Assembly: GCA_011389765.1 (NCBI GenBank)
Contig: JAABTT010000001.1
Location: forward strand, 1 to 64,000
Source: Desulfohalobiaceae bacterium S24
GTDB taxonomy: Bacteria > Desulfobacterota > Desulfovibrionia > Desulfovibrionales > Desulfothermaceae
Direction of reading: 5' to 3'
Length of the DNA stretch: 64,000 bases
Shown: one piece after another, positions 1-64,000 of the stretch
Position numbering within the stretch: position 1 is the stretch's first letter
Layout of the letters: the number at the start of each line of letters is the position of its first letter
The notes under the pieces: generated by a model
The model's input: only the letters and a program-made list of their open reading frames with translations
The model's database searches: none
What the model was told of the DNA's origin: nothing
Translations under genes and position numbers: made by a program

Positions 1-243
1 GCGGCAGACAGGCAAGCCGGGTTGCTCTGGTCCGGATCACGGACCGGGCCTTGGGGGTTGATCGCTCCATCCAGGCGGCAAGATAGTGAGTATCCCGGAC
101 AAGGGATAGCCTCAGGTTGTTTCGCGGCTGAACGGGACGAGGACCGGATGGAGCCTTGACCCTGGAGATACGATGCGTTAGCGTCAGGCCATCAAATTTG
201 CAAGCAAGAGCAGGGGACTGCGTCTTGTTGAAAGGAGAGGTCC

Positions 244-510
244 ATGGCCGGAGGATGGTCCCGGGACGGGGCGGTGCAGGATCAGATCAACGCTTCCATC
301 GAAGACGAGGTGCAGCGGGCCCGGAGCCGGCTGCCGCACGGGGAGAGCCTGACCCATTGCGAGGAATGCGGGGCCGCGATTCCGGAGGCCAGACGTCGGG
401 CCATACCCGGCGTCCGCTGCTGCGTGAGCTGCCAGGAAGAGCTGGATAGAGCGCAGACGCCCGTCACGGGCTTTAATCGGCGGGGCAGCAAGGACAGCCA
501 GCTGAAGTGA
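244..510 (+). CDS. DksA/TraR-family C4-type zinc finger protein
   Basis: 88 aa; CEEC...CCVSC zinc-finger pattern with HCEECGAAIPEARRRAIPG typical of short TraR/YbiI-like proteins; starts just after AAAGGAGAGG. Confidence 0.8.
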   Translation: MAGGWSRDGAVQDQINASIEDEVQRARSRLPHGESLTHCEECGAAIPEARRRAIPGVRCCVSCQEELDRAQTPVTGFNRRGSKDSQLK

Positions 511-517
511 GCAGGTT

Positions 518-1792
518 ATGACTCTTCTCTCCCTGGATTCCCTCTCCCTGGCTGTGGGCGGCGCAGCCGGTCTTGTGATCGGAATCCTGACGGCAGGTCT
601 TGCGGTCTTCAGGAAGATCGCCAAGCGGGACATTGACCTGGCCCGGGTCCGGACCGAACGCGATCAGGCCCGTCAGCAACTGCAGGATGAGGCGGATCTG
701 CGCGGATCGGTGGAAGACAATTTCAGCGGAGCCTTTCAGAACCTGGCCAACGAGATCCTGCAGCAGCAGAGCAGCCGTTTTCTGGAGCAGAACAAACGAA
801 ATCTGGACGGCATCCTCAATCCGCTGCAGGAGCGCATCAGGGAATTCCAGAATACGGTGCAGCAGTCCAGCCAGCAGGCCGGCGAGCGGGCGGCAACCCT
901 GAGCGAGAAGTTGAGGCGCCTGGAGAGTCTCAATCTGCAAATGTCCCAGGAGGCCGACAAACTGACCCAGGCCTTGAAGGGGGAGTCCAAAACCCAGGGC
1001 AACTGGGGGGAGGTGATCCTGGAACGGATACTGGAAGAGTCCGGTTTGCGCCAGGGCGAAGAATATTATCGCCAGGGCTCAGGGCTGGAGGTGAGGGATG
1101 CCTCCAATCGACGTTTGAGACCGGACGTGATCATCCGGCTTCCGGAAGACAAGCATCTTATCGTTGACTCCAAGGTCTCCCTGGTCTCTTACGAGCAGTG
1201 CGTCGCGGCCGAAAGCGAAGCCGAGCGCGGCAGACACGCCAAAGATCTGGTGCGCTCGGTCAAGGCCCATGTGGACGAGCTCAGTTCCAAACACTATCAA
1301 TCCGGCACAAGCCTCAACACCCCGGATTTTGTGATCATGTTCATGCCGATAGAGGCCGGTTTTTCCATCGCCTTGAACACGGATAAGACCCTGTATCAGT
1401 ATGCCTGGGATCGAAAGGTCATGATCGTGACTCCGACAACCCTGATGGCCACTTTGTGGACCATAGCCTCCGTCTGGCGGCAGGAAAACCAGACAAAATT
1501 CGCCTTGGAGATCGCCGGACAGAGCGGCCGGCTGTACGACAAACTCGCCGGGTTTGTGGATAGCCTGCAGGATATCGGAAAGTCCATGGACAAGGCCCGG
1601 GAACAGTACGACAAAGCCATGAATCAACTCACAAGCGGCCGGGGCAATGTCATATCCCGCGCAGAACGGATCCGCAAAATGGGGGCCAGGTCAAGCAAAC
1701 GACTGCCTTTGGAATTGGTTGAGGACGCAGTCGAGGACGAGGACGAGGTCTCATCAGTTGAAAACGAAAACCAGAGCGTCCGGAAAAATTGA
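518..1792 (+). CDS. rmuC: DNA recombination protein RmuC
   Basis: N-terminal TM helix, long coiled coil, then QGNWGEVILERILEESGL...RPDVIIRLPEDKHLIVDSKVSL typical of RmuC. Confidence 0.93.
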   Translation: MTLLSLDSLSLAVGGAAGLVIGILTAGLAVFRKIAKRDIDLARVRTERDQARQQLQDEADLRGSVEDNFSGAFQNLANEILQQQSSRFLEQNKRNLDGILNPLQERIREFQNTVQQSSQQAGERAATLSEKLRRLESLNLQMSQEADKLTQALKGESKTQGNWGEVILERILEESGLRQGEEYYRQGSGLEVRDASNRRLRPDVIIRLPEDKHLIVDSKVSLVSYEQCVAAESEAERGRHAKDLVRSVKAHVDELSSKHYQSGTSLNTPDFVIMFMPIEAGFSIALNTDKTLYQYAWDRKVMIVTPTTLMATLWTIASVWRQENQTKFALEIAGQSGRLYDKLAGFVDSLQDIGKSMDKAREQYDKAMNQLTSGRGNVISRAERIRKMGARSSKRLPLELVEDAVEDEDEVSSVENENQSVRKN

Positions 1793-1849
1793 TCCGAAGG
1801 GAGAACACCTGCTGAGCAAGAGTCCGGAAACATCGGTCCCATCAATTGT

Positions 1850-1955
1850 TGGCGCTATAGCCTTTAAGAAAATGTTTTTGGTTAGAGCTGTGGTAACTTC
1901 TTGATTTTCTTATATTCAGCAATGTTCTATCTTCAATCTTAAATCTTCAATACTA
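1850..1955 (-). repeat. dispersed AT-rich intergenic repeat, copy A
   Basis: Reverse complement contains TTAAGATTGAAGAT..ATTGCTGAATATAAGAAAATCAAGAAGTTACC..CCAAAAACATTTTCTTAAAGGCTATAG. Confidence 0.75.
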
Positions 1956-2019
1956 TAGCGATTCCGATTCCGCGTGAAGGTCTTTCTAGGCCCGGATGAG
2001 GCCCAAAAGCCCCCCTGGT

Positions 2020-2598
2020 TTAGACGTGTTCCTTGATGATGATCTCCTCCAGCGGCCGCTTGGGCACATGATGCACCCCGGCCTCATCCCGCCAGTACGC
2101 AGTATCCCCTCCGGATTGGATGTATTCCAACTGAACCTGCTCTTTGGGCTTGCCCAGGGCCAGGACCAAAAGGATGGTAAGATGGTCCTGGATTTGCAAA
2201 TCCGAGCGCAGTCCCTCCCGGTTCACGGCGCCCAGGATGCATCCGCCCAGCCCCTGCTCCACGGCTCCCAGAAGCATGCTCTGGCAAGCGATGCCGTGGT
2301 CGCAGAAAAAGTCGTTGTGGATGGAGGTGTCGCCCAGGAGGACGATGTAGGCGCTGGGCCGTTCTCCCGGTTCGGGGCCGGGCCAGTCTTTGAGCGCCGC
2401 GGCCCAGGCCAGCCGTTTGAAGATCAGCTCGTTGGTCCGGGCCGCAGCAGACAGAATATACTTCAGTGACTGAAGGTTGGCGCCTGAAGCGGAATGCCGG
2501 GCCAGATCGACGAGGTCCCGCAAGGTCGCGGGCTGAATGGGGACATCCTGGTGAAAGCGTCTGTAGCTGCGGTTTGCGTAGATGAGATCCTTGATCAT
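2020..2598 (-). CDS. nitroreductase family protein
   Basis: 192 aa; NRSYRRFHQD N-terminus, DLVDLARHSASGANLQSLKY, GLGGCILGAVNRE, nitroreductase-like. Confidence 0.88.
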   Translation of the reverse strand: MIKDLIYANRSYRRFHQDVPIQPATLRDLVDLARHSASGANLQSLKYILSAAARTNELIFKRLAWAAALKDWPGPEPGERPSAYIVLLGDTSIHNDFFCDHGIACQSMLLGAVEQGLGGCILGAVNREGLRSDLQIQDHLTILLVLALGKPKEQVQLEYIQSGGDTAYWRDEAGVHHVPKRPLEEIIIKEHV

Positions 2599-2699
2599 GG
2601 AGAAGCTCCTTTTTTTTTAACTGTGAACCTAAAACCTTTGGGTTGCGGGCGAAGCCAGCTTTGACTTATGCTCGATTCGCATTTCGCTAGTCTGTCCAA

Positions 2700-4919
2700 T
2701 CAATGGCGCTGCCTGTCGGCCAGGGCGAATCTGAGGGCGCCGTAATCGTATTTCCCCTCCAGGTATTCATATACAGGCTTGAGATAGCCGGTTTCCAGGT
2801 CCTGAAAGGCCGCTTTGATTTCTTCCAGCGCGTCCGGGGAGAGCAGCCGGGTGGCCTCAAGCTGTCCCTGCTCCACCCAGTGGGCCAGATGTTTCTGGAT
2901 GGTGTGCACGGTCAATGCCCGATGCTCGGCGATGTCTTCAATGCTTTTGCCCTGTAAGAACATCTCCAGGCTGATGCTCTTGGTATCGGTCTTGTTGTGT
3001 GCTTTGGGAGTTTTTCCGGCCCTGCGGTCACCGGCCAGGCTGACGGCCTCATTGTGCGGCGGGCTCTGCAGGCTGTTTTGGGTCAGTTCTTCGTTTTTTT
3101 GAAAGGCGGCGATCAAGTCCAGGGCCTTGTAAATCTCCCGGAGTCGGCCGTAGAACATGAGTTCCAGGCCCTGGAGTTCGCGGAGGTACTGTTTGACGCC
3201 GTGGGTGCTTTGCTGCACTTGAGCCGCATGCTGCTTAACCCGTTCTGAAAACTTGGTGAACAGCGGTTCAAAATAGCCCTTGGCTGCAGCGACGCGTCCG
3301 GCAAGATGGGTGAGATCATCATCGAATGCCCTGGGGAGGATGCGCTGCAGTTCATTGAGAAAGCGGTCGCCCGCGTCTTGGATCGCTGTGAAGTCGGTGT
3401 GGAGGGTGCGGGCCCAGTCCTGATAAGCCTGTTTTTTGGACTGCCCGGCCTTTTTGTTATAGGACTGCAGGTGATACTGGAGTTCGGAGCTGAGTCTGCT
3501 GAAATCAAAGGTCTCCCTGAGGACCTGGCTGATATACCGGAAGGAAGCGCTGGGCAGCAATTCGTCCGGAGGCTGTTTCTCCTGCTGCCGGCCGGTGAAG
3601 GTCTTGAGGGCGGGATCCCGGGAGATTTTGTTCTTCCGAAGCGGGGCCGTGAGTACAAGACCCTCAAGCGAAGTGAGCCTGGAGAGAGCCACATAGACCT
3701 GTCCGGCGGCAAAGGCCTGGGAGACGTCAATCACTGCTTTTTCAAAGGTCAGGCCCTGACTTTTGTGCACAGTGATGGCCCAGGCCAGCTTCAGGGGAAA
3801 GTGAACAAAGGAGCCGATCACGGTTTCCGTGATGTCATGGGTGTCCTTGTTCAGGGTGTAGCGCTTGTTCTCCCAGGTATAGGGTTCCACCCGGACCGGC
3901 GGGCTTCCGTCGGAAAACCCTACCTTGACGGCGTCGGCTTTGAGGGTTTCCACCCGGCCGATTTTGCCGTTGAAGAAACGCTGTTCGCCGGTGGGGTCGT
4001 TCTTGACGAACATGACCTGGGCGTTTTTTTTCAAGGCCAAAACCGGGTCCACCGGATAGAGACGGGGCTCAAATGTGTTATGGATTTCCGCCCTGTATTC
4101 AAAGGTTTTGCCGGGCAGTTTCTGCAGTTCTTCCCGGTTGATGTCTTCAGCTTTGCGTTTGTGGGTGGTCAGGTAGATGAAGCCCTCGCTGGAATCGGCT
4201 TGGAATCCCGGCTTGCAGCGGCTGTTTAACAGGTCCAGGTCCTCCGGGGTCAGTTCATTGTCCCGCAGGCGGTTCAAGACCGTGATGAACTGTTTGTCGG
4301 TCTGGCGGTAGATATGACTCAGCTCGATAGAAATCGGCGCGTGATCCTGAAGGGCTCGGGCCGCAAAGAAATAGGCGCTTGGATAGTACTGTTTGAGAAC
4401 CTGCCACTCGGGCTGCTTGACCACCGGGGGCAGCTGATGCAGGTCTCCGATAAACAGGAGCTGCACGCCTCCGAAAGGGCGGTTGCGGCGCCGGATACGG
4501 CGGAGGACCGTGTCCACGGCGTCGAGGAGATCGGCCCGCAACATGCTTACCTCATCGATGATTAAGAGTTCCAGTGTGTTGAGCAGGGAGCGTTTGGAGG
4601 CGTGCATTTTGAGATGCCGGTTCAGGGTCTGGGGAGTATTCAATGCAAAATCCGGGACTTCGTCCTGCAAAGACAGCTCCGAAGGCAGGAAAGCGCCGAA
4701 GGGCAGCTGAAACAGGGAGTGCAGGGTCACGCCTCCGGCATTGATGGCGGCGACTGCCGTAGGAGCGGCCACGATGGCGTTTTTGTGGGTCCACCCTCTG
4801 ATATCGTGCAAAAAGGTGGTCTTGCCGGTGCCGGCTCTTCCGGTCAGGAAGACGTGGCAATTGGTGCTGTTGATGAATTTCGAGGCGGTCAGAGCGGCGT
4901 GATCGGTCCATTGCGTCAT
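2700..4919 (-). CDS. PIF1-like AAA helicase with C-terminal helix-turn-helix domain
   Basis: Walker A GRAGTGKTTFL, LLIIDEVSML Walker B, AWAITVHKSQGLTFEKAVID, VYVALSRLTSLEGL; C-terminal HTH-like LEMFLQGKSIEDIAEHRALTVHTIQKHL. Confidence 0.9.
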   Translation of the reverse strand: MTQWTDHAALTASKFINSTNCHVFLTGRAGTGKTTFLHDIRGWTHKNAIVAAPTAVAAINAGGVTLHSLFQLPFGAFLPSELSLQDEVPDFALNTPQTLNRHLKMHASKRSLLNTLELLIIDEVSMLRADLLDAVDTVLRRIRRRNRPFGGVQLLFIGDLHQLPPVVKQPEWQVLKQYYPSAYFFAARALQDHAPISIELSHIYRQTDKQFITVLNRLRDNELTPEDLDLLNSRCKPGFQADSSEGFIYLTTHKRKAEDINREELQKLPGKTFEYRAEIHNTFEPRLYPVDPVLALKKNAQVMFVKNDPTGEQRFFNGKIGRVETLKADAVKVGFSDGSPPVRVEPYTWENKRYTLNKDTHDITETVIGSFVHFPLKLAWAITVHKSQGLTFEKAVIDVSQAFAAGQVYVALSRLTSLEGLVLTAPLRKNKISRDPALKTFTGRQQEKQPPDELLPSASFRYISQVLRETFDFSRLSSELQYHLQSYNKKAGQSKKQAYQDWARTLHTDFTAIQDAGDRFLNELQRILPRAFDDDLTHLAGRVAAAKGYFEPLFTKFSERVKQHAAQVQQSTHGVKQYLRELQGLELMFYGRLREIYKALDLIAAFQKNEELTQNSLQSPPHNEAVSLAGDRRAGKTPKAHNKTDTKSISLEMFLQGKSIEDIAEHRALTVHTIQKHLAHWVEQGQLEATRLLSPDALEEIKAAFQDLETGYLKPVYEYLEGKYDYGALRFALADRQRH

Positions 4920-4984
4920 AGCGGATTTCCGATTTCAAAACGTAAGAAAATCTTGGAAGATAACAAATTGTTATTCCGGATTCG

Positions 4985-6841
4985 TCACTCGAGTTCCATC
5001 ATGATCTCCACTTCCCCGCCGCCGCTTCGGGCGAGTTTGGCCTGGGGGTAGTGTTTTTTAAAGACGTGGATCATGGTCTGGTTTTCGCTCAAGACCGTGG
5101 CGGTGAATCGTTTGTATTTGTTCTCTTTGGCGATTTTATCCAGAATCTTGAGGAGGTAGGAGCCGATACCCAGACCCTGGTAGGTCTCTTTGACCACAAA
5201 GGCCACCTCGGCGGTATCGGTATCCACCTGGGCATAGGAGCCGATGGCGGCGATTTCCTTGTGTTTGCCCACCTGAGTCAGGCCGATGATGGTCATATTC
5301 TTGCGGTAGTCCACATTGGCCCACTGTTCCTGGAGCATTTCCCTGGAGAAGACCTTGCGCTTGTTAAAAAAGCGGTAATAGACCGTGGTTTCCTGGAGGG
5401 AATAGAAGAAGTTCCGGGATTCGAATTCATCGGCCGGGAGCAGGGGTCTGAAAAAGAAGTGCTTGCCGTCTTCCAGTTCAAGATGCGAGTTGTATTTCTC
5501 CAGGAACATGAGGTCCTGTTTGCTTGGCGGGAGCTGATCCGTGAAGATGTAGCGGTGTTTTTTGGCCTGTTCGATGATTTCGGCCCTAAATTTGGGATGG
5601 GCGATCTGGGCCAGTTCCACGACCCGCTGATAAATTCCCTTGCCGTGCAATTCAGCCACCCCGTATTCCGTGACCACAATGTCCACGTCTCCTCTGGTGG
5701 TGGCCACGCCGGCACCCGGACTCAAATGGGGCACGATGCGCGAGACCTCGCCGTTCTGGGCGGTGGAGGGCAGGACAATGATGGAAAAGCCCTGGTTGGA
5801 CATGCTGCTGCCCCGAATGAAGTCCACCTGGTCGCCGATGCCGCTGTAAAAGAGGTGTCCTTTGGAGTCTGTACAGATCTGGCCGGTCAGGTCCACTTCC
5901 AGGGCGGAACTGATGGAAATGAGATTGTCGTTTTTGGCGATTACATTGGGATCGTTAACGAACTGCGAAGAACGGAAATAGAACATGGGATTATTGTCCA
6001 GATAGCGGTACAGATCACAGGAACCCATGCACAAAGAGGCCACCACCCGATTCGGCAGGTAATTCTTTTTCTTGTTGTTGATCACCTTCTTTTTGAAAAG
6101 CGGCAGAAAGCCGTCCGTAATGACCTGGGTGTGAATGCCCAGGTCTTTTTTATCATGCAAATAGGGGAGGATGGCATTGGGAAGGTGGCCGAAGCCGATT
6201 TGCAGGGTGGCGCCGTCGTCCACGAGTTTGTTCACATGGTAGGCGATTCGCTCCACGATTTCCTGATTTTTCGAACTCGGCAGAAATTCAACCAGCGACT
6301 CGTCATGTTCGACCAGGTAATCAAAATCATCCACGTGGACCAGACTGTCGCCTGAGGTTTTGGGCATTGTGGGGTTGATTTGCGCGATGACGGTTTTGGC
6401 GCTTTGCATGCCGGCAAGGGTGATATCCACTGAAATGCCGAGGCTGCAGAAGCCGAATCTGTCCGGAGGGCTGACTTGTATGAGGGCCACATCCAGGCCG
6501 ATCCGCTTGGAGAGAAAGAGCCCGGGTATTTGAGAAAGATAGGCCGGAATGTAGTCGATTTTTCCTTCAAAAGCGGCCTGGCGCATGGCTTGACTGATAA
6601 AAAAAAGTTTCAGGGAAAAACGCCTGGAGAAAGCTTTTTCATGCACATAATTGGCCAGGGTTGAAGAAAGCATCTGATAGATCACGATATCCTGGAGGGT
6701 TTGTTCTTCCACCATGGCCTTGATCAGGGCCTGGGGCTCCCCGCAGCCGGTGCCGACGAACACTCGATTTCCGTTCTGGATTTTCTGGACGGCTTTTTGA
6801 AGGGGCAGGACTTTTTCAGGGCAATACTCATGGATATTCAT
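4985..6841 (-). CDS. acetyl-CoA hydrolase/CoA-transferase family protein fused to C-terminal GNAT acetyltransferase
   Basis: Start taken at MNIHEYCPEKV (ATG at 6841). CoA-transferase motifs (ALIQVSPPDRFGFCSLGISVD, TLQIGFGHLPNAIL, GAGVATTRGDVDIVVTEYGVAELHGK) followed by GNAT motif AEVAFVVKETYQGLGIGSYLL. Confidence 0.9.
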   Translation of the reverse strand: MNIHEYCPEKVLPLQKAVQKIQNGNRVFVGTGCGEPQALIKAMVEEQTLQDIVIYQMLSSTLANYVHEKAFSRRFSLKLFFISQAMRQAAFEGKIDYIPAYLSQIPGLFLSKRIGLDVALIQVSPPDRFGFCSLGISVDITLAGMQSAKTVIAQINPTMPKTSGDSLVHVDDFDYLVEHDESLVEFLPSSKNQEIVERIAYHVNKLVDDGATLQIGFGHLPNAILPYLHDKKDLGIHTQVITDGFLPLFKKKVINNKKKNYLPNRVVASLCMGSCDLYRYLDNNPMFYFRSSQFVNDPNVIAKNDNLISISSALEVDLTGQICTDSKGHLFYSGIGDQVDFIRGSSMSNQGFSIIVLPSTAQNGEVSRIVPHLSPGAGVATTRGDVDIVVTEYGVAELHGKGIYQRVVELAQIAHPKFRAEIIEQAKKHRYIFTDQLPPSKQDLMFLEKYNSHLELEDGKHFFFRPLLPADEFESRNFFYSLQETTVYYRFFNKRKVFSREMLQEQWANVDYRKNMTIIGLTQVGKHKEIAAIGSYAQVDTDTAEVAFVVKETYQGLGIGSYLLKILDKIAKENKYKRFTATVLSENQTMIHVFKKHYPQAKLARSGGGEVEIMMELE

Positions 6842-7000
6842 TGCAGGCTCCTTATCGGGATCAGGAATTTCGCTGCGAAATTCCTGATATGATGTTTTGA
6901 AAGACAGGCGTTCAGCGCCTGAAATGGGTCCCTTGTGTTTGACGGGAACCAGGAAAAAAGGCATGTTCAGCTTGGCTTATGGCAGCCAGGAAGTCAAGGC

Positions 7001-7066
7001 TATTGGATTTAAGACTGAAGATTGACGATTTAATATTGCTGAACATAAGAAAATCAAGAAATTACC
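7001..7066 (+). repeat. dispersed AT-rich intergenic repeat, copy B
   Basis: TATTGGATTTAAGACTGAAGATTGACGATTTAATATTGCTGAACATAAGAAAATCAAGAAATTACC, matching copy A in inverted orientation. Confidence 0.75.
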
Positions 7067-7086
7067 TTTATGAACTCTGAGGTTAT

Positions 7087-7971
7087 GTGATGAAACAGGG
7101 CATGGATTATGTGGGAAGTTGCATCCGACCGCCGAGTGAAGCCAACAGCATCCTGCTCCAGGTCACCCTGGGCTGTTCACACGGCAAGTGCACCTTTTGC
7201 GGTTCGTATCCCGACAAAAAGTTCGGGGTCAAGGACGAGGCGACTATTCTTTCCGATATCAAGTTTGCAGGCCGGTATATGCAAAGACAGGAGCGGCTGT
7301 TCCTCATGGATGGGGACGCCCTGATTCTGCCCCAAAGGAAATTGAACCGGATCCTGGATCAGATCAATGAACATCTGCCTTGGATCAAACGGATCGGGAC
7401 CTATGCCAATGCCAAGGGCATCCGAAAGAAATCCCTGGAAGAACTCATGGAACTGCGGAGGAAAAAGCTGCATATTGTCTATCTTGGCGTGGAGAGCGGG
7501 GACGAGCGCGTCTTGGAGGACATCCGCAAAGGCTCTTCAGCTGACGAACTGGCGGACTTGGGCCAAAAGATCAAAAAGTCCGGGATCAAGCTTTCCGTGA
7601 CCGTGCTTTTGGGAATCGCCGGCCGGGAACGATCTCTGGAACACGCCAGGGCCACGGGCGCCTTATTGACCCGCATGGACCCGGATTATGTAGGGGCCTT
7701 GACCGTAATGCTCATCCCGGGTACGCCCCTGGCGGAACAGGAAGCACGGGGTGCGTTTCAGCTCCCTGAGCAGGAGGGACTGCTTCTCGAGCTGCGGGAG
7801 ATGCTGGCCTCTACCAATTTGAGCAGCGGCCTGTTCATTTCCAACCACGCCTCGAACTACCTGCCGATCAAGGTCCGGATGCCGAGGCACAAACAGGAGG
7901 GGCTGCAGCAGATCGACCAGGCCTTGAGCGGATCGCTATCCCTGAAGCCGGAGTGGATGCGGGCGCTTTGA
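7087..7971 (+). CDS. radical SAM protein
   Basis: GCSHGKCTFCGSYP cluster motif, MDGDALILPQRKL, YLGVESGDERVLEDIRKG typical of Elp3/MiaB-like SAM domains. Confidence 0.88.
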   Translation: MMKQGMDYVGSCIRPPSEANSILLQVTLGCSHGKCTFCGSYPDKKFGVKDEATILSDIKFAGRYMQRQERLFLMDGDALILPQRKLNRILDQINEHLPWIKRIGTYANAKGIRKKSLEELMELRRKKLHIVYLGVESGDERVLEDIRKGSSADELADLGQKIKKSGIKLSVTVLLGIAGRERSLEHARATGALLTRMDPDYVGALTVMLIPGTPLAEQEARGAFQLPEQEGLLLELREMLASTNLSSGLFISNHASNYLPIKVRMPRHKQEGLQQIDQALSGSLSLKPEWMRAL

Positions 7972-8214
7972 GATTGAATAGTGAAGATGGGATATTGAAT
8001 ATTGCTGAAGGAAACCCACTGGATTTGCTTACTGTTCTTTCCTGGTCAATCCGAAAAGACGTGAAAAAAGTCTTTGACAGCTCAAAGCTTATGGGGTAAA
8101 GAAATTTTCATTTGTAACAATTTTCACAAACTCGTGTTTCTCTGAGAAGCGTTATTTCTTTCAATTCTTTGAAAAAATACAATATTCATTATTCAATTTG
8201 AAACTGGAGGCGGT

Positions 8215-8637
8215 ATGATTGAATTGAATCTGACCTTTTTCATTCAGCTGATCAATTTTTTTATTTTGCTGGCGATTCTCAATGTCCTGATCTATCGCCC
8301 CATTCGGGAAATCTCCAAAAAGCGCGGTGAGAAGATCGCCGGTGACTTGGGCGAAATTGAAGGGTTCAACAATCAAGCGGAACAAAAGCTCGAGGATTAC
8401 CAGAACGCTCTGGCTCAGGCCCGAAAAGAGGGTGACCGGGTTCGGAATGAATTGAAGCTCGAGGGAACTCAGGAAGAAAAGAAGCTGCTGGCTCAGGCCG
8501 CTGATCAGGGTGCGGCGGACCTGGAAGCAGCCAGAAAGGAGCTTGCGGCTGAAAGCGACAAGGCCAGGCAGGATTTGACGCAGCAAGTGGATGACTATGC
8601 CCGGAAAGTAGCGGACAAAGTGCTTGTTCATGCATAA
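8215..8637 (+). CDS. F0F1 ATP synthase subunit B'
   Basis: N-terminal TM helix followed by a long charged helix; first of two adjacent b-type subunits ahead of atpH-A-G-D-C. Confidence 0.88.
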   Translation: MIELNLTFFIQLINFFILLAILNVLIYRPIREISKKRGEKIAGDLGEIEGFNNQAEQKLEDYQNALAQARKEGDRVRNELKLEGTQEEKKLLAQAADQGAADLEAARKELAAESDKARQDLTQQVDDYARKVADKVLVHA

Positions 8638-8663
8638 AATCGGACTATAAGGAGGGAGGAGCA

Positions 8664-9239
8664 TTGCGAAAAGCTACATCTATTCTCGTGATAACAGGCG
8701 TGTCTGTATTGCTGGCAGCCGGGGCCCTGGCCGCGGAACATGGAGGCGGGTCTTCAAATCTTGCGGCCTGGAAAGACTTTGGGTGGCGGGTGCTGAACTT
8801 TGTCTTGTTTGTTGCCGTGGTCTACAAGCTGGCCGGGAAAAAGATCAAAGAGTTTTTTTCAGGACGGCGTCAACAGATCGGGTCTGAGCTGGAGGAGTTG
8901 GAAAATAGAAAAGCCAAGGCCCAGTCCAAGCTCGAAGATGTTGAAAAGAGCATCGCGGATATGGAGTCCAAGCGGCAGGAAATTCTTGACGATGCCAAAA
9001 AGCAGGGGGAAATTCTGCGTCAGGGAATTCTTGAAAAGGCGTATCAGGATGCTGAAAAGATCAAACAGCAGGCCAAGGTCAAGGCCGATCAGGAAATGCA
9101 GCAGATGATGGACTCCCTGCGCTCTGAAATGGCCGAGAAAATCATAGACTCGGCCGAAAAGATGATCGTGGACAAGCTCGGTCAAAAGGAACAGGATCAG
9201 TTGATAGATAATTATCTAACAAAGGTGGTGCTCAATTGA
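8664..9239 (+). CDS. atpF: F0F1 ATP synthase subunit B
   Basis: Start codon TTG; WKDFGWRVLNFVLFVAVVYKLAGKKIKEFFSGRRQQI; operon position. Confidence 0.92.
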   Translation: MRKATSILVITGVSVLLAAGALAAEHGGGSSNLAAWKDFGWRVLNFVLFVAVVYKLAGKKIKEFFSGRRQQIGSELEELENRKAKAQSKLEDVEKSIADMESKRQEILDDAKKQGEILRQGILEKAYQDAEKIKQQAKVKADQEMQQMMDSLRSEMAEKIIDSAEKMIVDKLGQKEQDQLIDNYLTKVVLN

Positions 9240-9784
9240 AGGAACAAGTCATTGCCAAGAGATACGCAAGGGCCTTGTTTGCACTTGGTCAGGAAATGGG
9301 GGACCAGGAACTGCATCAATACGGAGAGGAACTTGCCCGCTTGACAGCCGTGATTGAAGAGGCGCCCCAGTTGTTGAAGATTTTCAAAAATCCCATCATC
9401 AAGACCAGCGACAAGAAGCAGGTGCTGGCCAGGATCATGGAAAAGTCGGACATCGGCACGACCATCCAGAATTACTGCCTTTTCCTGGCAGATAAAGAGC
9501 GCTTGGGCAATTTCCCGGATATACAGCGGACCTTCAGCGAGCTCCTGGACGCAAAAGCCGGAATCCTCCGCGGAAAATTGGTTACGGCGATTGAGCTGGC
9601 CAAAGCCAGGCAGGACACGATCAAAGATCAGTTGGAAAAACAGCTCTCTCAGAAACTGGTCCTGGAATATGAATCCGACAATGCCATTCTGGGCGGTTTG
9701 GTGCTGAAGGTGGGAGACAAAGTGTACGACGCCAGTTTGCGGGCACAACTGGCTCAGTTAAAGGAACAAATCAAAAAGGGGTGA
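9236..9784 (+). CDS. atpH: F0F1 ATP synthase subunit delta
   Basis: [16 protein letters not shown]...[35 protein letters not shown]; overlaps atpF by 4 nt. Confidence 0.95.
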
Positions 9785-9792
9785 GGGACGCT

Positions 9793-11301
9793 ATGCAAAT
9801 CAAAGCTGATGAAATAAGTCGGATCATAGAAGATCAGATTAAAAATTACGAACAGAAAATGGAGATGACCGAAACCGGGGTAGTCTTGTCCGTCGGCGAC
9901 GGCATCGCCACGGTATACGGGGTCGAAAACTGCATGGCCATGGAGCTCCTCGAATTCCCCGGAAATATTTACGGCCTGGCCTTGAATCTCAATGAGGACA
10001 GTGTGGGCGTGGCCCTGCTGGGCGAAGACACGCACATCAATGAGGGCGACACAGTCAAAAGGACCGGGAAAGTTTTTTCAGTGCCGGTCGGGGACGCGGT
10101 CACCGGACGGGTCATCGACCCCGTGGGCAATCCTCTGGACGGCCTGGGCCCCATCTCCATGGAAGAATCCCGGCTGGTGGAAATCAAGGCTCCGGGCATC
10201 ATCGCCAGACAGCCGGTGAAAGAGTCCATGCCCACCGGCTTGAAATCAATCGACGCCATGACGCCGATCGGCCGGGGACAGCGGGAGCTGATCATCGGCG
10301 ACCGGCAGATCGGAAAAACAGCCATTGTGGTGGACGCCATCCTGGCCCAGAAAGAAACCGACGTGCACTGCTTCTATGTGGCCATCGGGCAGAAAAAATC
10401 CACCGTGGCCCTGGTGGCCGATGTCTTGCGCAAAAATGGGGCCCTGGAATACACCACCATTATTTCCGCCACGGCCTCGGAACCGGCCCCTCTGCAGTTC
10501 ATTTCCGCCTACGCCGGCTGCACCATGGCCGAATATTTCCGGGATAACGGCAAACACGCCCTGATCATCTACGACGACCTCTCCAAACAGGCCGTGGCCT
10601 ACCGGCAAATGTCCCTCCTGCTGCGGCGTCCTCCGGGCCGGGAAGCCTTCCCGGGAGACATTTTTTATCTCCATTCCAGGCTGCTGGAGCGGGCGGCCAA
10701 GCTGAACGATTCCGAGGGCGGCGGCTCCCTGACCGCGCTGCCGATTATTGAAACCCAGGCCGGCGACGTTTCCGCCTATATTCCCACCAATGTGATCTCC
10801 ATCACCGACGGCCAGGTCTACCTGGAGCCGAGCCTCTTCTTCGCCGGGATCAGACCGGCGGTCAATGTCGGGCTCTCCGTCTCCCGGGTCGGGGGCAGCG
10901 CTCAGACCAAGGCCATGAAAAAAGTCGCCGGAACCCTGCGTCTTGATCTGGCTCAGTATCGGGAACTGGCGGCCTTTGCCCAGTTCGGATCGGACCTGGA
11001 CAAGGCCACCCAGGAGAAGCTGGAACGCGGGAAGCGGATGATGGAGCTCTTGAAACAGGATCAATATCAGCCCATGCCTGTGGAAGAACAGGTTGCGGTG
11101 CTCTATGCCGGAACCAGAGGCTATCTGGACGATGTGGATGTGGACAATGTCCGTCGATTTGAGGCGGAATTGCTCGAATTCATGCGCAGTTCCAAATCGG
11201 ATGTCTTGAAGCAGGTTAAAGACAAGGGCGATCTGGAAGCCGATCTTGAGGAGATGCTCAAGAATGCGATTGAGGAATTCAAGAAGTCATTTCAAGCTTA
11301 G
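9793..11301 (+). CDS. atpA: F0F1 ATP synthase subunit alpha
   Basis: [54 protein letters not shown]. Confidence 0.98.
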
Positions 11302-11318
11302 CCAAAAGGGGTGAATCC

Positions 11319-12194
11319 ATGCCTTCCCTGAAGGATGTCCAAAATAAAATTGCCTCTGTCAAAAAGACCAAGCAAATCACCAAGGCCATGAATATGGTGG
11401 CCTCGGCCAAACTGCGCAAGGCTCAGATGAAAATTGAGCGATTCAGGCCTTACGCTGAAAAGTATTATGAACTGATGGGCGATATGGCTGCCGGCGTGGA
11501 GACCGGAGCGCATCCACTCCTGGCAAAGCGGGAAAGCATCAGGAACATCGGCATCATGCTGATCACCTCGGATCGGGGGTTGTGCGGGGCTTTTAACACG
11601 AACCTGATCAATAAGGCCATGCATCTGGCCGCGGCCAAAAAGGCCCTGGGGCAGAAAGTCGTGTTCTACGCCGTGGGGAAAAAGGCCGTCAATGCAGCCC
11701 GGAAGAGTCCTTATGAACTGGTCAAGAGCTACCGGGACTGCATGGACGGTTTTGATTTCTCCCTGGCCGGTGAATTGGGGAACGAAGTCATCCGGGCCTA
11801 TCTGGAAGAGGAGGTGGATGAAGTGCACCTGGTTTTCGGGCGCTTCATCAATGTGGGCAAGCAGGAGCCTGAGGATTTGAAAATGCTTCCGGTGAGTCCG
11901 GACGAAACCGAGGCGCCGGCTGAAGGCGGTTCAGCGCAGTATATGTATGAGCCCTCGGTGGATGGGATTTTATCCGAACTCCTGCCGCGCTTCATCAAGG
12001 TCCAGATCTACAGAGGACTCCTCGAAACCTCGGCCAGCGAACACGCGGCCCGGATGAGCGCGATGGACAACGCCAGCAATAATTGCGACGAGATGATCAC
12101 CAATTTGACATTAGCATATAACAAAGCACGCCAAGCAGCCATCACTGCGGAACTTTTGGATATAGTCGGTGGCGCTGAAGCTTTAAAAGGGTAA
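11319..12194 (+). CDS. atpG: F0F1 ATP synthase subunit gamma
   Basis: MPSLKDVQNKIASVKKTKQITKAMNMVASAKLRKAQ; C-terminal YNKARQAAITAELLDIVGGAEAL. Confidence 0.98.
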   Translation: MPSLKDVQNKIASVKKTKQITKAMNMVASAKLRKAQMKIERFRPYAEKYYELMGDMAAGVETGAHPLLAKRESIRNIGIMLITSDRGLCGAFNTNLINKAMHLAAAKKALGQKVVFYAVGKKAVNAARKSPYELVKSYRDCMDGFDFSLAGELGNEVIRAYLEEEVDEVHLVFGRFINVGKQEPEDLKMLPVSPDETEAPAEGGSAQYMYEPSVDGILSELLPRFIKVQIYRGLLETSASEHAARMSAMDNASNNCDEMITNLTLAYNKARQAAITAELLDIVGGAEALKG

Positions 12195-13607
<1,413 letters not shown>

Positions 13608-13622
13608 ACCTGGGATGCTATT

Positions 13623-14030
13623 ATGGCCGATACAATCAAGTTTGAAGTCGTGACGCCGGATCAGTTGATTCTGAGCGAAGATGTAGACTATGTCGGGGTT
13701 CCGGGGATCCAGGGACAGTTCGGGGTGCTTTCAAATCATATCCCTTTTCTGTCTGCCTTGGCCGTCGGCTCATTGTACTATCGCAAAGATGGACAGGTTA
13801 AGTATCTCTTCGTTTCCGGCGGGTTTGCCGAGGTCTCTCCGGATTCTTTGACGATTTTGGCTGAAAGCGCTGAGAAGGCCGAAGATATCGATCTCACCAG
13901 AGCACAGAAGGCCAAAGAGCGGGCTGAGGAACGGGTGCAACGGGAAAAGGATCGGATCGAATTCGCTCAGGCTCAAGTCGCCTTGCGGCGGGCCATCGAG
14001 CGGATCAACCTCAAAGAAAAAGCCGGGTGA
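13623..14030 (+). CDS. atpC: F0F1 ATP synthase subunit epsilon
   Basis: VVTPDQLILSEDVDYVGVPGIQGQFGVLSNHIPFLSAL; follows atpD. Confidence 0.95.
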   Translation: MADTIKFEVVTPDQLILSEDVDYVGVPGIQGQFGVLSNHIPFLSALAVGSLYYRKDGQVKYLFVSGGFAEVSPDSLTILAESAEKAEDIDLTRAQKAKERAEERVQREKDRIEFAQAQVALRRAIERINLKEKAG

Positions 14031-14103
14031 TCGCTTTTTTGAGCGTCAGCCCGGGCCTTTGATCCGAACATGAATTCGGTCTAAGGTATATTTTTTCAAA
14101 TGG

Positions 14104-14137
14104 AAAAGCAGGCCCTTGAGGCCTGCTTTTTTTTATG
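14104..14137 (+). terminator. rho-independent terminator of the atp operon
   Basis: AAAGCAGGCC-CTTGA-GGCCTGCTTT followed by a T run. Confidence 0.9.
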
Positions 14138-14299
14138 GCTTGCAAGTTCCAGGGCTTCAGGTTAGGATTCGTTGAGGCCATTCTGTGTTTGGAGAATGGC
14201 CGGTGTTTGATGCCGCGTTTTGTATTTTAGAGGTGTAGATCCGTTTTCAGTTTAGACATGGAATAAGACAATACAAACTTCCACCACATTCCTATTTTT

Positions 14300-15718
14300 A
14301 TGTCGGCTCGTTTACAGGAAGATGGAGCAGTGCAGGATGTCAGTGCGCTGATTCTGGCCGCAGGCAAGGGGACCCGCATGAAGTCGGACCGCCCGAAAGT
14401 CTTGCAGAGCCTGCTGGAAATGCCGATGCTCTGGTATGTCTATCAGGTCATGGACGAGCTGATCGGTCCTGAGAGAATCTGGACGGTGGTTGGATACCAG
14501 CAGGAATTGCTCCGGACGGCTTTTCCGGATCGGATTGATCGCTTTATCCTCCAGTCCGATCAACTCGGCACCGGGCATGCTGTGCAGTGTTCTCTCCAGG
14601 CCCTTGTGCAGCAGGGACGCCGCTGGTGTCTCGTGGTGAACGGCGATGTCCCCCTGATCAAAGCCCGGGAATTGAGGCGCTTTGTGCTGGAAACCATCCG
14701 CCGGCAGGCGCTTGTGGGCTTTTTAAGTTTGGAACTGGATGATCCCGCAGGCTACGGCCGGGTCCTGCGGCAAGAGGATGGTTGCGTCCGCATGATTGTC
14801 GAAGAAAAAGACATCGAGGGGCAAGCGTTTATCAGGGATGTAAAAGAGGTCAACAGCGGGATATATTGTCTGGATTTGGATCGGGTGCAGCCTTATCTGG
14901 ATCGGCTTGGCACCACGAACGCGCAGCAGGAATACTATATCACCCAGCTTGTGGATCTCTGCGTGCAGGACGAAAAGCCTGTCCTGGCCGTCAACTCCGG
15001 ACACGAGGCCCGGTATCTCGGCGTCAACACTCCCGGAGAACTGGCGTCTTGTGAAGAAATGATGCGGGGTCGGATTATCCGGCAGTTTCAGGACAAGGGG
15101 GTGATCATGCACAATCCGGATCAAGTCCGCATCGGCCCTCAGGTCGATATTGAAGCCGGGGTGGAGATCACCGGGCCTGTTGAAGTGTACGGCCGATCTC
15201 AGATACTGAGCGGCGCAAAACTGGACTCCCATCTCTGGATTCAGGACAGCCGGATTGGCGCCCGGGCCTGGATCAGAAATTTTTCGCACCTGGAAGGGGT
15301 GATCGTGGGCGATCAATGTCAGGTCGGCCCCTTTACCAGACTCAGGCCAGCCTCGGAACTGCGGACCGGAGCCAAGACCGGCAATTTTGTGGAAATTAAA
15401 AAAGCTGTGCTGGACACAGGATGTAAAGTCAATCATCTGAGTTACATCGGGGATGCCTATCTCGGCCCGGAGGTGAATGTCGGGGCCGGGACCATTACCT
15501 GCAATTATGACGGGAAAAACAAACACAGAACTTCGGTTGGAAAACAGACCTTTATCGGAAGTAACACCGCTTTGGTGGCGCCGGTGAGTATAGGAGCAAA
15601 ATGTGTGATCGGCGCCGGAAGCGTGGTGACCAAGGATGTTCCGGATGAAAAGCTGGCTGTGAGCAGAGCCAGGCAGAAAAATCTGGACTGGAAAAACAAG
15701 AGGGGCCGGGGCAGTTGA
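14300..15718 (+). CDS. glmU: bifunctional UDP-GlcNAc pyrophosphorylase / glucosamine-1-phosphate N-acetyltransferase
   Basis: LILAAGKGTRMKSDRPKVL; C-terminal left-handed beta helix with VNVGAGTITCNYDGKNKHRTSVG. Confidence 0.96.
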   Translation: MSARLQEDGAVQDVSALILAAGKGTRMKSDRPKVLQSLLEMPMLWYVYQVMDELIGPERIWTVVGYQQELLRTAFPDRIDRFILQSDQLGTGHAVQCSLQALVQQGRRWCLVVNGDVPLIKARELRRFVLETIRRQALVGFLSLELDDPAGYGRVLRQEDGCVRMIVEEKDIEGQAFIRDVKEVNSGIYCLDLDRVQPYLDRLGTTNAQQEYYITQLVDLCVQDEKPVLAVNSGHEARYLGVNTPGELASCEEMMRGRIIRQFQDKGVIMHNPDQVRIGPQVDIEAGVEITGPVEVYGRSQILSGAKLDSHLWIQDSRIGARAWIRNFSHLEGVIVGDQCQVGPFTRLRPASELRTGAKTGNFVEIKKAVLDTGCKVNHLSYIGDAYLGPEVNVGAGTITCNYDGKNKHRTSVGKQTFIGSNTALVAPVSIGAKCVIGAGSVVTKDVPDEKLAVSRARQKNLDWKNKRGRGS

Positions 15719-15897
15719 TGGAGCTTTTTGAAAAATTTGAACAAAAAATTCATCACTTACTGAAAAGGCTCAAAGAGCTGGAAGCGGAAAACAGTGAGCT
15801 GAAAGCACAGCTGGTGCATGAGCGTCGGGCCAAAGAAAAAGTTTCTCAGGGCCTGGATAGGCTCTTGCAAAAAATTCAAGAGATAGATATAAAGTAA
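15718..15897 (+). CDS. small coiled-coil protein, ZapB-like cell division factor
   Basis: MELFEKFEQKIHHLLKRLKELEAENSELKAQL; overlaps the glmU stop; immediately upstream of zapA. Confidence 0.75.
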   Translation: MELFEKFEQKIHHLLKRLKELEAENSELKAQLVHERRAKEKVSQGLDRLLQKIQEIDIK

Positions 15898-15900
15898 GTA

Positions 15901-16167
15901 ATGGCGAGTTACAGGTTGAACCTTCTGGGGCAGGAGGTTTCATTTAAAACCAATGCTGATGATGCAAGGATCAGAGAAGCTGAAAGGCTGATAAAAGATC
16001 ATTATAACAGGTTGAATGAACGGGGGTCGCGCTTGAGCAATGAGAAGCTCCTGATACTCGTGGCTCTCAGTTTGGCGGATGAGCTGATTCAGACCAGCCA
16101 GCGGCTGGACAGTACCGAGAAAAAAATTGATCAGCTCCTGCAGGAAATAGATGGTGCGACGAATTGA
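15901..16167 (+). CDS. zapA: cell division protein ZapA
   Basis: YRLNLLGQEVSFKTNADDARIREAERLIKDHYN...NEKLLILVALSLADEL. Confidence 0.88.
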   Translation: MASYRLNLLGQEVSFKTNADDARIREAERLIKDHYNRLNERGSRLSNEKLLILVALSLADELIQTSQRLDSTEKKIDQLLQEIDGATN

Positions 16168-16190
16168 GAACTGGATGCATGTGCAGACGG

Positions 16191-16370
16191 CTATCCCTGG
16201 GGTTGTAGTGATTGTTGGTTCCATTTTTGAGCCAACATCTCAAAAACGGGAGTCTCTTCTTTTAACCTGTTGCGTAAGCCTGTTTTGTCCAGGAAACCTG
16301 ATGGTTATCAGAGACACCCACCTGGTTTGCCAGGTTCAAAAGGGCCTTCAACACTTATCCCCGGGGGTTC
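16191..16370 (+). ncRNA. ssrS: probable 6S RNA
   Basis: Lies in the zapA-rny gap; closing stem CCCTGGGG (16195-16202) with CCCCGGGG (16359-16366); internal hairpins TTGGTTC..GAGCCAA and CCTGG-TTTG-CCAGG; about 180 nt. Not tested with a covariance model. Confidence 0.7.
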
Positions 16371-16388
16371 GAGCCCCCAAGTTTTTTC
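16363..16388 (+). terminator. terminator-like hairpin at the 3' end of the putative 6S RNA
   Basis: GGGGGTTCGAGCCCCC followed by AAGTTTTTT. Confidence 0.65.
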
Positions 16389-16634
16389 ATCCACGGCAAA
16401 GCACCTTTACCCGGGGGCTTTGCAGGGACCGCACGATTTTTTCAAACGCCTGAAGTCCTGAGTGACAGATCAGCCTTTGATTCAACAGGGTCGCCCTGCT
16501 GAAATCATCTCGAGTGCGGCACGTACCGTGTCGGATCCGCCCGCTCCTTCCTCTCCTTCATCATCCCTTTTCAAATGGTGCCCCAATTTTTTAACAGACC
16601 CGGGCACGGGTTTGAGAACATACAGGAGAATAGC

Positions 16635-18191
16635 ATGGGACAATTATTCCTCATGGGGTTTTTGGGGCTTTTGGTCGGTTTTGTGGCAAGTTTCCTCCTG
16701 CTTCGGTTTTTTTCCGGCAAGAAGCTGGCGGAGGCCAACAACCAGGCCAGGCAGGTCCTTGAAAACGCCAAGAAAGAGGCCAAAGCTGAAAAAAAGGAAC
16801 TTCTGCTCCAGGGCCAGGAAGATCTGCACAAACAGAAAAGCGCCATGGAACAGGAGATGAAGGCCCGGGAAAAGATCATCAAAAAGCAGGAAGACAGGCT
16901 GCAGCAAAAAGAGGAACGGGTGGAGGAAAAACAGGAGCGAGCCGCCCAAAAAGAAAGCGAGCTTGTGGAATGGGAAAAACGGCTGTCCCAATCTGAAAGA
17001 GAGTTGGAAAAAAAGGATAAACAGTGTCAACAGATTCTGGCAGAACAGGAGAATAAGCTCCAGGAGATTTCCGGCTTGACTGCTGAAGAGGCGAAAAAGC
17101 GGTTGTTTACCGATATTGAAAGCAAGACGCGGCACGAGGCGGCCAAGATGATACGGCAGATCGAGATGGAGGCCAAGGAGACTGCGGACCGGAAGTCCAG
17201 GAAAGTTCTGGCAGCGGCCATTCAACGCTATTCCGGCGATTATGTTTCGGAATATTCGGTTTCCACGGTTGAGCTGCCCAGTGAAGATATGAAAGGGCGG
17301 ATCATCGGCAGAGAGGGCCGCAATATCAGATCATTGGAAGCGGCTACCGGGGTGGATTTTATTGTTGACGATACCCCGGAGACAGTGGTCATTTCAGCAC
17401 ACAGCCCTTTGCGCCGGGAAAAGGCCAAACAGGTATTGGAGCGCTTGATCGGGGACGGTCGGATCCATCCGGCCCGCATCGAAGATATCGTCAAGAAAGT
17501 GGATAAGGAAATGGAGGTCAAGCTGAGGGAAAAGGGAGAGCAGGCCACTTTCGACGTCGGGGTGCACGGGATTCATCCGGAACTCGTCCGCCTGCTCGGG
17601 CAACTCTATTTCCGGACAAGTTATACCCAGAATGTCCTGCACCATTCTTTGGAGGTCTCTTTTCTCTGCGGCATCATGGCCGCCGAACTGAAGATGGATG
17701 AAAAAAAGGCCAAGCGGGCCGGACTCCTGCATGATATCGGCAAGGCTGTTGATCATGAAGTCGAAGGCCCTCATGCGACCATAGGCGCCGACCTGGCCAA
17801 AAAATTCGGGGAATCAAAAGAGATTGTGCATGCCATCGCCGCTCACCATGAAGACGTACAGCCAGCGTCTGTGCTTGCAGTGCTGGTGCAGGCGGCGGAC
17901 AGTTTGTCCGGGGCCAGACCGGGTGCCAGGAAGGAACTTTTGGAGAATTATGTCAAGCGCTTGGAAGACCTGGAGAACGTAGCCATTGATTTCAAAGGCG
18001 TGGGTAAGGTCTACGCCATCCAGGCCGGCCGTGAACTCCGGGTGATGGTGGACTGCAACAAAGTCTCGGAAGACGAAACCTATACCATCAGCAGGGATAT
18101 TGCCAAGGCGGTGGAAGAAAAATTGACCTATCCCGGGCAGATCAAAGTGACCTGTATTCGGGAGAAGCGGGCGGTGCATTACGCAAAATAA
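16635..18191 (+). CDS. rny: ribonuclease Y
   Basis: N-terminal TM helix, coiled coil, KH domain [31 protein letters not shown] domain [15 protein letters not shown]. Confidence 0.97.
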
Positions 18192-18346
18192 CTTTGAAAA
18201 AACGGATAATGCTTTTTTCGGGCCTGGTATTGGATCCTTTTGCTTCTGCCGGTGCGGTTTTTTCAAAGTTATATTTACAAACTCTAGCTTACGGGAAAGA
18301 GCGCCTGATAGTGAAGGCGCCAATCCATTCCAGTGGAGCAGTTCGT

Positions 18347-19549
18347 ATGGCGGCGCAGGATATTGAGAGGAGTCTGCAGCTCATTCGCAGAGGCAGCGAA
18401 GAGATCATCAATGAGGAAGAACTCATTGCCAAGTTGAAGAAAGGAAATCCCCTGCGGGTGAAAGCGGGATTCGATCCTACGGCCCCGGATCTGCATCTGG
18501 GGCATACGGTTCTCATTCAAAAACTCAGGCATTTTCAAGTTCTTGGGCATAAGGTCTTGTTTCTGATCGGAGATTTTACAGGGATGATCGGCGATCCCAG
18601 CGGAAAGTCGGAAACGAGAAAATCCCTGATCCGGGACGAGGTTCTGCAAAATGCCGAGACCTATAAAAAACAGATCTTTCGCATTCTGGACCCGGAGCAA
18701 ACGGAAATCATGTTCAATTCTAGCTGGATGGAAAAATTCAGTGCCTATGATTTCGTGCAGCTCTGTTCAAAATACACCGTGGCCCGGATGCTGGAGCGGG
18801 ATGATTTTCAGAAGCGCTTTGAGGCCAATCAGCCGATTTCCATCCACGAATTTCTCTACCCGCTGGCCCAGGGTTATGATTCCATTGCTATGGATGCGGA
18901 TGTGGAGCTGGGCGGAACCGATCAGAAATTCAATCTCCTGGTGGGACGCACCCTGCAGCGGCAAGAGGGCAAAGAGCCGCAGATCATCCTGACCATGCCC
19001 ATACTCGAAGGCCTGGACGGGGTTCAGAAAATGAGCAAATCCCTTGGCAACTATGTCCGGATCGAGGAACCGCCCCGGGAGATGTTCGGCAAACTGATGT
19101 CCATTTCCGATGAGCTCATGTTTCGCTACTACGAACTGCTTTCGGATAAGAGTATGCAGGAAGTCGGGGAACTGCAGGATGCCTTGCGTGAAAATCGCCT
19201 GCATCCCAAAGCGGTCAAGGAAGAGCTGGCTCTGGAGATCACGGCCCGCTTTCACAGTCCGGAAGCTGCGCAACAGGCCAGAGATGCCTTCAATCGAGTC
19301 TTTTCCGGGCACGAACTCCCTGAAGACATCCCGGAGGTGCTGGTCGGACCCGAAGACTCCCAGGCACTTTCAGAGGTCATGTTCCAGTCAGGATTGTTCA
19401 AATCAAAAGGCGAGATTAAGCGCTTGTGCCGGCAGGGGGCGGTGAGCCGGGACGGAGAAAAGGTGCTCGATCCGGCCCAGTTGCTTCCCAAAGGGGATTC
19501 TATTCTGAAATGCGGCAAGCGCACATATCTCAAGGTCTGGATCAAATGA
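18347..19549 (+). CDS. tyrS: tyrosyl-tRNA synthetase
   Basis: [39 protein letters not shown]-terminal S4-like domain. Confidence 0.96.
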
Positions 19550-20460
19550 ATCCGTCCGGGGGCATGGAATCCAGCTCCGGGCACCCGGCCGGGAGGCTGC
19601 CGGCTGCCTGGCGGCCAGTGCGCATTTTTTTCCGGATGGTCAAGATTGAGCATTCCGTCTTTGCCCTGCCCTTTGCCCTGGTGGGCCTGTTTCTTTCGGC
19701 CGAAGGCTGGCCCGGCGGCTCGGTGCTGGTGTTTTTGATCCTGGCCATGGTGGCTGTCCGTTCCTTTGCCATGGCCATGAACAGGATCCTGGACCGAAAC
19801 ATCGATGCCAAAAATCCCCGCACCCGGGATCGCCCCCTGGTCAGCGGCTCCATGAGCCTAACCCAGGCCTGGATTTTGACTCTGATCACAGCCCTGGTCT
19901 TTATTCTGAGCTGCGCCGCTTTGAACCAGACCTGCCTCCTGCTTTCTCCCCTGGCCCTGCTGTGGTCCGGACTGTACAGCTTCAGCAAGCGCTTCACCTG
20001 GCTCTGCCATTTCTGGTTGGGCTCGGTCCTCGGACTGGCCCCGCTTGGCGGCTGGCTGGCCTACGAGCCGACACTGGCCCTGCCGGCCGTGTTGTTGTTT
20101 TTCGGGGTCCTTTTCTGGGTGGCCGGCTTTGATATCTTCTATGCCTGTCAGGATACAGACTTTGATCGCAGACAGGGTCTGCACTCCCTACCGGCTGATT
20201 TCGGGATTCCCAGCGCCCTGCAACTGGCCTTTTTTTCCCATATGAATGCGGTCCTGTTTTTCGGGCTGGCCGGCTGGGCCGCTTCCCTGGGACTGATCTA
20301 TGCACTGGTCTGGCTTGCTGTCTCCGGTGTGCTGCTTGCGGAGCACAGACTGGTTTCCGCTGAGGATTTGAGCCGGATCAATCTCGCCTTTTTTACCATG
20401 AACGGGGTGATTGCTGTTCTGCTCTGTGCCGGGGCGCTTGGCGATCTTTTTATCCGGTGA
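19546..20460 (+). CDS. UbiA-family prenyltransferase (4-hydroxybenzoate polyprenyltransferase-like)
   Basis: [28 protein letters not shown] and [21 protein letters not shown], the two Asp-rich UbiA motifs; multiple TM helices. Confidence 0.9.
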
Positions 20461-20466
20461 GCCTGA

Positions 20467-20940
20467 ATGGTTGTTTGGGAGGCTTGTGTGACCAATTCCG
20501 CGGCACTGAAACACGATATCGAAACATTGCTGCACTCGCAGTCCCTGGGGGTTCTGGCAACCCAGGACCAGGGTCAGCCCTGCACGCACCTCATGGCCTT
20601 TGCGGCGATGCCGGATCTCAAGCAGATCCTTGTGGTCACCAATCGGGAAACTCGGAAATACGCGAATATTCGTTCTGATCCCAGGGTCTCGATCCTGGTG
20701 GACAATCGGGAAAAGGCGAGCCTTGATTTGCACCAGGGGGCTAGCGCCTCGGCCACGGGCCGGGCAGCGGAGAGTGATCCCGAAGAGAACGAGACCCTGC
20801 TCCGGATCTATCTGGAGAAACACCCCTATCTGGAATCCTTTGTCTTGGCCCCGACCTCGGCTCTGCTGTCCATTAGGGTCGTCAAGTATGATCTGGTGCG
20901 CCGTTTTCAGAATGTCCACGAATTGTGGATGCAGCCATGA
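20467..20940 (+). CDS. pyridoxamine 5'-phosphate oxidase family protein
   Basis: GVLATQDQGQPCTHLMAFA...RKYANIRSDPRVSILVDNRE; start uncertain (20467 or downstream). Confidence 0.8.
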   Translation: MVVWEACVTNSAALKHDIETLLHSQSLGVLATQDQGQPCTHLMAFAAMPDLKQILVVTNRETRKYANIRSDPRVSILVDNREKASLDLHQGASASATGRAAESDPEENETLLRIYLEKHPYLESFVLAPTSALLSIRVVKYDLVRRFQNVHELWMQP

Positions 20941-21030
20941 AGACAGTCTTGACGCTCAAGGCCGTCACTGAGCGGATGAGCCGGTGAAGGGCTGAAATTA
21001 TTCTGTACAATCTCTGCATGTAAACTGGCG

Positions 21031-21936
21031 ATGGATCCAATGGACATCGGGATTATCACGGTCAAGGGGTGCACCTATCATCCCAATCAGCGGCTCCGGG
21101 AGGCGGCTCAAAACCGGGGACTCGTTCTGGAGTGCCTCAACCCCTATGACCTGCATCCCGGCATCCATGCCGGTCGCTTGACGCTTCAAATCGGGGAAGA
21201 CCGGAGCCTGCCCGGAGTGATTCTCCCCAGACAGGGGGCTCAGATCGGCGCCTCCAGCCTGACCATACTCACCCAGTTTTACAACCTCGGAATCCCTCTG
21301 GTGAATGAACCGGAATCCATTCGCATCGCAAGCAACAAGTTTTCGACCCTGCAGGTCCTGGCAGCAGCGAGTATTCCGGTTCCAGATACCCGATTCGCCC
21401 ATTCCCCTTCGGCTTTTTGGTCCGGGATCGAGGGCCTCGGAGGTTATCCGCTTGTGGGCAAAGGGTTAAACAGCCGGCAGGGGCAGGAGGTGGAACTTCT
21501 CAACGGATCTCGGGATGCGGAGCGCTTCATGGAGACGCGCCTGAAAGCCGACAAGGGCGTGCTGCTGCAGCGTTTTCTTCCCCCCAAAGGACGGAGAGAC
21601 TTCAGAGTGCTGGTCATTGGTGGCAAGGTGGCCGGGACCATGGAGCTTAAGGCCTTTGACGGGGATTTTCGATCCAATTATCATGTCTCAGGCTGGAGTC
21701 ACAGGGCGCATTTGAGCATGGAACAGGAAGGGATTGCCCTGGCAAGCGTCCAGGCTGTGGGCCTGAGCATCGCAGGCGTTGATCTGGTTCTGGAAGAGAG
21801 CCAAAAATGCCTGGTTCTCGAGGTCAATTCCACGCCCGGCTTCAAGGGGCTGGAAGCGGCAAGCGGTGTGGACGTTGCCGACAAAATCATTACCTACGCA
21901 GCCGCCTTGATCAGGGACGTTCCCGGGGGCTCCTGA
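21031..21936 (+). CDS. RimK-like ATP-grasp protein
   Basis: YPLVGKGLNSRQGQEVELL, GVLLQRFLPPKGRRDFRVLVIGGKV, LVLEVNSTPGFKGLEAASGVDVA. Confidence 0.88.
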   Translation: MDPMDIGIITVKGCTYHPNQRLREAAQNRGLVLECLNPYDLHPGIHAGRLTLQIGEDRSLPGVILPRQGAQIGASSLTILTQFYNLGIPLVNEPESIRIASNKFSTLQVLAAASIPVPDTRFAHSPSAFWSGIEGLGGYPLVGKGLNSRQGQEVELLNGSRDAERFMETRLKADKGVLLQRFLPPKGRRDFRVLVIGGKVAGTMELKAFDGDFRSNYHVSGWSHRAHLSMEQEGIALASVQAVGLSIAGVDLVLEESQKCLVLEVNSTPGFKGLEAASGVDVADKIITYAAALIRDVPGGS

Positions 21937-22020
21937 TACAATATCAGACTTCGCACCGAAATTACGACGTTGAACTTTAAGGCTATAAAATAATTAGCAA
22001 TGTCAGGAATGTTGTTAAAA

Positions 22021-22141
22021 TTGGACATTCTTTTGGTTTCTGGTGTCAGGGAAAGAAAAAACTCAAAATGTCAATGCTTTAAAATCTGACACCTGAAACC
22101 TGAAACCTCGAATTGCAAATAATGCACAATAAAGTGTCCAA
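22021..22141. repeat. MITE-like intergenic repeat, copy 1
   Basis: Ends TTGGACA...TGTCCAA; internal arms TTTCTGGTGTCAG / CTGACACCTGAAA; homologous in inverted orientation to 46750-46875 and 22 nt of flank. Confidence 0.7.
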
Positions 22142-22316
22142 TAATTTATACAAATTTTAGTTCACTGGAAAGAGTTCTGCACTTGCCGGGCGACGCAAAA
22201 ATTTTAAATATACTGATCCAGCTTCTATTGAAATAGAGACCGGGAACCTTTGAATCAGCAGTTTTTGTCGGAAAAATCAAAATTGGATCAGTATAATACA
22301 CTCGAGGACGCGGGCC

Positions 22317-23444
22317 ATGCGGATTCAGGATGTGCAGCTGCAGTCGGACGGTTCCGGGAGCCGGATTCAGGCCCGGGTGATCTGGGAAGATTGCGATCAG
22401 CCGGAGCGGTTGCTTTTCATTGAAACCACCCGGGATTTTGGATCGGATCTGGAGCCGTCCTGGCAGGCCTTTTTAGTGGGCTGCCTCATCCCGGCTCTGC
22501 ATTTCCAGGAACAGCGTCTGGCTGTAGACGGGGAGGTCTGCCCCTGGCTGCTGGAGGGGCTGGAAACGGTCATGGCCCTTGTCCGGCACTGGTCCAAGGG
22601 GGCTTACTTTCCGTTGCGCATTGAGCCGCGTCGCATCCTGAGAGAGGGCGCTCAAATCAAGCAGGGCCCCAGGGCCGGCATGTTTTATTCCGGGGGTATT
22701 GATTCCCTGGCCGCCCTGCGGCTGAACCAGCAACGCTACCCCTCGTCCCATCCCGGATCAATCAAGGATTGCTTTTTTGTGCATGGCTTTGATATTGGAG
22801 GGGTTGTGGCCCGGGGAATGAAGTACCATGTCTTTGATCGGGGGCTGGCCGCCATGGAGGAGGTGATGTCCGCCGCCGGCACCACGGCCGTTCCGGTGTA
22901 CACCAATATCCGGCATCTCTGCGATGAACGCGATCTGTGGCTGAATTATTTTTTCGCCTCAGTGCTTGCGGCTGTGGCCCATGCTTTTGCTCCCAGACTG
23001 GATGTTTTTTACATCGCGTCCTCGCATGACCTTGAGCATCTGGAACCCTGCGGTTCGCACCCGCTCCTGGATCCGGAATATTCCAGCTTTGAGCTGCGGA
23101 TTCGACATCGGGACGCGGCCCTGAGCAGGCTGGAGAAGCTCAAGATCGTGGCGGACTGGGAGTGTGGTTTGCAGAACATGCGGGTCTGTCTGGCCAATGT
23201 ACCTGAGCGCTTGAACTGCGGCCGCTGCGAAAAGTGCGTTCGGACCATGACCGGCCTGGTGGCCTTGAATGCCCTGCACACAACCCGGGCCTTTGTGGAA
23301 GACGATGTCAGGCCGGAGATGTTTGAGTCTTTTGCCATCAACATCAGGCATCGGGATCATTTTTATTCCGAGATGCTGCCGCTGCTGGAAGCCAGGGGCC
23401 GTGACGATCTGGTGCGGATCATTCGCCGGAAAATAGCGGCCTGA
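22317..23444 (+). CDS. PP-loop (adenine nucleotide alpha hydrolase-like) ATPase of unknown function
   Basis: GMFYSGGIDSLAALRL PP-loop motif; C-terminal Cys cluster LNCGRCEKCVRTM. Confidence 0.78.
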   Translation: MRIQDVQLQSDGSGSRIQARVIWEDCDQPERLLFIETTRDFGSDLEPSWQAFLVGCLIPALHFQEQRLAVDGEVCPWLLEGLETVMALVRHWSKGAYFPLRIEPRRILREGAQIKQGPRAGMFYSGGIDSLAALRLNQQRYPSSHPGSIKDCFFVHGFDIGGVVARGMKYHVFDRGLAAMEEVMSAAGTTAVPVYTNIRHLCDERDLWLNYFFASVLAAVAHAFAPRLDVFYIASSHDLEHLEPCGSHPLLDPEYSSFELRIRHRDAALSRLEKLKIVADWECGLQNMRVCLANVPERLNCGRCEKCVRTMTGLVALNALHTTRAFVEDDVRPEMFESFAINIRHRDHFYSEMLPLLEARGRDDLVRIIRRKIAA

Positions 23445-23488
23445 GACAAAAAGTTTGCAATTTAAAAACGCGAAAGAGGTAGGGAATA

Positions 23489-24715
23489 ATGTCGGATGTA
23501 CTCTTTGTGCAGTTTTTCAGTCGATCCAAGAACGGGTATTATGATCTGAGCAACGGGTTTTCAGATACCTATGATTTGTGTTTGAGCAAGGGGGACTTCT
23601 ACTGGGTGGAGCACGAGGCGGACAGTAAAAAATGGGATCTCGAATCCACTTATACAAGGCGCCCTCTGCCCATTACAAAGGGCACGGTCTATGTGAGCGC
23701 CTCGTATATCAATCATTTGTATCAGGCCCATGTCTGGGCCCGGCAGAACCCGGATCTCCAGGTTGTTGTCGGAGGTCCGGTGGCGGCCTCCAGAAAATGT
23801 TCCGGAGAAGCCTGGGACCCGCTGTATTTCCAGATTCGAGAGGGAGCCGAATTTCCGGAAAATCTGCATGTCACCGGACAAAATGTGGAGGATTTGTTCC
23901 AAGTTCCCCAGTTTTCAGGCGCCTGGAAGGTTGCGATCCCCCGGGAAGTCCAGGGCGGGGACCAGGCGATATATCTTTCCTATACCCTGGATAACGGTTG
24001 CTACTGGAGCAAATGCATCTACTGCAATATCAAAGAAGCGCCTCAGGAGATGTTTCGGCGCAGAAAAAGTCTGGGCTTCGAGTTCGAGGCTGTAGACCAT
24101 CCTGGCCGAAAAATCGTCAGGCTGAATACCGGCTCCGTCACTCCGAAGAATATCCGGGAAGTCCTGCCCAATCTTCCCCTTCGAGAGGACCTGGAATACA
24201 GGACCTTCATGCGCTCGGCCAAGGCCGAAAATCAGGCCCTGCAAAGCGTACTGGAAAAGGCGGGTGCGGACTTTCCCCAGCTGACTCTGGGCATCGGCAT
24301 CGAATTTCCCTCGGATCGGATGCTGCAGTACATGGGCAAGGGCATCACCAGGGAAGACATCCTGGAGACCCTTCGGATCTGCTCCCGGTACAAGGTCAAG
24401 GTCAACGGCAATGTCATTCTGGGCTGGGGAAATTTGCTTGAAAGCGATCTGCGGGACCTGGAGGCTTTTTTTGAGGCCATGCCGGAGCAATCCATGGCCT
24501 CGGCTCAGTTGCGCTGGCTGTTTGCTCATCCCAATACGGTCATTCATGAGCAGTATCAGGGGGTGCCCAGTTATTTCGGGCCATTTTACCTCGGTTTCAG
24601 CACCGAGCCGGCACAAGAGCAGATGGAGTTGAACAAACAGGCGGTCAGGATGATCGAAAAATACAGTCGAACAAAACAGTTCAAGCTGGAAGGCTTGGGC
24701 AATATGAAGACCTGA
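23489..24715 (+). CDS. radical SAM protein, B12-binding-type architecture
   Basis: N-terminal LQVVVGGPVAAS reminiscent of a B12-binding fold; NGCYWSKCIYCN cluster motif; GIEFPSDRMLQYMGKG, VNGNVILGWGN. Confidence 0.82.
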   Translation: MSDVLFVQFFSRSKNGYYDLSNGFSDTYDLCLSKGDFYWVEHEADSKKWDLESTYTRRPLPITKGTVYVSASYINHLYQAHVWARQNPDLQVVVGGPVAASRKCSGEAWDPLYFQIREGAEFPENLHVTGQNVEDLFQVPQFSGAWKVAIPREVQGGDQAIYLSYTLDNGCYWSKCIYCNIKEAPQEMFRRRKSLGFEFEAVDHPGRKIVRLNTGSVTPKNIREVLPNLPLREDLEYRTFMRSAKAENQALQSVLEKAGADFPQLTLGIGIEFPSDRMLQYMGKGITREDILETLRICSRYKVKVNGNVILGWGNLLESDLRDLEAFFEAMPEQSMASAQLRWLFAHPNTVIHEQYQGVPSYFGPFYLGFSTEPAQEQMELNKQAVRMIEKYSRTKQFKLEGLGNMKT

Positions 24716-24716
24716 A

Positions 24717-26306
24717 ATGAATAGAGCCCCGGCATTAACCCCCTGGAAGATCTATTTGAACCTCTATGTGCGGAACATCTTGTCCAATGTTCTGGGTTTT
24801 TCGGTCATTCTGGTGCTGAACTTTTTCACGCCGCTGTCTTTTTTTCGACTCAGGCGGCTAGAATTTTTAACGAATGAGGGCTGGCAGTATTTTTTGCTTG
24901 TTTTTCTATTCATTCTGCTGCTCGTGGCCTTCATGCAGTATATTTCCCAGTGTCCGGTATGCGCCTTTCTTACCGCCTCGCATCAAGGTTTTGAGTGTAC
25001 GAAATATTCCCTGGAGCAAATCAAAAGGCGGGTCTTAAATCTGCCTCTGATTCTGGCCCTGACCAATATGACCCTGTATGTCCTGGTCCCTCCCACTTTG
25101 TTCCTGGCCCTGTTTCTTTTTGAGTTGTTTCCTTTCGATTTCAGAATTGCGCTGCTCCTTTTTTTTCGAGCTTTGATGGTCGGTCTCATCACCTCCTCGC
25201 TTTCCTTTTTTATTGTTGAAAGTTACACCCGCCGGGACCTGATTCCGAAGGTTTTTCCGGAAGGCGGGCTGACTGCTGTTCAAGGGGTCTTCCGGGTGAA
25301 TGTCAATCGCAGGATTCAGCTTTTGAATCTGGCCGGGACTTTGACCCCGATGATTATTCTGGTGTCCACGCTGGGCTTTGTGGTCTGGGAAGTCCTGCTG
25401 ACCCCCGGTCTTCCCAATCAATTGGCGCTGGAAATTTTTTGGTTCACCCTGGTCTTGTGTGTGATTTTTGTCTTTATTGCCTTCCGGCTCAATTTCCTGG
25501 TCGGACATTCCGTGGTCAATCCCATCAAAGCAATGCTGGGCGTGGTGGAAAAGGTGGAAAGGGGCGATTTCAACCAGAAAATCGAGGTGGTCTCCAATGA
25601 CGAAATCGGAGTTCTGGGGGAAGCCGGCAATGAAATGATCCATGGCCTGGCTGAGCGGGAGCGGCTCCGGGAGTCCTTTGGCCGTTATGTGACCCCGGAG
25701 ATCCGGGACAAAATCCTGTCCGGGCAGATCCCCATGGATGGAGAAAACATGGACGCCACCATGCTTTTCTCCGACCTGAGGGGCTTTACCCGCTATGTGG
25801 AGTCCAACCCCCCTGAAGAGGTCATCTTGAGCATGCGGGAGTATTTTACCGTTATGGAGCAGGCTATTCGGGCCAATGGGGGAATCATCCTGCAGTATGT
25901 CGGGGATGAATTGGAGGCGGTTTTCGGGGGGCCCATAGAAGCGGCCGACCATCCGGACAAGGCTCTGCAGGCGGCTTTGGAGATGCGGGAGGGCTTGACG
26001 GCCTTGAATGCCAAACGCAAGCAGGAAGGAAAACAGCTCTTCCGGCACGGAGTGGGGATTTGTTCCGGCAGGGTTCTGGCCGGCAATACAGGCAGCACGG
26101 ACCATCCTGCCTATGCTTTGATCGGAGATACCGTGAACAAGGCTTCACGGATACAGGAACTGACCAAGGACTTGGGCTGCGATATTCTCATCGGCCGGGG
26201 GACCCGGAACCGGCTCCGTGCCTCCTTTGCACTGCGCAGACGGGAGCAGCAGTCAGTCAAAGGGCACAGTCGTCCGCTGGAGATCTATGAAGTGCTCGCA
26301 GCCTGA
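24717..26306 (+). CDS. multi-TM membrane adenylate/guanylate cyclase with HAMP domain
   Basis: Several N-terminal TM helices; HAMP-like VNPIKAMLGVVEKVERGDFNQKIEVVSNDEIGVLG; cyclase motifs ATMLFSDLRGFTRY, ILQYVGDELEAVFGGP, GDTVNKASRIQELT. Confidence 0.93.
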   Translation: MNRAPALTPWKIYLNLYVRNILSNVLGFSVILVLNFFTPLSFFRLRRLEFLTNEGWQYFLLVFLFILLLVAFMQYISQCPVCAFLTASHQGFECTKYSLEQIKRRVLNLPLILALTNMTLYVLVPPTLFLALFLFELFPFDFRIALLLFFRALMVGLITSSLSFFIVESYTRRDLIPKVFPEGGLTAVQGVFRVNVNRRIQLLNLAGTLTPMIILVSTLGFVVWEVLLTPGLPNQLALEIFWFTLVLCVIFVFIAFRLNFLVGHSVVNPIKAMLGVVEKVERGDFNQKIEVVSNDEIGVLGEAGNEMIHGLAERERLRESFGRYVTPEIRDKILSGQIPMDGENMDATMLFSDLRGFTRYVESNPPEEVILSMREYFTVMEQAIRANGGIILQYVGDELEAVFGGPIEAADHPDKALQAALEMREGLTALNAKRKQEGKQLFRHGVGICSGRVLAGNTGSTDHPAYALIGDTVNKASRIQELTKDLGCDILIGRGTRNRLRASFALRRREQQSVKGHSRPLEIYEVLAA

Positions 26307-26329
26307 CCGGCTCGGGCGGTTTCAGAGAG

Positions 26330-27361
26330 ATGGCCCCGACCTGTCCCGGGCAGGACCATCTTGTGATGCATTATGCAATGCTCGGGAGGCGGCGAGGTCT
26401 TTCTGTTATGCTTGAACCGGAGACCGGAAACCCTCCGCAAAGCGTCATCCTGGTGCACAAGGGAGGGCTGGGGGATTTCCTCCAGGTTTGGCCCTCGCTG
26501 TATGCCTTGACCAGGCACTGGCCTGAGACTGCATTTTTTTGGGCCGGTCGGGAGGCCTACTCGCTGTGGACCGAGCCACTGGGGATTCGAAAATGCCCGG
26601 GACAGCTGGAAAGATTGGTGAACAGCCTGTACAGCGCACCAGTCAGGCCGGAGGGGTTGGGAAAGGCCCTGCTCATCTGGTTCGGCCTGAAAAAGGCGCC
26701 TTTTGAAGGTTTTTTTCCCGGGGTGTGGTTTGTGCCCGGCATCACCACGGGTGATTCTCGAAAAGAACCCCGGGAGCCGCCTCGAAAGGTCTATGCAAAA
26801 GGCCTGGCCGGGCAAGGTATTGTCTTGCGCAGAGACTGGCTTCAGGCCTGGCGGCGTCTCATCGGGGCCTGGAGCCCGGACCGCGGAGAAGAGCGCCGGG
26901 TTTTGCTGTTTCCCGGGGCTGGAAATCACAGGAAGTGCTGGCCTGTGGAAAAGTTTCAGGCTTTGGGCGAATGGCTTTGCGGTCAGGGCTGGATCGTGTC
27001 CTGCGTTTATGGGCCGGCTGAAAAAGAACGCGGGCTGAGGGTTAAAAATTTTGAACCAGTCTTTCCGGAACATTTTCAGGCCTTGCAGTTGCGGCTGGCC
27101 GAGGCGGATCTGGCGGTGGGCAATGACTGCGGTCCTCTTCATCTGGCCGGATATCTGGGGGTGCCGAGCCTGGCCCTGTTCGGGCCGGCCGATCCGAAGC
27201 AATGGGGACCCTCTCGGGTGAAAACCTTGAGCAGGAATCTCGCCTGCTCTCCCTGCACGGAACTCGGGGAAATCCTTTGCCCCGATCCGGTCTGCCTGCT
27301 GGATCTTTCCCTGGGCCGGGTGCAGGAGGCTGTAAGTGAACTGTTGCAGGGTATAAACTAG
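26330..27361 (+). CDS. glycosyltransferase family 9 (heptosyltransferase-like)
   Basis: VILVHKGGLGDFLQVWPSLYAL; LAEADLAVGNDCGPLHLAGYLGVPSLALFGPADPKQWGP; start uncertain (possibly 26408). Confidence 0.88.
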   Translation: MAPTCPGQDHLVMHYAMLGRRRGLSVMLEPETGNPPQSVILVHKGGLGDFLQVWPSLYALTRHWPETAFFWAGREAYSLWTEPLGIRKCPGQLERLVNSLYSAPVRPEGLGKALLIWFGLKKAPFEGFFPGVWFVPGITTGDSRKEPREPPRKVYAKGLAGQGIVLRRDWLQAWRRLIGAWSPDRGEERRVLLFPGAGNHRKCWPVEKFQALGEWLCGQGWIVSCVYGPAEKERGLRVKNFEPVFPEHFQALQLRLAEADLAVGNDCGPLHLAGYLGVPSLALFGPADPKQWGPSRVKTLSRNLACSPCTELGEILCPDPVCLLDLSLGRVQEAVSELLQGIN

Positions 27362-27392
27362 TGCTTGCGATTCTTCCCGGTTGGAGGCAAAT

Positions 27393-27436
27393 AAAAACCG
27401 GTCTGCAAAGGGTGAACATCCTTGCAAACCGGTTTT
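27393..27436. terminator. inverted-repeat terminator
   Basis: AAAACCGGTcTGCAAAGG ... CCTTGCAaACCGGTTTT. Confidence 0.75.
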
Positions 27437-27716
27437 AGCAAAAGGAGGAAGGTACTCTTTTCTATGCAACATGCATGCCAAAAAGTACAAGTGCGTCCCC
27501 TTACTTATTCATAACAGAAATAGAGTATCTTAGGGCAAAATGCCTGCTCGGCGACCAGGAGCGTGGTTGCAGGGGCAGTTAAAATTTTTGAATCGGTTTG
27601 AGAGCTCAGGGTGTGAAGGACCAGGATCAAGGGATAGGGTTGAAGGCCTGGGTTAAAATTTTTAAACCCGTTGGTTTGTCCCGGCGTCGTCTCCTCTCAA
27701 TGGGTCCTATTCGCTC

Positions 27717-28352
27717 TCAGTCCAGGTCAAAGCCCGCCCTGGTGAGGCTTTGGCGGCTGACGGCGCCTGAGCGCAGGATGTGCAGGCGCTTTGCGGGCGT
27801 GAGTTGAACGATGGTCGAAGGAGCCCGGCCCTCGGGTCTCGGTTTGGCATCCCAGACGAGGCCGACCTGTGCAATGAGTTCCGGATCGATGTCCTTTAGG
27901 GAGACGGCCGGCCGCCTCTTGGAGATGTTGGCGCTGGTGGCTACCAGGGGAAAGCCGCAATCCAGGCAAAGACTTCGGGCTTGTGGATGCGAAGTCAGGC
28001 GGATACAGACCAGTCCTTCTTGGTTCACGAGGCCCTCCGGCAGATCGGAGCGGGCGGGCAGCAGGATCGAGAGCGGGCCCGGCCAGAAACATTCCCCAAG
28101 CCCGGCAATGACCGGATCGATCTGCGTCGTCACGGCCTCCAGCTGTTGGACAGCGCCGATGATCAAGGGCAGGGGCTTGGATCGGGGTCTTGCCTTGATG
28201 TTGAATATGTGCTTCACGGCCGCAGGGTTGCCTGCATTGCAGCCAAGCGCGAAAAAGGTCTCCGTGGGGTAGATGCAGGAGCGGCCTGCCTGAAGGACGG
28301 CTTTGATCCGCCCCTGACAAGCGGTGATGGTATTTTGCAGATCTGTTTTCAC
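27717..28352 (-). CDS. L-threonylcarbamoyladenylate synthase (Sua5/YciO/YrdC family)
   Basis: CIYPTETFFALGCNAGNPAAVKHIFNIKARPRSKPLPLII; WPGPLSILLPA; start GTG at 28352 overlapping the upstream stop. Confidence 0.92.
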   Translation of the reverse strand: MKTDLQNTITACQGRIKAVLQAGRSCIYPTETFFALGCNAGNPAAVKHIFNIKARPRSKPLPLIIGAVQQLEAVTTQIDPVIAGLGECFWPGPLSILLPARSDLPEGLVNQEGLVCIRLTSHPQARSLCLDCGFPLVATSANISKRRPAVSLKDIDPELIAQVGLVWDAKPRPEGRAPSTIVQLTPAKRLHILRSGAVSRQSLTRAGFDLD

Positions 28353-28906
28353 GCTAGCGGGTAGGTTTTGATTGGCGTGTAGACCGGTCCCTGTCCCGTC
28401 AGTCTGCTCCGCCACAGGACAAGACGATCTACTCTGAATACAGACCATTGGCGTGCCTGGAGATCCTTGAGAAAAGACTGCCAGTCATCGTTGTGTAGCT
28501 GCTTGATCCGGGCCAGGCTCAGGTGGGCCTGAAAGGGTTTCTTGAAGGGGGCAAAGCCCAAAGGCAGCAAAATTTTTTCAATCTCCCGGGCCAAGCCTTG
28601 GAGGGCTTCGGTGCCGGTTTGCACCCCGATCCAGGCAACCCGCGGCGGTTTCCCCGGCGGGAAAAAACCGGCGCCGCCGGCCTGCACTTCGAAAGCCGGC
28701 CAGGAGAGCTCCTCAAGCCTGTCCTGGACCTGTTCCAGGACGTCTTCGGAAATCTCACCAAGAAAAAACAGAGTGATGTGCCAGTTGCCTTTTCGGGTCC
28801 AGCTCATTCTGGAGCAAAGCCTGCTGCGCCAGGCCCTGCTGATGGCTTCCAGGTTCTGCTGATAGGCTTCCGGCAATTCAAGGCCGAGAAAACAGCGAAT
28901 CCCCAT
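28349..28906 (-). CDS. thpR: RNA 2',3'-cyclic phosphodiesterase
   Basis: RCFLGLELPE; two H-x-T/S-L motifs (NWHITLFFLGE, FQAHLSLARIK). Confidence 0.9.
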   Translation of the reverse strand: MGIRCFLGLELPEAYQQNLEAISRAWRSRLCSRMSWTRKGNWHITLFFLGEISEDVLEQVQDRLEELSWPAFEVQAGGAGFFPPGKPPRVAWIGVQTGTEALQGLAREIEKILLPLGFAPFKKPFQAHLSLARIKQLHNDDWQSFLKDLQARQWSVFRVDRLVLWRSRLTGQGPVYTPIKTYPLA

Positions 28907-29130
28907 GCAGACTCCTTGACAATTTGTGATCCGTGGCTATTGATTTGGGATGTATCAGATTGCCCTTATTTCTTCAACCAGGGAGGCAAGCCAACGGGCA
29001 TCATCTGTAGCCAGCGCGTACCAAAATTCCAGTATACAGGGAAGCCACTGCACCTGCAACTCATAGTCCCATGGATCAGCGCATTGGATTTCAATCATCA
29101 ATACTCAATCGTAAAGGAGGCAGCGTTTTT

Positions 29131-31026
29131 ATGAGTCCATCCGAAAGCCATCAATTTCAGGCAGAGACACAAAAACTTCTGAATATCATCATCCACTCCA
29201 TCTATACCAATAAAGAAATATTTTTGCGGGAGCTTATTTCCAATGCGTCCGACGCCTTGGACAAAATCCGCTTTGAATCGAGCCGGGGGACGGATATCGC
29301 CGATCCGGAAGAGAGTCTGGAGATTCGGATCAGCATGGATGCGGACAAGAAACTTCTGACCATCGCGGACACCGGCATCGGCCTGAGCAAGGATGAATTG
29401 ATCTCCAATCTCGGGACCATCGCAAAATCCGGAACCGAGGAATTCATCAAGCAGGTTGCGGAGGAGGAAGAGAATCCGGACACGATCATCGGCCGGTTCG
29501 GGGTGGGGTTTTATTCCGTATTCATGGTGGCCGATGAGGTCCGGATCAAAAGCCGTTCCGCCAGGAAGGATGAACCCGCGGTGAGCTGGGTCTCCGACGG
29601 AATGGGGGGCTATGAAGTGGAAGATCTTGATGAAGAGATGAAAAGAGGGACCGTGATCGATGTCCAGCTGAAAGAAGACTGTCAGGATTACCTGGATCCG
29701 GAGCGGATCAAATCAATCATCAAGAAGCATTCCAACTTCATATCGTTTCCGATCTATGTGGAGCAGGAAAAAGTGAACACCGTTCCCGCATTGTGGAAAG
29801 AGTCCAAGTTTTCCATTTCTAAAGAGCAATATACTGAATTTTATAAATTCCTGACCTTTGATTCTGATGAGCCCCTGGAGACGATCCATATCTCGGTGGA
29901 TGCGCCGGTCCAATTCAGCAGCATCATGTTCATTCCCAAAAAGAGCACCTTCATGTTCGAGACCTTTCCCTCGGAATACGGACTGGATCTGTATGTGCAC
30001 CGGGTGCTCATCGAGCGGAGCAATCAGGATATCATCCCGCAGTACCTGGGCTTTGTCAAAGGGATGGTGGATTCGGAGGACCTCCCCCTGAACCTGTCCC
30101 GGCAGAACATTCAGGAAAGCGCGCTCATCCGGAAAATCAACACCACGCTCACCAAACAGGTTTTGAACCATTTGGAAAAGCTGGCGGACAACGATGCTGA
30201 GCGCTATGCCCAATTCTGGAAAGAGCATGGGCGGATATTTAAGCTCGGCTATACGGATTTCGGGAATCAGGAAAAATTCGCCAGGCTTTTGCGCTTCAAT
30301 GCATCGATTCATGAGGACCAGGAAGGCTTGACCTCGCTCAAGGAATACACGGAGCGAATGAAGACCGATCAGAAAGAGATCTACTACATTTCCGGCACAA
30401 GCCGGGCAGAGGTCCTGAGCAATCCGCATCTGGAAATGCTGTCCGGCAAGGGGCTGGAAGTGCTCTATCTGTATGAACCCATCGATGAATTTGTGATGCA
30501 GTCCATTGGAAAATTCGAGGACTATCCGCTTAAGGCGGCTGAACACGTTAATCCAAAGGACCTGGAGGGCTTTGCCGCTGAAGAGGCGGTCAGTGAAGAA
30601 GAGCCCTTGAAAAAGGAAGAAGAAAAACCCTTCCAGGATCTACTGGCCAAGATGAAGGAGATTTTAGGAGATCGGGTGACCGAGGTCCGGTCCTCCGAGC
30701 GCCTGAAAAGCAGTCCTGCCTGTCTGGTAAATCCGGAAGACGGCATCAGCTTGCAGATGCAGAAGATCATGCAGGCCATGAACAAGGACGGTTCGGTGCC
30801 CAAACAGATCCTTGAGGTCAATCCGCAGCACAGCCTGAACAGGAATCTGCTCAAAGTCTATCAGCAAGACCCTGACGATGCCTGGGTGAAAAAATTCACG
30901 GAGCAGCTATTTGAAACCACCCTGCTGCAGGCCGGGTACCTGGCCGATCCCCACGCCATGGTGGCCAGGTCTTTTGAGCTTATGAAAGATGCCAGCAATT
31001 GGTATACTGAAGTCAAGCAACTCTAA
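29131..31026 (+). CDS. htpG: molecular chaperone HtpG (Hsp90)
   Basis: SIYTNKEIFLRELISNASDALDKIRFES; IGRFGVGFYSVFMVADEV; AAAGGAGG RBS. Confidence 0.97.
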   Translation: MSPSESHQFQAETQKLLNIIIHSIYTNKEIFLRELISNASDALDKIRFESSRGTDIADPEESLEIRISMDADKKLLTIADTGIGLSKDELISNLGTIAKSGTEEFIKQVAEEEENPDTIIGRFGVGFYSVFMVADEVRIKSRSARKDEPAVSWVSDGMGGYEVEDLDEEMKRGTVIDVQLKEDCQDYLDPERIKSIIKKHSNFISFPIYVEQEKVNTVPALWKESKFSISKEQYTEFYKFLTFDSDEPLETIHISVDAPVQFSSIMFIPKKSTFMFETFPSEYGLDLYVHRVLIERSNQDIIPQYLGFVKGMVDSEDLPLNLSRQNIQESALIRKINTTLTKQVLNHLEKLADNDAERYAQFWKEHGRIFKLGYTDFGNQEKFARLLRFNASIHEDQEGLTSLKEYTERMKTDQKEIYYISGTSRAEVLSNPHLEMLSGKGLEVLYLYEPIDEFVMQSIGKFEDYPLKAAEHVNPKDLEGFAAEEAVSEEEPLKKEEEKPFQDLLAKMKEILGDRVTEVRSSERLKSSPACLVNPEDGISLQMQKIMQAMNKDGSVPKQILEVNPQHSLNRNLLKVYQQDPDDAWVKKFTEQLFETTLLQAGYLADPHAMVARSFELMKDASNWYTEVKQL

Positions 31027-31065
31027 AAAACTCCTGCCCGCTTTCAAGCGGGCAGGAGTTTTAAA
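31024..31065 (+). terminator. rho-independent terminator after htpG
   Basis: AAAACTCCTGCCCGCTTTCAAGCGGGCAGGAGTTTT. Confidence 0.9.
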
Positions 31066-31458
31066 GTGTATTTTTCAGCCTTTATGGACAGATTCACACT
31101 TCAGAGCCGATTCTGGATTCAGGCCTGCAAAATAGCCTGGATCGTTTCTCTGGCCCTGATCGTGTATCTCTGTCTGACCCCCGACCTGAAGCAGCCCATG
31201 GACGCTCCAGGTCTGGACAAGGTCTATCACGGCCTGGCCTATGTCTGGCTGGCCCTACTCCCCCAGCTTGCCTTTTCCAGGAACAAGACTGCGGTCATCT
31301 GTTCCCTGGCCATGATCGGTCTTGGAGTGCTTCTGGAATTGGTCCAGGGTTTTATTCCGGGCCGTTTTTTTTCAGGGGCGGACATCACAGCCAACACCCT
31401 GGGGGTCGGTCTGGGATTCTGGCTGGGAATGCGTCTCAGGACGACCCTTGCTGTCTGA
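31066..31458 (+). CDS. VanZ family protein
   Basis: DKVYHGLAYVWLALLPQLAFS...LLELVQGFIPGRFFSGADITANTLGVGLG; real start may be ATG 31084. Confidence 0.82.
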   Translation: MYFSAFMDRFTLQSRFWIQACKIAWIVSLALIVYLCLTPDLKQPMDAPGLDKVYHGLAYVWLALLPQLAFSRNKTAVICSLAMIGLGVLLELVQGFIPGRFFSGADITANTLGVGLGFWLGMRLRTTLAV

Positions 31459-31460
31459 AT

Positions 31461-32051
31461 TCAGTCCACCCGAAACTGCGCCCGCCGGTTTTTTGCCCAG
31501 GCCTGTTCATTGTGCCGCGGATCCAAAGGCTTTTCTTCACCATAACTGATGATGTTCAGCCTGTCGGGGGAGACCCCTAAGAGAATGAGATACTCATAGG
31601 CCGCTCTGGCCCGGCGCTCTCCCAGGGCCAGGTTGTATTCTTCCGTCCCCCGTTCATCGCAGTGGCCTTCAATCATGAGATCGATTTCCTCGCGATTTCT
31701 CAGGATACTGGCTTTTTCTTTGAGAATCTCCCGGTCCTGGGATTTCAATTCATAAGAATCAAAATCGAAATGAATGAGCTCCTTGAGTTGGGAGATATCT
31801 GCAGCTCTGGCTTCTTCTTTTTCGGCAGCTTCGGCCTCGGCCTGCTGCAGCTCATATTCCTCTGCTTTTCGCCTGGCCTCTTCAGCTGCCAGTTCCTCAC
31901 TGCTTTTTGCATCCTCTGCGGATTCTTCAGTGACTTCCGCCTGCAGGCCTGTGGGCCGGGATTCGATTTGTTCTTTGGCACAGCCCGTTACAAAAGCGAT
32001 GCAGACGAGCATCAGGACCAGAAACAGGAATCGTTGCCATTTTGAGTTCAT
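31461..32051 (-). CDS. pal: peptidoglycan-associated lipoprotein Pal (OmpA family)
   Basis: Lipobox FVTGC; IHFDFDSYELK, IEGHCDERGTEEYNLALGERRARAAYEYL. Confidence 0.93.
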   Translation of the reverse strand: MNSKWQRFLFLVLMLVCIAFVTGCAKEQIESRPTGLQAEVTEESAEDAKSSEELAAEEARRKAEEYELQQAEAEAAEKEEARAADISQLKELIHFDFDSYELKSQDREILKEKASILRNREEIDLMIEGHCDERGTEEYNLALGERRARAAYEYLILLGVSPDRLNIISYGEEKPLDPRHNEQAWAKNRRAQFRVD

Positions 32052-32100
32052 ACTGTCCTCCTTGTGTTGGTTGTTGCGCATGGTGTTAAACGTGGTGTCT

Positions 32101-33432
32101 TCAGCGGACCGCGGGGTTCCAGGCCGGAGCCGTGGCTTCGCCGGGGCCGGTGGGAATGAGTTGTGTTTCATCCCCCTGTCTGGTGGCCAGGTAGATACGG
32201 TACTTTCCAGACCTGTTTGAGGCAAATGCCAGAAAATAACTGTCCGGTCCCCAGGCGGGGTCTTCATCGTTTCCAGGTCCGGATGTGACTTGCCGCTCCT
32301 GGTTGGTTTTCAAATCGTATACAATGATCCGATGACCGTCTGGCGTGAGTCTGGAATAGGCAATATAGCGTCCGTCCGGACTGATATCGGGATTGGTGTT
32401 GTATTTGCCTTCATAACTGATTCGGCGGATTTTGCGGGTCTCCAGGTCGAGGAGGAAGATGTGGGGGTTGCCCAGCCGGCTGGAAACGAAAACCATCTTT
32501 TTCCCTGCGGCCTCGAATTGTGGGGAGATGTCGATGCCCCAGTTTTCTACTTCCACCTGTTCGATACCGAAGTCTTCATTCAGGCTGTAGATGTCCGGAT
32601 TGCCGTACCGGTCGATACTGATAAACAGGCGTCCGTCCGGGTGAAAAGCCGGACTGATGATGGTGTTTCCCGGCAGGAGAACATGCCGCAGTTTGCGGTT
32701 TTTGGCGGACCAGATGATGAGTTCATGCCGATCTTGGCCGACCAGTGTACAAGCCAGACTGGAGCCGTCCCATTTCCAGGTCGGACTGAGACAGTACTGC
32801 TGAAAATTGGTGATTTGTCTGGGCTTGTAGCCTTGAGGCGTGCAGGTCCAAATTTCTTTATGACCGTCGTTTTTCCGGACAAAGGCCAGGGTTGAACGGA
32901 AAAAACTATTTCTTCCGGTCAATTCTTTCATCAATTGGGCGCAGAAACGATTGACCGCTTCCACCAGCTGATAGGATTCGGTAATTGTATAGCCTCTTCC
33001 GACCAGACGCTTCCGGGCAAAGACCTCAAAGGCCCGGAGCTCAATCTGCAGGACGCCGTCCTTCTTCCGCCGCCAGCTTGAGGTGAGGAGCAGGTCGGTC
33101 TGGCTGAGATTGAAGCGCTTGAAATCGATATCCGCGGCGGTCGTTCCACTGAGTGCCTTTGGGCCGAGGATATCTCCGGCCGCCATCTGATGAATAAAGG
33201 GCAAAAAGCCCATATTCTTGGACAGGGTCTGCTCCAGGATTCCGATTTCTTTGGGACGCGGCATTTCAGGATCGGAGGGCTGGGGCGGAGCAATATAGAG
33301 GTTGAGTTGTTTCTGTCCCGGTCCGTAGATGTCGATGCGCATGGCCTCCTCGGCCAGGACCGGCTGCCAGGCGCCCGCCAGCGCGAGGGACCCGATCACA
33401 ATCCAGAGCATTTTTCGGAGCAAGTTTTTCAT
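32101..33432 (-). CDS. tolB: Tol-Pal system beta-propeller protein TolB
   Basis: Signal peptide, IDIYGPGQKQLNLYIA, repeated PDGRYIAYSR/GPDSYFLAFASNRSGKYRIYLA propeller blades; operon position. Confidence 0.93.
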   Translation of the reverse strand: MKNLLRKMLWIVIGSLALAGAWQPVLAEEAMRIDIYGPGQKQLNLYIAPPQPSDPEMPRPKEIGILEQTLSKNMGFLPFIHQMAAGDILGPKALSGTTAADIDFKRFNLSQTDLLLTSSWRRKKDGVLQIELRAFEVFARKRLVGRGYTITESYQLVEAVNRFCAQLMKELTGRNSFFRSTLAFVRKNDGHKEIWTCTPQGYKPRQITNFQQYCLSPTWKWDGSSLACTLVGQDRHELIIWSAKNRKLRHVLLPGNTIISPAFHPDGRLFISIDRYGNPDIYSLNEDFGIEQVEVENWGIDISPQFEAAGKKMVFVSSRLGNPHIFLLDLETRKIRRISYEGKYNTNPDISPDGRYIAYSRLTPDGHRIIVYDLKTNQERQVTSGPGNDEDPAWGPDSYFLAFASNRSGKYRIYLATRQGDETQLIPTGPGEATAPAWNPAVR

Positions 33433-33454
33433 ATCAGGCCTCATGTGAATGTCC

Positions 33455-34267
33455 TCAATCAATTTCCCGGGAGTAGAAGGTAACCTCTATTCGGGTAATG
33501 TTCTCAGGCACCGGGAGCTTTTGTTTGGTCTCGTTAACAGCCTTCATCACGGATCGGTCAAAATCCGGCCGCCCGGAGGGGGCAAGCAGGGTGGATCGGA
33601 TGATTTTCCCGTCGGCATTCAAGGTCAGTTCCACTCGAGCCTTGAGGCTGCCGGTGTCGTCGACTCCTGGAAAGCGCCAATTTTTTTTGATCAGATCTTT
33701 GACCAGGCTTCCGTAAAATCTTTTTGCGGAATCGGCTTGAGCGGTAGCCGCCTTATCTGATCCCCGGGCCTGGACATTTTTTTCAATATCCGCCATGGCT
33801 TCGGCGAGATAATCTCGGGTTTCCGGTTCGTTCTGTTCTGCGGTCTCTTTTTCGATATCCGCCAGGGCATCTTCCAGGACTTTTTCCGGCGTGGGGGCCA
33901 GTGACTCGGGCTCCGGAGTCTTCTTTTGTTCCGCCTCCGGCTTTTTGCCGTTCTTGTCGGGTTTTTTGAATTGATTTTCCGGAGCAGGCTTTTTTTTCGG
34001 CTTCTTGGCGATCTTGACCGCGGCGGCGGATTTTTGCCCGCTGCTCGGAGCTTGCTTTTTCAGCGTGGCGACAGCCTCGGGCTTTTCAGGCGCAGGCGCT
34101 TCTGTCTGCTTCAGAGACGGAGCCGGGGGCGAACTGACCAGTTCCACCTCGTAGACAGGTTTCTCCAGGTCGATATACGTCCTGTGGCCGCTGAAAGGAG
34201 AGTACAAGCTGAAAATGAGAATCAGGCAGTGGACCAGAATCGATAAAATACAGCTTATGATCGACAT
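33455..34267 (-). CDS. tolA: TolA/TonB-type energy transducer
   Basis: N-terminal TM helix, Lys/Glu/Pro-rich linker, C-terminal KARVELTLNADGKIIRSTLLAPSGRPDFDRSVMKAV; between tolR and tolB. Confidence 0.87.
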   Translation of the reverse strand: MSIISCILSILVHCLILIFSLYSPFSGHRTYIDLEKPVYEVELVSSPPAPSLKQTEAPAPEKPEAVATLKKQAPSSGQKSAAAVKIAKKPKKKPAPENQFKKPDKNGKKPEAEQKKTPEPESLAPTPEKVLEDALADIEKETAEQNEPETRDYLAEAMADIEKNVQARGSDKAATAQADSAKRFYGSLVKDLIKKNWRFPGVDDTGSLKARVELTLNADGKIIRSTLLAPSGRPDFDRSVMKAVNETKQKLPVPENITRIEVTFYSREID

Positions 34268-34287
34268 TCATTCCTCAAATCAAGGAC

Positions 34288-34695
34288 TCACTCCTCGTCA
34301 GGCTCGGCCACAATTCCCAGCCGTTGGATCCCGGCTTCTTTGATGCCGCTCATTACCTTGACGACAAAACCATAGGGGACCCCTTTGTCGGCTTTTAAAT
34401 ACAGGATTTGATTTTTGTCCGTGACAATTTTTTTGAGATGCCGGCTCATGGTTTCCAGTTCGAGCTCGTAGGAATCGAGAAGAATTTTTTTGTCTTTGTC
34501 GACGGTCAAGACCAGGGTGTCCGAATCTTCAGGCAAAGTTCGCACAGTCTCGGTTTCCGGAAGGTCCACATCAACGCCCTGGGTGAGCAGGGGGGCGGTG
34601 ATCATAAAAATGATCAAGAGCACAAGCATGACATCCACAAAAGGGGTGACATTGATCTGCGCAATGTATCCGTTGTTCTGCGGATTGAATTTCAT
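34288..34695 (-). CDS. tolR: ExbD/TolR family protein
   Basis: [36 protein letters not shown]. Confidence 0.94.
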
Positions 34696-35429
34696 ATGTT
34701 TTCTTGCGCGATTGGAGACGGTTCTTCTTTTTGCCGACCGGCGCTGAGCCAGGGGATCTCCCGCTGGGCCCGGTTTAAAAATTCACCGGCATAATTGACG
34801 AGTTCGGATTCAATGCTGTTCAGTACGCCCAGAAAGGAATTATAGGCAATTGATGCGGGGATGGCCACAGCCAGTCCGATGGCCGTGGCCACCAGCGCTT
34901 CGGCAATACCCGGAGCCACTGTGGTCAGGGCCGCGCTCTTCTGGATGCTGATGGCCTGAAAGGCGTCCATGATTCCCCAGACCGTACCGAAAAGTCCGAT
35001 AAAGGGCGCGGAGTTGGAGCAGGTCGCCAGAAACGACAAGGCGTAGGCCAGTCTGTTCACTTCGCTGCTTACGGATCGCCTCAGGACCCGGCGAATATTG
35101 TCGGCGGAAACTTTTATTTTACCGGACGCCGGCAAATGAGAGCGTTCCAGGAGTCTGATCTCGGAAACCGCTTTGGCCCCGATCATATACAGTCTGGACC
35201 CCGGCCGGTTTTTCAGGGTGCGCAGGGCCGAGCCCAGATCTTTAGCGGTGCTGAAGCTGTGTAAATCCTGGCGAAGGCTTTTTTTGATGCGGTAATAGAG
35301 TATCAGTTTGTAAAAAATAAGGGTCCAACTGATCAGGGACATGATAATCAAAATGGCCAGGACCACTTTGACGACGATGGTCGCCCCGAAGATCATATTC
35401 AAAATTTCAGACTGGCTCGACATATTCAT
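34692..35429 (-). CDS. tolQ: MotA/TolQ/ExbB proton channel protein
   Basis: [20 protein letters not shown]...[28 protein letters not shown]. Confidence 0.95.
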
Positions 35430-35439
35430 TCAGGTTCCT

Positions 35440-35937
35440 TTACTGGTTGTATTTGAAGTCGTCGATATTGAACTTTTCAAGCAATTCGGTCCATTTTTCT
35501 GATTCCTGGTCCTTGAACACTGCTTCCTGTTCTTGAGAAAACTGGAAAGAAACCTGTTCGAGAAGTTCCTTATTGGCGAATATCGGGGCTTCCGCCCTGA
35601 CTGCCAGGGCGATGGCGTCTGAGGGCCGGCTGTCTATTTGGAAATCGTTTTCATTGTGTTTGAGATGGATTTGGGCATAATAGGTCCCTTCTTTGAGTTC
35701 CGTGATGACAATCTGCTGTATCGTGGCTCCAAGGGCGTTCAGGGTGTTGAGCAGAAGGTCATGGGTCAGCGGTCTGGAAATATTCACTTTGTTCAAAGTG
35801 ATGGAAATAGACATGGCTTCCATGGCCCCGATCCAAATGGGCAGGACATGCTCCTCTTCCGTATCTTTTAATATAAGCAGGGGGACCTGGGATTGTTCAT
35901 CAAGGGCCAAACCGAATATTTTCATTTCCAACATCAT
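35440..35937 (-). CDS. bifunctional nuclease family protein (DUF151)
   Basis: EEHVLPIWIGAMEAMSI...RPLTHDLL; IDSRPSDAIALAVRAEAPIFA. Confidence 0.92.
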   Translation of the reverse strand: MMLEMKIFGLALDEQSQVPLLILKDTEEEHVLPIWIGAMEAMSISITLNKVNISRPLTHDLLLNTLNALGATIQQIVITELKEGTYYAQIHLKHNENDFQIDSRPSDAIALAVRAEAPIFANKELLEQVSFQFSQEQEAVFKDQESEKWTELLEKFNIDDFKYNQ

Positions 35938-37268
35938 GTATTGTCAACCTCCCCGAAAACTGAATGTTTTTTTGCATCAACTATTTTGACCGGAATGAGC
36001 TCTCCTGTCAAATCCTGACCTGAGTCTGAAAAGTTGACAATCCGTCCGCCCGGTTCCCGGCCCTTCCAGGATGTTCCTCTGTCGGGCGGGGTTTTGGGGC
36101 TGGGCCCTTCAACCAGAACCTCGAGTCTGCGCCCGACCAGCCCCTGCAGGGATTTTTGCGTCAATCGGTCCTGTTCCTTTTGCAAAAGGCTCAAACGGAG
36201 GGACTTGTCGGCTTCCGGAATCTTGTCCTGAAATGAAGCAGCCCGAACTCCGGGCCGGTCTGAATATTTAAAAGAAAAACTGTTGTCGAAGCCCACCTCC
36301 TGCATCACCTCCAGGGTCTGCCTGAAGTCCGCATCAAACTCCCCGGGGAAACCAACGATGATATCCGTGCTCAGAGCAATATCGGGCCGGACCCGCCGCA
36401 GGCCCTGGATGATTTCAAGATAGGACTCCCGCGTATATTTTCGGTTCATTCTTTTCAAGATACGATTGGAGCCGGACTGGAAGGGAAGGTGCAGTCCGGG
36501 GCAGAGCGCGGGAAAGCGGCTGAAGGCCTCGATCACATCAGGCGCGATGTCTTTGGGGTGCGAGGTCGTGAATCTGACCCGTTTGAGTCCCGGCAGCGTG
36601 CAGACTTGTTCCAATAGTTCGGCAAACCCGGTCCCGTCTCCTCCGGCATCGAGTCCATAGCTGTTGACGTTTTGACCGAGCAGGGTGATCTCTTGAACGC
36701 CGGAGTCGATCAGGTCGCGGCATTCTTGGATGATCCTGACACTGGGACGCGATTTTTGACGACCCCGGGTATAGGGCACAATGCAATAGGTGCAGAAATT
36801 GTCGCAGCCCTGCATGATATTCACAAAGGCCTGGGGTGCGGCACCTCCGGCTCTTGGGACTGCGTCCCGTTCCAGGTAGCTGTCCTCGAAATCGAGGAGG
36901 CTGATGCGCAGATCGGGTTGGGCCTGCAATCGCTCCAGAGAGTCGGGAACCGAGGCCACTCCGTCCGGACCAAAGATCAGTCGGACTTCGGGGAAGCGGC
37001 GCCAGAAATCCCGGCCGATCTGCTGGGCTACGCAGCCGCCGACCCCGACCCATGTTTCCGGACGGTTCCGGCAGTAGTTCCGCAGTCTCCCCAGGAGGCT
37101 GTAGACTTTCTGTTCCGGTTTGTCCCGGACACTGCAGGTGTTGATCAGGAATATTTGAGCTCCAGATTCCGAGGCTGATTCCCAGCCTCTGGCGATCAGT
37201 GCCCGTTCAATCCAGTCCGAGTCGCAGACGTTCATCTGGCAGCCAAAGGTAAAGATGTGGAATTTCAT
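35934..37268 (-). CDS. miaB: tRNA-2-methylthio-N6-dimethylallyladenosine synthase
   Basis: FHIFTFGCQMNVCDSD; IMQGCDNFCTYCIVPYTRGRQKSRP; TTSHPKDI; C-terminal TRAM-like region. Confidence 0.95.
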   Translation of the reverse strand: MKFHIFTFGCQMNVCDSDWIERALIARGWESASESGAQIFLINTCSVRDKPEQKVYSLLGRLRNYCRNRPETWVGVGGCVAQQIGRDFWRRFPEVRLIFGPDGVASVPDSLERLQAQPDLRISLLDFEDSYLERDAVPRAGGAAPQAFVNIMQGCDNFCTYCIVPYTRGRQKSRPSVRIIQECRDLIDSGVQEITLLGQNVNSYGLDAGGDGTGFAELLEQVCTLPGLKRVRFTTSHPKDIAPDVIEAFSRFPALCPGLHLPFQSGSNRILKRMNRKYTRESYLEIIQGLRRVRPDIALSTDIIVGFPGEFDADFRQTLEVMQEVGFDNSFSFKYSDRPGVRAASFQDKIPEADKSLRLSLLQKEQDRLTQKSLQGLVGRRLEVLVEGPSPKTPPDRGTSWKGREPGGRIVNFSDSGQDLTGELIPVKIVDAKKHSVFGEVDNT

Positions 37269-37606
37269 GAATCAGCCTGCAGGCTGCTGGTTTCTGATGC
37301 TATCCAGTCGAGGAATTCCCGGTTCCCGCCGACAATGGGCAAGGCGACAATGCAGGGGCAGTCATAGCTGTGGATCTTTCGAACCGTATCGCTCAGCTGT
37401 TCGACAAGACCGGATTGTGTTTTGGCCAGGAGTACAGTCTCCTGTTCGCTTTGAACGGCATTCTGCCACCAGAACAGGGACTGCATAGGATTGAGAATGT
37501 TGATGCAGGCCGCCAGTTTCAGACGAACCAGGGTTTCCCCGATTTTTTCCGCTTCCTGCGGGTCCGCGGCGGTCATGTAGACCAGGACGGGAGTGGTTTC
37601 GGACAT
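37265..37606 (-). CDS. cutA: divalent cation tolerance protein CutA
   Basis: LVYMTAADPQEAEKIGETLVRLKLAACINILNPMQSLFWWQ; ETVLLAKTQ. Confidence 0.92.
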   Translation of the reverse strand: MSETTPVLVYMTAADPQEAEKIGETLVRLKLAACINILNPMQSLFWWQNAVQSEQETVLLAKTQSGLVEQLSDTVRKIHSYDCPCIVALPIVGGNREFLDWIASETSSLQADS

Positions 37607-37623
37607 AGCAATGCTCCTGTTTT

Positions 37624-38790
37624 TCAATGCTTGTCTTGATGTTCTTTGGACGCCCCGAGCAGATACCGGAGTTCAGCCACTGACCGGCCTGTTTTTTCAG
37701 CGAGGTCCTGAAGCGCTTCGAACTCCGGCTTGGTGAAAGTGTGATCTTTGAAGTGCACTGTTTTGGCCCGAAGCCGGCCCAATGGTGTCTGAAGTGTTGC
37801 GGCTTCTCTGGGCAGGATCACCCGCTCCGAGACCCGCCGCCGGATGCCAGGGGACAGGCTATGTTCAAAAAAAGTCTCCTGGATCCGGGTCAGATCGTCT
37901 GGCCGGCAGAGGACCTGCAGCAGGCCCCCCGGACGATTTTTTTTCATCACCCCGGGCAGGTAGATGAAATCCAAAGCGCCCGCCGTTTGCAGTGCGGCAA
38001 AGAGGCTCCCCAGATCTTCGCCGTTCAAATGATCCAGATTACTCTCCAGAATCCAGATGTCTTCCAGGGCGGCGCGTGACTCGCTTTCAAGCAAAAAAGC
38101 CCGCAGTCCGTTGGGAACCGATCCCAGGTCCATACTTCCCCAGCCTGTTCCCGATGTTTGCAGGCGCCCCAGGGGGCCCTGGCCGAATTGGCTTACGATT
38201 TGATCAAGGATCAAGGCCCCGGTGGGGGTGATGATCTCCTGTTCAAAATCAGTGGGGTAGACCGGCTTCCCCTGCAGAAGCCGGACCGTGGCCGGAGCGG
38301 GCAGGGGCAGCCGGCCGTGTGCGGTATCCACAAATCCCCGGAACCAGGGAAGTCTGGAACAGCTCACTGATTGTACTCCGAGCTGCTCCAGAGCCCAGAA
38401 ACACCCGAAGACATCGACAAGGGTGTCCACAGCCCCGACTTCGTGAAAATGGACCTCGGTGATATCCAGGCCATGGACCGAGGCCTCGGCCTCGGCCAGC
38501 CGGTTGAAGGCGAGCCGGCTTTTTTCCTTGGCCTGGGCGGTCAATCCGGAGCCCTCGATGAGTTCCAGAATGTCGTTCAGGTTTCTGAAGTGCTGCTCCC
38601 CTTGGGGGGTGATGTCCAGGGCGGTGCCCAGCAGACCGTGTCTGTTGAGTGTGTGACCCTGGATTGTGACCCGGAGGCCGATATCCCCCAGGAGAGACTT
38701 GAATGGCGACAGATTCAGACCCAGATCGATCATGGCCGCGAGGAACATATCTCCGCTGATGCCGCTGGAACATTCTAAGTGCAGATGCAT
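37624..38790 (-). CDS. larC: nickel pincer cofactor biosynthesis protein LarC
   Basis: HLECSSGISGDMFLAAMIDLG; EVHFHEVGAVDTLVDVFG; TPTGALIL. Confidence 0.93.
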   Translation of the reverse strand: MHLHLECSSGISGDMFLAAMIDLGLNLSPFKSLLGDIGLRVTIQGHTLNRHGLLGTALDITPQGEQHFRNLNDILELIEGSGLTAQAKEKSRLAFNRLAEAEASVHGLDITEVHFHEVGAVDTLVDVFGCFWALEQLGVQSVSCSRLPWFRGFVDTAHGRLPLPAPATVRLLQGKPVYPTDFEQEIITPTGALILDQIVSQFGQGPLGRLQTSGTGWGSMDLGSVPNGLRAFLLESESRAALEDIWILESNLDHLNGEDLGSLFAALQTAGALDFIYLPGVMKKNRPGGLLQVLCRPDDLTRIQETFFEHSLSPGIRRRVSERVILPREAATLQTPLGRLRAKTVHFKDHTFTKPEFEALQDLAEKTGRSVAELRYLLGASKEHQDKH

Positions 38791-38822
38791 ATGGATAATT
38801 TTCTTTTTTGAATCAGAGTCAA

Positions 38823-38857
38823 AGATCTGAAAGCAGGCTTGTCCTGCTTTCAGATCT
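38823..38857. terminator. perfect inverted repeat at the 3' end of pckA
   Basis: AGATCTGAAAGCAGG-CTTGT-CCTGCTTTCAGATCT, 15-bp perfect stem; no clear U tract on the pckA strand. Confidence 0.65.
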
Positions 38858-40430
38858 GGGGACCGGCCTTGCTGATGTCAGAATTGATCTCGGTTTCAAA
38901 ATGTTCAAAATTTTGCTTGAAAAGTGAAGCCAGCTCTTTAGCTTTGAGGTCATAGCCCCCCTTGTCCAGCCAGGTGTTTCTGGGGTGGAGGATTTCATCT
39001 GGAACCCCCGGGCATTTTTTGGGAATGTACAAACCAAAAAAGGGATCCTGATCGTAGTCCACTTTGTTCAGACTGCCTTTCAGAGCGGCTCGGAGCAGGC
39101 TTCGCGTATACTGGATGGGCATTCTCTGGCCGATGCCGAAGGCCCCTCCGGACCAGCCGGTGTTGACAAGCCAGCAGTTGGCGTCATGTTCTTTGATTTT
39201 TTTTCCGAGCAGATCGGCATACACATGGGGGTGCAAGGCCATGAAAGGGGCTCCGAAACAGGTGCTGAAAGTGGCCTGGGGCTCGGTGACGCCGCGTTCC
39301 GTCCCGGCCAGTTTGGCCGTATATCCGGATAGAAAATAATACATGGCCTGTTCCGGCGTCAATTTGGAAATGGGAGGCAGGACCCCGAAGGCGTCGGCCG
39401 CGAGCATGAAGATGTTTTCCGGATGCGCCCCCGTACCTTTGCGGATGGTATTCGGGATATGGGCCAGAGGATACGCTGCCCGGGTGTTTTCAGTGAGCGA
39501 GTCGTCATCAAGGTCCAGGTGCCGGGTCTCGGGATCCAGATAGACGTTTTCCAGGACCGTGCCGAATTTCCGAGTGCATTCATAAATTTCCGGTTCGGCT
39601 TCCTTGGACAGGCGAATGACTTTGGCGTAGCAGCCTCCTTCGAAATTGAAAATGCCTTTTTCATCCCAGCCATGTTCGTCGTCGCCGATCAAGCGGCGGT
39701 CCGTAACTGTGGACAAGGTGGTTTTGCCGGTGCCGGAGAGTCCGAAATAGAGGGCGGTGTCGCCATGATCGCCGATATTGGCTGAACAGTGCATGCCCAG
39801 GATGTTTTTTTGAGGCATGAGGTAGTTCATGGCGGTGAATACGGCCTTTTTGATTTCTCCGGCATAACTGGTTCCCCCAATGAGAATCAGACGGCTGCCG
39901 AAATTGATGAGAATAAAGGCTTCGGAATTGGTGTGATCCATGTCCGGCAGGGCCTGGAATCGGGGGGCGTGGATCATGGTGAATTCAGGCTGGTGGGAGT
40001 GCAGTTTTTTGGAATCGGTGATCTGGATAAACATGTTTCTGGCAAACAGATTGGGCCAGGCATCTTCAGTGATGATTCTGAGGGGGACCTGGTATTCCTT
40101 ATCCGCTCCGGCATAGCAATCCTGGATGAAAATATCTTTGCCCTGCAGATAGGACAAAAGCCGGATATGAATGCGGTCAAAATTGTCTGCTGAGAATTTT
40201 TTGTTTTCCGGACCCCACCAGATCTGCTCTGCCGAGTTTTCTTCCTCCACAATGAATTTATCATGGGGCGAACGGCCGGTGTATTTTCCGGTTTTGACCA
40301 CCAGGGGGCCGAGATGGGCCATTTGACCTTCATGGCGGTTCAAGATTTCTTCATAGAGGATGGGAGTCGGAAGGTTGTGGTAAACCTTGCCTACGGTGCT
40401 CAGTCCGAGCTCCTTGATAATGTGATTCAT
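38850..40430 (-). CDS. pckA: phosphoenolpyruvate carboxykinase (ATP)
   Basis: TGKYTGRSPHDKFIV; ALYFGLSGTGKTTLS; FGIGQRMPI; start at MNHIIKELGLST. Confidence 0.96.
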   Translation of the reverse strand: MNHIIKELGLSTVGKVYHNLPTPILYEEILNRHEGQMAHLGPLVVKTGKYTGRSPHDKFIVEEENSAEQIWWGPENKKFSADNFDRIHIRLLSYLQGKDIFIQDCYAGADKEYQVPLRIITEDAWPNLFARNMFIQITDSKKLHSHQPEFTMIHAPRFQALPDMDHTNSEAFILINFGSRLILIGGTSYAGEIKKAVFTAMNYLMPQKNILGMHCSANIGDHGDTALYFGLSGTGKTTLSTVTDRRLIGDDEHGWDEKGIFNFEGGCYAKVIRLSKEAEPEIYECTRKFGTVLENVYLDPETRHLDLDDDSLTENTRAAYPLAHIPNTIRKGTGAHPENIFMLAADAFGVLPPISKLTPEQAMYYFLSGYTAKLAGTERGVTEPQATFSTCFGAPFMALHPHVYADLLGKKIKEHDANCWLVNTGWSGGAFGIGQRMPIQYTRSLLRAALKGSLNKVDYDQDPFFGLYIPKKCPGVPDEILHPRNTWLDKGGYDLKAKELASLFKQNFEHFETEINSDISKAGPQI

Positions 40431-40480
40431 CGACTGCTCCTGTAGGTTTTTGTTTAAAAATGTAGCATGTTCAAACAAAT

Positions 40481-41329
40481 TTACAAGTTCTGCGTTTCAG
40501 GGGCTTCTCTCTCTGTGTTCCGCATGCTGCGCTCCGGTTTGTCCGATTCAGGGACGGCGTCGTCATCCGGGGCCAAAAACGGACAAAAGCGCCTCGCTTC
40601 AAAGCGAATAATATTACGTTCTTTCTGCTCAGAATACAAGATCAGAGGGGGGTCGATTATGAGGCCGGGATTTGCGTTTTTCACAGCCCGCAGCAGAAAA
40701 ATGCTGCTCCGGGATTTTTCCCGGGCCTGGACGAAACGGATGCGTTTCGGTTCAAGCCTGCAGGCAGACAATTTCAGGAGCAGCGTATTCAAGGAGGCCG
40801 AAGGAAAGACCAGATTCATCCGTCCTTTGTTTTTGAGCAGATAGGCCCCGGCCCGGAGAAAATCCTCCAAAGTTCCGGACGTTTCAAAACGGGCCTGGTT
40901 TTTGGGCGCCGACGGGGAAAGTCTGCCCTGCCGGAGGCTTCTGTACGGGGGATTGCAAAGAGCGCAGTCAAAGCTTTCAGGAAGGAAACTCCGGGAACTT
41001 TTGATGAAACGCAGATCCTGGGCCTGGGCTGAAAATTGATTTTCAAAACCCAGCTGAAATATGTTCTGCCGGGCGCAGGTCAGGAGTTCATCGGAAATAT
41101 CAAGGCCGGTGATCCGGAGATCAGCCTTTGGATGCAGGATGAGTAGTCCCAGGCCGGCCACCCCACATCCGGTCCCCAGATCGAGGATTCGCTCTCCTGG
41201 AGCACATTCGCTGAAGCAGGCCAGTAGCAGAGAATCCAGGGAAAAACGATAGCCCGTGTCCGGCTGTTTCAGACCACGGGGAAAAAAAGCTCGACCGGCC
41301 TGGGGGGTCAGGTTTTTTCTGTAGATCAT
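40481..41329 (-). CDS. class I SAM methyltransferase (TrmN6/YfiC-like)
   Basis: DLGTGCGVAGLGLLILHP; FDCALCNPPYRSLRQGRLSP (NPPY N6-adenine methyltransferase motif). Confidence 0.85.
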   Translation of the reverse strand: MIYRKNLTPQAGRAFFPRGLKQPDTGYRFSLDSLLLACFSECAPGERILDLGTGCGVAGLGLLILHPKADLRITGLDISDELLTCARQNIFQLGFENQFSAQAQDLRFIKSSRSFLPESFDCALCNPPYRSLRQGRLSPSAPKNQARFETSGTLEDFLRAGAYLLKNKGRMNLVFPSASLNTLLLKLSACRLEPKRIRFVQAREKSRSSIFLLRAVKNANPGLIIDPPLILYSEQKERNIIRFEARRFCPFLAPDDDAVPESDKPERSMRNTEREAPETQNL

Positions 41330-41341
41330 TTGCCTGCCTGC

Positions 41342-42880
41342 TCAGGGCCTCCCGGCCTTTGACAATCGACTGTTGATGAGCCTGGCGATCATGCGTGCTT
41401 CCCGGAGATTGCAGGCCTGTGTCGCCAGATAGTACAGTCCGGTCCAGACAGGAATCAGCAACAGGGCCGGCCAGCCCCAGCCCGCGCTAAGGTAACTGCC
41501 TCCGCCGATGACCAGGCTGAACACGAGCATCCAGACAATTCCCGACTCCCATTTGAACCAGTTGCCGATTTTGTGTTTGAGGCTCAGGCCCAGTAAGATG
41601 ATATTTGCCCAGGACGATACAGAGACCGCCAGAGCCAGACCGGCATGGGCCAGGGGCTGCATGAGCAGAAGCCCGAGACAGAGATTCAACAGGAGGCAGA
41701 GTGCGGCGATTTTCACCGGCGTCCGGGTGTCTTCCAGAGCGTAGAAGGCTGAGACCAAAGACCGGATGGCGCAAAAAGCCGGCAGACCGGCGGCATACCC
41801 CAGCAAGGCCAGGACCGTCCCCTGTACGGCCTGGGGATCAAAGGCCCCGCGGCCGAACAGGGCTTTTACCAGGGGCAGGGCCAGGCCCATGAGACCGGCC
41901 ATGGCCGGCAGACTGATATACAGAGTCAAGTTGAAGGTGTCTTTGAGTGTCTCTATAAAATCACGAATCCGTCCCTGTGCCGAAAGTCCGGAAAGCCCGG
42001 GCAGGGCGGCGGTGCTGATGGCAATGCCGAAAATACCCAAAGGAAACTGAACGAGGCGGTCGGCGTAATAGAGATAGGAAATGCTTCCTTGGGCCAGAAA
42101 AGAGGCCAGGATAGTGTTCAGGACAATATTGAATTGATAGACCGCCGCTCCCACAATCGTGGGCAGCATAAGCCGGCCCACTTTCAGGACGGCTGGGTTT
42201 TTCAGCGGCCCCGGTCCGCGCCAGGTGAATCCCAGGCGCCGAAGGAACGGGATCTGCAGCAGGAATTGTCCGATGCCGGCGGCCAGCACCCCCCAGGCCA
42301 GGGCATACGGTACGGAAGTCCCGGCGCCTGCAGCGCTCAAAGCGGCGCTGATCAAAAAGATATTTAAGATGCACGGGGCCAGGGCCGGGGCCAGAAAATG
42401 GTTCATGGAGTTGAGAATCCCCATGCACAAGGCAACCAGGGATATAAAGACGATGTATGGAAAACAGATTCGCACGAGTGTGACAGTGATTTCAAAGGTC
42501 TGGACCTGTTCGCTCAAGCCGGGGGCGATGAGGTAGGTCAGCGGTCTGGCGGCGAGAAGAAACAAAAGGCTGATCACCCCCAGGATGATCAGCAGCCAGG
42601 TTCCGGTGGATCTGGCCAGGGTGAAGGCCTGCTCCAGGCCTTCTTCCTGCCGGGTCCGGGCGAAAACCGGGACAAAAGCCATGGTCAAAGATCCCTCGGC
42701 AAACAGTCGGCGCAGGAGATTGGGTATGCGGAAGGCGACAAAAAAGGCGTCTCCAAGGGGACCGGCACCCAGGGTAAAGGCGATGATCACATCCCGGATA
42801 AAGCCGAGAATCCGGCTCAATAAGGTCGCCCCGGCCACAACTGAAGCGTTTCCGGCTATTTTTTCCGTGTGCTTATTCAT
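41342..42880 (-). CDS. murJ: lipid II flippase MurJ
   Basis: ASVVAGATLLSRILGFIRDVIIAFTLGAGPLGDAFFVAFRIPNLLRRLFAEGSLTMAFVPVF; about 14 TM helices. Confidence 0.95.
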   Translation of the reverse strand: MNKHTEKIAGNASVVAGATLLSRILGFIRDVIIAFTLGAGPLGDAFFVAFRIPNLLRRLFAEGSLTMAFVPVFARTRQEEGLEQAFTLARSTGTWLLIILGVISLLFLLAARPLTYLIAPGLSEQVQTFEITVTLVRICFPYIVFISLVALCMGILNSMNHFLAPALAPCILNIFLISAALSAAGAGTSVPYALAWGVLAAGIGQFLLQIPFLRRLGFTWRGPGPLKNPAVLKVGRLMLPTIVGAAVYQFNIVLNTILASFLAQGSISYLYYADRLVQFPLGIFGIAISTAALPGLSGLSAQGRIRDFIETLKDTFNLTLYISLPAMAGLMGLALPLVKALFGRGAFDPQAVQGTVLALLGYAAGLPAFCAIRSLVSAFYALEDTRTPVKIAALCLLLNLCLGLLLMQPLAHAGLALAVSVSSWANIILLGLSLKHKIGNWFKWESGIVWMLVFSLVIGGGSYLSAGWGWPALLLIPVWTGLYYLATQACNLREARMIARLINSRLSKAGRP

Positions 42881-43069
42881 GGACAGCGAGATGCCGGTTT
42901 CTGGTTTCACGGTGCACGGCCGCGGAGAGAAAAGGGGACTTCAGGTTTGCAGTTCTAAAAAGCCGGGGCGGACAGGGGGTGAAAAGGTCATTGCCAAAAT
43001 GCGTTTTCATGTCTTATACTGCCCCAAGTGCATACGAAGGCACTGTATTCCTCCGCTTGAGAGTTTTTT

Positions 43070-43333
43070 ATGGATACTGATTGGCGTCGATTCCAAAACC
43101 TTCTTGAAGCTCATCATGAATGGCCTTGTGAATATCTGTTCAAATTTATAGTCCCTGAAGAAAAAAAACAAGATGTTTTAAACCTTTTCGAATCCAAAGA
43201 CCGGATCAGCTCGAGAAAATCCAGCAAGGGCCGCTATGTGAGTATCAGCGCGACATGTACGGTCAATTGCAGTGAAGAGATTCTGGTCATTTATCAAGCT
43301 GCCGCCAGGATTCAAGGGGTCATTTCCCTCTAG
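43070..43333 (+). CDS. DUF493 (YbeD-like) family protein
   Basis: WPCEYLFKFIVPEEKKQDV...SSKGRYVSISATCTVNCSEEILVIYQAAARIQGVISL. Confidence 0.82.
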   Translation: MDTDWRRFQNLLEAHHEWPCEYLFKFIVPEEKKQDVLNLFESKDRISSRKSSKGRYVSISATCTVNCSEEILVIYQAAARIQGVISL

Positions 43334-43350
43334 CGGCACCCGGGGCGTCT

Positions 43351-43743
43351 ATGTTTTTCAAGCTTATCCTGGCCTTCACACTCATTCCTGTAGCGGAAAT
43401 TTATGTTTTGATCAAACTCGGCGGGGCCATTGGGGCTCTGAATACTGTCCTGACAGTTATTCTGACCGCAGTCATCGGAGCCTATCTGGCCAGGCTTGAG
43501 GGTACCCGAACGCTGCTCCGGCTCAGGAGCAACATGGAGCGGGGCGTGATGCCGGCCGGAGAACTGCTGGATGCCCTGCTTATATTTGTGGCCGGGGTTG
43601 TGCTTTTGACGCCGGGTTTTCTGACTGACGCGACCGGTCTTTTGCTGCTTTTCCCCGCGACCCGCTCCATAATCAAACAGTGGCTGAAGAAGCAGATACA
43701 GCATAAAATGGAATACAGGACCATTGATATTGATCGATTGTGA
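43351..43743 (+). CDS. FxsA family membrane protein
   Basis: LIPVAEIYVLIKLGGAIGALNTVLTVILTAVIGAYLARLEG...LLTPGFLTDATGLLLLFPATRSI. Confidence 0.92.
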   Translation: MFFKLILAFTLIPVAEIYVLIKLGGAIGALNTVLTVILTAVIGAYLARLEGTRTLLRLRSNMERGVMPAGELLDALLIFVAGVVLLTPGFLTDATGLLLLFPATRSIIKQWLKKQIQHKMEYRTIDIDRL

Positions 43744-43758
43744 TATTCAATACACGCA

Positions 43759-45597
43759 ATGGGATATAAAAACCTTGCCCAGTGCATCCGGGATCTGGAG
43801 TCCAGAGGGCAGCTCATTCGAGTCGATCAGGAAGTGGACCCTTATCTGGAGGTCGGCTCCATTCAGCGCAGGATTTTCCAGGCCGGCGGGCCGGCCGTGT
43901 TTTTCTCCAGGGTCAAGGGCAGTAAATTCCCGATGCTCGGGAATCTGTTCGGCACACAGGATCGGATTCGCTTTATCTTCCGGGACGGCCTCAAGGTCTT
44001 TCAGGAGATGCTCAAAGCCAAGGAAGACCTCACATCCTTGCTGCTGCATCCTTCCCGAATGGTGAAGGGCGGGCGGGCGCTGTGGCACAGCCGGCCGCGA
44101 AAGGTTAAAAGTGGTCCGCTTCTGTCTACAACAAGCCGTGTTTCGGATTTGCCCCAGCTTGTCTCCTGGCCGGACGACGGCGGCAGTTATATCACCCTGC
44201 CCCAGGTGTACAGCGAAAGCCCCGCGCGGCCGGGATTCAAGTCGTCCAATTTAGGGATGTACCGCATTCAGATGAGCGGCAAGCCGTTTGCGCCGGACCG
44301 GGAAGTGGGGCTTCACTATCAGATCCATCGGGGGATCGGCAGTCATCATGCCCAGGCCCTAAAATTTGGAAAGCCCTTGCCGGTGAATATATTTGTAGGC
44401 GGAGCACCGGCCATGACCATGGCCGCCATCATGCCCCTGCCCGAGGGGATTCCGGAGCTTTTTTTCGCCGGATTTCTCGGTGGGAGGCGGATTGCAGTGC
44501 TGGGTTTGGAAAACGGGCTCATCGCTCCGGCGGAAGCGGATTTTTGCCTCAGCGGCTGGGTCCATCCCCATCATGAACTGCCGGAAGGACCTTTTGGAGA
44601 TCATCTCGGGTACTACAGTCTGGCCCACGACTTTCCGGTCTTGACGGTGGACCGGGTTTATGCCCGGAAAGATGCTGTCTGGCCTTTTACCACAGTGGGA
44701 CGACCTCCCCAGGAAGATTCCGTGATCGGGGATTTTATCCACGAGCTGGTCGGCCCTCTTGTACCGTCTGTTTTTCAAGGGATCCATGAAGTGCACGCCG
44801 TGGATCAAGCCGGGGTTCACCCTCTGCTGCTGGCAGTGGGCAGTGAACGTTATGTTCCTTTTGCCGGAGAGCGGGTCCCGCAGGAACTCTTGACCAACGC
44901 CCATGCGCTTTTGGGAAGCACCCAGACCGCCCTCTCCAAATATATTTTCATTGCGGCCCGGGAGGACGATTCCAGGCTGAATGCGCATAATGTGCCTGAT
45001 TTTTTTTACCATATCCTGAGCCGGATCGACTGGAGCCGGGATCTGCATTTCCTGACCCGGACCACCATGGACACCCTGGACTATAGCGGCATCAGTCTGA
45101 ATCAGGGCTCGAAAGTGATCGCGGCCGCGGCAGGTCCTCCAAAACGTAAACTGCAGTCCACCCTCCCGGCTATTGACTGGCCGGAGGGTTTTGCGGCCCC
45201 GGTTCTCTTCGCCTTCGGCATCCTGGTGCTCCAGGGGCCGCGGCACACCCTCGGCCGGGACATGCAGGACCCTGAAATACAGGACTTGTGCCGCGCTCTG
45301 GAGACGAGTGGTGATCTGCAGGGGATTGCCCTGCTGGTGCTTGTCGACGACAGCCGATTCACGGTCCAATCCTGGGACAATTTCCTGTGGGTCGCCTTCA
45401 CCCGATCCGATCCTGCGACGGACAGTTATGGACTGCAGGCTTTCAGCCATTGCAAACATTGGGGCTGCGGATCCACGTTGGTGCTGGACGCCCGGCACAA
45501 GAGCTACCACGCTCCGGTTTTGGAACCTGACCCGGCTGTTGAAAAAAAAGTCGATGCCTACGCCGCCCCGGGCGGCCCTCTGCATGGAATCATTTAG
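43759..45597 (+). CDS. UbiD family decarboxylase (menaquinone biosynthesis decarboxylase-like)
   Basis: SSNLGMYRIQMSGKPFAPDREVGLHYQIHRGIG; VFVGGAPAMTMAAIMPLPEGI-type motif; GPFGDHLGYYS. Confidence 0.92.
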   Translation: MGYKNLAQCIRDLESRGQLIRVDQEVDPYLEVGSIQRRIFQAGGPAVFFSRVKGSKFPMLGNLFGTQDRIRFIFRDGLKVFQEMLKAKEDLTSLLLHPSRMVKGGRALWHSRPRKVKSGPLLSTTSRVSDLPQLVSWPDDGGSYITLPQVYSESPARPGFKSSNLGMYRIQMSGKPFAPDREVGLHYQIHRGIGSHHAQALKFGKPLPVNIFVGGAPAMTMAAIMPLPEGIPELFFAGFLGGRRIAVLGLENGLIAPAEADFCLSGWVHPHHELPEGPFGDHLGYYSLAHDFPVLTVDRVYARKDAVWPFTTVGRPPQEDSVIGDFIHELVGPLVPSVFQGIHEVHAVDQAGVHPLLLAVGSERYVPFAGERVPQELLTNAHALLGSTQTALSKYIFIAAREDDSRLNAHNVPDFFYHILSRIDWSRDLHFLTRTTMDTLDYSGISLNQGSKVIAAAAGPPKRKLQSTLPAIDWPEGFAAPVLFAFGILVLQGPRHTLGRDMQDPEIQDLCRALETSGDLQGIALLVLVDDSRFTVQSWDNFLWVAFTRSDPATDSYGLQAFSHCKHWGCGSTLVLDARHKSYHAPVLEPDPAVEKKVDAYAAPGGPLHGII

Positions 45598-45599
45598 AG

Positions 45600-46658
45600 A
45601 TGGAAATACTGCGCTGGTTTCAACATTATCTTGCGGACCGACAGGTCGTGGCTCTGGTCTTGCTGCTGGGCTTTATCCTGTTTGTGTTTTTGACGGTGGG
45701 CCGTTATCTCACTCCGGTCATTGCCAGCCTGGTCCTGGCCTATCTGCTGGAAGGGATCGTTCAGTTTCTGGAAGGAAAAAAAGTGCCCAGGTTTGTGGCC
45801 GTGAATTTGGTTTTCACCGTTTTCATGCTGGGCTTTATCTACCTGCTCTTCGGCCTGACGCCGAAAATATACAGGCAGATTGTGCAATTGGTTCAGACCT
45901 TGCCCGAGATTGTCATTTCCTGGCAGGAACGACTCCTGCTGCTCCCTGAAAATTATCCGGAGGTTTTTACCGAATATCAGGTCAACAGAATCATGGAGAG
46001 CATCAATGCCCAGATCGGAGCCCTGAGCCAAAATGTCTTGTCCATTTCCATGGCTTCGGTGATGGGACTCATCGATGTTCTGATCTACATTGTCCTGGTT
46101 CCGGTTATTGTGTATTTTTTTCTCAAGGACAAGGAAAAGATCTTAGAGTATTTTTACCATTTTTTGCCGAATAATATTGATCTGGTCAGTAACATCTGGA
46201 AAGAGGTCAATCACAAGACCTCCAGGTTCGTGCAGGGGAAGATCTGGGAGACCCTGATCAACTGGGCGGCGAGCTATGCTGCCTTTTTCTTTTTGGGACT
46301 GCAGTACAGTGTTCTGCTGAGCTTTGCTGTAGGTATCTCGGTGATCGTACCCTATGTCGGGGCCACGATATCCAGTTTGTTCGTTTTGCTGGTGGCCTAT
46401 TTTCAATGGGGCTGGGATGCCCATTTTATGTATATTGCCATCGCCCTGCTTTTGATCCTGGTCCTGGACGCCAACCTGCTGGTGCCGCTGCTGCTTTCGG
46501 GAATCGTCAACCTGCACCCTCTGGCGATCATCATCGGCATTTTGATCTTCGGCGGACTGTGGGGGCTCTGGGGGGTCTTTTTCGCCATTCCCCTGGCCAC
46601 TCTGGTCAACGCCATTATCAGGGCCTGGCCCAGCATGGAACAGTTGGTTGAAGATTGA
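45600..46658 (+). CDS. AI-2E family transporter (PerM-like)
   Basis: DVLIYIVLVPVIVYFFLKDKEKIL; LSFAVGISVIVPYVGATIS; LVPLLLSGIVNLHPLAIIIGILIFGGLWGLWGVFFAIPLATLVNAI. Confidence 0.92.
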   Translation: MEILRWFQHYLADRQVVALVLLLGFILFVFLTVGRYLTPVIASLVLAYLLEGIVQFLEGKKVPRFVAVNLVFTVFMLGFIYLLFGLTPKIYRQIVQLVQTLPEIVISWQERLLLLPENYPEVFTEYQVNRIMESINAQIGALSQNVLSISMASVMGLIDVLIYIVLVPVIVYFFLKDKEKILEYFYHFLPNNIDLVSNIWKEVNHKTSRFVQGKIWETLINWAASYAAFFFLGLQYSVLLSFAVGISVIVPYVGATISSLFVLLVAYFQWGWDAHFMYIAIALLLILVLDANLLVPLLLSGIVNLHPLAIIIGILIFGGLWGLWGVFFAIPLATLVNAIIRAWPSMEQLVED

Positions 46659-46701
46659 ATATTGAATATTGAATATTGAAGATTGAAAATTGAAAATTGC
46701 T
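46655..46701. repeat. short tandem/degenerate AT-rich repeat (GATTGAATATTGAATATTGAA...)
   Basis: GAATATTGAATATTGAATATTGAAGATTGAAAATTGAAAATTGCTG. Confidence 0.8.
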
Positions 46702-46749
46702 GCAGTGAATAAAGAACTCTTTACAGGACGCTTAAATTTGAAGGATATG

Positions 46750-46875
46750 TTGGACATCTTGTGATATTTCTTGCCTCATTTTGGGGTTTCAGGTGTCTGG
46801 TTTCAGGTTTCAGTTTGCGGATTTTGCCTTTCCAGACACCCGACACCTGAAACCAGAAACCAAAAGAATGTCCAA
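46750..46875. repeat. MITE-like intergenic repeat, copy 2 (inverted relative to copy 1)
   Basis: Ends TTGGACA...TGTCCAA; arms GGTTTCAGGTGTCTGG / CCAGACACCCGACACCTGAAACC. Confidence 0.75.
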
Positions 46876-46995
46876 TTTTAAGAACATTTCAGACATTGTT
46901 CTTTATTTTTGAGTGTCAAGGTTCAACGGCGTAATGTCGGTACGAAGTCTGGAATAAAGAAGTGAATATTGCTTCAATTTTATATGGAGAAGCCA

Positions 46996-47265
46996 ATGCA
47001 GGATCAATACGGTGTTTTTTATTATCCCCAGCCGGAGAACAAAAAGCTTAAGATGTATGTCCGGATCCAGGACGGTGTTGTAGAATTCCGTCCGGATCAT
47101 GCCGATAACTCTCAGCTCTGGGAGGGGCATGGTTGGATCGCTTACGAAGCCGCTAAAAAGGCGGATGAATATTCAAAACAACAGGGAAAAACCTACCCGC
47201 TGCATCTCTATGATTTTGATGTGGCTCTGGGGGTTTTGGCCGATGGAGACGGATCAGAAGTATGA
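46996..47265 (+). CDS. conserved hypothetical protein
   Basis: 89 aa from MQDQYGVFYYPQPENKKLKMYV; immediately upstream of the LysM gene. Confidence 0.6.
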   Translation: MQDQYGVFYYPQPENKKLKMYVRIQDGVVEFRPDHADNSQLWEGHGWIAYEAAKKADEYSKQQGKTYPLHLYDFDVALGVLADGDGSEV

Positions 47266-47275
47266 GGAGTTTCTT

Positions 47276-47890
47276 GTGAGCAATAATAATTGGATTGACG
47301 AAATTGAAGAACCGAGGGCGGATATGTCGGGGAACACAAAAAAAACAAATCGCTTGAAAAAAATCGGCGGGCAGGGACAGGAGAAGTATCTTCTCTGGGG
47401 GGGCGGCGGTCTGATTCTGATACTGCTGCTAATACTCCTGTTTCGAGGGTGCGGGGCTTCGCCTCAGAGTGATATCCGAGAACTAAAAAGCCGCTTGGCC
47501 CTGCTGGAGGACAAGCTCGTCAGCCTCCAGTCCGACCAAGTCGAGCAGCAGGCGGTGCGCGAGGAATTCGATCGAAGTGAAGATTTTCAGGTCTTGGTGC
47601 ACCGTCTGGATACGCTCTCCAAAAAACTGCAGTCTCTTGAAAAGAAAATGCAGGCGGCCGAAAGCAGCGCAGCTGTCCAGGAACAAGCGGTTGAAGAGAC
47701 TGCAAGCCCGTCGGATTCGGCATTTTTACAGGAGGCAACCTATACGGTGCAGCCTGGGGATACGCTCTACAGCATCAGCCGCAAGTACAATGTCTCGGTG
47801 ACGGAACTCCGCAAATGGAATGATCTGGGACAAGAGGGCGTGATCCATCCTGGTCAGACCCTGCAGATCGCTCCGAAACCAGAGCAATAA
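47276..47890 (+). CDS. membrane-anchored LysM-domain protein
   Basis: TM segment LLWGGGGLILILLLILLFRGCG, coiled coil, C-terminal LysM YTVQPGDTLYSISRKYNVSVTELRKWNDL; start GTG 47276 inferred from GAGGAG. Confidence 0.87.
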   Translation: MSNNNWIDEIEEPRADMSGNTKKTNRLKKIGGQGQEKYLLWGGGGLILILLLILLFRGCGASPQSDIRELKSRLALLEDKLVSLQSDQVEQQAVREEFDRSEDFQVLVHRLDTLSKKLQSLEKKMQAAESSAAVQEQAVEETASPSDSAFLQEATYTVQPGDTLYSISRKYNVSVTELRKWNDLGQEGVIHPGQTLQIAPKPEQ

Positions 47891-47904
47891 GTTCAGGAGG
47901 TGCA

Positions 47905-49392
47905 ATGGAGGCACAGAAACTGAGCGGATCCCGTTTCAACAGGCTCAAGAAGCATTTGAAAAAGGAGAATCCCCTGCTGGAGGATATCCTTGGGGTCTTT
48001 CAAAAATTGGATCGCCTCGGGAGGGGACTGGGGTATCTTGAAAAAGAGGCGTCTTTTGCCCTGCGCACCTCCTGGTGGCCTTTGATTTCGGTCCTGGGGA
48101 CCTATTCTTCTGGAAAATCCTCGTTTCTGAATTATTACCTGGGAATAGACCTGCAGCCCACCGGAAGCCAGGCGGTGGACGACAAATTTACAGTTATCTG
48201 CTACAGCCCTGAAAAAAATGTCCAGACCCTTCCGGGGCAGGCCCTGGATTCCGATCCCCGTTTTCCCCTGTACAATATCAGCCGGAATATCGAGGCGGAG
48301 GCTCCGGGCGAGAATTTGAGCGTGGATCGTTTCCTGCATCTCAAAACCTGCAACAGTCCAAAACTCAAAGGCAGAATTCTGGTGGACTCTCCGGGGTTCG
48401 ACGCCGATGCGCAGCGGGATGCCACCCTGCGCATTACGGACCGGATCATGGATCTTTCCGATCTGGTCCTGGTCTTTTTTGACGCCCGGCATCCGGAATC
48501 CGGCTCAATGCGGGATACCTTGAAACACCTTGTGCAGCACACGGTCCAGCGCAATGATGCCGAAAAATTCATGTACATCCTCAATCAGGTGGACGTCACG
48601 GCCCGGGAAGACAATGCCGAGGATGTTTTTGCCGCCTGGCAGCGCTCCCTGGCCCAGCACGGTTTGATCTCGGGCCGCTACTTCAGTATTTACAATCCTG
48701 AAGCAGCTGGTCCTTTCGAAGATGAAGCCCTGGGCCAGCGCTATGACAAAAAATGCAGGCATGATCTGTCCATGATTTTTGAGCGCATCGATCAGGTCAA
48801 AATCGATCGGGTGTACCGGGTGGTGGGCTTGCTGGAGAAATCGGCCAAGATGTTTGAGCTGGATCTCCTGCCGCTTCTCAAAGCTTTTCTGCGGAGATGG
48901 CGGCGACAGGTTCTGCTGGCGGAAGGGACGATTTTTTTGTTTCTGGCGGCTCTGGCCTGGATACTTGCGGGCCGTTTCAGCGAGTTCTCCATAACTGCTG
49001 TGTTGCATGCAGCCCCGGAGAAGCTGGCCGGCAGTCCGGTCTGGCAGCTATTGGGCCTGGCGGGGATACTGCTTGCCGGCTGGGGGCATTTTGTTTTGCG
49101 CGGCCGACTCGGACGGCGATTGATGGCCAAGACACTTGCAAACATTGATGATCAGCGTTTCCGCGAAGGCTGCGCCAGGGCTTTGTATAAAAATATCCGC
49201 TGGTGGCGGAGTCTCTGGCGCAGCCGGCCGGCTGGCTGGAGCCGGAAGAAAGAGAGGACCGTCCAGGACATTTTGAGGAGTGTGGACGGGTTTATTCAAA
49301 CCCTCAATGATATCTATACGGATCCTTCAGGGAAAAACGAGCGGCCTGAGCCGCTGGAATCGGAAACCGCGAAGCAAGAGGAGAATGTATGA
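47905..49392 (+). CDS. dynamin-like GTPase with C-terminal TM hairpin
   Basis: P-loop GTYSSGKSSFLNYYLG; LVDSPGFDADAQRD (G3); ILNQVDVT (G4); two TM stretches near aa 345-395. Confidence 0.83.
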   Translation: MEAQKLSGSRFNRLKKHLKKENPLLEDILGVFQKLDRLGRGLGYLEKEASFALRTSWWPLISVLGTYSSGKSSFLNYYLGIDLQPTGSQAVDDKFTVICYSPEKNVQTLPGQALDSDPRFPLYNISRNIEAEAPGENLSVDRFLHLKTCNSPKLKGRILVDSPGFDADAQRDATLRITDRIMDLSDLVLVFFDARHPESGSMRDTLKHLVQHTVQRNDAEKFMYILNQVDVTAREDNAEDVFAAWQRSLAQHGLISGRYFSIYNPEAAGPFEDEALGQRYDKKCRHDLSMIFERIDQVKIDRVYRVVGLLEKSAKMFELDLLPLLKAFLRRWRRQVLLAEGTIFLFLAALAWILAGRFSEFSITAVLHAAPEKLAGSPVWQLLGLAGILLAGWGHFVLRGRLGRRLMAKTLANIDDQRFREGCARALYKNIRWWRSLWRSRPAGWSRKKERTVQDILRSVDGFIQTLNDIYTDPSGKNERPEPLESETAKQEENV

Positions 49393-50498
49393 AGAAACTG
49401 TTTGAAACGAGCCGAATCAACTCCCTCGAGATGAGCAACCGCTTTGTCCGTTCCGCCACCTGGGAAGGTCTGGCTACTGAAGAGGGCGCGGCGACCCCGG
49501 CTTTGATCGCCATGATGCAGGAACTGGTCCAGGGAGAGTTGGGGCTGATCATCAGCGGTCACGCCTATGTCCAGGCCCGGGGCCAGGCCAGTCCTTGGCA
49601 GCTCGGGGTTTATAAAGATGAACTCCTGGAGGGACTCAGGGCAATGACCGAAGCGGTCCATGAGGCAGGCGGGAAGATCGTCCTGCAGCTGGCCCATGCC
49701 GGATGCGATGCCCTTTCGGATCTGACCGGGATGGAACCACTGGCGGTGTCCTGCTTTGAAGGCCTGGTGGATGGTCCCTGTCATGAGGCATCTGAAGAGG
49801 ATATCCAGGGGCTTGTTGCCGACTTCGCCCGGGCCGCGCTCAGAGCCAGGGAGGCTGGATTTGACGGGGTGCAGATCCACTCGGCCCACGGCTATCTGCT
49901 CAACCAGTTCCTGTCGCCGGCTTACAACCGCCGCACGGACGCGTATGGCGGTGCCATTGCCAACCGGGTCCGGGTCCATCAGGAGATCTGCACTGCGATT
50001 CGGGAGCAGCTCGGGCCTTCGTATCCGCTGCTCATGAAAATCAACAGCCGGGACTTTGTGGAAAACGGCTTGAGCCTGGAGGATTCGGTCCAGGCCGTAA
50101 AGATACTGGCCGGTTCCGGGCTGGACGGGATTGAGATCAGCGGAGGCACAAGGGACAGCAAAGAGAAGGTTCCAAGTCGAATGGGAATCGATTCCAAGGA
50201 CAAGGAGGCCTATTTCCAGGAGGAAGCCCGGGCCTTCAGGGAGGCTGTTGATCTGCCCCTGATGCTGGTGGGCGGAATCCGTTCCTTTGATGTGGCCCAG
50301 CGCCTCGTGACCGAGGGGCCGGCCGATTATATTTCCCTGTGCCGACCCCTGATCCGGGAGCCGGATTTGATCAAACGCTGGAAAAACGGGGACCGTAGTC
50401 CATCTTCCTGCGTCTCGGACAACCTCTGCTTCGTGCCGGCCCGCAAAGGGGAAGGTCTGTCCTGCCTGACTCTAAAACGGGAAAAGAAGAAAGCTTAG
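49389..50498 (+). CDS. NADH:flavin oxidoreductase (Old Yellow Enzyme family)
   Basis: SRINSLEMSNRFVRSATWEGLA; QLAHAGCDA; GVQIHSAHGYLLNQFLSPAYNRRTDAYGG; DYISLCRPLIREPDLIKRW. Confidence 0.94.
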   Translation: MKKLFETSRINSLEMSNRFVRSATWEGLATEEGAATPALIAMMQELVQGELGLIISGHAYVQARGQASPWQLGVYKDELLEGLRAMTEAVHEAGGKIVLQLAHAGCDALSDLTGMEPLAVSCFEGLVDGPCHEASEEDIQGLVADFARAALRAREAGFDGVQIHSAHGYLLNQFLSPAYNRRTDAYGGAIANRVRVHQEICTAIREQLGPSYPLLMKINSRDFVENGLSLEDSVQAVKILAGSGLDGIEISGGTRDSKEKVPSRMGIDSKDKEAYFQEEARAFREAVDLPLMLVGGIRSFDVAQRLVTEGPADYISLCRPLIREPDLIKRWKNGDRSPSSCVSDNLCFVPARKGEGLSCLTLKREKKKA

Positions 50499-50642
50499 AT
50501 GGCGGGTAGTCAATAGCTCAGTAGATCGGTAATCAGTCAGTCAAATTGATGGCCCCTCTTGCAGAAACAAATGGGCAAAGACTTTGGCGTCGCTGATGCA
50601 ATTGTCGATTCTTGCGAATACTGTTTCCTTGAATCTCCCGTT

Positions 50643-51740
50643 TCAGCAAGGGTCGTTCGCCTTTTGTGCCGCAATTTGCCGGATGGGCTGCAACAGGGCC
50701 GCAAGCCCTTGCCTGAGCGGTTGGATCACCGGGATCCCGATCTCCTGCTCCAATTTGCGATGGTAAGCGTTCAATTCTTCCACAGTCCCACCTTCCCCGT
50801 TCAGGCAGACCGCGATGGTTTCGGCTCCGTAACACTTGATCAGCTCAATTTCCTGCTGGACCGTGGGGATGCGGCACTCCGGGCGGATCAAATTCTCAAA
50901 GTAAGGGCGGAAGGGGGCATGCTGGAGGATAACCTGCCTGACATGGCCGGACAGGATGAATTCCGCTCCACAGGGACCGTGGGGATTGCGCAGGGCGGAT
51001 TGGCCTTCCAGGAGGATCAGGTCCGGGTCTCTTTCAGAGGCGCATTGCACAATGGCTTGCTCCAGTTCGCCGCTGACGAAGTCGTTTGGGGTCGCATCCA
51101 GGATAAAGCCGTAGGGGAAACCCTGCAGCCAGCCGGTTTGACCGGTGTAGATCATTTCAGTTTTGATGCTGTGCTGCCGACACATCTCCATGAGCAGGCG
51201 GCAAGTGGTGCGTTTTCCCACGGCGCAGTCCGTTCCCAGCACGGCGACTCGGGGGGCTGTGACCTGGTAGATGGCGCCGCTGAAAAAATGAAGGGCCTCG
51301 ACTGGCTTCGGTTTTCGGATGTCGATTATTTCCGCTCCGGAATCCCGGGCCATGCGCATGAGTTCGGAATCATCCTCAAGCCGGCTGTGCAGGCCGGACA
51401 CCAGTGAGACGCCGTGTGCGAGGAGTTCCAGTAACGTGGATTTCCAACTGTCCGGCAGGATGCCGCCATCAAGAGCCACCCCGATGATCGCGTATTGCGG
51501 GACGGGTACGGTCTGTTCCATAAGTTCCGAAACACTGCCGAAGACCGGTATGCCGCGGTGTTGATCGTCGAGCAGTTCGCCGGCATCCCGTCCGGCATGC
51601 ACCTGGTCGAGTACCGCCAGAATTGTGTACCGGGATGAACCACGGATCAGGCCGTGGGCTGTTTTGCCGTCGCTGTGGCATAAAAAACCATTGGTGATGA
51701 TGACGGCTCCGGCCGGGTTTTTCAAGTCCTTTCTAGTCAA
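50643..51740 (-). CDS. DUF1611 domain protein (DgcN-like)
   Basis: P-loop VLGTDCAVGKRTTCRLLMEM; LEGQSALRNPHGPCGAEFILSG; overlaps an epimerase gene as in DgcN/DgcA pairs. Confidence 0.85.
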   Translation of the reverse strand: MTRKDLKNPAGAVIITNGFLCHSDGKTAHGLIRGSSRYTILAVLDQVHAGRDAGELLDDQHRGIPVFGSVSELMEQTVPVPQYAIIGVALDGGILPDSWKSTLLELLAHGVSLVSGLHSRLEDDSELMRMARDSGAEIIDIRKPKPVEALHFFSGAIYQVTAPRVAVLGTDCAVGKRTTCRLLMEMCRQHSIKTEMIYTGQTGWLQGFPYGFILDATPNDFVSGELEQAIVQCASERDPDLILLEGQSALRNPHGPCGAEFILSGHVRQVILQHAPFRPYFENLIRPECRIPTVQQEIELIKCYGAETIAVCLNGEGGTVEELNAYHRKLEQEIGIPVIQPLRQGLAALLQPIRQIAAQKANDPC

Positions 51741-52803
51741 TTGAGGTCACTCCTAATCCGGGTCGACCGGTGAGTTCGAGTTCTCCGTTCCGGAGGACGA
51801 ATCCTCCCTCAAAGAGGTCCCGGCCCAGGTCAAAACTGCCGTCCAGGTCCAGATAGCGGGTGGCCGAAGCCGCCATGGCGGCATGCAGCGCCGCGGCAAT
51901 GCTCACCCGGCTTTCGTCGTTGCAGCCCCACATGAGCTCGATGCCCGCCATCCGGGCGATGCCGGCCATTTTCAGTGCCGGGATGATGCCTCCGCATTTC
52001 ATGAGCTTGATGTTGTAAATGCCAAAAGGACGGGGAGGGTGTGTGCACCACAGGGCGTCTTCCGGGCTGCAGATGTTTTCATCCCCGGCGCATCTGGCAC
52101 GGAGCGCATCCGGCAGGGTGCGCATGGGCTCAAGCTGTCCAACCGGCAGGGGCTGTTCGATCAATTCCAGATGCAGGTCCCGGGTTTGCCGTTCGAAGGA
52201 AAGCAGATCCTCGCGGGTATACCCTTGATTGCCATCCACCCGGAGACCGATGTCCGGGCCAACTGTTTCGCGCAATCGATGTAAAAGCTCGATATCCTGT
52301 TCCGGAATATCACCGATTTTGATTTTCAAAATCCGAAAGCCCTGACTGATGAACTCCTGTGCCTCATGCAGGGATTGCGATATGTCCTGGATTCCGATGG
52401 TGACGGAGGTGGGCAGGCTGTCATGACGCCGGCCGAAAAGATCGGCTGCCGGCAGATTGAAACTTTTCCCCACCAGGTCCAAAACCGCCATTTCCACAGC
52501 GGCTAAAGCTGATGGTCTGGAAAACAGGACCTGTCTGCAACCGCGGATCAGGGCGAGAAAACCGTTCAAATCTTTCCCCAGGAGGCAGGCTTCCAGGTGC
52601 GCCTCCAAGGCATCGGCGCAGTCAGGCAACGTTTCTCCGGTTACCTCGTCCCCGGGAGAAGCTGCGCCATAGCCGCAGACGCCGGTATCAGCCTGCAAGC
52701 GCACAAAGTGATTTTCAATATCTGCAATGGTCCGGCCGGCGATGCGATACGGCCGAAGCAGGGCCAGGGGTTCCATCCAATGTTCTGTTCTGACGATTTT
52801 CAA
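51733..52803 (-). CDS. enolase-superfamily dipeptide epimerase / DgcA-like racemase
   Basis: ILKIKIG (KxK), GLRVDGNQGYT, AGDEN, C-terminal YLDLDGSFDL motif seen in dipeptide epimerases. Confidence 0.88.
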   Translation of the reverse strand: MKIVRTEHWMEPLALLRPYRIAGRTIADIENHFVRLQADTGVCGYGAASPGDEVTGETLPDCADALEAHLEACLLGKDLNGFLALIRGCRQVLFSRPSALAAVEMAVLDLVGKSFNLPAADLFGRRHDSLPTSVTIGIQDISQSLHEAQEFISQGFRILKIKIGDIPEQDIELLHRLRETVGPDIGLRVDGNQGYTREDLLSFERQTRDLHLELIEQPLPVGQLEPMRTLPDALRARCAGDENICSPEDALWCTHPPRPFGIYNIKLMKCGGIIPALKMAGIARMAGIELMWGCNDESRVSIAAALHAAMAASATRYLDLDGSFDLGRDLFEGGFVLRNGELELTGRPGLGVTSID

Positions 52804-52863
52804 GAGTCCATACCTTTCTAAATCCTGGGTGAAGATGATCTCGGCAAAAACGATCTTGTGGTC

Positions 52864-54243
52864 TTACTGCCGCTTGTCGATGACCCGTTTGGCTTTGAAC
52901 TCGCTCCGTTCAAAGCTGTTGGGGCCCATGATTTCCACTGTTGCCCGCAAGCCTTTTGTTTTCATGGCCTGGCCGAGCCGGGCTTGCACCTCAGGCAGTC
53001 GGCTTGGGTCGCAATCCGGGAGGTGCTCCACCTGGACGATGAGCTCGTCCAGGTCCTTTGTTCGCTGGACCACAATCCTGTATTCGTCTCCCAGGACGTC
53101 AAAGGAGCGGATGCAGTCCTCGATGGCGCTGGGGTAGACATTTTCTCCCCGAATGATGAGCATGTCGTCGGTGCGGCCGTAAATGCCCCTGGGCAGCCGG
53201 GGATAGGTCCGGCCGCAGGGACAGGGACTGTCGTCCCACCTGGCGATGTCCCCGGACCAGAAGCGGATCATGGGCTGGGAATCTCTTTCCAGATGGGTGT
53301 AGACCAGGGCCCCTTCCCGGCCGGCGGGCACCGGCTTGAAGGTGTCCGGATCCAAAATCTCCGTGTACACAATATCCTGCCAGAGATGGATTCCGGTCCG
53401 GCAGTCGCATTCAGAGTTGCTCATCCAGGGGGCCATTTCTCCGGTGGATCCGGAATCGACGCAGATGCCGCCGTAGGTGTCTTCGATGCGTTTCTTGGTG
53501 GCCGGCACTCCGGCCCCGGGTTCGCCTGAAAAGAAAAGAATGCGGAAATTGAAATCTCTTTTGGGGTCCAGGCCTTGCTGCCTGGCCAGCTCCGCCAGGT
53601 AGAGGCTGTAGGAGGGCGTGCCGTAGAACACGGTGGGGCGGACTTCCCGGATCCAGTGCAGGGCCCGTTCGGTCTGCCCCGGTACTCCGGCCCCGAAGGG
53701 AAAGGCGGCGGCTCCCAGGCGTTCGGCCCCGGCCAGAGCGCCCCAGCTGCCCCAGTACAGGCTGAAGAATGAGGCGATGAACAGCACATCCCCGGGCCTG
53801 ATGCCGAAGCTCCACATGATTCTGGCGTGAGCCGCTGCAATGCGCTGCATGTCGCCCGAGCTGACCCCAAAGGCGGTGGGCCGGCCCGTGGTGCCGGAGG
53901 TCCCGTGAATCCTCCCGATTCTGCCCGGATCCACGCAGAGATTGCTGCCGAAGGGCGGGGTTTCTTCCTGATCCTCTCGGATGTCCTGCTTGGTGACAAA
54001 GGGGAGCTGCTGAAAATCCTGAAAAGATGTGACCTCTGCCGGCTTCAGGCCGGCCCGGGACCATTTTCTGCGGTAAAACGGAGAATGCTCAAAGGCGTAG
54101 GCCAGCTGATTCCGGAGTTTGGGCAGGATGACTTCCTGCTCCCGCCGGATCGGATCCATGGTTTCCAAGGTTTGATTCCAATAGGGCTCGTTTCCTTCCG
54201 GGAAAGAGTTTGGATCGTCATGAGGGGGCCAGATTTGGTTCAT
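52864..54243 (-). CDS. phenylacetate-CoA ligase-like AMP-binding enzyme
   Basis: GTSGTTGRPTAFGVS; GSTGEMAPWMSNSECDCRTGIHLWQDIVYTEILDP; IYGRTDDMLIIRGENVYPSAIE. Confidence 0.92.
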   Translation of the reverse strand: MNQIWPPHDDPNSFPEGNEPYWNQTLETMDPIRREQEVILPKLRNQLAYAFEHSPFYRRKWSRAGLKPAEVTSFQDFQQLPFVTKQDIREDQEETPPFGSNLCVDPGRIGRIHGTSGTTGRPTAFGVSSGDMQRIAAAHARIMWSFGIRPGDVLFIASFFSLYWGSWGALAGAERLGAAAFPFGAGVPGQTERALHWIREVRPTVFYGTPSYSLYLAELARQQGLDPKRDFNFRILFFSGEPGAGVPATKKRIEDTYGGICVDSGSTGEMAPWMSNSECDCRTGIHLWQDIVYTEILDPDTFKPVPAGREGALVYTHLERDSQPMIRFWSGDIARWDDSPCPCGRTYPRLPRGIYGRTDDMLIIRGENVYPSAIEDCIRSFDVLGDEYRIVVQRTKDLDELIVQVEHLPDCDPSRLPEVQARLGQAMKTKGLRATVEIMGPNSFERSEFKAKRVIDKRQ

Positions 54244-54253
54244 GTAAGGACTC

Positions 54254-54658
54254 CTATGGTTTTTTTGCATGGACCAGTTCCTGGGCAGCGGCGATGATCT
54301 CGGAGCGGGTCGCTTCCGGGGTGAAGACGCCGTCGAAGCCGGCTTCTTTGAGGCGAAGGGTGTCCTGGGGCGGAAAGACGCCGCCGATCAGGAAAACCGT
54401 GTGATCGAAGATTTCCAGGCGCCGTGCTTCCTGGATCAAGGCTGTGCCCAGGGTTAAATGCGCCCCGCCCAGAGAGCTGACCCCGACGAGGTCCACATCT
54501 TCCTGAAGAGCGGTCTGGGCAATCTGGGCCGGGAGGGCGTTGCCGAAATAAATGACTTCCATGCCGGCGTTGCGGAACATTTCAGCCACAGTGATGATGC
54601 CCCGGTTGTGGACATCGATGCCGAGTTTTCCGAGTAAGGCTCTGATCTTGATGGTCAT
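54254..54658 (-). CDS. cobalamin-binding subunit of an acyl-CoA mutase
   Basis: Base-off motif DVHNRG (DxHxxG), VGVSSLGGAH, LIGGVFPPQDTLRLKEAGFDGVFTP. Confidence 0.9.
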   Translation of the reverse strand: MTIKIRALLGKLGIDVHNRGIITVAEMFRNAGMEVIYFGNALPAQIAQTALQEDVDLVGVSSLGGAHLTLGTALIQEARRLEIFDHTVFLIGGVFPPQDTLRLKEAGFDGVFTPEATRSEIIAAAQELVHAKKP

Positions 54659-54681
54659 TGCATTGTCCTTGCTTTGCAGGT

Positions 54682-56442
54682 TCACCACAGGGCGGGCGGG
54701 TTCCAGAGCCCGAAGGCCTCCTTGAAGACAGCGAACAGCTCCCCTTCGGTGCAGCGGCTGCGGGCGCATTCCAGGCTGAAGGGCAGAATGTTTTCGGAAC
54801 GGCCGCAGGCCTGCTTCAGATTCTGAAGCGCGGCCTGAACCCGGCGCTCGTCTCTGTTCTGTCGGAGTTCGGCCAGTTTCGTTCGCTGCCGGGCTTCAAC
54901 CCCTTCGGGATAGGAGAAGACATTGATCGGAGGGGGCTTTACCTGGGAGGTATGGGTATTGACGGCCACGATTTTGATCTCGCCCTGTTCAATATCCGCA
55001 TGCTGTTTGGAGAAGTAGTCCACGATCTCTCGATGCAGGCTTCCGTCGCCGATGGCCTGGACATAGCCGCCTCTCTGCTCGATCTTGTCCAGTTCGTTCA
55101 GGATTCGATCTTCCAGGTCCGCGGTCAGGGCTTCCAGGTAAAAACTGCCGCCGAGAGGGTCCACCACATCGGTGATGCCGGATTCTTCCTGAATGATCTG
55201 CTGGGTGCGCAGGGAGAGCAGGGCCGCCTCTTCTGTGGGAACCGAGTAGGCTTCGTCATAGGAATCCACATGCAGGGACTGGGTTCCGCCCAGAATGGCG
55301 GCCAGGGAATGCAGGCAGGATCGGATCACATTATTCAGGGGTTCCTGCTGCACCAGGGCCACGCCTGAAGTCTGCACATGACAGCGCATCCACAGGGAGC
55401 GTTTGTTTTTGGCCTGGAAACGATATTTCATGATCTTGTGCCACAGCCGGCGCATGGCCCGCAGGCGGGCGATCTCTTCGAAAAAATCGTTGGAGACCGA
55501 CCAGAAAAAGGTCAGCCGGCCGGCGACGGCATCCACGTCATGGCCTCTGGCGATGAGCTCTTCGAGGGTGGCGATGGCGTTGGCCGCGGCCACGGCCATC
55601 TCCGTGACGGCTGAGGTCCCGAACTCCCTGAGGTTGTAGCCGTTGAGCGTGGTGCTGTTCCATTTGGGAACCTGCTGCCGGATGAATTCGATGTTGTCGC
55701 ATTGCAGCCGGAAACAGGCCTCTGGAGGGATGTATTCTGCCCCGCTCCGAATGAGCTGTTCCAGAGTGGTGTCGTTTTGCACGCTGCCCCGCAGATGATC
55801 CCGGGAAAGCCCGCGCTCTTCGGCCATAGCCAGGAACATGGGAAAGAGGATCGCGGTATTCGAGGGGTAATGGGTGACAATGGACACGCTGACCCGGTCC
55901 AGGGGGATATCCTTGAACAAGGCGTCCATATCTTCGATGGAATCCACCGCTACGCCGGACATCCCCACTTGTCCGGCAGCCCAGGGATCGTCGGAATCGT
56001 ACATCTGTATGGTGGGCAGATCGAACAGGACATTGAGGCCGGTTGCTCCGTGGTCGAGCATGAACTGCATGCGCCGGTTCGTGTCTTCGGCCGACCCGAA
56101 ACCGGTCAACTGGCGCATGGTGAATTTGCGCCCCCGGTACATGTCCGGATGAATGCCCCGGGTGTAAGGCTCTTGTCCCGGATTGCCCAGATCCTTTTGA
56201 TAGTCGAAATCCGGACAGGACAGCGGGGTGTACACGAGATCCCGGGGGGTATCGGAGCCAAGCACGGTTCGGGGGGTCTGCTGCCAGGCCTCCCGGGCAT
56301 GGGCATTGAAGGCCTCTTGGGTCCAGGACTTGAAATCCGCGCGTATCTTTTCCAGGGCTTCAGGATTGTACAGCGGGGTCCGTTCGGCTTGAAGGGTTTG
56401 GGATTGCAGTATCTCCCGGGTGGTTCTCTGTTTTGCGCTCAT
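54682..56442 (-). CDS. methylmalonyl-CoA mutase-family large (catalytic) subunit, divergent
   Basis: GIHPDMYRGRKFTMRQLTGFGSAEDTNRR; LFDLPTIQMYDSDDPWAAGQVGMSGVAVDS; SVQNDTTLEQLIR; PKWNSTTLNGYNLREFGTSA. Confidence 0.92.
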   Translation of the reverse strand: MSAKQRTTREILQSQTLQAERTPLYNPEALEKIRADFKSWTQEAFNAHAREAWQQTPRTVLGSDTPRDLVYTPLSCPDFDYQKDLGNPGQEPYTRGIHPDMYRGRKFTMRQLTGFGSAEDTNRRMQFMLDHGATGLNVLFDLPTIQMYDSDDPWAAGQVGMSGVAVDSIEDMDALFKDIPLDRVSVSIVTHYPSNTAILFPMFLAMAEERGLSRDHLRGSVQNDTTLEQLIRSGAEYIPPEACFRLQCDNIEFIRQQVPKWNSTTLNGYNLREFGTSAVTEMAVAAANAIATLEELIARGHDVDAVAGRLTFFWSVSNDFFEEIARLRAMRRLWHKIMKYRFQAKNKRSLWMRCHVQTSGVALVQQEPLNNVIRSCLHSLAAILGGTQSLHVDSYDEAYSVPTEEAALLSLRTQQIIQEESGITDVVDPLGGSFYLEALTADLEDRILNELDKIEQRGGYVQAIGDGSLHREIVDYFSKQHADIEQGEIKIVAVNTHTSQVKPPPINVFSYPEGVEARQRTKLAELRQNRDERRVQAALQNLKQACGRSENILPFSLECARSRCTEGELFAVFKEAFGLWNPPALW

Positions 56443-56465
56443 GTTCGGCTCCTTGCCGGCAAGAA

Positions 56466-56870
56466 TCAAAGGGATCGGCTGTGCATCACAGTCCGGGCAT
56501 ACCGGGTAATTGGGGCGGCCATGGGGGTCTGGGGCAGTTCCTGAAGGGCGCCCAGCCCGAGCTGGGGTCGAGGCGGGATCCCGGAGAGGACCAATACCGG
56601 GGTCCTGGCAATGTGGGCATTGGCAATACCGGTCAGGGCATTGGTGAACCCCGGTCCGGCCGTGACCAGGGCCACACCCGGCTGAGCGGTGAGTTCGCCC
56701 CGGGCCTGGGCCATGTGCACAGCGGCCCGCTCATCCCGGACATCGATGATCTGCAGGCCCAGACAATGGATTGCGTCCCAGAGCGGCTGAATATGCCCGC
56801 CGCAGAGGCCAAAAACCTGCCGGATGCCTTTGGATTGCAGGAATCGGGCGATGATACCGGCACTGGTCAT
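56466..56870 (-). CDS. stand-alone N-terminal (PYR) domain of a thiamine-diphosphate enzyme
   Basis: GIIARFLQSKGIRQVFGLCGGHIQPLWDAI; IIDVRDERAAVHMAQARGELTAQPGVALVTAGPGFTNALTGIANAHIARTPVLVLSG; only about 134 aa and no downstream PP domain. Confidence 0.75.
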   Translation of the reverse strand: MTSAGIIARFLQSKGIRQVFGLCGGHIQPLWDAIHCLGLQIIDVRDERAAVHMAQARGELTAQPGVALVTAGPGFTNALTGIANAHIARTPVLVLSGIPPRPQLGLGALQELPQTPMAAPITRYARTVMHSRSL

Positions 56871-56967
56871 GGCTGGTTTCCTTCGATTCATTGATGAATC
56901 ATGGCTGTCTGTGCTCTCAACTGCAGGACATCCTGAGAGTCCCGAGTTCGCTTGAATCCATGCAGGT

Positions 56968-57942
56968 TCAAGCGGACGCGATGAGCCGCTCAACCCTCTC
57001 CTTGATCCGATCCCGGGTTTCCCGCATGAACTCGATGGATTGTCCGGCCGGGTCTGGCAGATCCCAGTCCTGGACGGTTGCGCCGGGTACAATCGGACAG
57101 GCTTCCCCGCAGCCCATGCTCACGACCAGATCCAGGGTCGGGGATTCGTTCAGGGCCTCATTCAGGGGGCAGGGTCGAAGAAAAGCCAGGTCAAGCCCGA
57201 TCTCCTGCATGACTTTGAGCACGTCCGGATTGACGGCACCTGCCGGTTCGCTGCCCGCGGACAGGACTTCAAAACGGTCCCCGGCCAGCTGCCTGGCAAA
57301 GGCCGCGGCCATCTGGGAGCGGCAGCTGTTTTCCCGGCAGATGAAGATTATTTTTTTTCTGGCCTGCAGCGGGGCGAGCAGTTCCTGCACCGTCTCCTTA
57401 ACATCCTGCAGGACCGTGGGGTGCTTTTCCATATCGCCTTTGGCTTCGATCTGCCGGTAGGTCAGGCTCCCGGAATACTCCGCACCCACGGCATCGAAAA
57501 AATACCTGGCGGTCATGGTGGTTCCCTGGAAGAGGTCTTTCCCTTTGGTGGCCCCCTGGGCCAGGAGGAACCCCTTCCTGGAATTCCGCAGGGGATCTTC
57601 AAGCCCGAGCTTGTATCTCCGGGACCACAGGGTCTGGCTGCGGTCCATGAGGGCCTTGATCTCCGAGGGGACATTGTAGAAAAAGATCGGAGCGGCTGCC
57701 ACGATAACCTCGGCCTTGCGCAGCAGGGAGTAGATATCCAGGCTCATGGAATCGTCTTTGATCACGCAAAAGCCCTTTTTTTCGCAGACGCCGCAGCCCA
57801 GGCAGGGCCGGACCTCTTTTTGGGCCACCTGAAGCATTGAGGTGGCGGCGCCCTGCTCCTGGCAGGCCTGGAGAAAGGTCTGGAGCAGATAGCGGGTGTT
57901 GCCCTTCTGCCGGGGGCTGCCCTGTATACCGAGAATGAACAT
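56968..57942 (-). CDS. fusion: flavodoxin-like NAD(P)H-dependent FMN reductase + LMW-phosphatase-type arsenate reductase (ArsC)
   Basis: N-term FILGIQGSPRQKGNTRYLL, CLGCGVCEKKGFCVIKDDM-type segment; C-term IIFICRENSCRSQMAAAFARQL, VVSMGCGEACPIVPGATVQDWDLPDP. Confidence 0.87.
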   Translation of the reverse strand: MFILGIQGSPRQKGNTRYLLQTFLQACQEQGAATSMLQVAQKEVRPCLGCGVCEKKGFCVIKDDSMSLDIYSLLRKAEVIVAAAPIFFYNVPSEIKALMDRSQTLWSRRYKLGLEDPLRNSRKGFLLAQGATKGKDLFQGTTMTARYFFDAVGAEYSGSLTYRQIEAKGDMEKHPTVLQDVKETVQELLAPLQARKKIIFICRENSCRSQMAAAFARQLAGDRFEVLSAGSEPAGAVNPDVLKVMQEIGLDLAFLRPCPLNEALNESPTLDLVVSMGCGEACPIVPGATVQDWDLPDPAGQSIEFMRETRDRIKERVERLIASA

Positions 57943-58000
57943 GGCTCCTCCTGGGTGTTTGCGGGTCTGGTCAGCCCTGCCGCCGGCAGGACTCGTATGC

Positions 58001-58363
58001 AACTTCAGCTGAAACCACGAACCGGTCACAAAGCTCTCTTTCGCTCGAGCGCTTCCGGCTCTTGGAGTTCTAAGGCTTGCTCACGGGGGATCTTTACCCC
58101 CTCCGGACTCTTTGTTTTGTTCTTTGATAAGCCGCCGTTGTTGAATGGGAATCTCTTTCTTTCTTAGAGTTGTCTGCCAATGCCACGGTCCGGTTTCCCC
58201 CGGCGAGCAAGCCTAAGAACACCAAAGAGCCTCCCAGCGAGGTCGCGAAAGAGAACCCTGTGACCGGTTCTCTGTCCTGCAATCTCTTGTTTGCATGGTC
58301 AGTTTCATCAATGAAGAAACGGTAAGAGAGCTTTCTGACCGGTTTATAGCTTCTGCTGAAACT
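58001..58363. repeat. composite inverted-repeat element
   Basis: Left arm ACCGGTCACAAAGCTCTCTTTCGCTCGAGCG...TAAGGCTTGCTC (58001-58084); inner inverted copy 58203-58270; outer partial inverted copy 58323-58363. Confidence 0.8.
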
Positions 58364-59014
58364 TCAAATGAGCGCATTGACCGGGCATGAATGCAGGGTG
58401 TATTCCCAATAGAGCGTGATCCGGGTGTTGTCGGTGCTGAGCGCTTCCAGGCGCTTTTGCACCGAGGGATCGTCCTGGACGGCCAGAGTCCAGGCGGCCA
58501 GCCCCCGATGGATCGGATCGGCGGATACCAAAAAAGGCGAGAGCGATTCAGTGGCAGCCGTGGTCATGGACGGCCGGGCATGGGCCAGGCGGGCCAGACC
58601 CCAGAGCAGACCCCGCTGGAGCACAGGATGTTCTAAGTAATTGCCCTCAACATTGGCATAGGAGACCAGGATCCTGGCATATTCATCGGCCAGGATCGGA
58701 TGTCTGGCCGTCAGGTCGCCCATGGCTTCGGGCGCCCCCCAGCCGATGCCCCCGGATTCATCGTTCAGCATCCACATCAAACGCCGCACGACCACTCTGG
58801 CGGATTCCAGCTCCTGATCCGCAAGCCGGGCCGTGACAAATCCCAGACCGCTTACGGCCCGCCAGCGCTGAAGTTCTTCCCTGCTGTTGAACAAAGAGAT
58901 CAAGGGACTGATCGCTTTATTGAGTCCGAACGAACAGATGATTTCCAGGCTATGCCGGAAATCATCCGCCGCAAGGAGCCCGGCAATGTCCTGCTTGATC
59001 TGTCTGTAGGCCAT
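58364..59014 (-). CDS. HEAT-repeat-like protein (resembles DVU0298 family)
   Basis: SLEIICSFGLNKAISPLISLFNSREELQRWRAVSGLGFV; ESGGIGWGAPEAMGDLTAR. Confidence 0.7.
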   Translation of the reverse strand: MAYRQIKQDIAGLLAADDFRHSLEIICSFGLNKAISPLISLFNSREELQRWRAVSGLGFVTARLADQELESARVVVRRLMWMLNDESGGIGWGAPEAMGDLTARHPILADEYARILVSYANVEGNYLEHPVLQRGLLWGLARLAHARPSMTTAATESLSPFLVSADPIHRGLAAWTLAVQDDPSVQKRLEALSTDNTRITLYWEYTLHSCPVNALI

Positions 59015-59022
59015 CAGCCGTC

Positions 59023-60234
59023 CTAAGCGTCCCCGGTATCCAGGGCCGCGTTGACTTTTTGGCCGATTGTGCGGCCGTACTCAAAACAGGATTTGAGTTT
59101 CTCGGTATCCGGGACAAACTGGATGCGCAGGTTTTGATCCAGCATATCGAAATTCATGGCTTCCAGCTCTTCGCTGATGAGCTTGACGGATTCGCCGCTC
59201 CAACCGTAGGACCCGAAGGCCGCTCCGATCTTGTGCATGGGCTTGAGCCCTTTCATATAGGTCAGGATGTCGGCGACCGTGGGAAAGATTTGATTGTTCA
59301 GGGTGGGTGAACCCACCACCACGGCCTTGGCGTCCAGAACATCGGTCATGATCTTGCTGCGGTCGCTGCTGCGGATGTGCATGGGTTTGGCAGTGATCCC
59401 TTCGGCTTCGAGGCCGTCAACAATGGCTTCGGCCATGAGCTTTGTGCTGTTCCACATGGTGTCATAGATGACCACCGCCTTGCGCTCCGTAGTCCCGGAA
59501 GACCATTCGCTGTAAGCCTTGAGGATTTTGCCGGGGTCTTTGCGCCAGATCACGCCGTGATCCGGGCAGATCATGTCAAGGGGCAGCCCCAGGTCGCTGA
59601 CTTTTTTCAAGAGCTTGGCGATCAAAGGGGAGTAGAGGAGCAGGATATTCGCGTAGTATTTTTTGGCCTGAAACATGACTTCCGCTTGGTTTGCCTCATC
59701 GTCGAAGCGGCCGGGTCCGGCAAAGTGCTGCCCGAATCCGTCGCTGGCAAAGAGTATTTTATCTTCATTGCAGTAGGTGAACATGGAATCCGGCCAGTGC
59801 ACCATTCGGGTCTCCAGGAAGGTCAGGGTCTTTTGGCCGAGTTGCAGCTGTTCCTGATCTTTCACCACCCGGGTATTGAGCTTGCCGGGAAAATGCATGG
59901 AAAGATTTTTTTCCCCCATCCTGGAGCAGTACACGGGTTTGTCTTCGCCGATATAATGCATGACCCGGGGCAGGGAGCCGGAATGATCCATTTCGGTATG
60001 ATTGCTGACCACATAGTCGATTTTTTTGGGATCGATGATCTGGGCAATATTGTCCAGCAGCTGATCTGCGAATTGTTTCTTCACCGTGTCGATGAGCGTG
60101 ACTTTTTCATCCAGGATCAAAAAAGCATTATAGGTCGACCCCTGAAACGTGGAATATCCGTGAAAGTCGCGCAAATTCCAGTCAACTACGCCAACTTGAT
60201 ACACGTTGTCCGCTATTGCAAATGCTTGTGTCAT
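59023..60234 (-). CDS. FprA family A-type flavoprotein (rubredoxin:oxygen oxidoreductase-like)
   Basis: VSNHTEMDHSGSLPRVMHYI diiron motif; flavodoxin domain KAVVIYDTMWNSTKLMAEAI; VGSPTLNNQIFPTVADIL. Confidence 0.95.
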   Translation of the reverse strand: MTQAFAIADNVYQVGVVDWNLRDFHGYSTFQGSTYNAFLILDEKVTLIDTVKKQFADQLLDNIAQIIDPKKIDYVVSNHTEMDHSGSLPRVMHYIGEDKPVYCSRMGEKNLSMHFPGKLNTRVVKDQEQLQLGQKTLTFLETRMVHWPDSMFTYCNEDKILFASDGFGQHFAGPGRFDDEANQAEVMFQAKKYYANILLLYSPLIAKLLKKVSDLGLPLDMICPDHGVIWRKDPGKILKAYSEWSSGTTERKAVVIYDTMWNSTKLMAEAIVDGLEAEGITAKPMHIRSSDRSKIMTDVLDAKAVVVGSPTLNNQIFPTVADILTYMKGLKPMHKIGAAFGSYGWSGESVKLISEELEAMNFDMLDQNLRIQFVPDTEKLKSCFEYGRTIGQKVNAALDTGDA

Positions 60235-60345
60235 GTCTGCCTCCCAAAAAAAGTCGAAATGAAGTGTTCTGTTGCAGGCTGGCGGTGAGACACCGCCTCC
60301 ACTACGCTCGGCAAAACCTAAGGCCCTAACGGTTTAAGCTCGGAT

Positions 60346-60633
60346 TCAGTTGCAGACCGGTTTGGCACCCGGATCGGCCGAGGTCAAAAAATCGGTCAGA
60401 ATCTGCAGGTCTTCGGCATCGATGGGTGTGTTGTCTTTTTTGAACATGCGCTTGAGGGTTGTGCTCCAATAGGTCCTGTCCTGGCCCAGTTCCAGACAGG
60501 TTATCGCTGATGAATGGCAGCCCCGGCAGTACCGGGCATACAGGTCCTCGGCACTGGTGTTTTCCTCCTGGGCACAGGCCAGGGAAAGACAGCCGAAAAT
60601 ACAAATAATTACCCACAGGACAGTACGCTGCAT
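60346..60633 (-). CDS. small c-type cytochrome, monoheme
   Basis: Signal peptide, single CRGCH haem motif, 95 aa. Confidence 0.85.
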   Translation of the reverse strand: MQRTVLWVIICIFGCLSLACAQEENTSAEDLYARYCRGCHSSAITCLELGQDRTYWSTTLKRMFKKDNTPIDAEDLQILTDFLTSADPGAKPVCN

Positions 60634-60649
60634 GGGACCTCCGGATGGT

Positions 60650-61159
60650 TCATCCGCCCCAGGGCATTTCAGCGTAGGTCTTGGACAGGGTGTCCCGGAA
60701 CTCCTTGAAGAACTTCTCGTGCCGGCGTTCCCATTCGGAGAGCATCTCCAGGGCCCGGGCGGCTGTGCCTTCGGTTTTTTCGGCCATCCGGGCGTAGTAC
60801 TCGCTCAGATCCTTTTCAATGAGCCAGGCGGTGTTGAACACGGTCACATCCGGCACCATGGACTCGTTGAGGCATTGCTCCAGGAATTCGGATTTGGCCC
60901 GGTCGTCGAAGAAATTCTCCGTCTCCTGTTCCAGGGTCACCTCTCTGGGCAGTTCAATGTCCCGTTCGTTCTGCAGATCGTCGAGGATGGACTGGATAAA
61001 GGCGATGTGCTTGTCCTCTTCCTGGATGAGACGCTCGAAAGCACTTACCGCGGACCCGACTCCCATTCTTTTGACAGAGGCTTCAAAAAAGCTCTTTCCG
61101 GTCCGCTCCTGGTTCAGGGCGAATTCGAAAATCTTGATCAGGTCGTTTTGAGGGCGCAT
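60650..61159 (-). CDS. ferritin-like/rubrerythrin-type diiron protein
   Basis: FALNQERTGKSFFEASVK; IQEEDKHIAFIQSIL; LIEKDLSEYYARMAEK; ERRHEKFFKEF. Confidence 0.85.
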   Translation of the reverse strand: MRPQNDLIKIFEFALNQERTGKSFFEASVKRMGVGSAVSAFERLIQEEDKHIAFIQSILDDLQNERDIELPREVTLEQETENFFDDRAKSEFLEQCLNESMVPDVTVFNTAWLIEKDLSEYYARMAEKTEGTAARALEMLSEWERRHEKFFKEFRDTLSKTYAEMPWGG

Positions 61160-61167
61160 GCAGGGCT

Positions 61168-61275
61168 CCTTATCAAGAATTTTAGATTTGAGATTTTGGA
61201 TTTTCGATTGTTAAGACAAAGAATAAGAGCTGGTTATAGAGCATCAATCCAAAAACGTGTTCCTAAAGGCTATAA
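61168..61275 (+). repeat. dispersed AT-rich intergenic repeat, copy C (degenerate)
   Basis: AATTTTAGATTTGAGATTTTGGATTTTCGATTG ... CCAAAAACGTGTTCCTAAAGGCTATAA, matching the ends of copy A. Confidence 0.55.
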
Positions 61276-62172
61276 GGTGAGACAATTGGTCAGAGCCGAT
61301 TCCAGTTCGGGAAACTGAAAGGTGAAACCGGATTTGAGAAGTTTGTCGGGTTGGGCCTTCTGGCTGCTCAGCAGGGCCCGGCCGAGCTCGCCAAGGAAGA
61401 GCCGAAGCACCGGGGTCGGGGCCTTGAGAAAGGCGGGCCGGCCCAGGACCTTGCCCAGGGTTTTGGCAAAATCTCTCTGGCGCACCGTCTGGGGGGCACA
61501 GAAGTTAAAAGGACCGGACAGTTCCGGGCTTTCCAGAAGGAAAACCGCCGCAGCCATAAGGTCATGGAGATGAATCCAGGGAAACCACTGGCGGCCGCTG
61601 CCGAGCGGCCCGCCAAGGCCGAATTTGTAGGCGGGCAGCATTTTGGCCAGGGCCCCGCCCCCGGCGTGAAGCACCACTCCGAAGCGCATCACGGCAACTC
61701 TGGCTCCTTTGGCTTCGGCCTTGTGGGCTTCGGCTTCCCAGTCCCGGCAGACGCCGGCCAGAAAGTCGTTTCCCGGGGGGGCCTCTTCGCTGGCGCTCTC
61801 TTCTCCGCGGTCTCCGTAATAGCCAACAGCCGAGGTACTCAGAAAGGCGGTTTTCTGCTCCGGGTTCAGGCCCTGGACCAGATTGCGGGTGGTCAAGATC
61901 CGGCTGTCATAGATGGATTGCTTGACCGTTTGGTTCCAGGTCTGAAAGATATTGCGCCCGGCCAGGTTGATGACCGCGTCCACGTTTTGGAGCGCTTCCT
62001 GCCAGTCTCCGGGAGCGGTAGTGTCGGCTGAAATATAGGTGTAGCCATCCCGCTGTCCCAGGGAGGAGGTCTTGGATGTTCCAGTTCCTACAACCCGGTG
62101 CCCTCTGGACAGCAGAAAGGGGATCAGATGGCTTCCGACAAAACCGGAGCCGCCGGTGACGAACACGTGCAT
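61270..62172 (-). CDS. TIGR01777-type epimerase (SDR fold)
   Basis: VFVTGGSGFVGSHLIPFLLSRGHRVVG; VINLAGRNIF; FLSTSAVGYYGDRGEE; GRQWFPWIHLHDL. Confidence 0.93.
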   Translation of the reverse strand: MHVFVTGGSGFVGSHLIPFLLSRGHRVVGTGTSKTSSLGQRDGYTYISADTTAPGDWQEALQNVDAVINLAGRNIFQTWNQTVKQSIYDSRILTTRNLVQGLNPEQKTAFLSTSAVGYYGDRGEESASEEAPPGNDFLAGVCRDWEAEAHKAEAKGARVAVMRFGVVLHAGGGALAKMLPAYKFGLGGPLGSGRQWFPWIHLHDLMAAAVFLLESPELSGPFNFCAPQTVRQRDFAKTLGKVLGRPAFLKAPTPVLRLFLGELGRALLSSQKAQPDKLLKSGFTFQFPELESALTNCLTL

Positions 62173-62213
62173 GGGACTCTCCTCGATCTATGGATCCGCA
62201 TTAAGGATAGAAT

Positions 62214-62810
62214 TCAACCGGCCCGGCCATCGTCGCAGGGTTCGTCGGTATCCTGCGGTCTGGCGTGCTCCGCGGTCCTGCTGGTTGTGCAGACCTCCTC
62301 CCCCGGCTTGGAGCGCAGGGCGGCCAAAGCCTGCTCGTAGTCCGGTTCCTCCGTAATTTCGTCGACCAGATGCTGGTAGAGAATCGTTCCTGTTTCATCC
62401 AGGATAAACACGGCCCTGGCCAGCAGGCCGGCCAGGGGGCCTTCCTGGAGATGCAGGCCGTAACTTGTGCCGAAATCCCGATGCCGCATCTCGGAGAGGG
62501 GAATGACCTCCTTGAGGCCTTCGGCTTCGCAGAATCTGGAATGGGCAAAGGGCAGATCCCTGGAGATGCACAGGGCAACGGCATTGTCCTGCAGGCTGAT
62601 CTCCTGGTTGAAGCGGCGGACCGTGGCTGAACAGACCGGAGTGTCTACACTGGGGAAGATGTTGAGCACGATCCTGGAGCCTCGAAAATCCAATAGACTG
62701 ACATCCGAGAGATCGGTCCGGGTCAAGGTGAAGTCCGGCGCCTTCCGGCCGGTCTCCGGGAGATCGCCGGAGGTCCGTGCCGGATTTCCTTTAAGAGTTA
62801 CATTGGCCAT
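62214..62810 (-). CDS. tpx: thiol peroxidase Tpx with Cys-containing C-terminal extension
   Basis: ANVTLKGNPARTSGDLP; PSVDTPVCSATVRRFNQE; LPFAHSRFCEAEGL. Confidence 0.92.
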   Translation of the reverse strand: MANVTLKGNPARTSGDLPETGRKAPDFTLTRTDLSDVSLLDFRGSRIVLNIFPSVDTPVCSATVRRFNQEISLQDNAVALCISRDLPFAHSRFCEAEGLKEVIPLSEMRHRDFGTSYGLHLQEGPLAGLLARAVFILDETGTILYQHLVDEITEEPDYEQALAALRSKPGEEVCTTSRTAEHARPQDTDEPCDDGRAG

Positions 62811-63096
62811 AGAATCCTCCAGATGGAAATGCAAAACAGACTGTTCCTTTTACCTATCCAATGGGGATTAGAGCAGAGTCTGTATTGCAAATCGGTTTTT
62901 TGCTTGTTTGTCGGAATTCCCGCTTAATTACAGAGCTCTTTACAGTACGTTAAAATTTGAAACCGCAGTGTATTTCAATACATGAGGATTTCAAAATTTT
63001 GCAGTGACGAAGTAGATGAGTGAGTTTCCGGCTAAACATTAAAGACTTGAATCAGTTTCGTCAAGAGGGCTGGAAAAACCAAGCCCGGGCTCGGCC

Positions 63097-64000
63097 CTAT
63101 TCCAGATTCAAGTACTTCCGCCCCCAGGCGATACGCTCCTCCAGGCCGGAATCTTCAAGTTCATTGATCACGTTTTCCAGGAGCTCCGGGATCTGGAGTT
63201 CCTGGGGGCATTTGTCCAGGCATTCTCCGCATTGGATACACTGGGACGCGAACCCCGGTTGTCCGGAGATCATTCCGCTCAGGCGAATGGCGTAGACATA
63301 TTTGGTTTCCTCCGGACTGCCGAACATATGCATGGTGTTGTAGGTGTCGAAGCAGTTCGGGATATCCACGCCCTCAGGACAGGGCTTGCAGTAGCCGCAG
63401 CCTGTGCAGGGCACGGGCATGATCCGACGGTAGGTTTCCGCGGCCCGGCTGATGATTTTTTTTTCTTCGGAGTTCAGGGCATTGGGAGCGGCCCGCTCGG
63501 CGATTGCCAGATTTTCCCGGATCTGCGTTGCTTCATTCATGCCTGAGAGGACCGCAGTGACTTCGGGGTGGTCCCAGACCCATTGCAGAGCCCATTCCGC
63601 AGGGCTGCGCATTGTTTCAGCCTGCTGCCAGATGGAGGCAATGTCCGGAGGCGGGGGGCTCATTCCGAGGCTGCCCCCGCGCAAGGGCTCCATGACGATA
63701 ACCCCCAGTCCCCTGGCTGCGGCCAGGCGCAGTCCCGCAGTCCCGGCCTGGAGCTCTTCGTCCAGATAGTTGTACTGGATCTGGCAGACCTCCCAGGGAT
63801 AGGCGTCGACAATCTCTTGAAAATCCTGGAAAAGGCCGTGAAAGGAAAATCCGGCGTTTCTGATCCGACCGTCGGCTTTGGCCTGATTCAGAAAGTCCAG
63901 CACGCCGAGTTTTTGCAGATTGGCCCAGTGATAGCCGTTCAGGGCATGAAGGAGATAAAAATCGATTTGCTCTGTTTTGAGCTTTTGGAGCTGGGCGTTT
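63097..64000 (-). CDS. aldo/keto reductase with C-terminal 4Fe-4S motifs (partial, runs off the window end)
   Basis: Reverse frame stays open to 64000 (..LKTEQIDFYLLHALNGYHWANLQKLGVLDFLNQA..); CTGCGYCKPCPEGVDIP and CIQCGECLDKCPQ. Confidence 0.9.
   Translation of the reverse strand, partial: NAQLQKLKTEQIDFYLLHALNGYHWANLQKLGVLDFLNQAKADGRIRNAGFSFHGLFQDFQEIVDAYPWEVCQIQYNYLDEELQAGTAGLRLAAARGLGVIVMEPLRGGSLGMSPPPPDIASIWQQAETMRSPAEWALQWVWDHPEVTAVLSGMNEATQIRENLAIAERAAPNALNSEEKKIISRAAETYRRIMPVPCTGCGYCKPCPEGVDIPNCFDTYNTMHMFGSPEETKYVYAIRLSGMISGQPGFASQCIQCGECLDKCPQELQIPELLENVINELEDSGLEERIAWGRKYLNLE

Follow-up and report, generated by a model that had tools for sequence, protein, structure and literature searches.

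The genes at positions 21040-26306 of the window, by which we mean the whole 64,000-nucleotide stretch of DNA from Desulfohalobiaceae bacterium S24 analysed here, make up half of a gene set that recurs across several families of a single bacterial phylum. We propose, with a probability of about one half, that this set serves to synthesise, modify and transport a small peptide-like metabolite, and that the cyclic nucleotide produced by its cyclase is read by the cNMP-binding domain of its transporter. The set is apparently undescribed, as no description of the combination of PP-loop, radical SAM, cyclase and TLC genes was found in the open-licence papers searched. If true, the proposal points to a new small molecule derived from a peptide, to its transport and to its control by a cyclic nucleotide, in bacteria of a phylum about whose specialised metabolism, in our judgement, little is known. 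A PP-loop family without a Pfam name, and the fusion proteins of TLC, HEAT and cNMP-binding domains, would also be placed in a first context, and the gene set is compact enough for heterologous expression and metabolomics.

Table 1. Features of the window half of the gene set and its surroundings
Feature	Position	Strand	Remark
RimK-family ATP-grasp gene	21040-21936	+	First of module; TIGR00768; ATG aligned with relatives
Dispersed ~90-bp repeat copy	22209-22296		Spacer 5' of PP-loop gene
PP-loop gene	22317-23444	+	ORF present
Radical SAM gene	23489-24715	+	ORF present
HAMP class III nucleotidyl cyclase gene	24717-26306	+	ORF present
GT9 gene	26330-27361	+	ORF present; neighbouring backbone gene

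The window half and its enzymes

A preliminary description of this DNA had drawn one plus-strand unit of PP-loop, radical SAM, cyclase and GT9 genes. The four open reading frames are real and lie where they had been placed (Table 1); 44 nt separate the PP-loop and radical SAM genes, the cyclase ATG follows 1 nt past the radical SAM stop, within the 2 nt given earlier, and the GT9 gene does come next, 23 nt past the cyclase stop. The unit itself was misdrawn, the real one being RimK-PP-(rSAM)-CYC. The ATP-grasp gene, described as lying upstream behind a repeat, is indeed present with a dispersed repeat copy in the spacer, but it is a core member of the unit, because several families have genomes in which it directly precedes the PP-loop gene; and the start that matches its relatives is not the in-frame ATG at 21031 but the one given in Table 1. 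Its product belongs to the RimK family (TIGR00768, 170.8 bits against a cut-off of 143.4) and scores below the cut-off of the S6-ligase equivalog model (157.6 against 331). Ligases directly 5' of the PP-loop gene share 53-54% identity with it at loci L028 and L008 and 40% at L029 and L034. At L008, in a Desulfobacteraceae MAG (genome G199, reached by a route other than our draws from the phylum), the RimK ligase (54%) lies 9 nt 5' of the PP-loop gene (67%) and the cyclase (62%) follows 3'. G332, from another family, carries RimK-PP-rSAM-CYC and a second cyclase (53, 72, 65 and 66% identity for the four genes), and G505 keeps the RimK-PP pair.

GT9 was considered as a system member and rejected. 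Although the protein is a clear family member (64 bits against a Pfam cut-off of 22), G128, a genome of the same bacterial family as the window that has no cassette, carries GT9 (48% identity), Sua5 and LigT genes in the same order as the window, so GT9 is a backbone gene, and a GT9 match is absent from all other clusters. The coupling to glycosylation that had been suggested for this gene is therefore not supported.

The PP-loop protein contains both motifs noted earlier, SGGIDS and NCGRCEKC. Among 17 relatives S125, G127 and D129 of the loop and the cysteines C291, C301, C304 and C307 are invariant and G126 is nearly so; R271 and K274 are further motif residues. No Pfam or NCBIfam family is matched by the protein; a QueC-like phage family is matched weakly, and the best match of the protein in a profile comparison is to GMP synthase (E 0.12), the alignment covering the SGGxD loop. 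Weak matches to QueC (PF06508; best E 0.0022) and to DUF6395 were each obtained for 4 of the 17 family members. The AF2 model has a pLDDT of 67 and retrieved nothing at E<0.001 with Foldseek. By its motifs, the protein is probably a QueC/DUF6395-like ATPase with a Cys4 cluster as a putative metal site. The likeness to QueC, the 7-cyano-7-deazaguanine synthase, consists of the SGGxD loop, the weak family matches and a Cys-X9-Cys-X2-Cys-X2-Cys cluster that resembles the zinc site for which QueC is known. In contrast to QueC, the window protein has no Pfam match, an extra N-terminal region and another gene context, and no queuosine-pathway genes were recognised around the PP-loop genes in the annotated loci.

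The label "B12-type" given to the radical SAM protein stands in part. Its core can be aligned to those of the B12 radical SAM enzymes of the system (hhalign probability 98.5%, E 1.5e-15) and to B12 radical SAM types such as TIGR04014, HpnJ, CysS and TokK. Several other radical SAM proteins of the system have B12-binding domains, whereas in the window enzyme none was detected with PF02310; moreover both intact copies, in the window and in G332, carry a CX4CX2C motif (C171, C176 and C179 in the window), and a CX3CX2C motif is present in neither. The label is thus one of core similarity. PF04055 scores 28.9 bits, just below its cut-off of 29.5, and the single-sequence structure model has a pLDDT of 34.

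The partnership of PP-loop and radical SAM genes proposed earlier is likewise upheld only in part: adjacency recurs, so that the refuting case named in the preliminary description, PP-loop and radical SAM genes lying apart in other genomes, does not arise, but the radical SAM gene is optional and rare. The two are neighbours in G332 (72% and 65% identity), and G505 retains a decayed copy on another contig than its RimK-PP pair (L030 9355-9588; 44% identity over 79 aa, with stops and frame breaks). Most PP-loop clusters, however, have no such gene, and a full-length radical SAM protein of the window type occurs in 2 of 395 sampled genomes, its own genome counted. The close relative at L008 has none between the PP-loop and cyclase genes, nor elsewhere in its genome at E 1e-5, and the enzyme is therefore optional.

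The cyclase matches PF00211 with 71.1 bits (cut-off 21.9) and HAMP with 35.7 bits, well above the cut-off, and its catalytic motifs, the two metal-binding Asp motifs and GDTVNxASR, are kept. The position usually holding the adenine-specifying Lys, a residue role that we take from general knowledge, reads Gln in the window, so that the cyclase may yield either cAMP or cGMP. Orthologues (62-66% identity) are found at L008 and L028, relatives at 37% adjoin GshB genes in G253 and G473, and cyclases adjoin TLC or GshB genes in several families. The coupling to cyclic-nucleotide signalling raised in the preliminary description is supported at the level of gene context.

Partners in other genomes

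A membrane protein of ~1,070-1,240 aa that combines HEAT repeats with a TLC ATP/ADP-transporter domain and, at its C terminus, a cNMP-binding domain recurs beside the PP-loop genes, as do a GshB-like ATP-grasp ligase, a GNAT, FGase (N-formylglutamate amidohydrolase), SUMF and an Opp-type ABC transporter; RimK and other ATP-grasp ligases, B12 radical SAM enzymes and class III cyclases are likewise recurrent members. ATP-grasp ligases, GNAT and the TLC/HEAT/cNMP protein are closer and more widespread partners of the PP-loop gene than the window-type radical SAM gene is. In G332, FGase-Opp-GshB-TLC-SUMF, GNAT and RimK-PP-rSAM-CYC-CYC lie within ~23 kb (about C93:24.1-46.9 kb). The other half in the genome of the window is on contig C72 (locus L065), with GNAT and a B12-binding radical SAM gene on one strand and SUMF-TLC-GshB-SBP-OppB-C-D-F on the opposite strand, in the same order as in G332. 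FGase was not found in this genome, though it is present in many clusters.

A close PP-loop gene occurs in 8 sampled genomes that span six families, and all eight have both the GshB-like ligase and the TLC/HEAT/cNMP protein (hypergeometric P 6e-11 and 1e-10, respectively, with relatedness ignored). Among 387 genomes drawn together from the phylum, 24 carry the GshB subfamily, 26 the TLC/HEAT/cNMP protein and 22 both (P 1e-29, relatedness again ignored); the PP-loop draw comprised 395 genomes and was treated as overlapping with this one. G199 also has both partners, whereas two genomes of the same family as the window that have no PP-loop gene, and G358, with a PP-loop pair in a glycan-type locus, have neither. 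Gene calls in relatives were made in this analysis, Pfam was applied to selected proteins, and several genomes are draft assemblies. Sampling covered one phylum and, elsewhere, a scan with two narrow peptide patterns that returned three loci, so that spread beyond the phylum is under-sampled.

The PP-loop proteins of genomes with TLC and GshB form one clade (support 99/99), next to members from glycan loci (Nostoc, Nitrospirota and G358). The distant PP-loop proteins of G465 and G555 fall in a different region of the tree, yet their genes adjoin a TLC gene and both genomes have the GshB-like ligase and the TLC/HEAT/cNMP protein, which suggests that the PP-loop family was recruited to this set twice, separately. 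In these two genomes the PP-loop and TLC genes are on another contig than a B12-rSAM-RimK-GshB cluster. Clusters without a close PP-loop gene (G465, G555, G425, G221 and G258) read B12-rSAM-RimK-GshB-SBP-Opp, accompanied in the clusters where these were seen by FGase and another ATP-grasp protein; a cyclase is often present in such clusters, and in G380 and G520 a B12-rSAM::GNAT fusion adjoins RimK-GshB.

Variants of the set were also seen. At L122 (7609-9897) and L129 (11438-13726) a B12-binding radical SAM protein is fused to a GNAT domain (by Pfam on the L122 copy), and these genes adjoin a SPASM radical SAM gene and RimK-GshB. At L036, L067 and L138 the set takes the form FGase-TLC-GNAT-PP-loop with GshB, beside an aldehyde dehydrogenase gene and genes that by eye are Mla/MCE-like transport genes.

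Proposed function and its alternatives

ATP-grasp ligases form peptide-type bonds, GNAT enzymes acylate, Opp-type systems move peptides and B12 radical SAM enzymes commonly C-methylate, and PP-loop enzymes such as QueC or those resembling asparagine synthetase attach AMP to a carboxylate (or carbonyl) so that an amide can form or related chemistry can follow. What the analysis itself establishes is the association of the genes, through their order, recurrence and co-occurrence, the clade structure and the conserved motifs; from the family chemistry we infer the individual reactions, what they produce and how transport is gated. The ATP-grasp ligases, RimK-like here and GshB-like on C72, would link amino-acid building blocks by way of acyl-phosphates. 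The PP-loop enzyme, its Cys4 site holding a structural metal, would adenylate a carboxylate and then exchange the adenylate, most probably for an amine or ammonia, to give an amide; the GNAT would acylate, and the radical SAM enzymes would add a C-methyl group or make another radical change. The product or a precursor would be moved by the Opp-type ABC system and the TLC/HEAT/cNMP membrane protein, the latter gated by the cyclic nucleotide of the cyclase through its cNMP domain. That domain scores 79.6 bits and keeps the E...R-S cassette (FGEMALF...ARSA). The N-terminal domain matches PF03219 (28.6 bits), as in TLC ATP/ADP (NTP/NDP exchange) transporters; unlike these, the protein is fused to HEAT repeats and the cNMP domain, and it scores 29.6 bits on TIGR00769 against a cut-off of 387. 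We regard as possible, though more tentatively, a fuller picture of an undescribed system spread over several families. Two to four ATP-grasp ligases would build a non-ribosomal small peptide, which would be amidated by the PP-loop enzyme, a member of a new family, and then be radical-modified and acylated. The product would serve sulfate-reducer-type bacteria as a cofactor, signal or metallophore not known before, and its transport would fall to a cyclic-nucleotide-gated protein with the fold of ATP/ADP carriers, supplied by a membrane cyclase of its own.

Related gene sets are known. The biosynthesis of NAGGN (N-acetylglutaminylglutamine amide) brings together a GNAT, an ATP-grasp ligase and an enzyme of PP-loop type that forms the amide, as is proposed for the gene set here; its PP-loop enzyme is an asparagine-synthetase-like amidotransferase, and radical SAM, cyclase and TLC/cNMP parts have no counterpart in it. 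Aravind and co-workers predicted small-metabolite operons with ATP-grasp peptide ligases, GNAT, modifying enzymes and peptide transporters (PMC2922099 and work cited there). ATP-grasp, GNAT and peptide transporter are shared with those clusters, whereas the available part of that source makes no mention of the set of PP-loop, radical SAM, cyclase and TLC/HEAT/cNMP genes (PMC2922099).

Several observations weigh against a peptide-like metabolite: the two halves are on different contigs in the genome of the window and have no specific regulatory signal in common, the window-type radical SAM enzyme is rare, FGase is missing from the genome of the window, the PP-loop chemistry is without support from structure models, and relatives of the PP-loop protein outside the set sit in glycan loci. 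The nearest of these are in a Nostoc EPS locus and in Nitrospirota clusters of Wzm/Wzt type, so that the PP-loop substrate may be a sugar acid. We consider it unlikely, on balance, that the PP-loop and RimK enzymes modify a surface glycan, for example by turning a uronic acid into its amide or adding an amino acid, with the remaining genes serving envelope physiology; distant PP-loop genes beside those of polysaccharide pyruvyl transferases and three clusters that adjoin Mla/MCE-like genes would fit such a role, but peptide ligases and an oligopeptide-type transporter predominate, and the clusters of the clade contain no conserved glycosyltransferase, GT9 being backbone.

A pathway to a low-molecular-weight, glutathione-like thiol, in which GshB joins a dipeptide and Gly and the RimK and PP-loop enzymes extend or amidate the product, seems distinctly unlikely. 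Glutathione amide is a known natural product, the C72 GshB exceeds the cut-off of the glutathione synthase model NF003573 (276.7 against 272), and the glutathione importer GsiB is the second-best model for the C72 SBP; on the other hand, the same GshB falls below the cut-off of TIGR01380 (250.7 against 299), and radical SAM, GNAT and several further ligases exceed what a glutathione-like pathway comprises. It is very improbable that the ATP-grasp, PP-loop and radical SAM enzymes act on a ribosomal precursor peptide, although all three occur in RiPP clusters: the gaps of 9 nt (L008) and 35 nt (L028) between RimK and PP-loop genes are too short to hold a precursor gene, and among the ORF calls of at least 70 aa made in relatives, no conserved short ORF for a precursor peptide of the kind envisaged in the preliminary description turned up in the clusters. 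Chance proximity without a functional link, of which GT9 is an instance, is hardly credible and is refuted for RimK, PP-loop and CYC by the order kept at 53-72% identity in G332 (RimK-PP-rSAM-CYC) and L008 (RimK-PP-CYC) together with the strong co-occurrence across six families.

The wider PP-loop family also extends to other loci. In four unrelated bacteria (L002, L005, L006 and L007) distant members adjoin genes of the polysaccharide pyruvyl transferase family, which suggests a glycan-modifying branch. The PP-loop genes of Nitrospirota at L009 and L010 are flanked on one side by Wzm/Wzt-type glycan export genes and on the other by genes that by eye encode GMC-like oxidoreductases with ferredoxin-like and NrfD-like proteins.

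Repeats in the spacer

The spacer 5' of the PP-loop gene, 380 bp long, contains a ~90-bp repeat with inverted ends, TATACTGATCCA...TGGATCAGTATA, another copy of which lies at L065 7490-7582. The inverted pair TATACTGATCCA/TGGATCAGTATA, which precedes the PP-loop gene and likewise the SUMF operon of C72 by 22-24 nt, was considered as a common operator and rejected, as ~30 similar pairs were found in the 1.05 Mb (30%) of the genome of the window that were read. Being a dispersed repeat, it is no evidence of co-regulation, and the two halves are linked instead through G332, G505 and G495, in which they lie together or nearly so. The repeat is outside the logic of the system. Its interior in the window is near-identical to several other copies, and no Rfam match was obtained within 20900-27700. 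The repeat is MITE/REPIN-like, with interiors in subfamilies and a predicted long-range stem. A separate 106-bp stretch at 21945-22050 recurs inverted at 46846-46951 with 85% identity.
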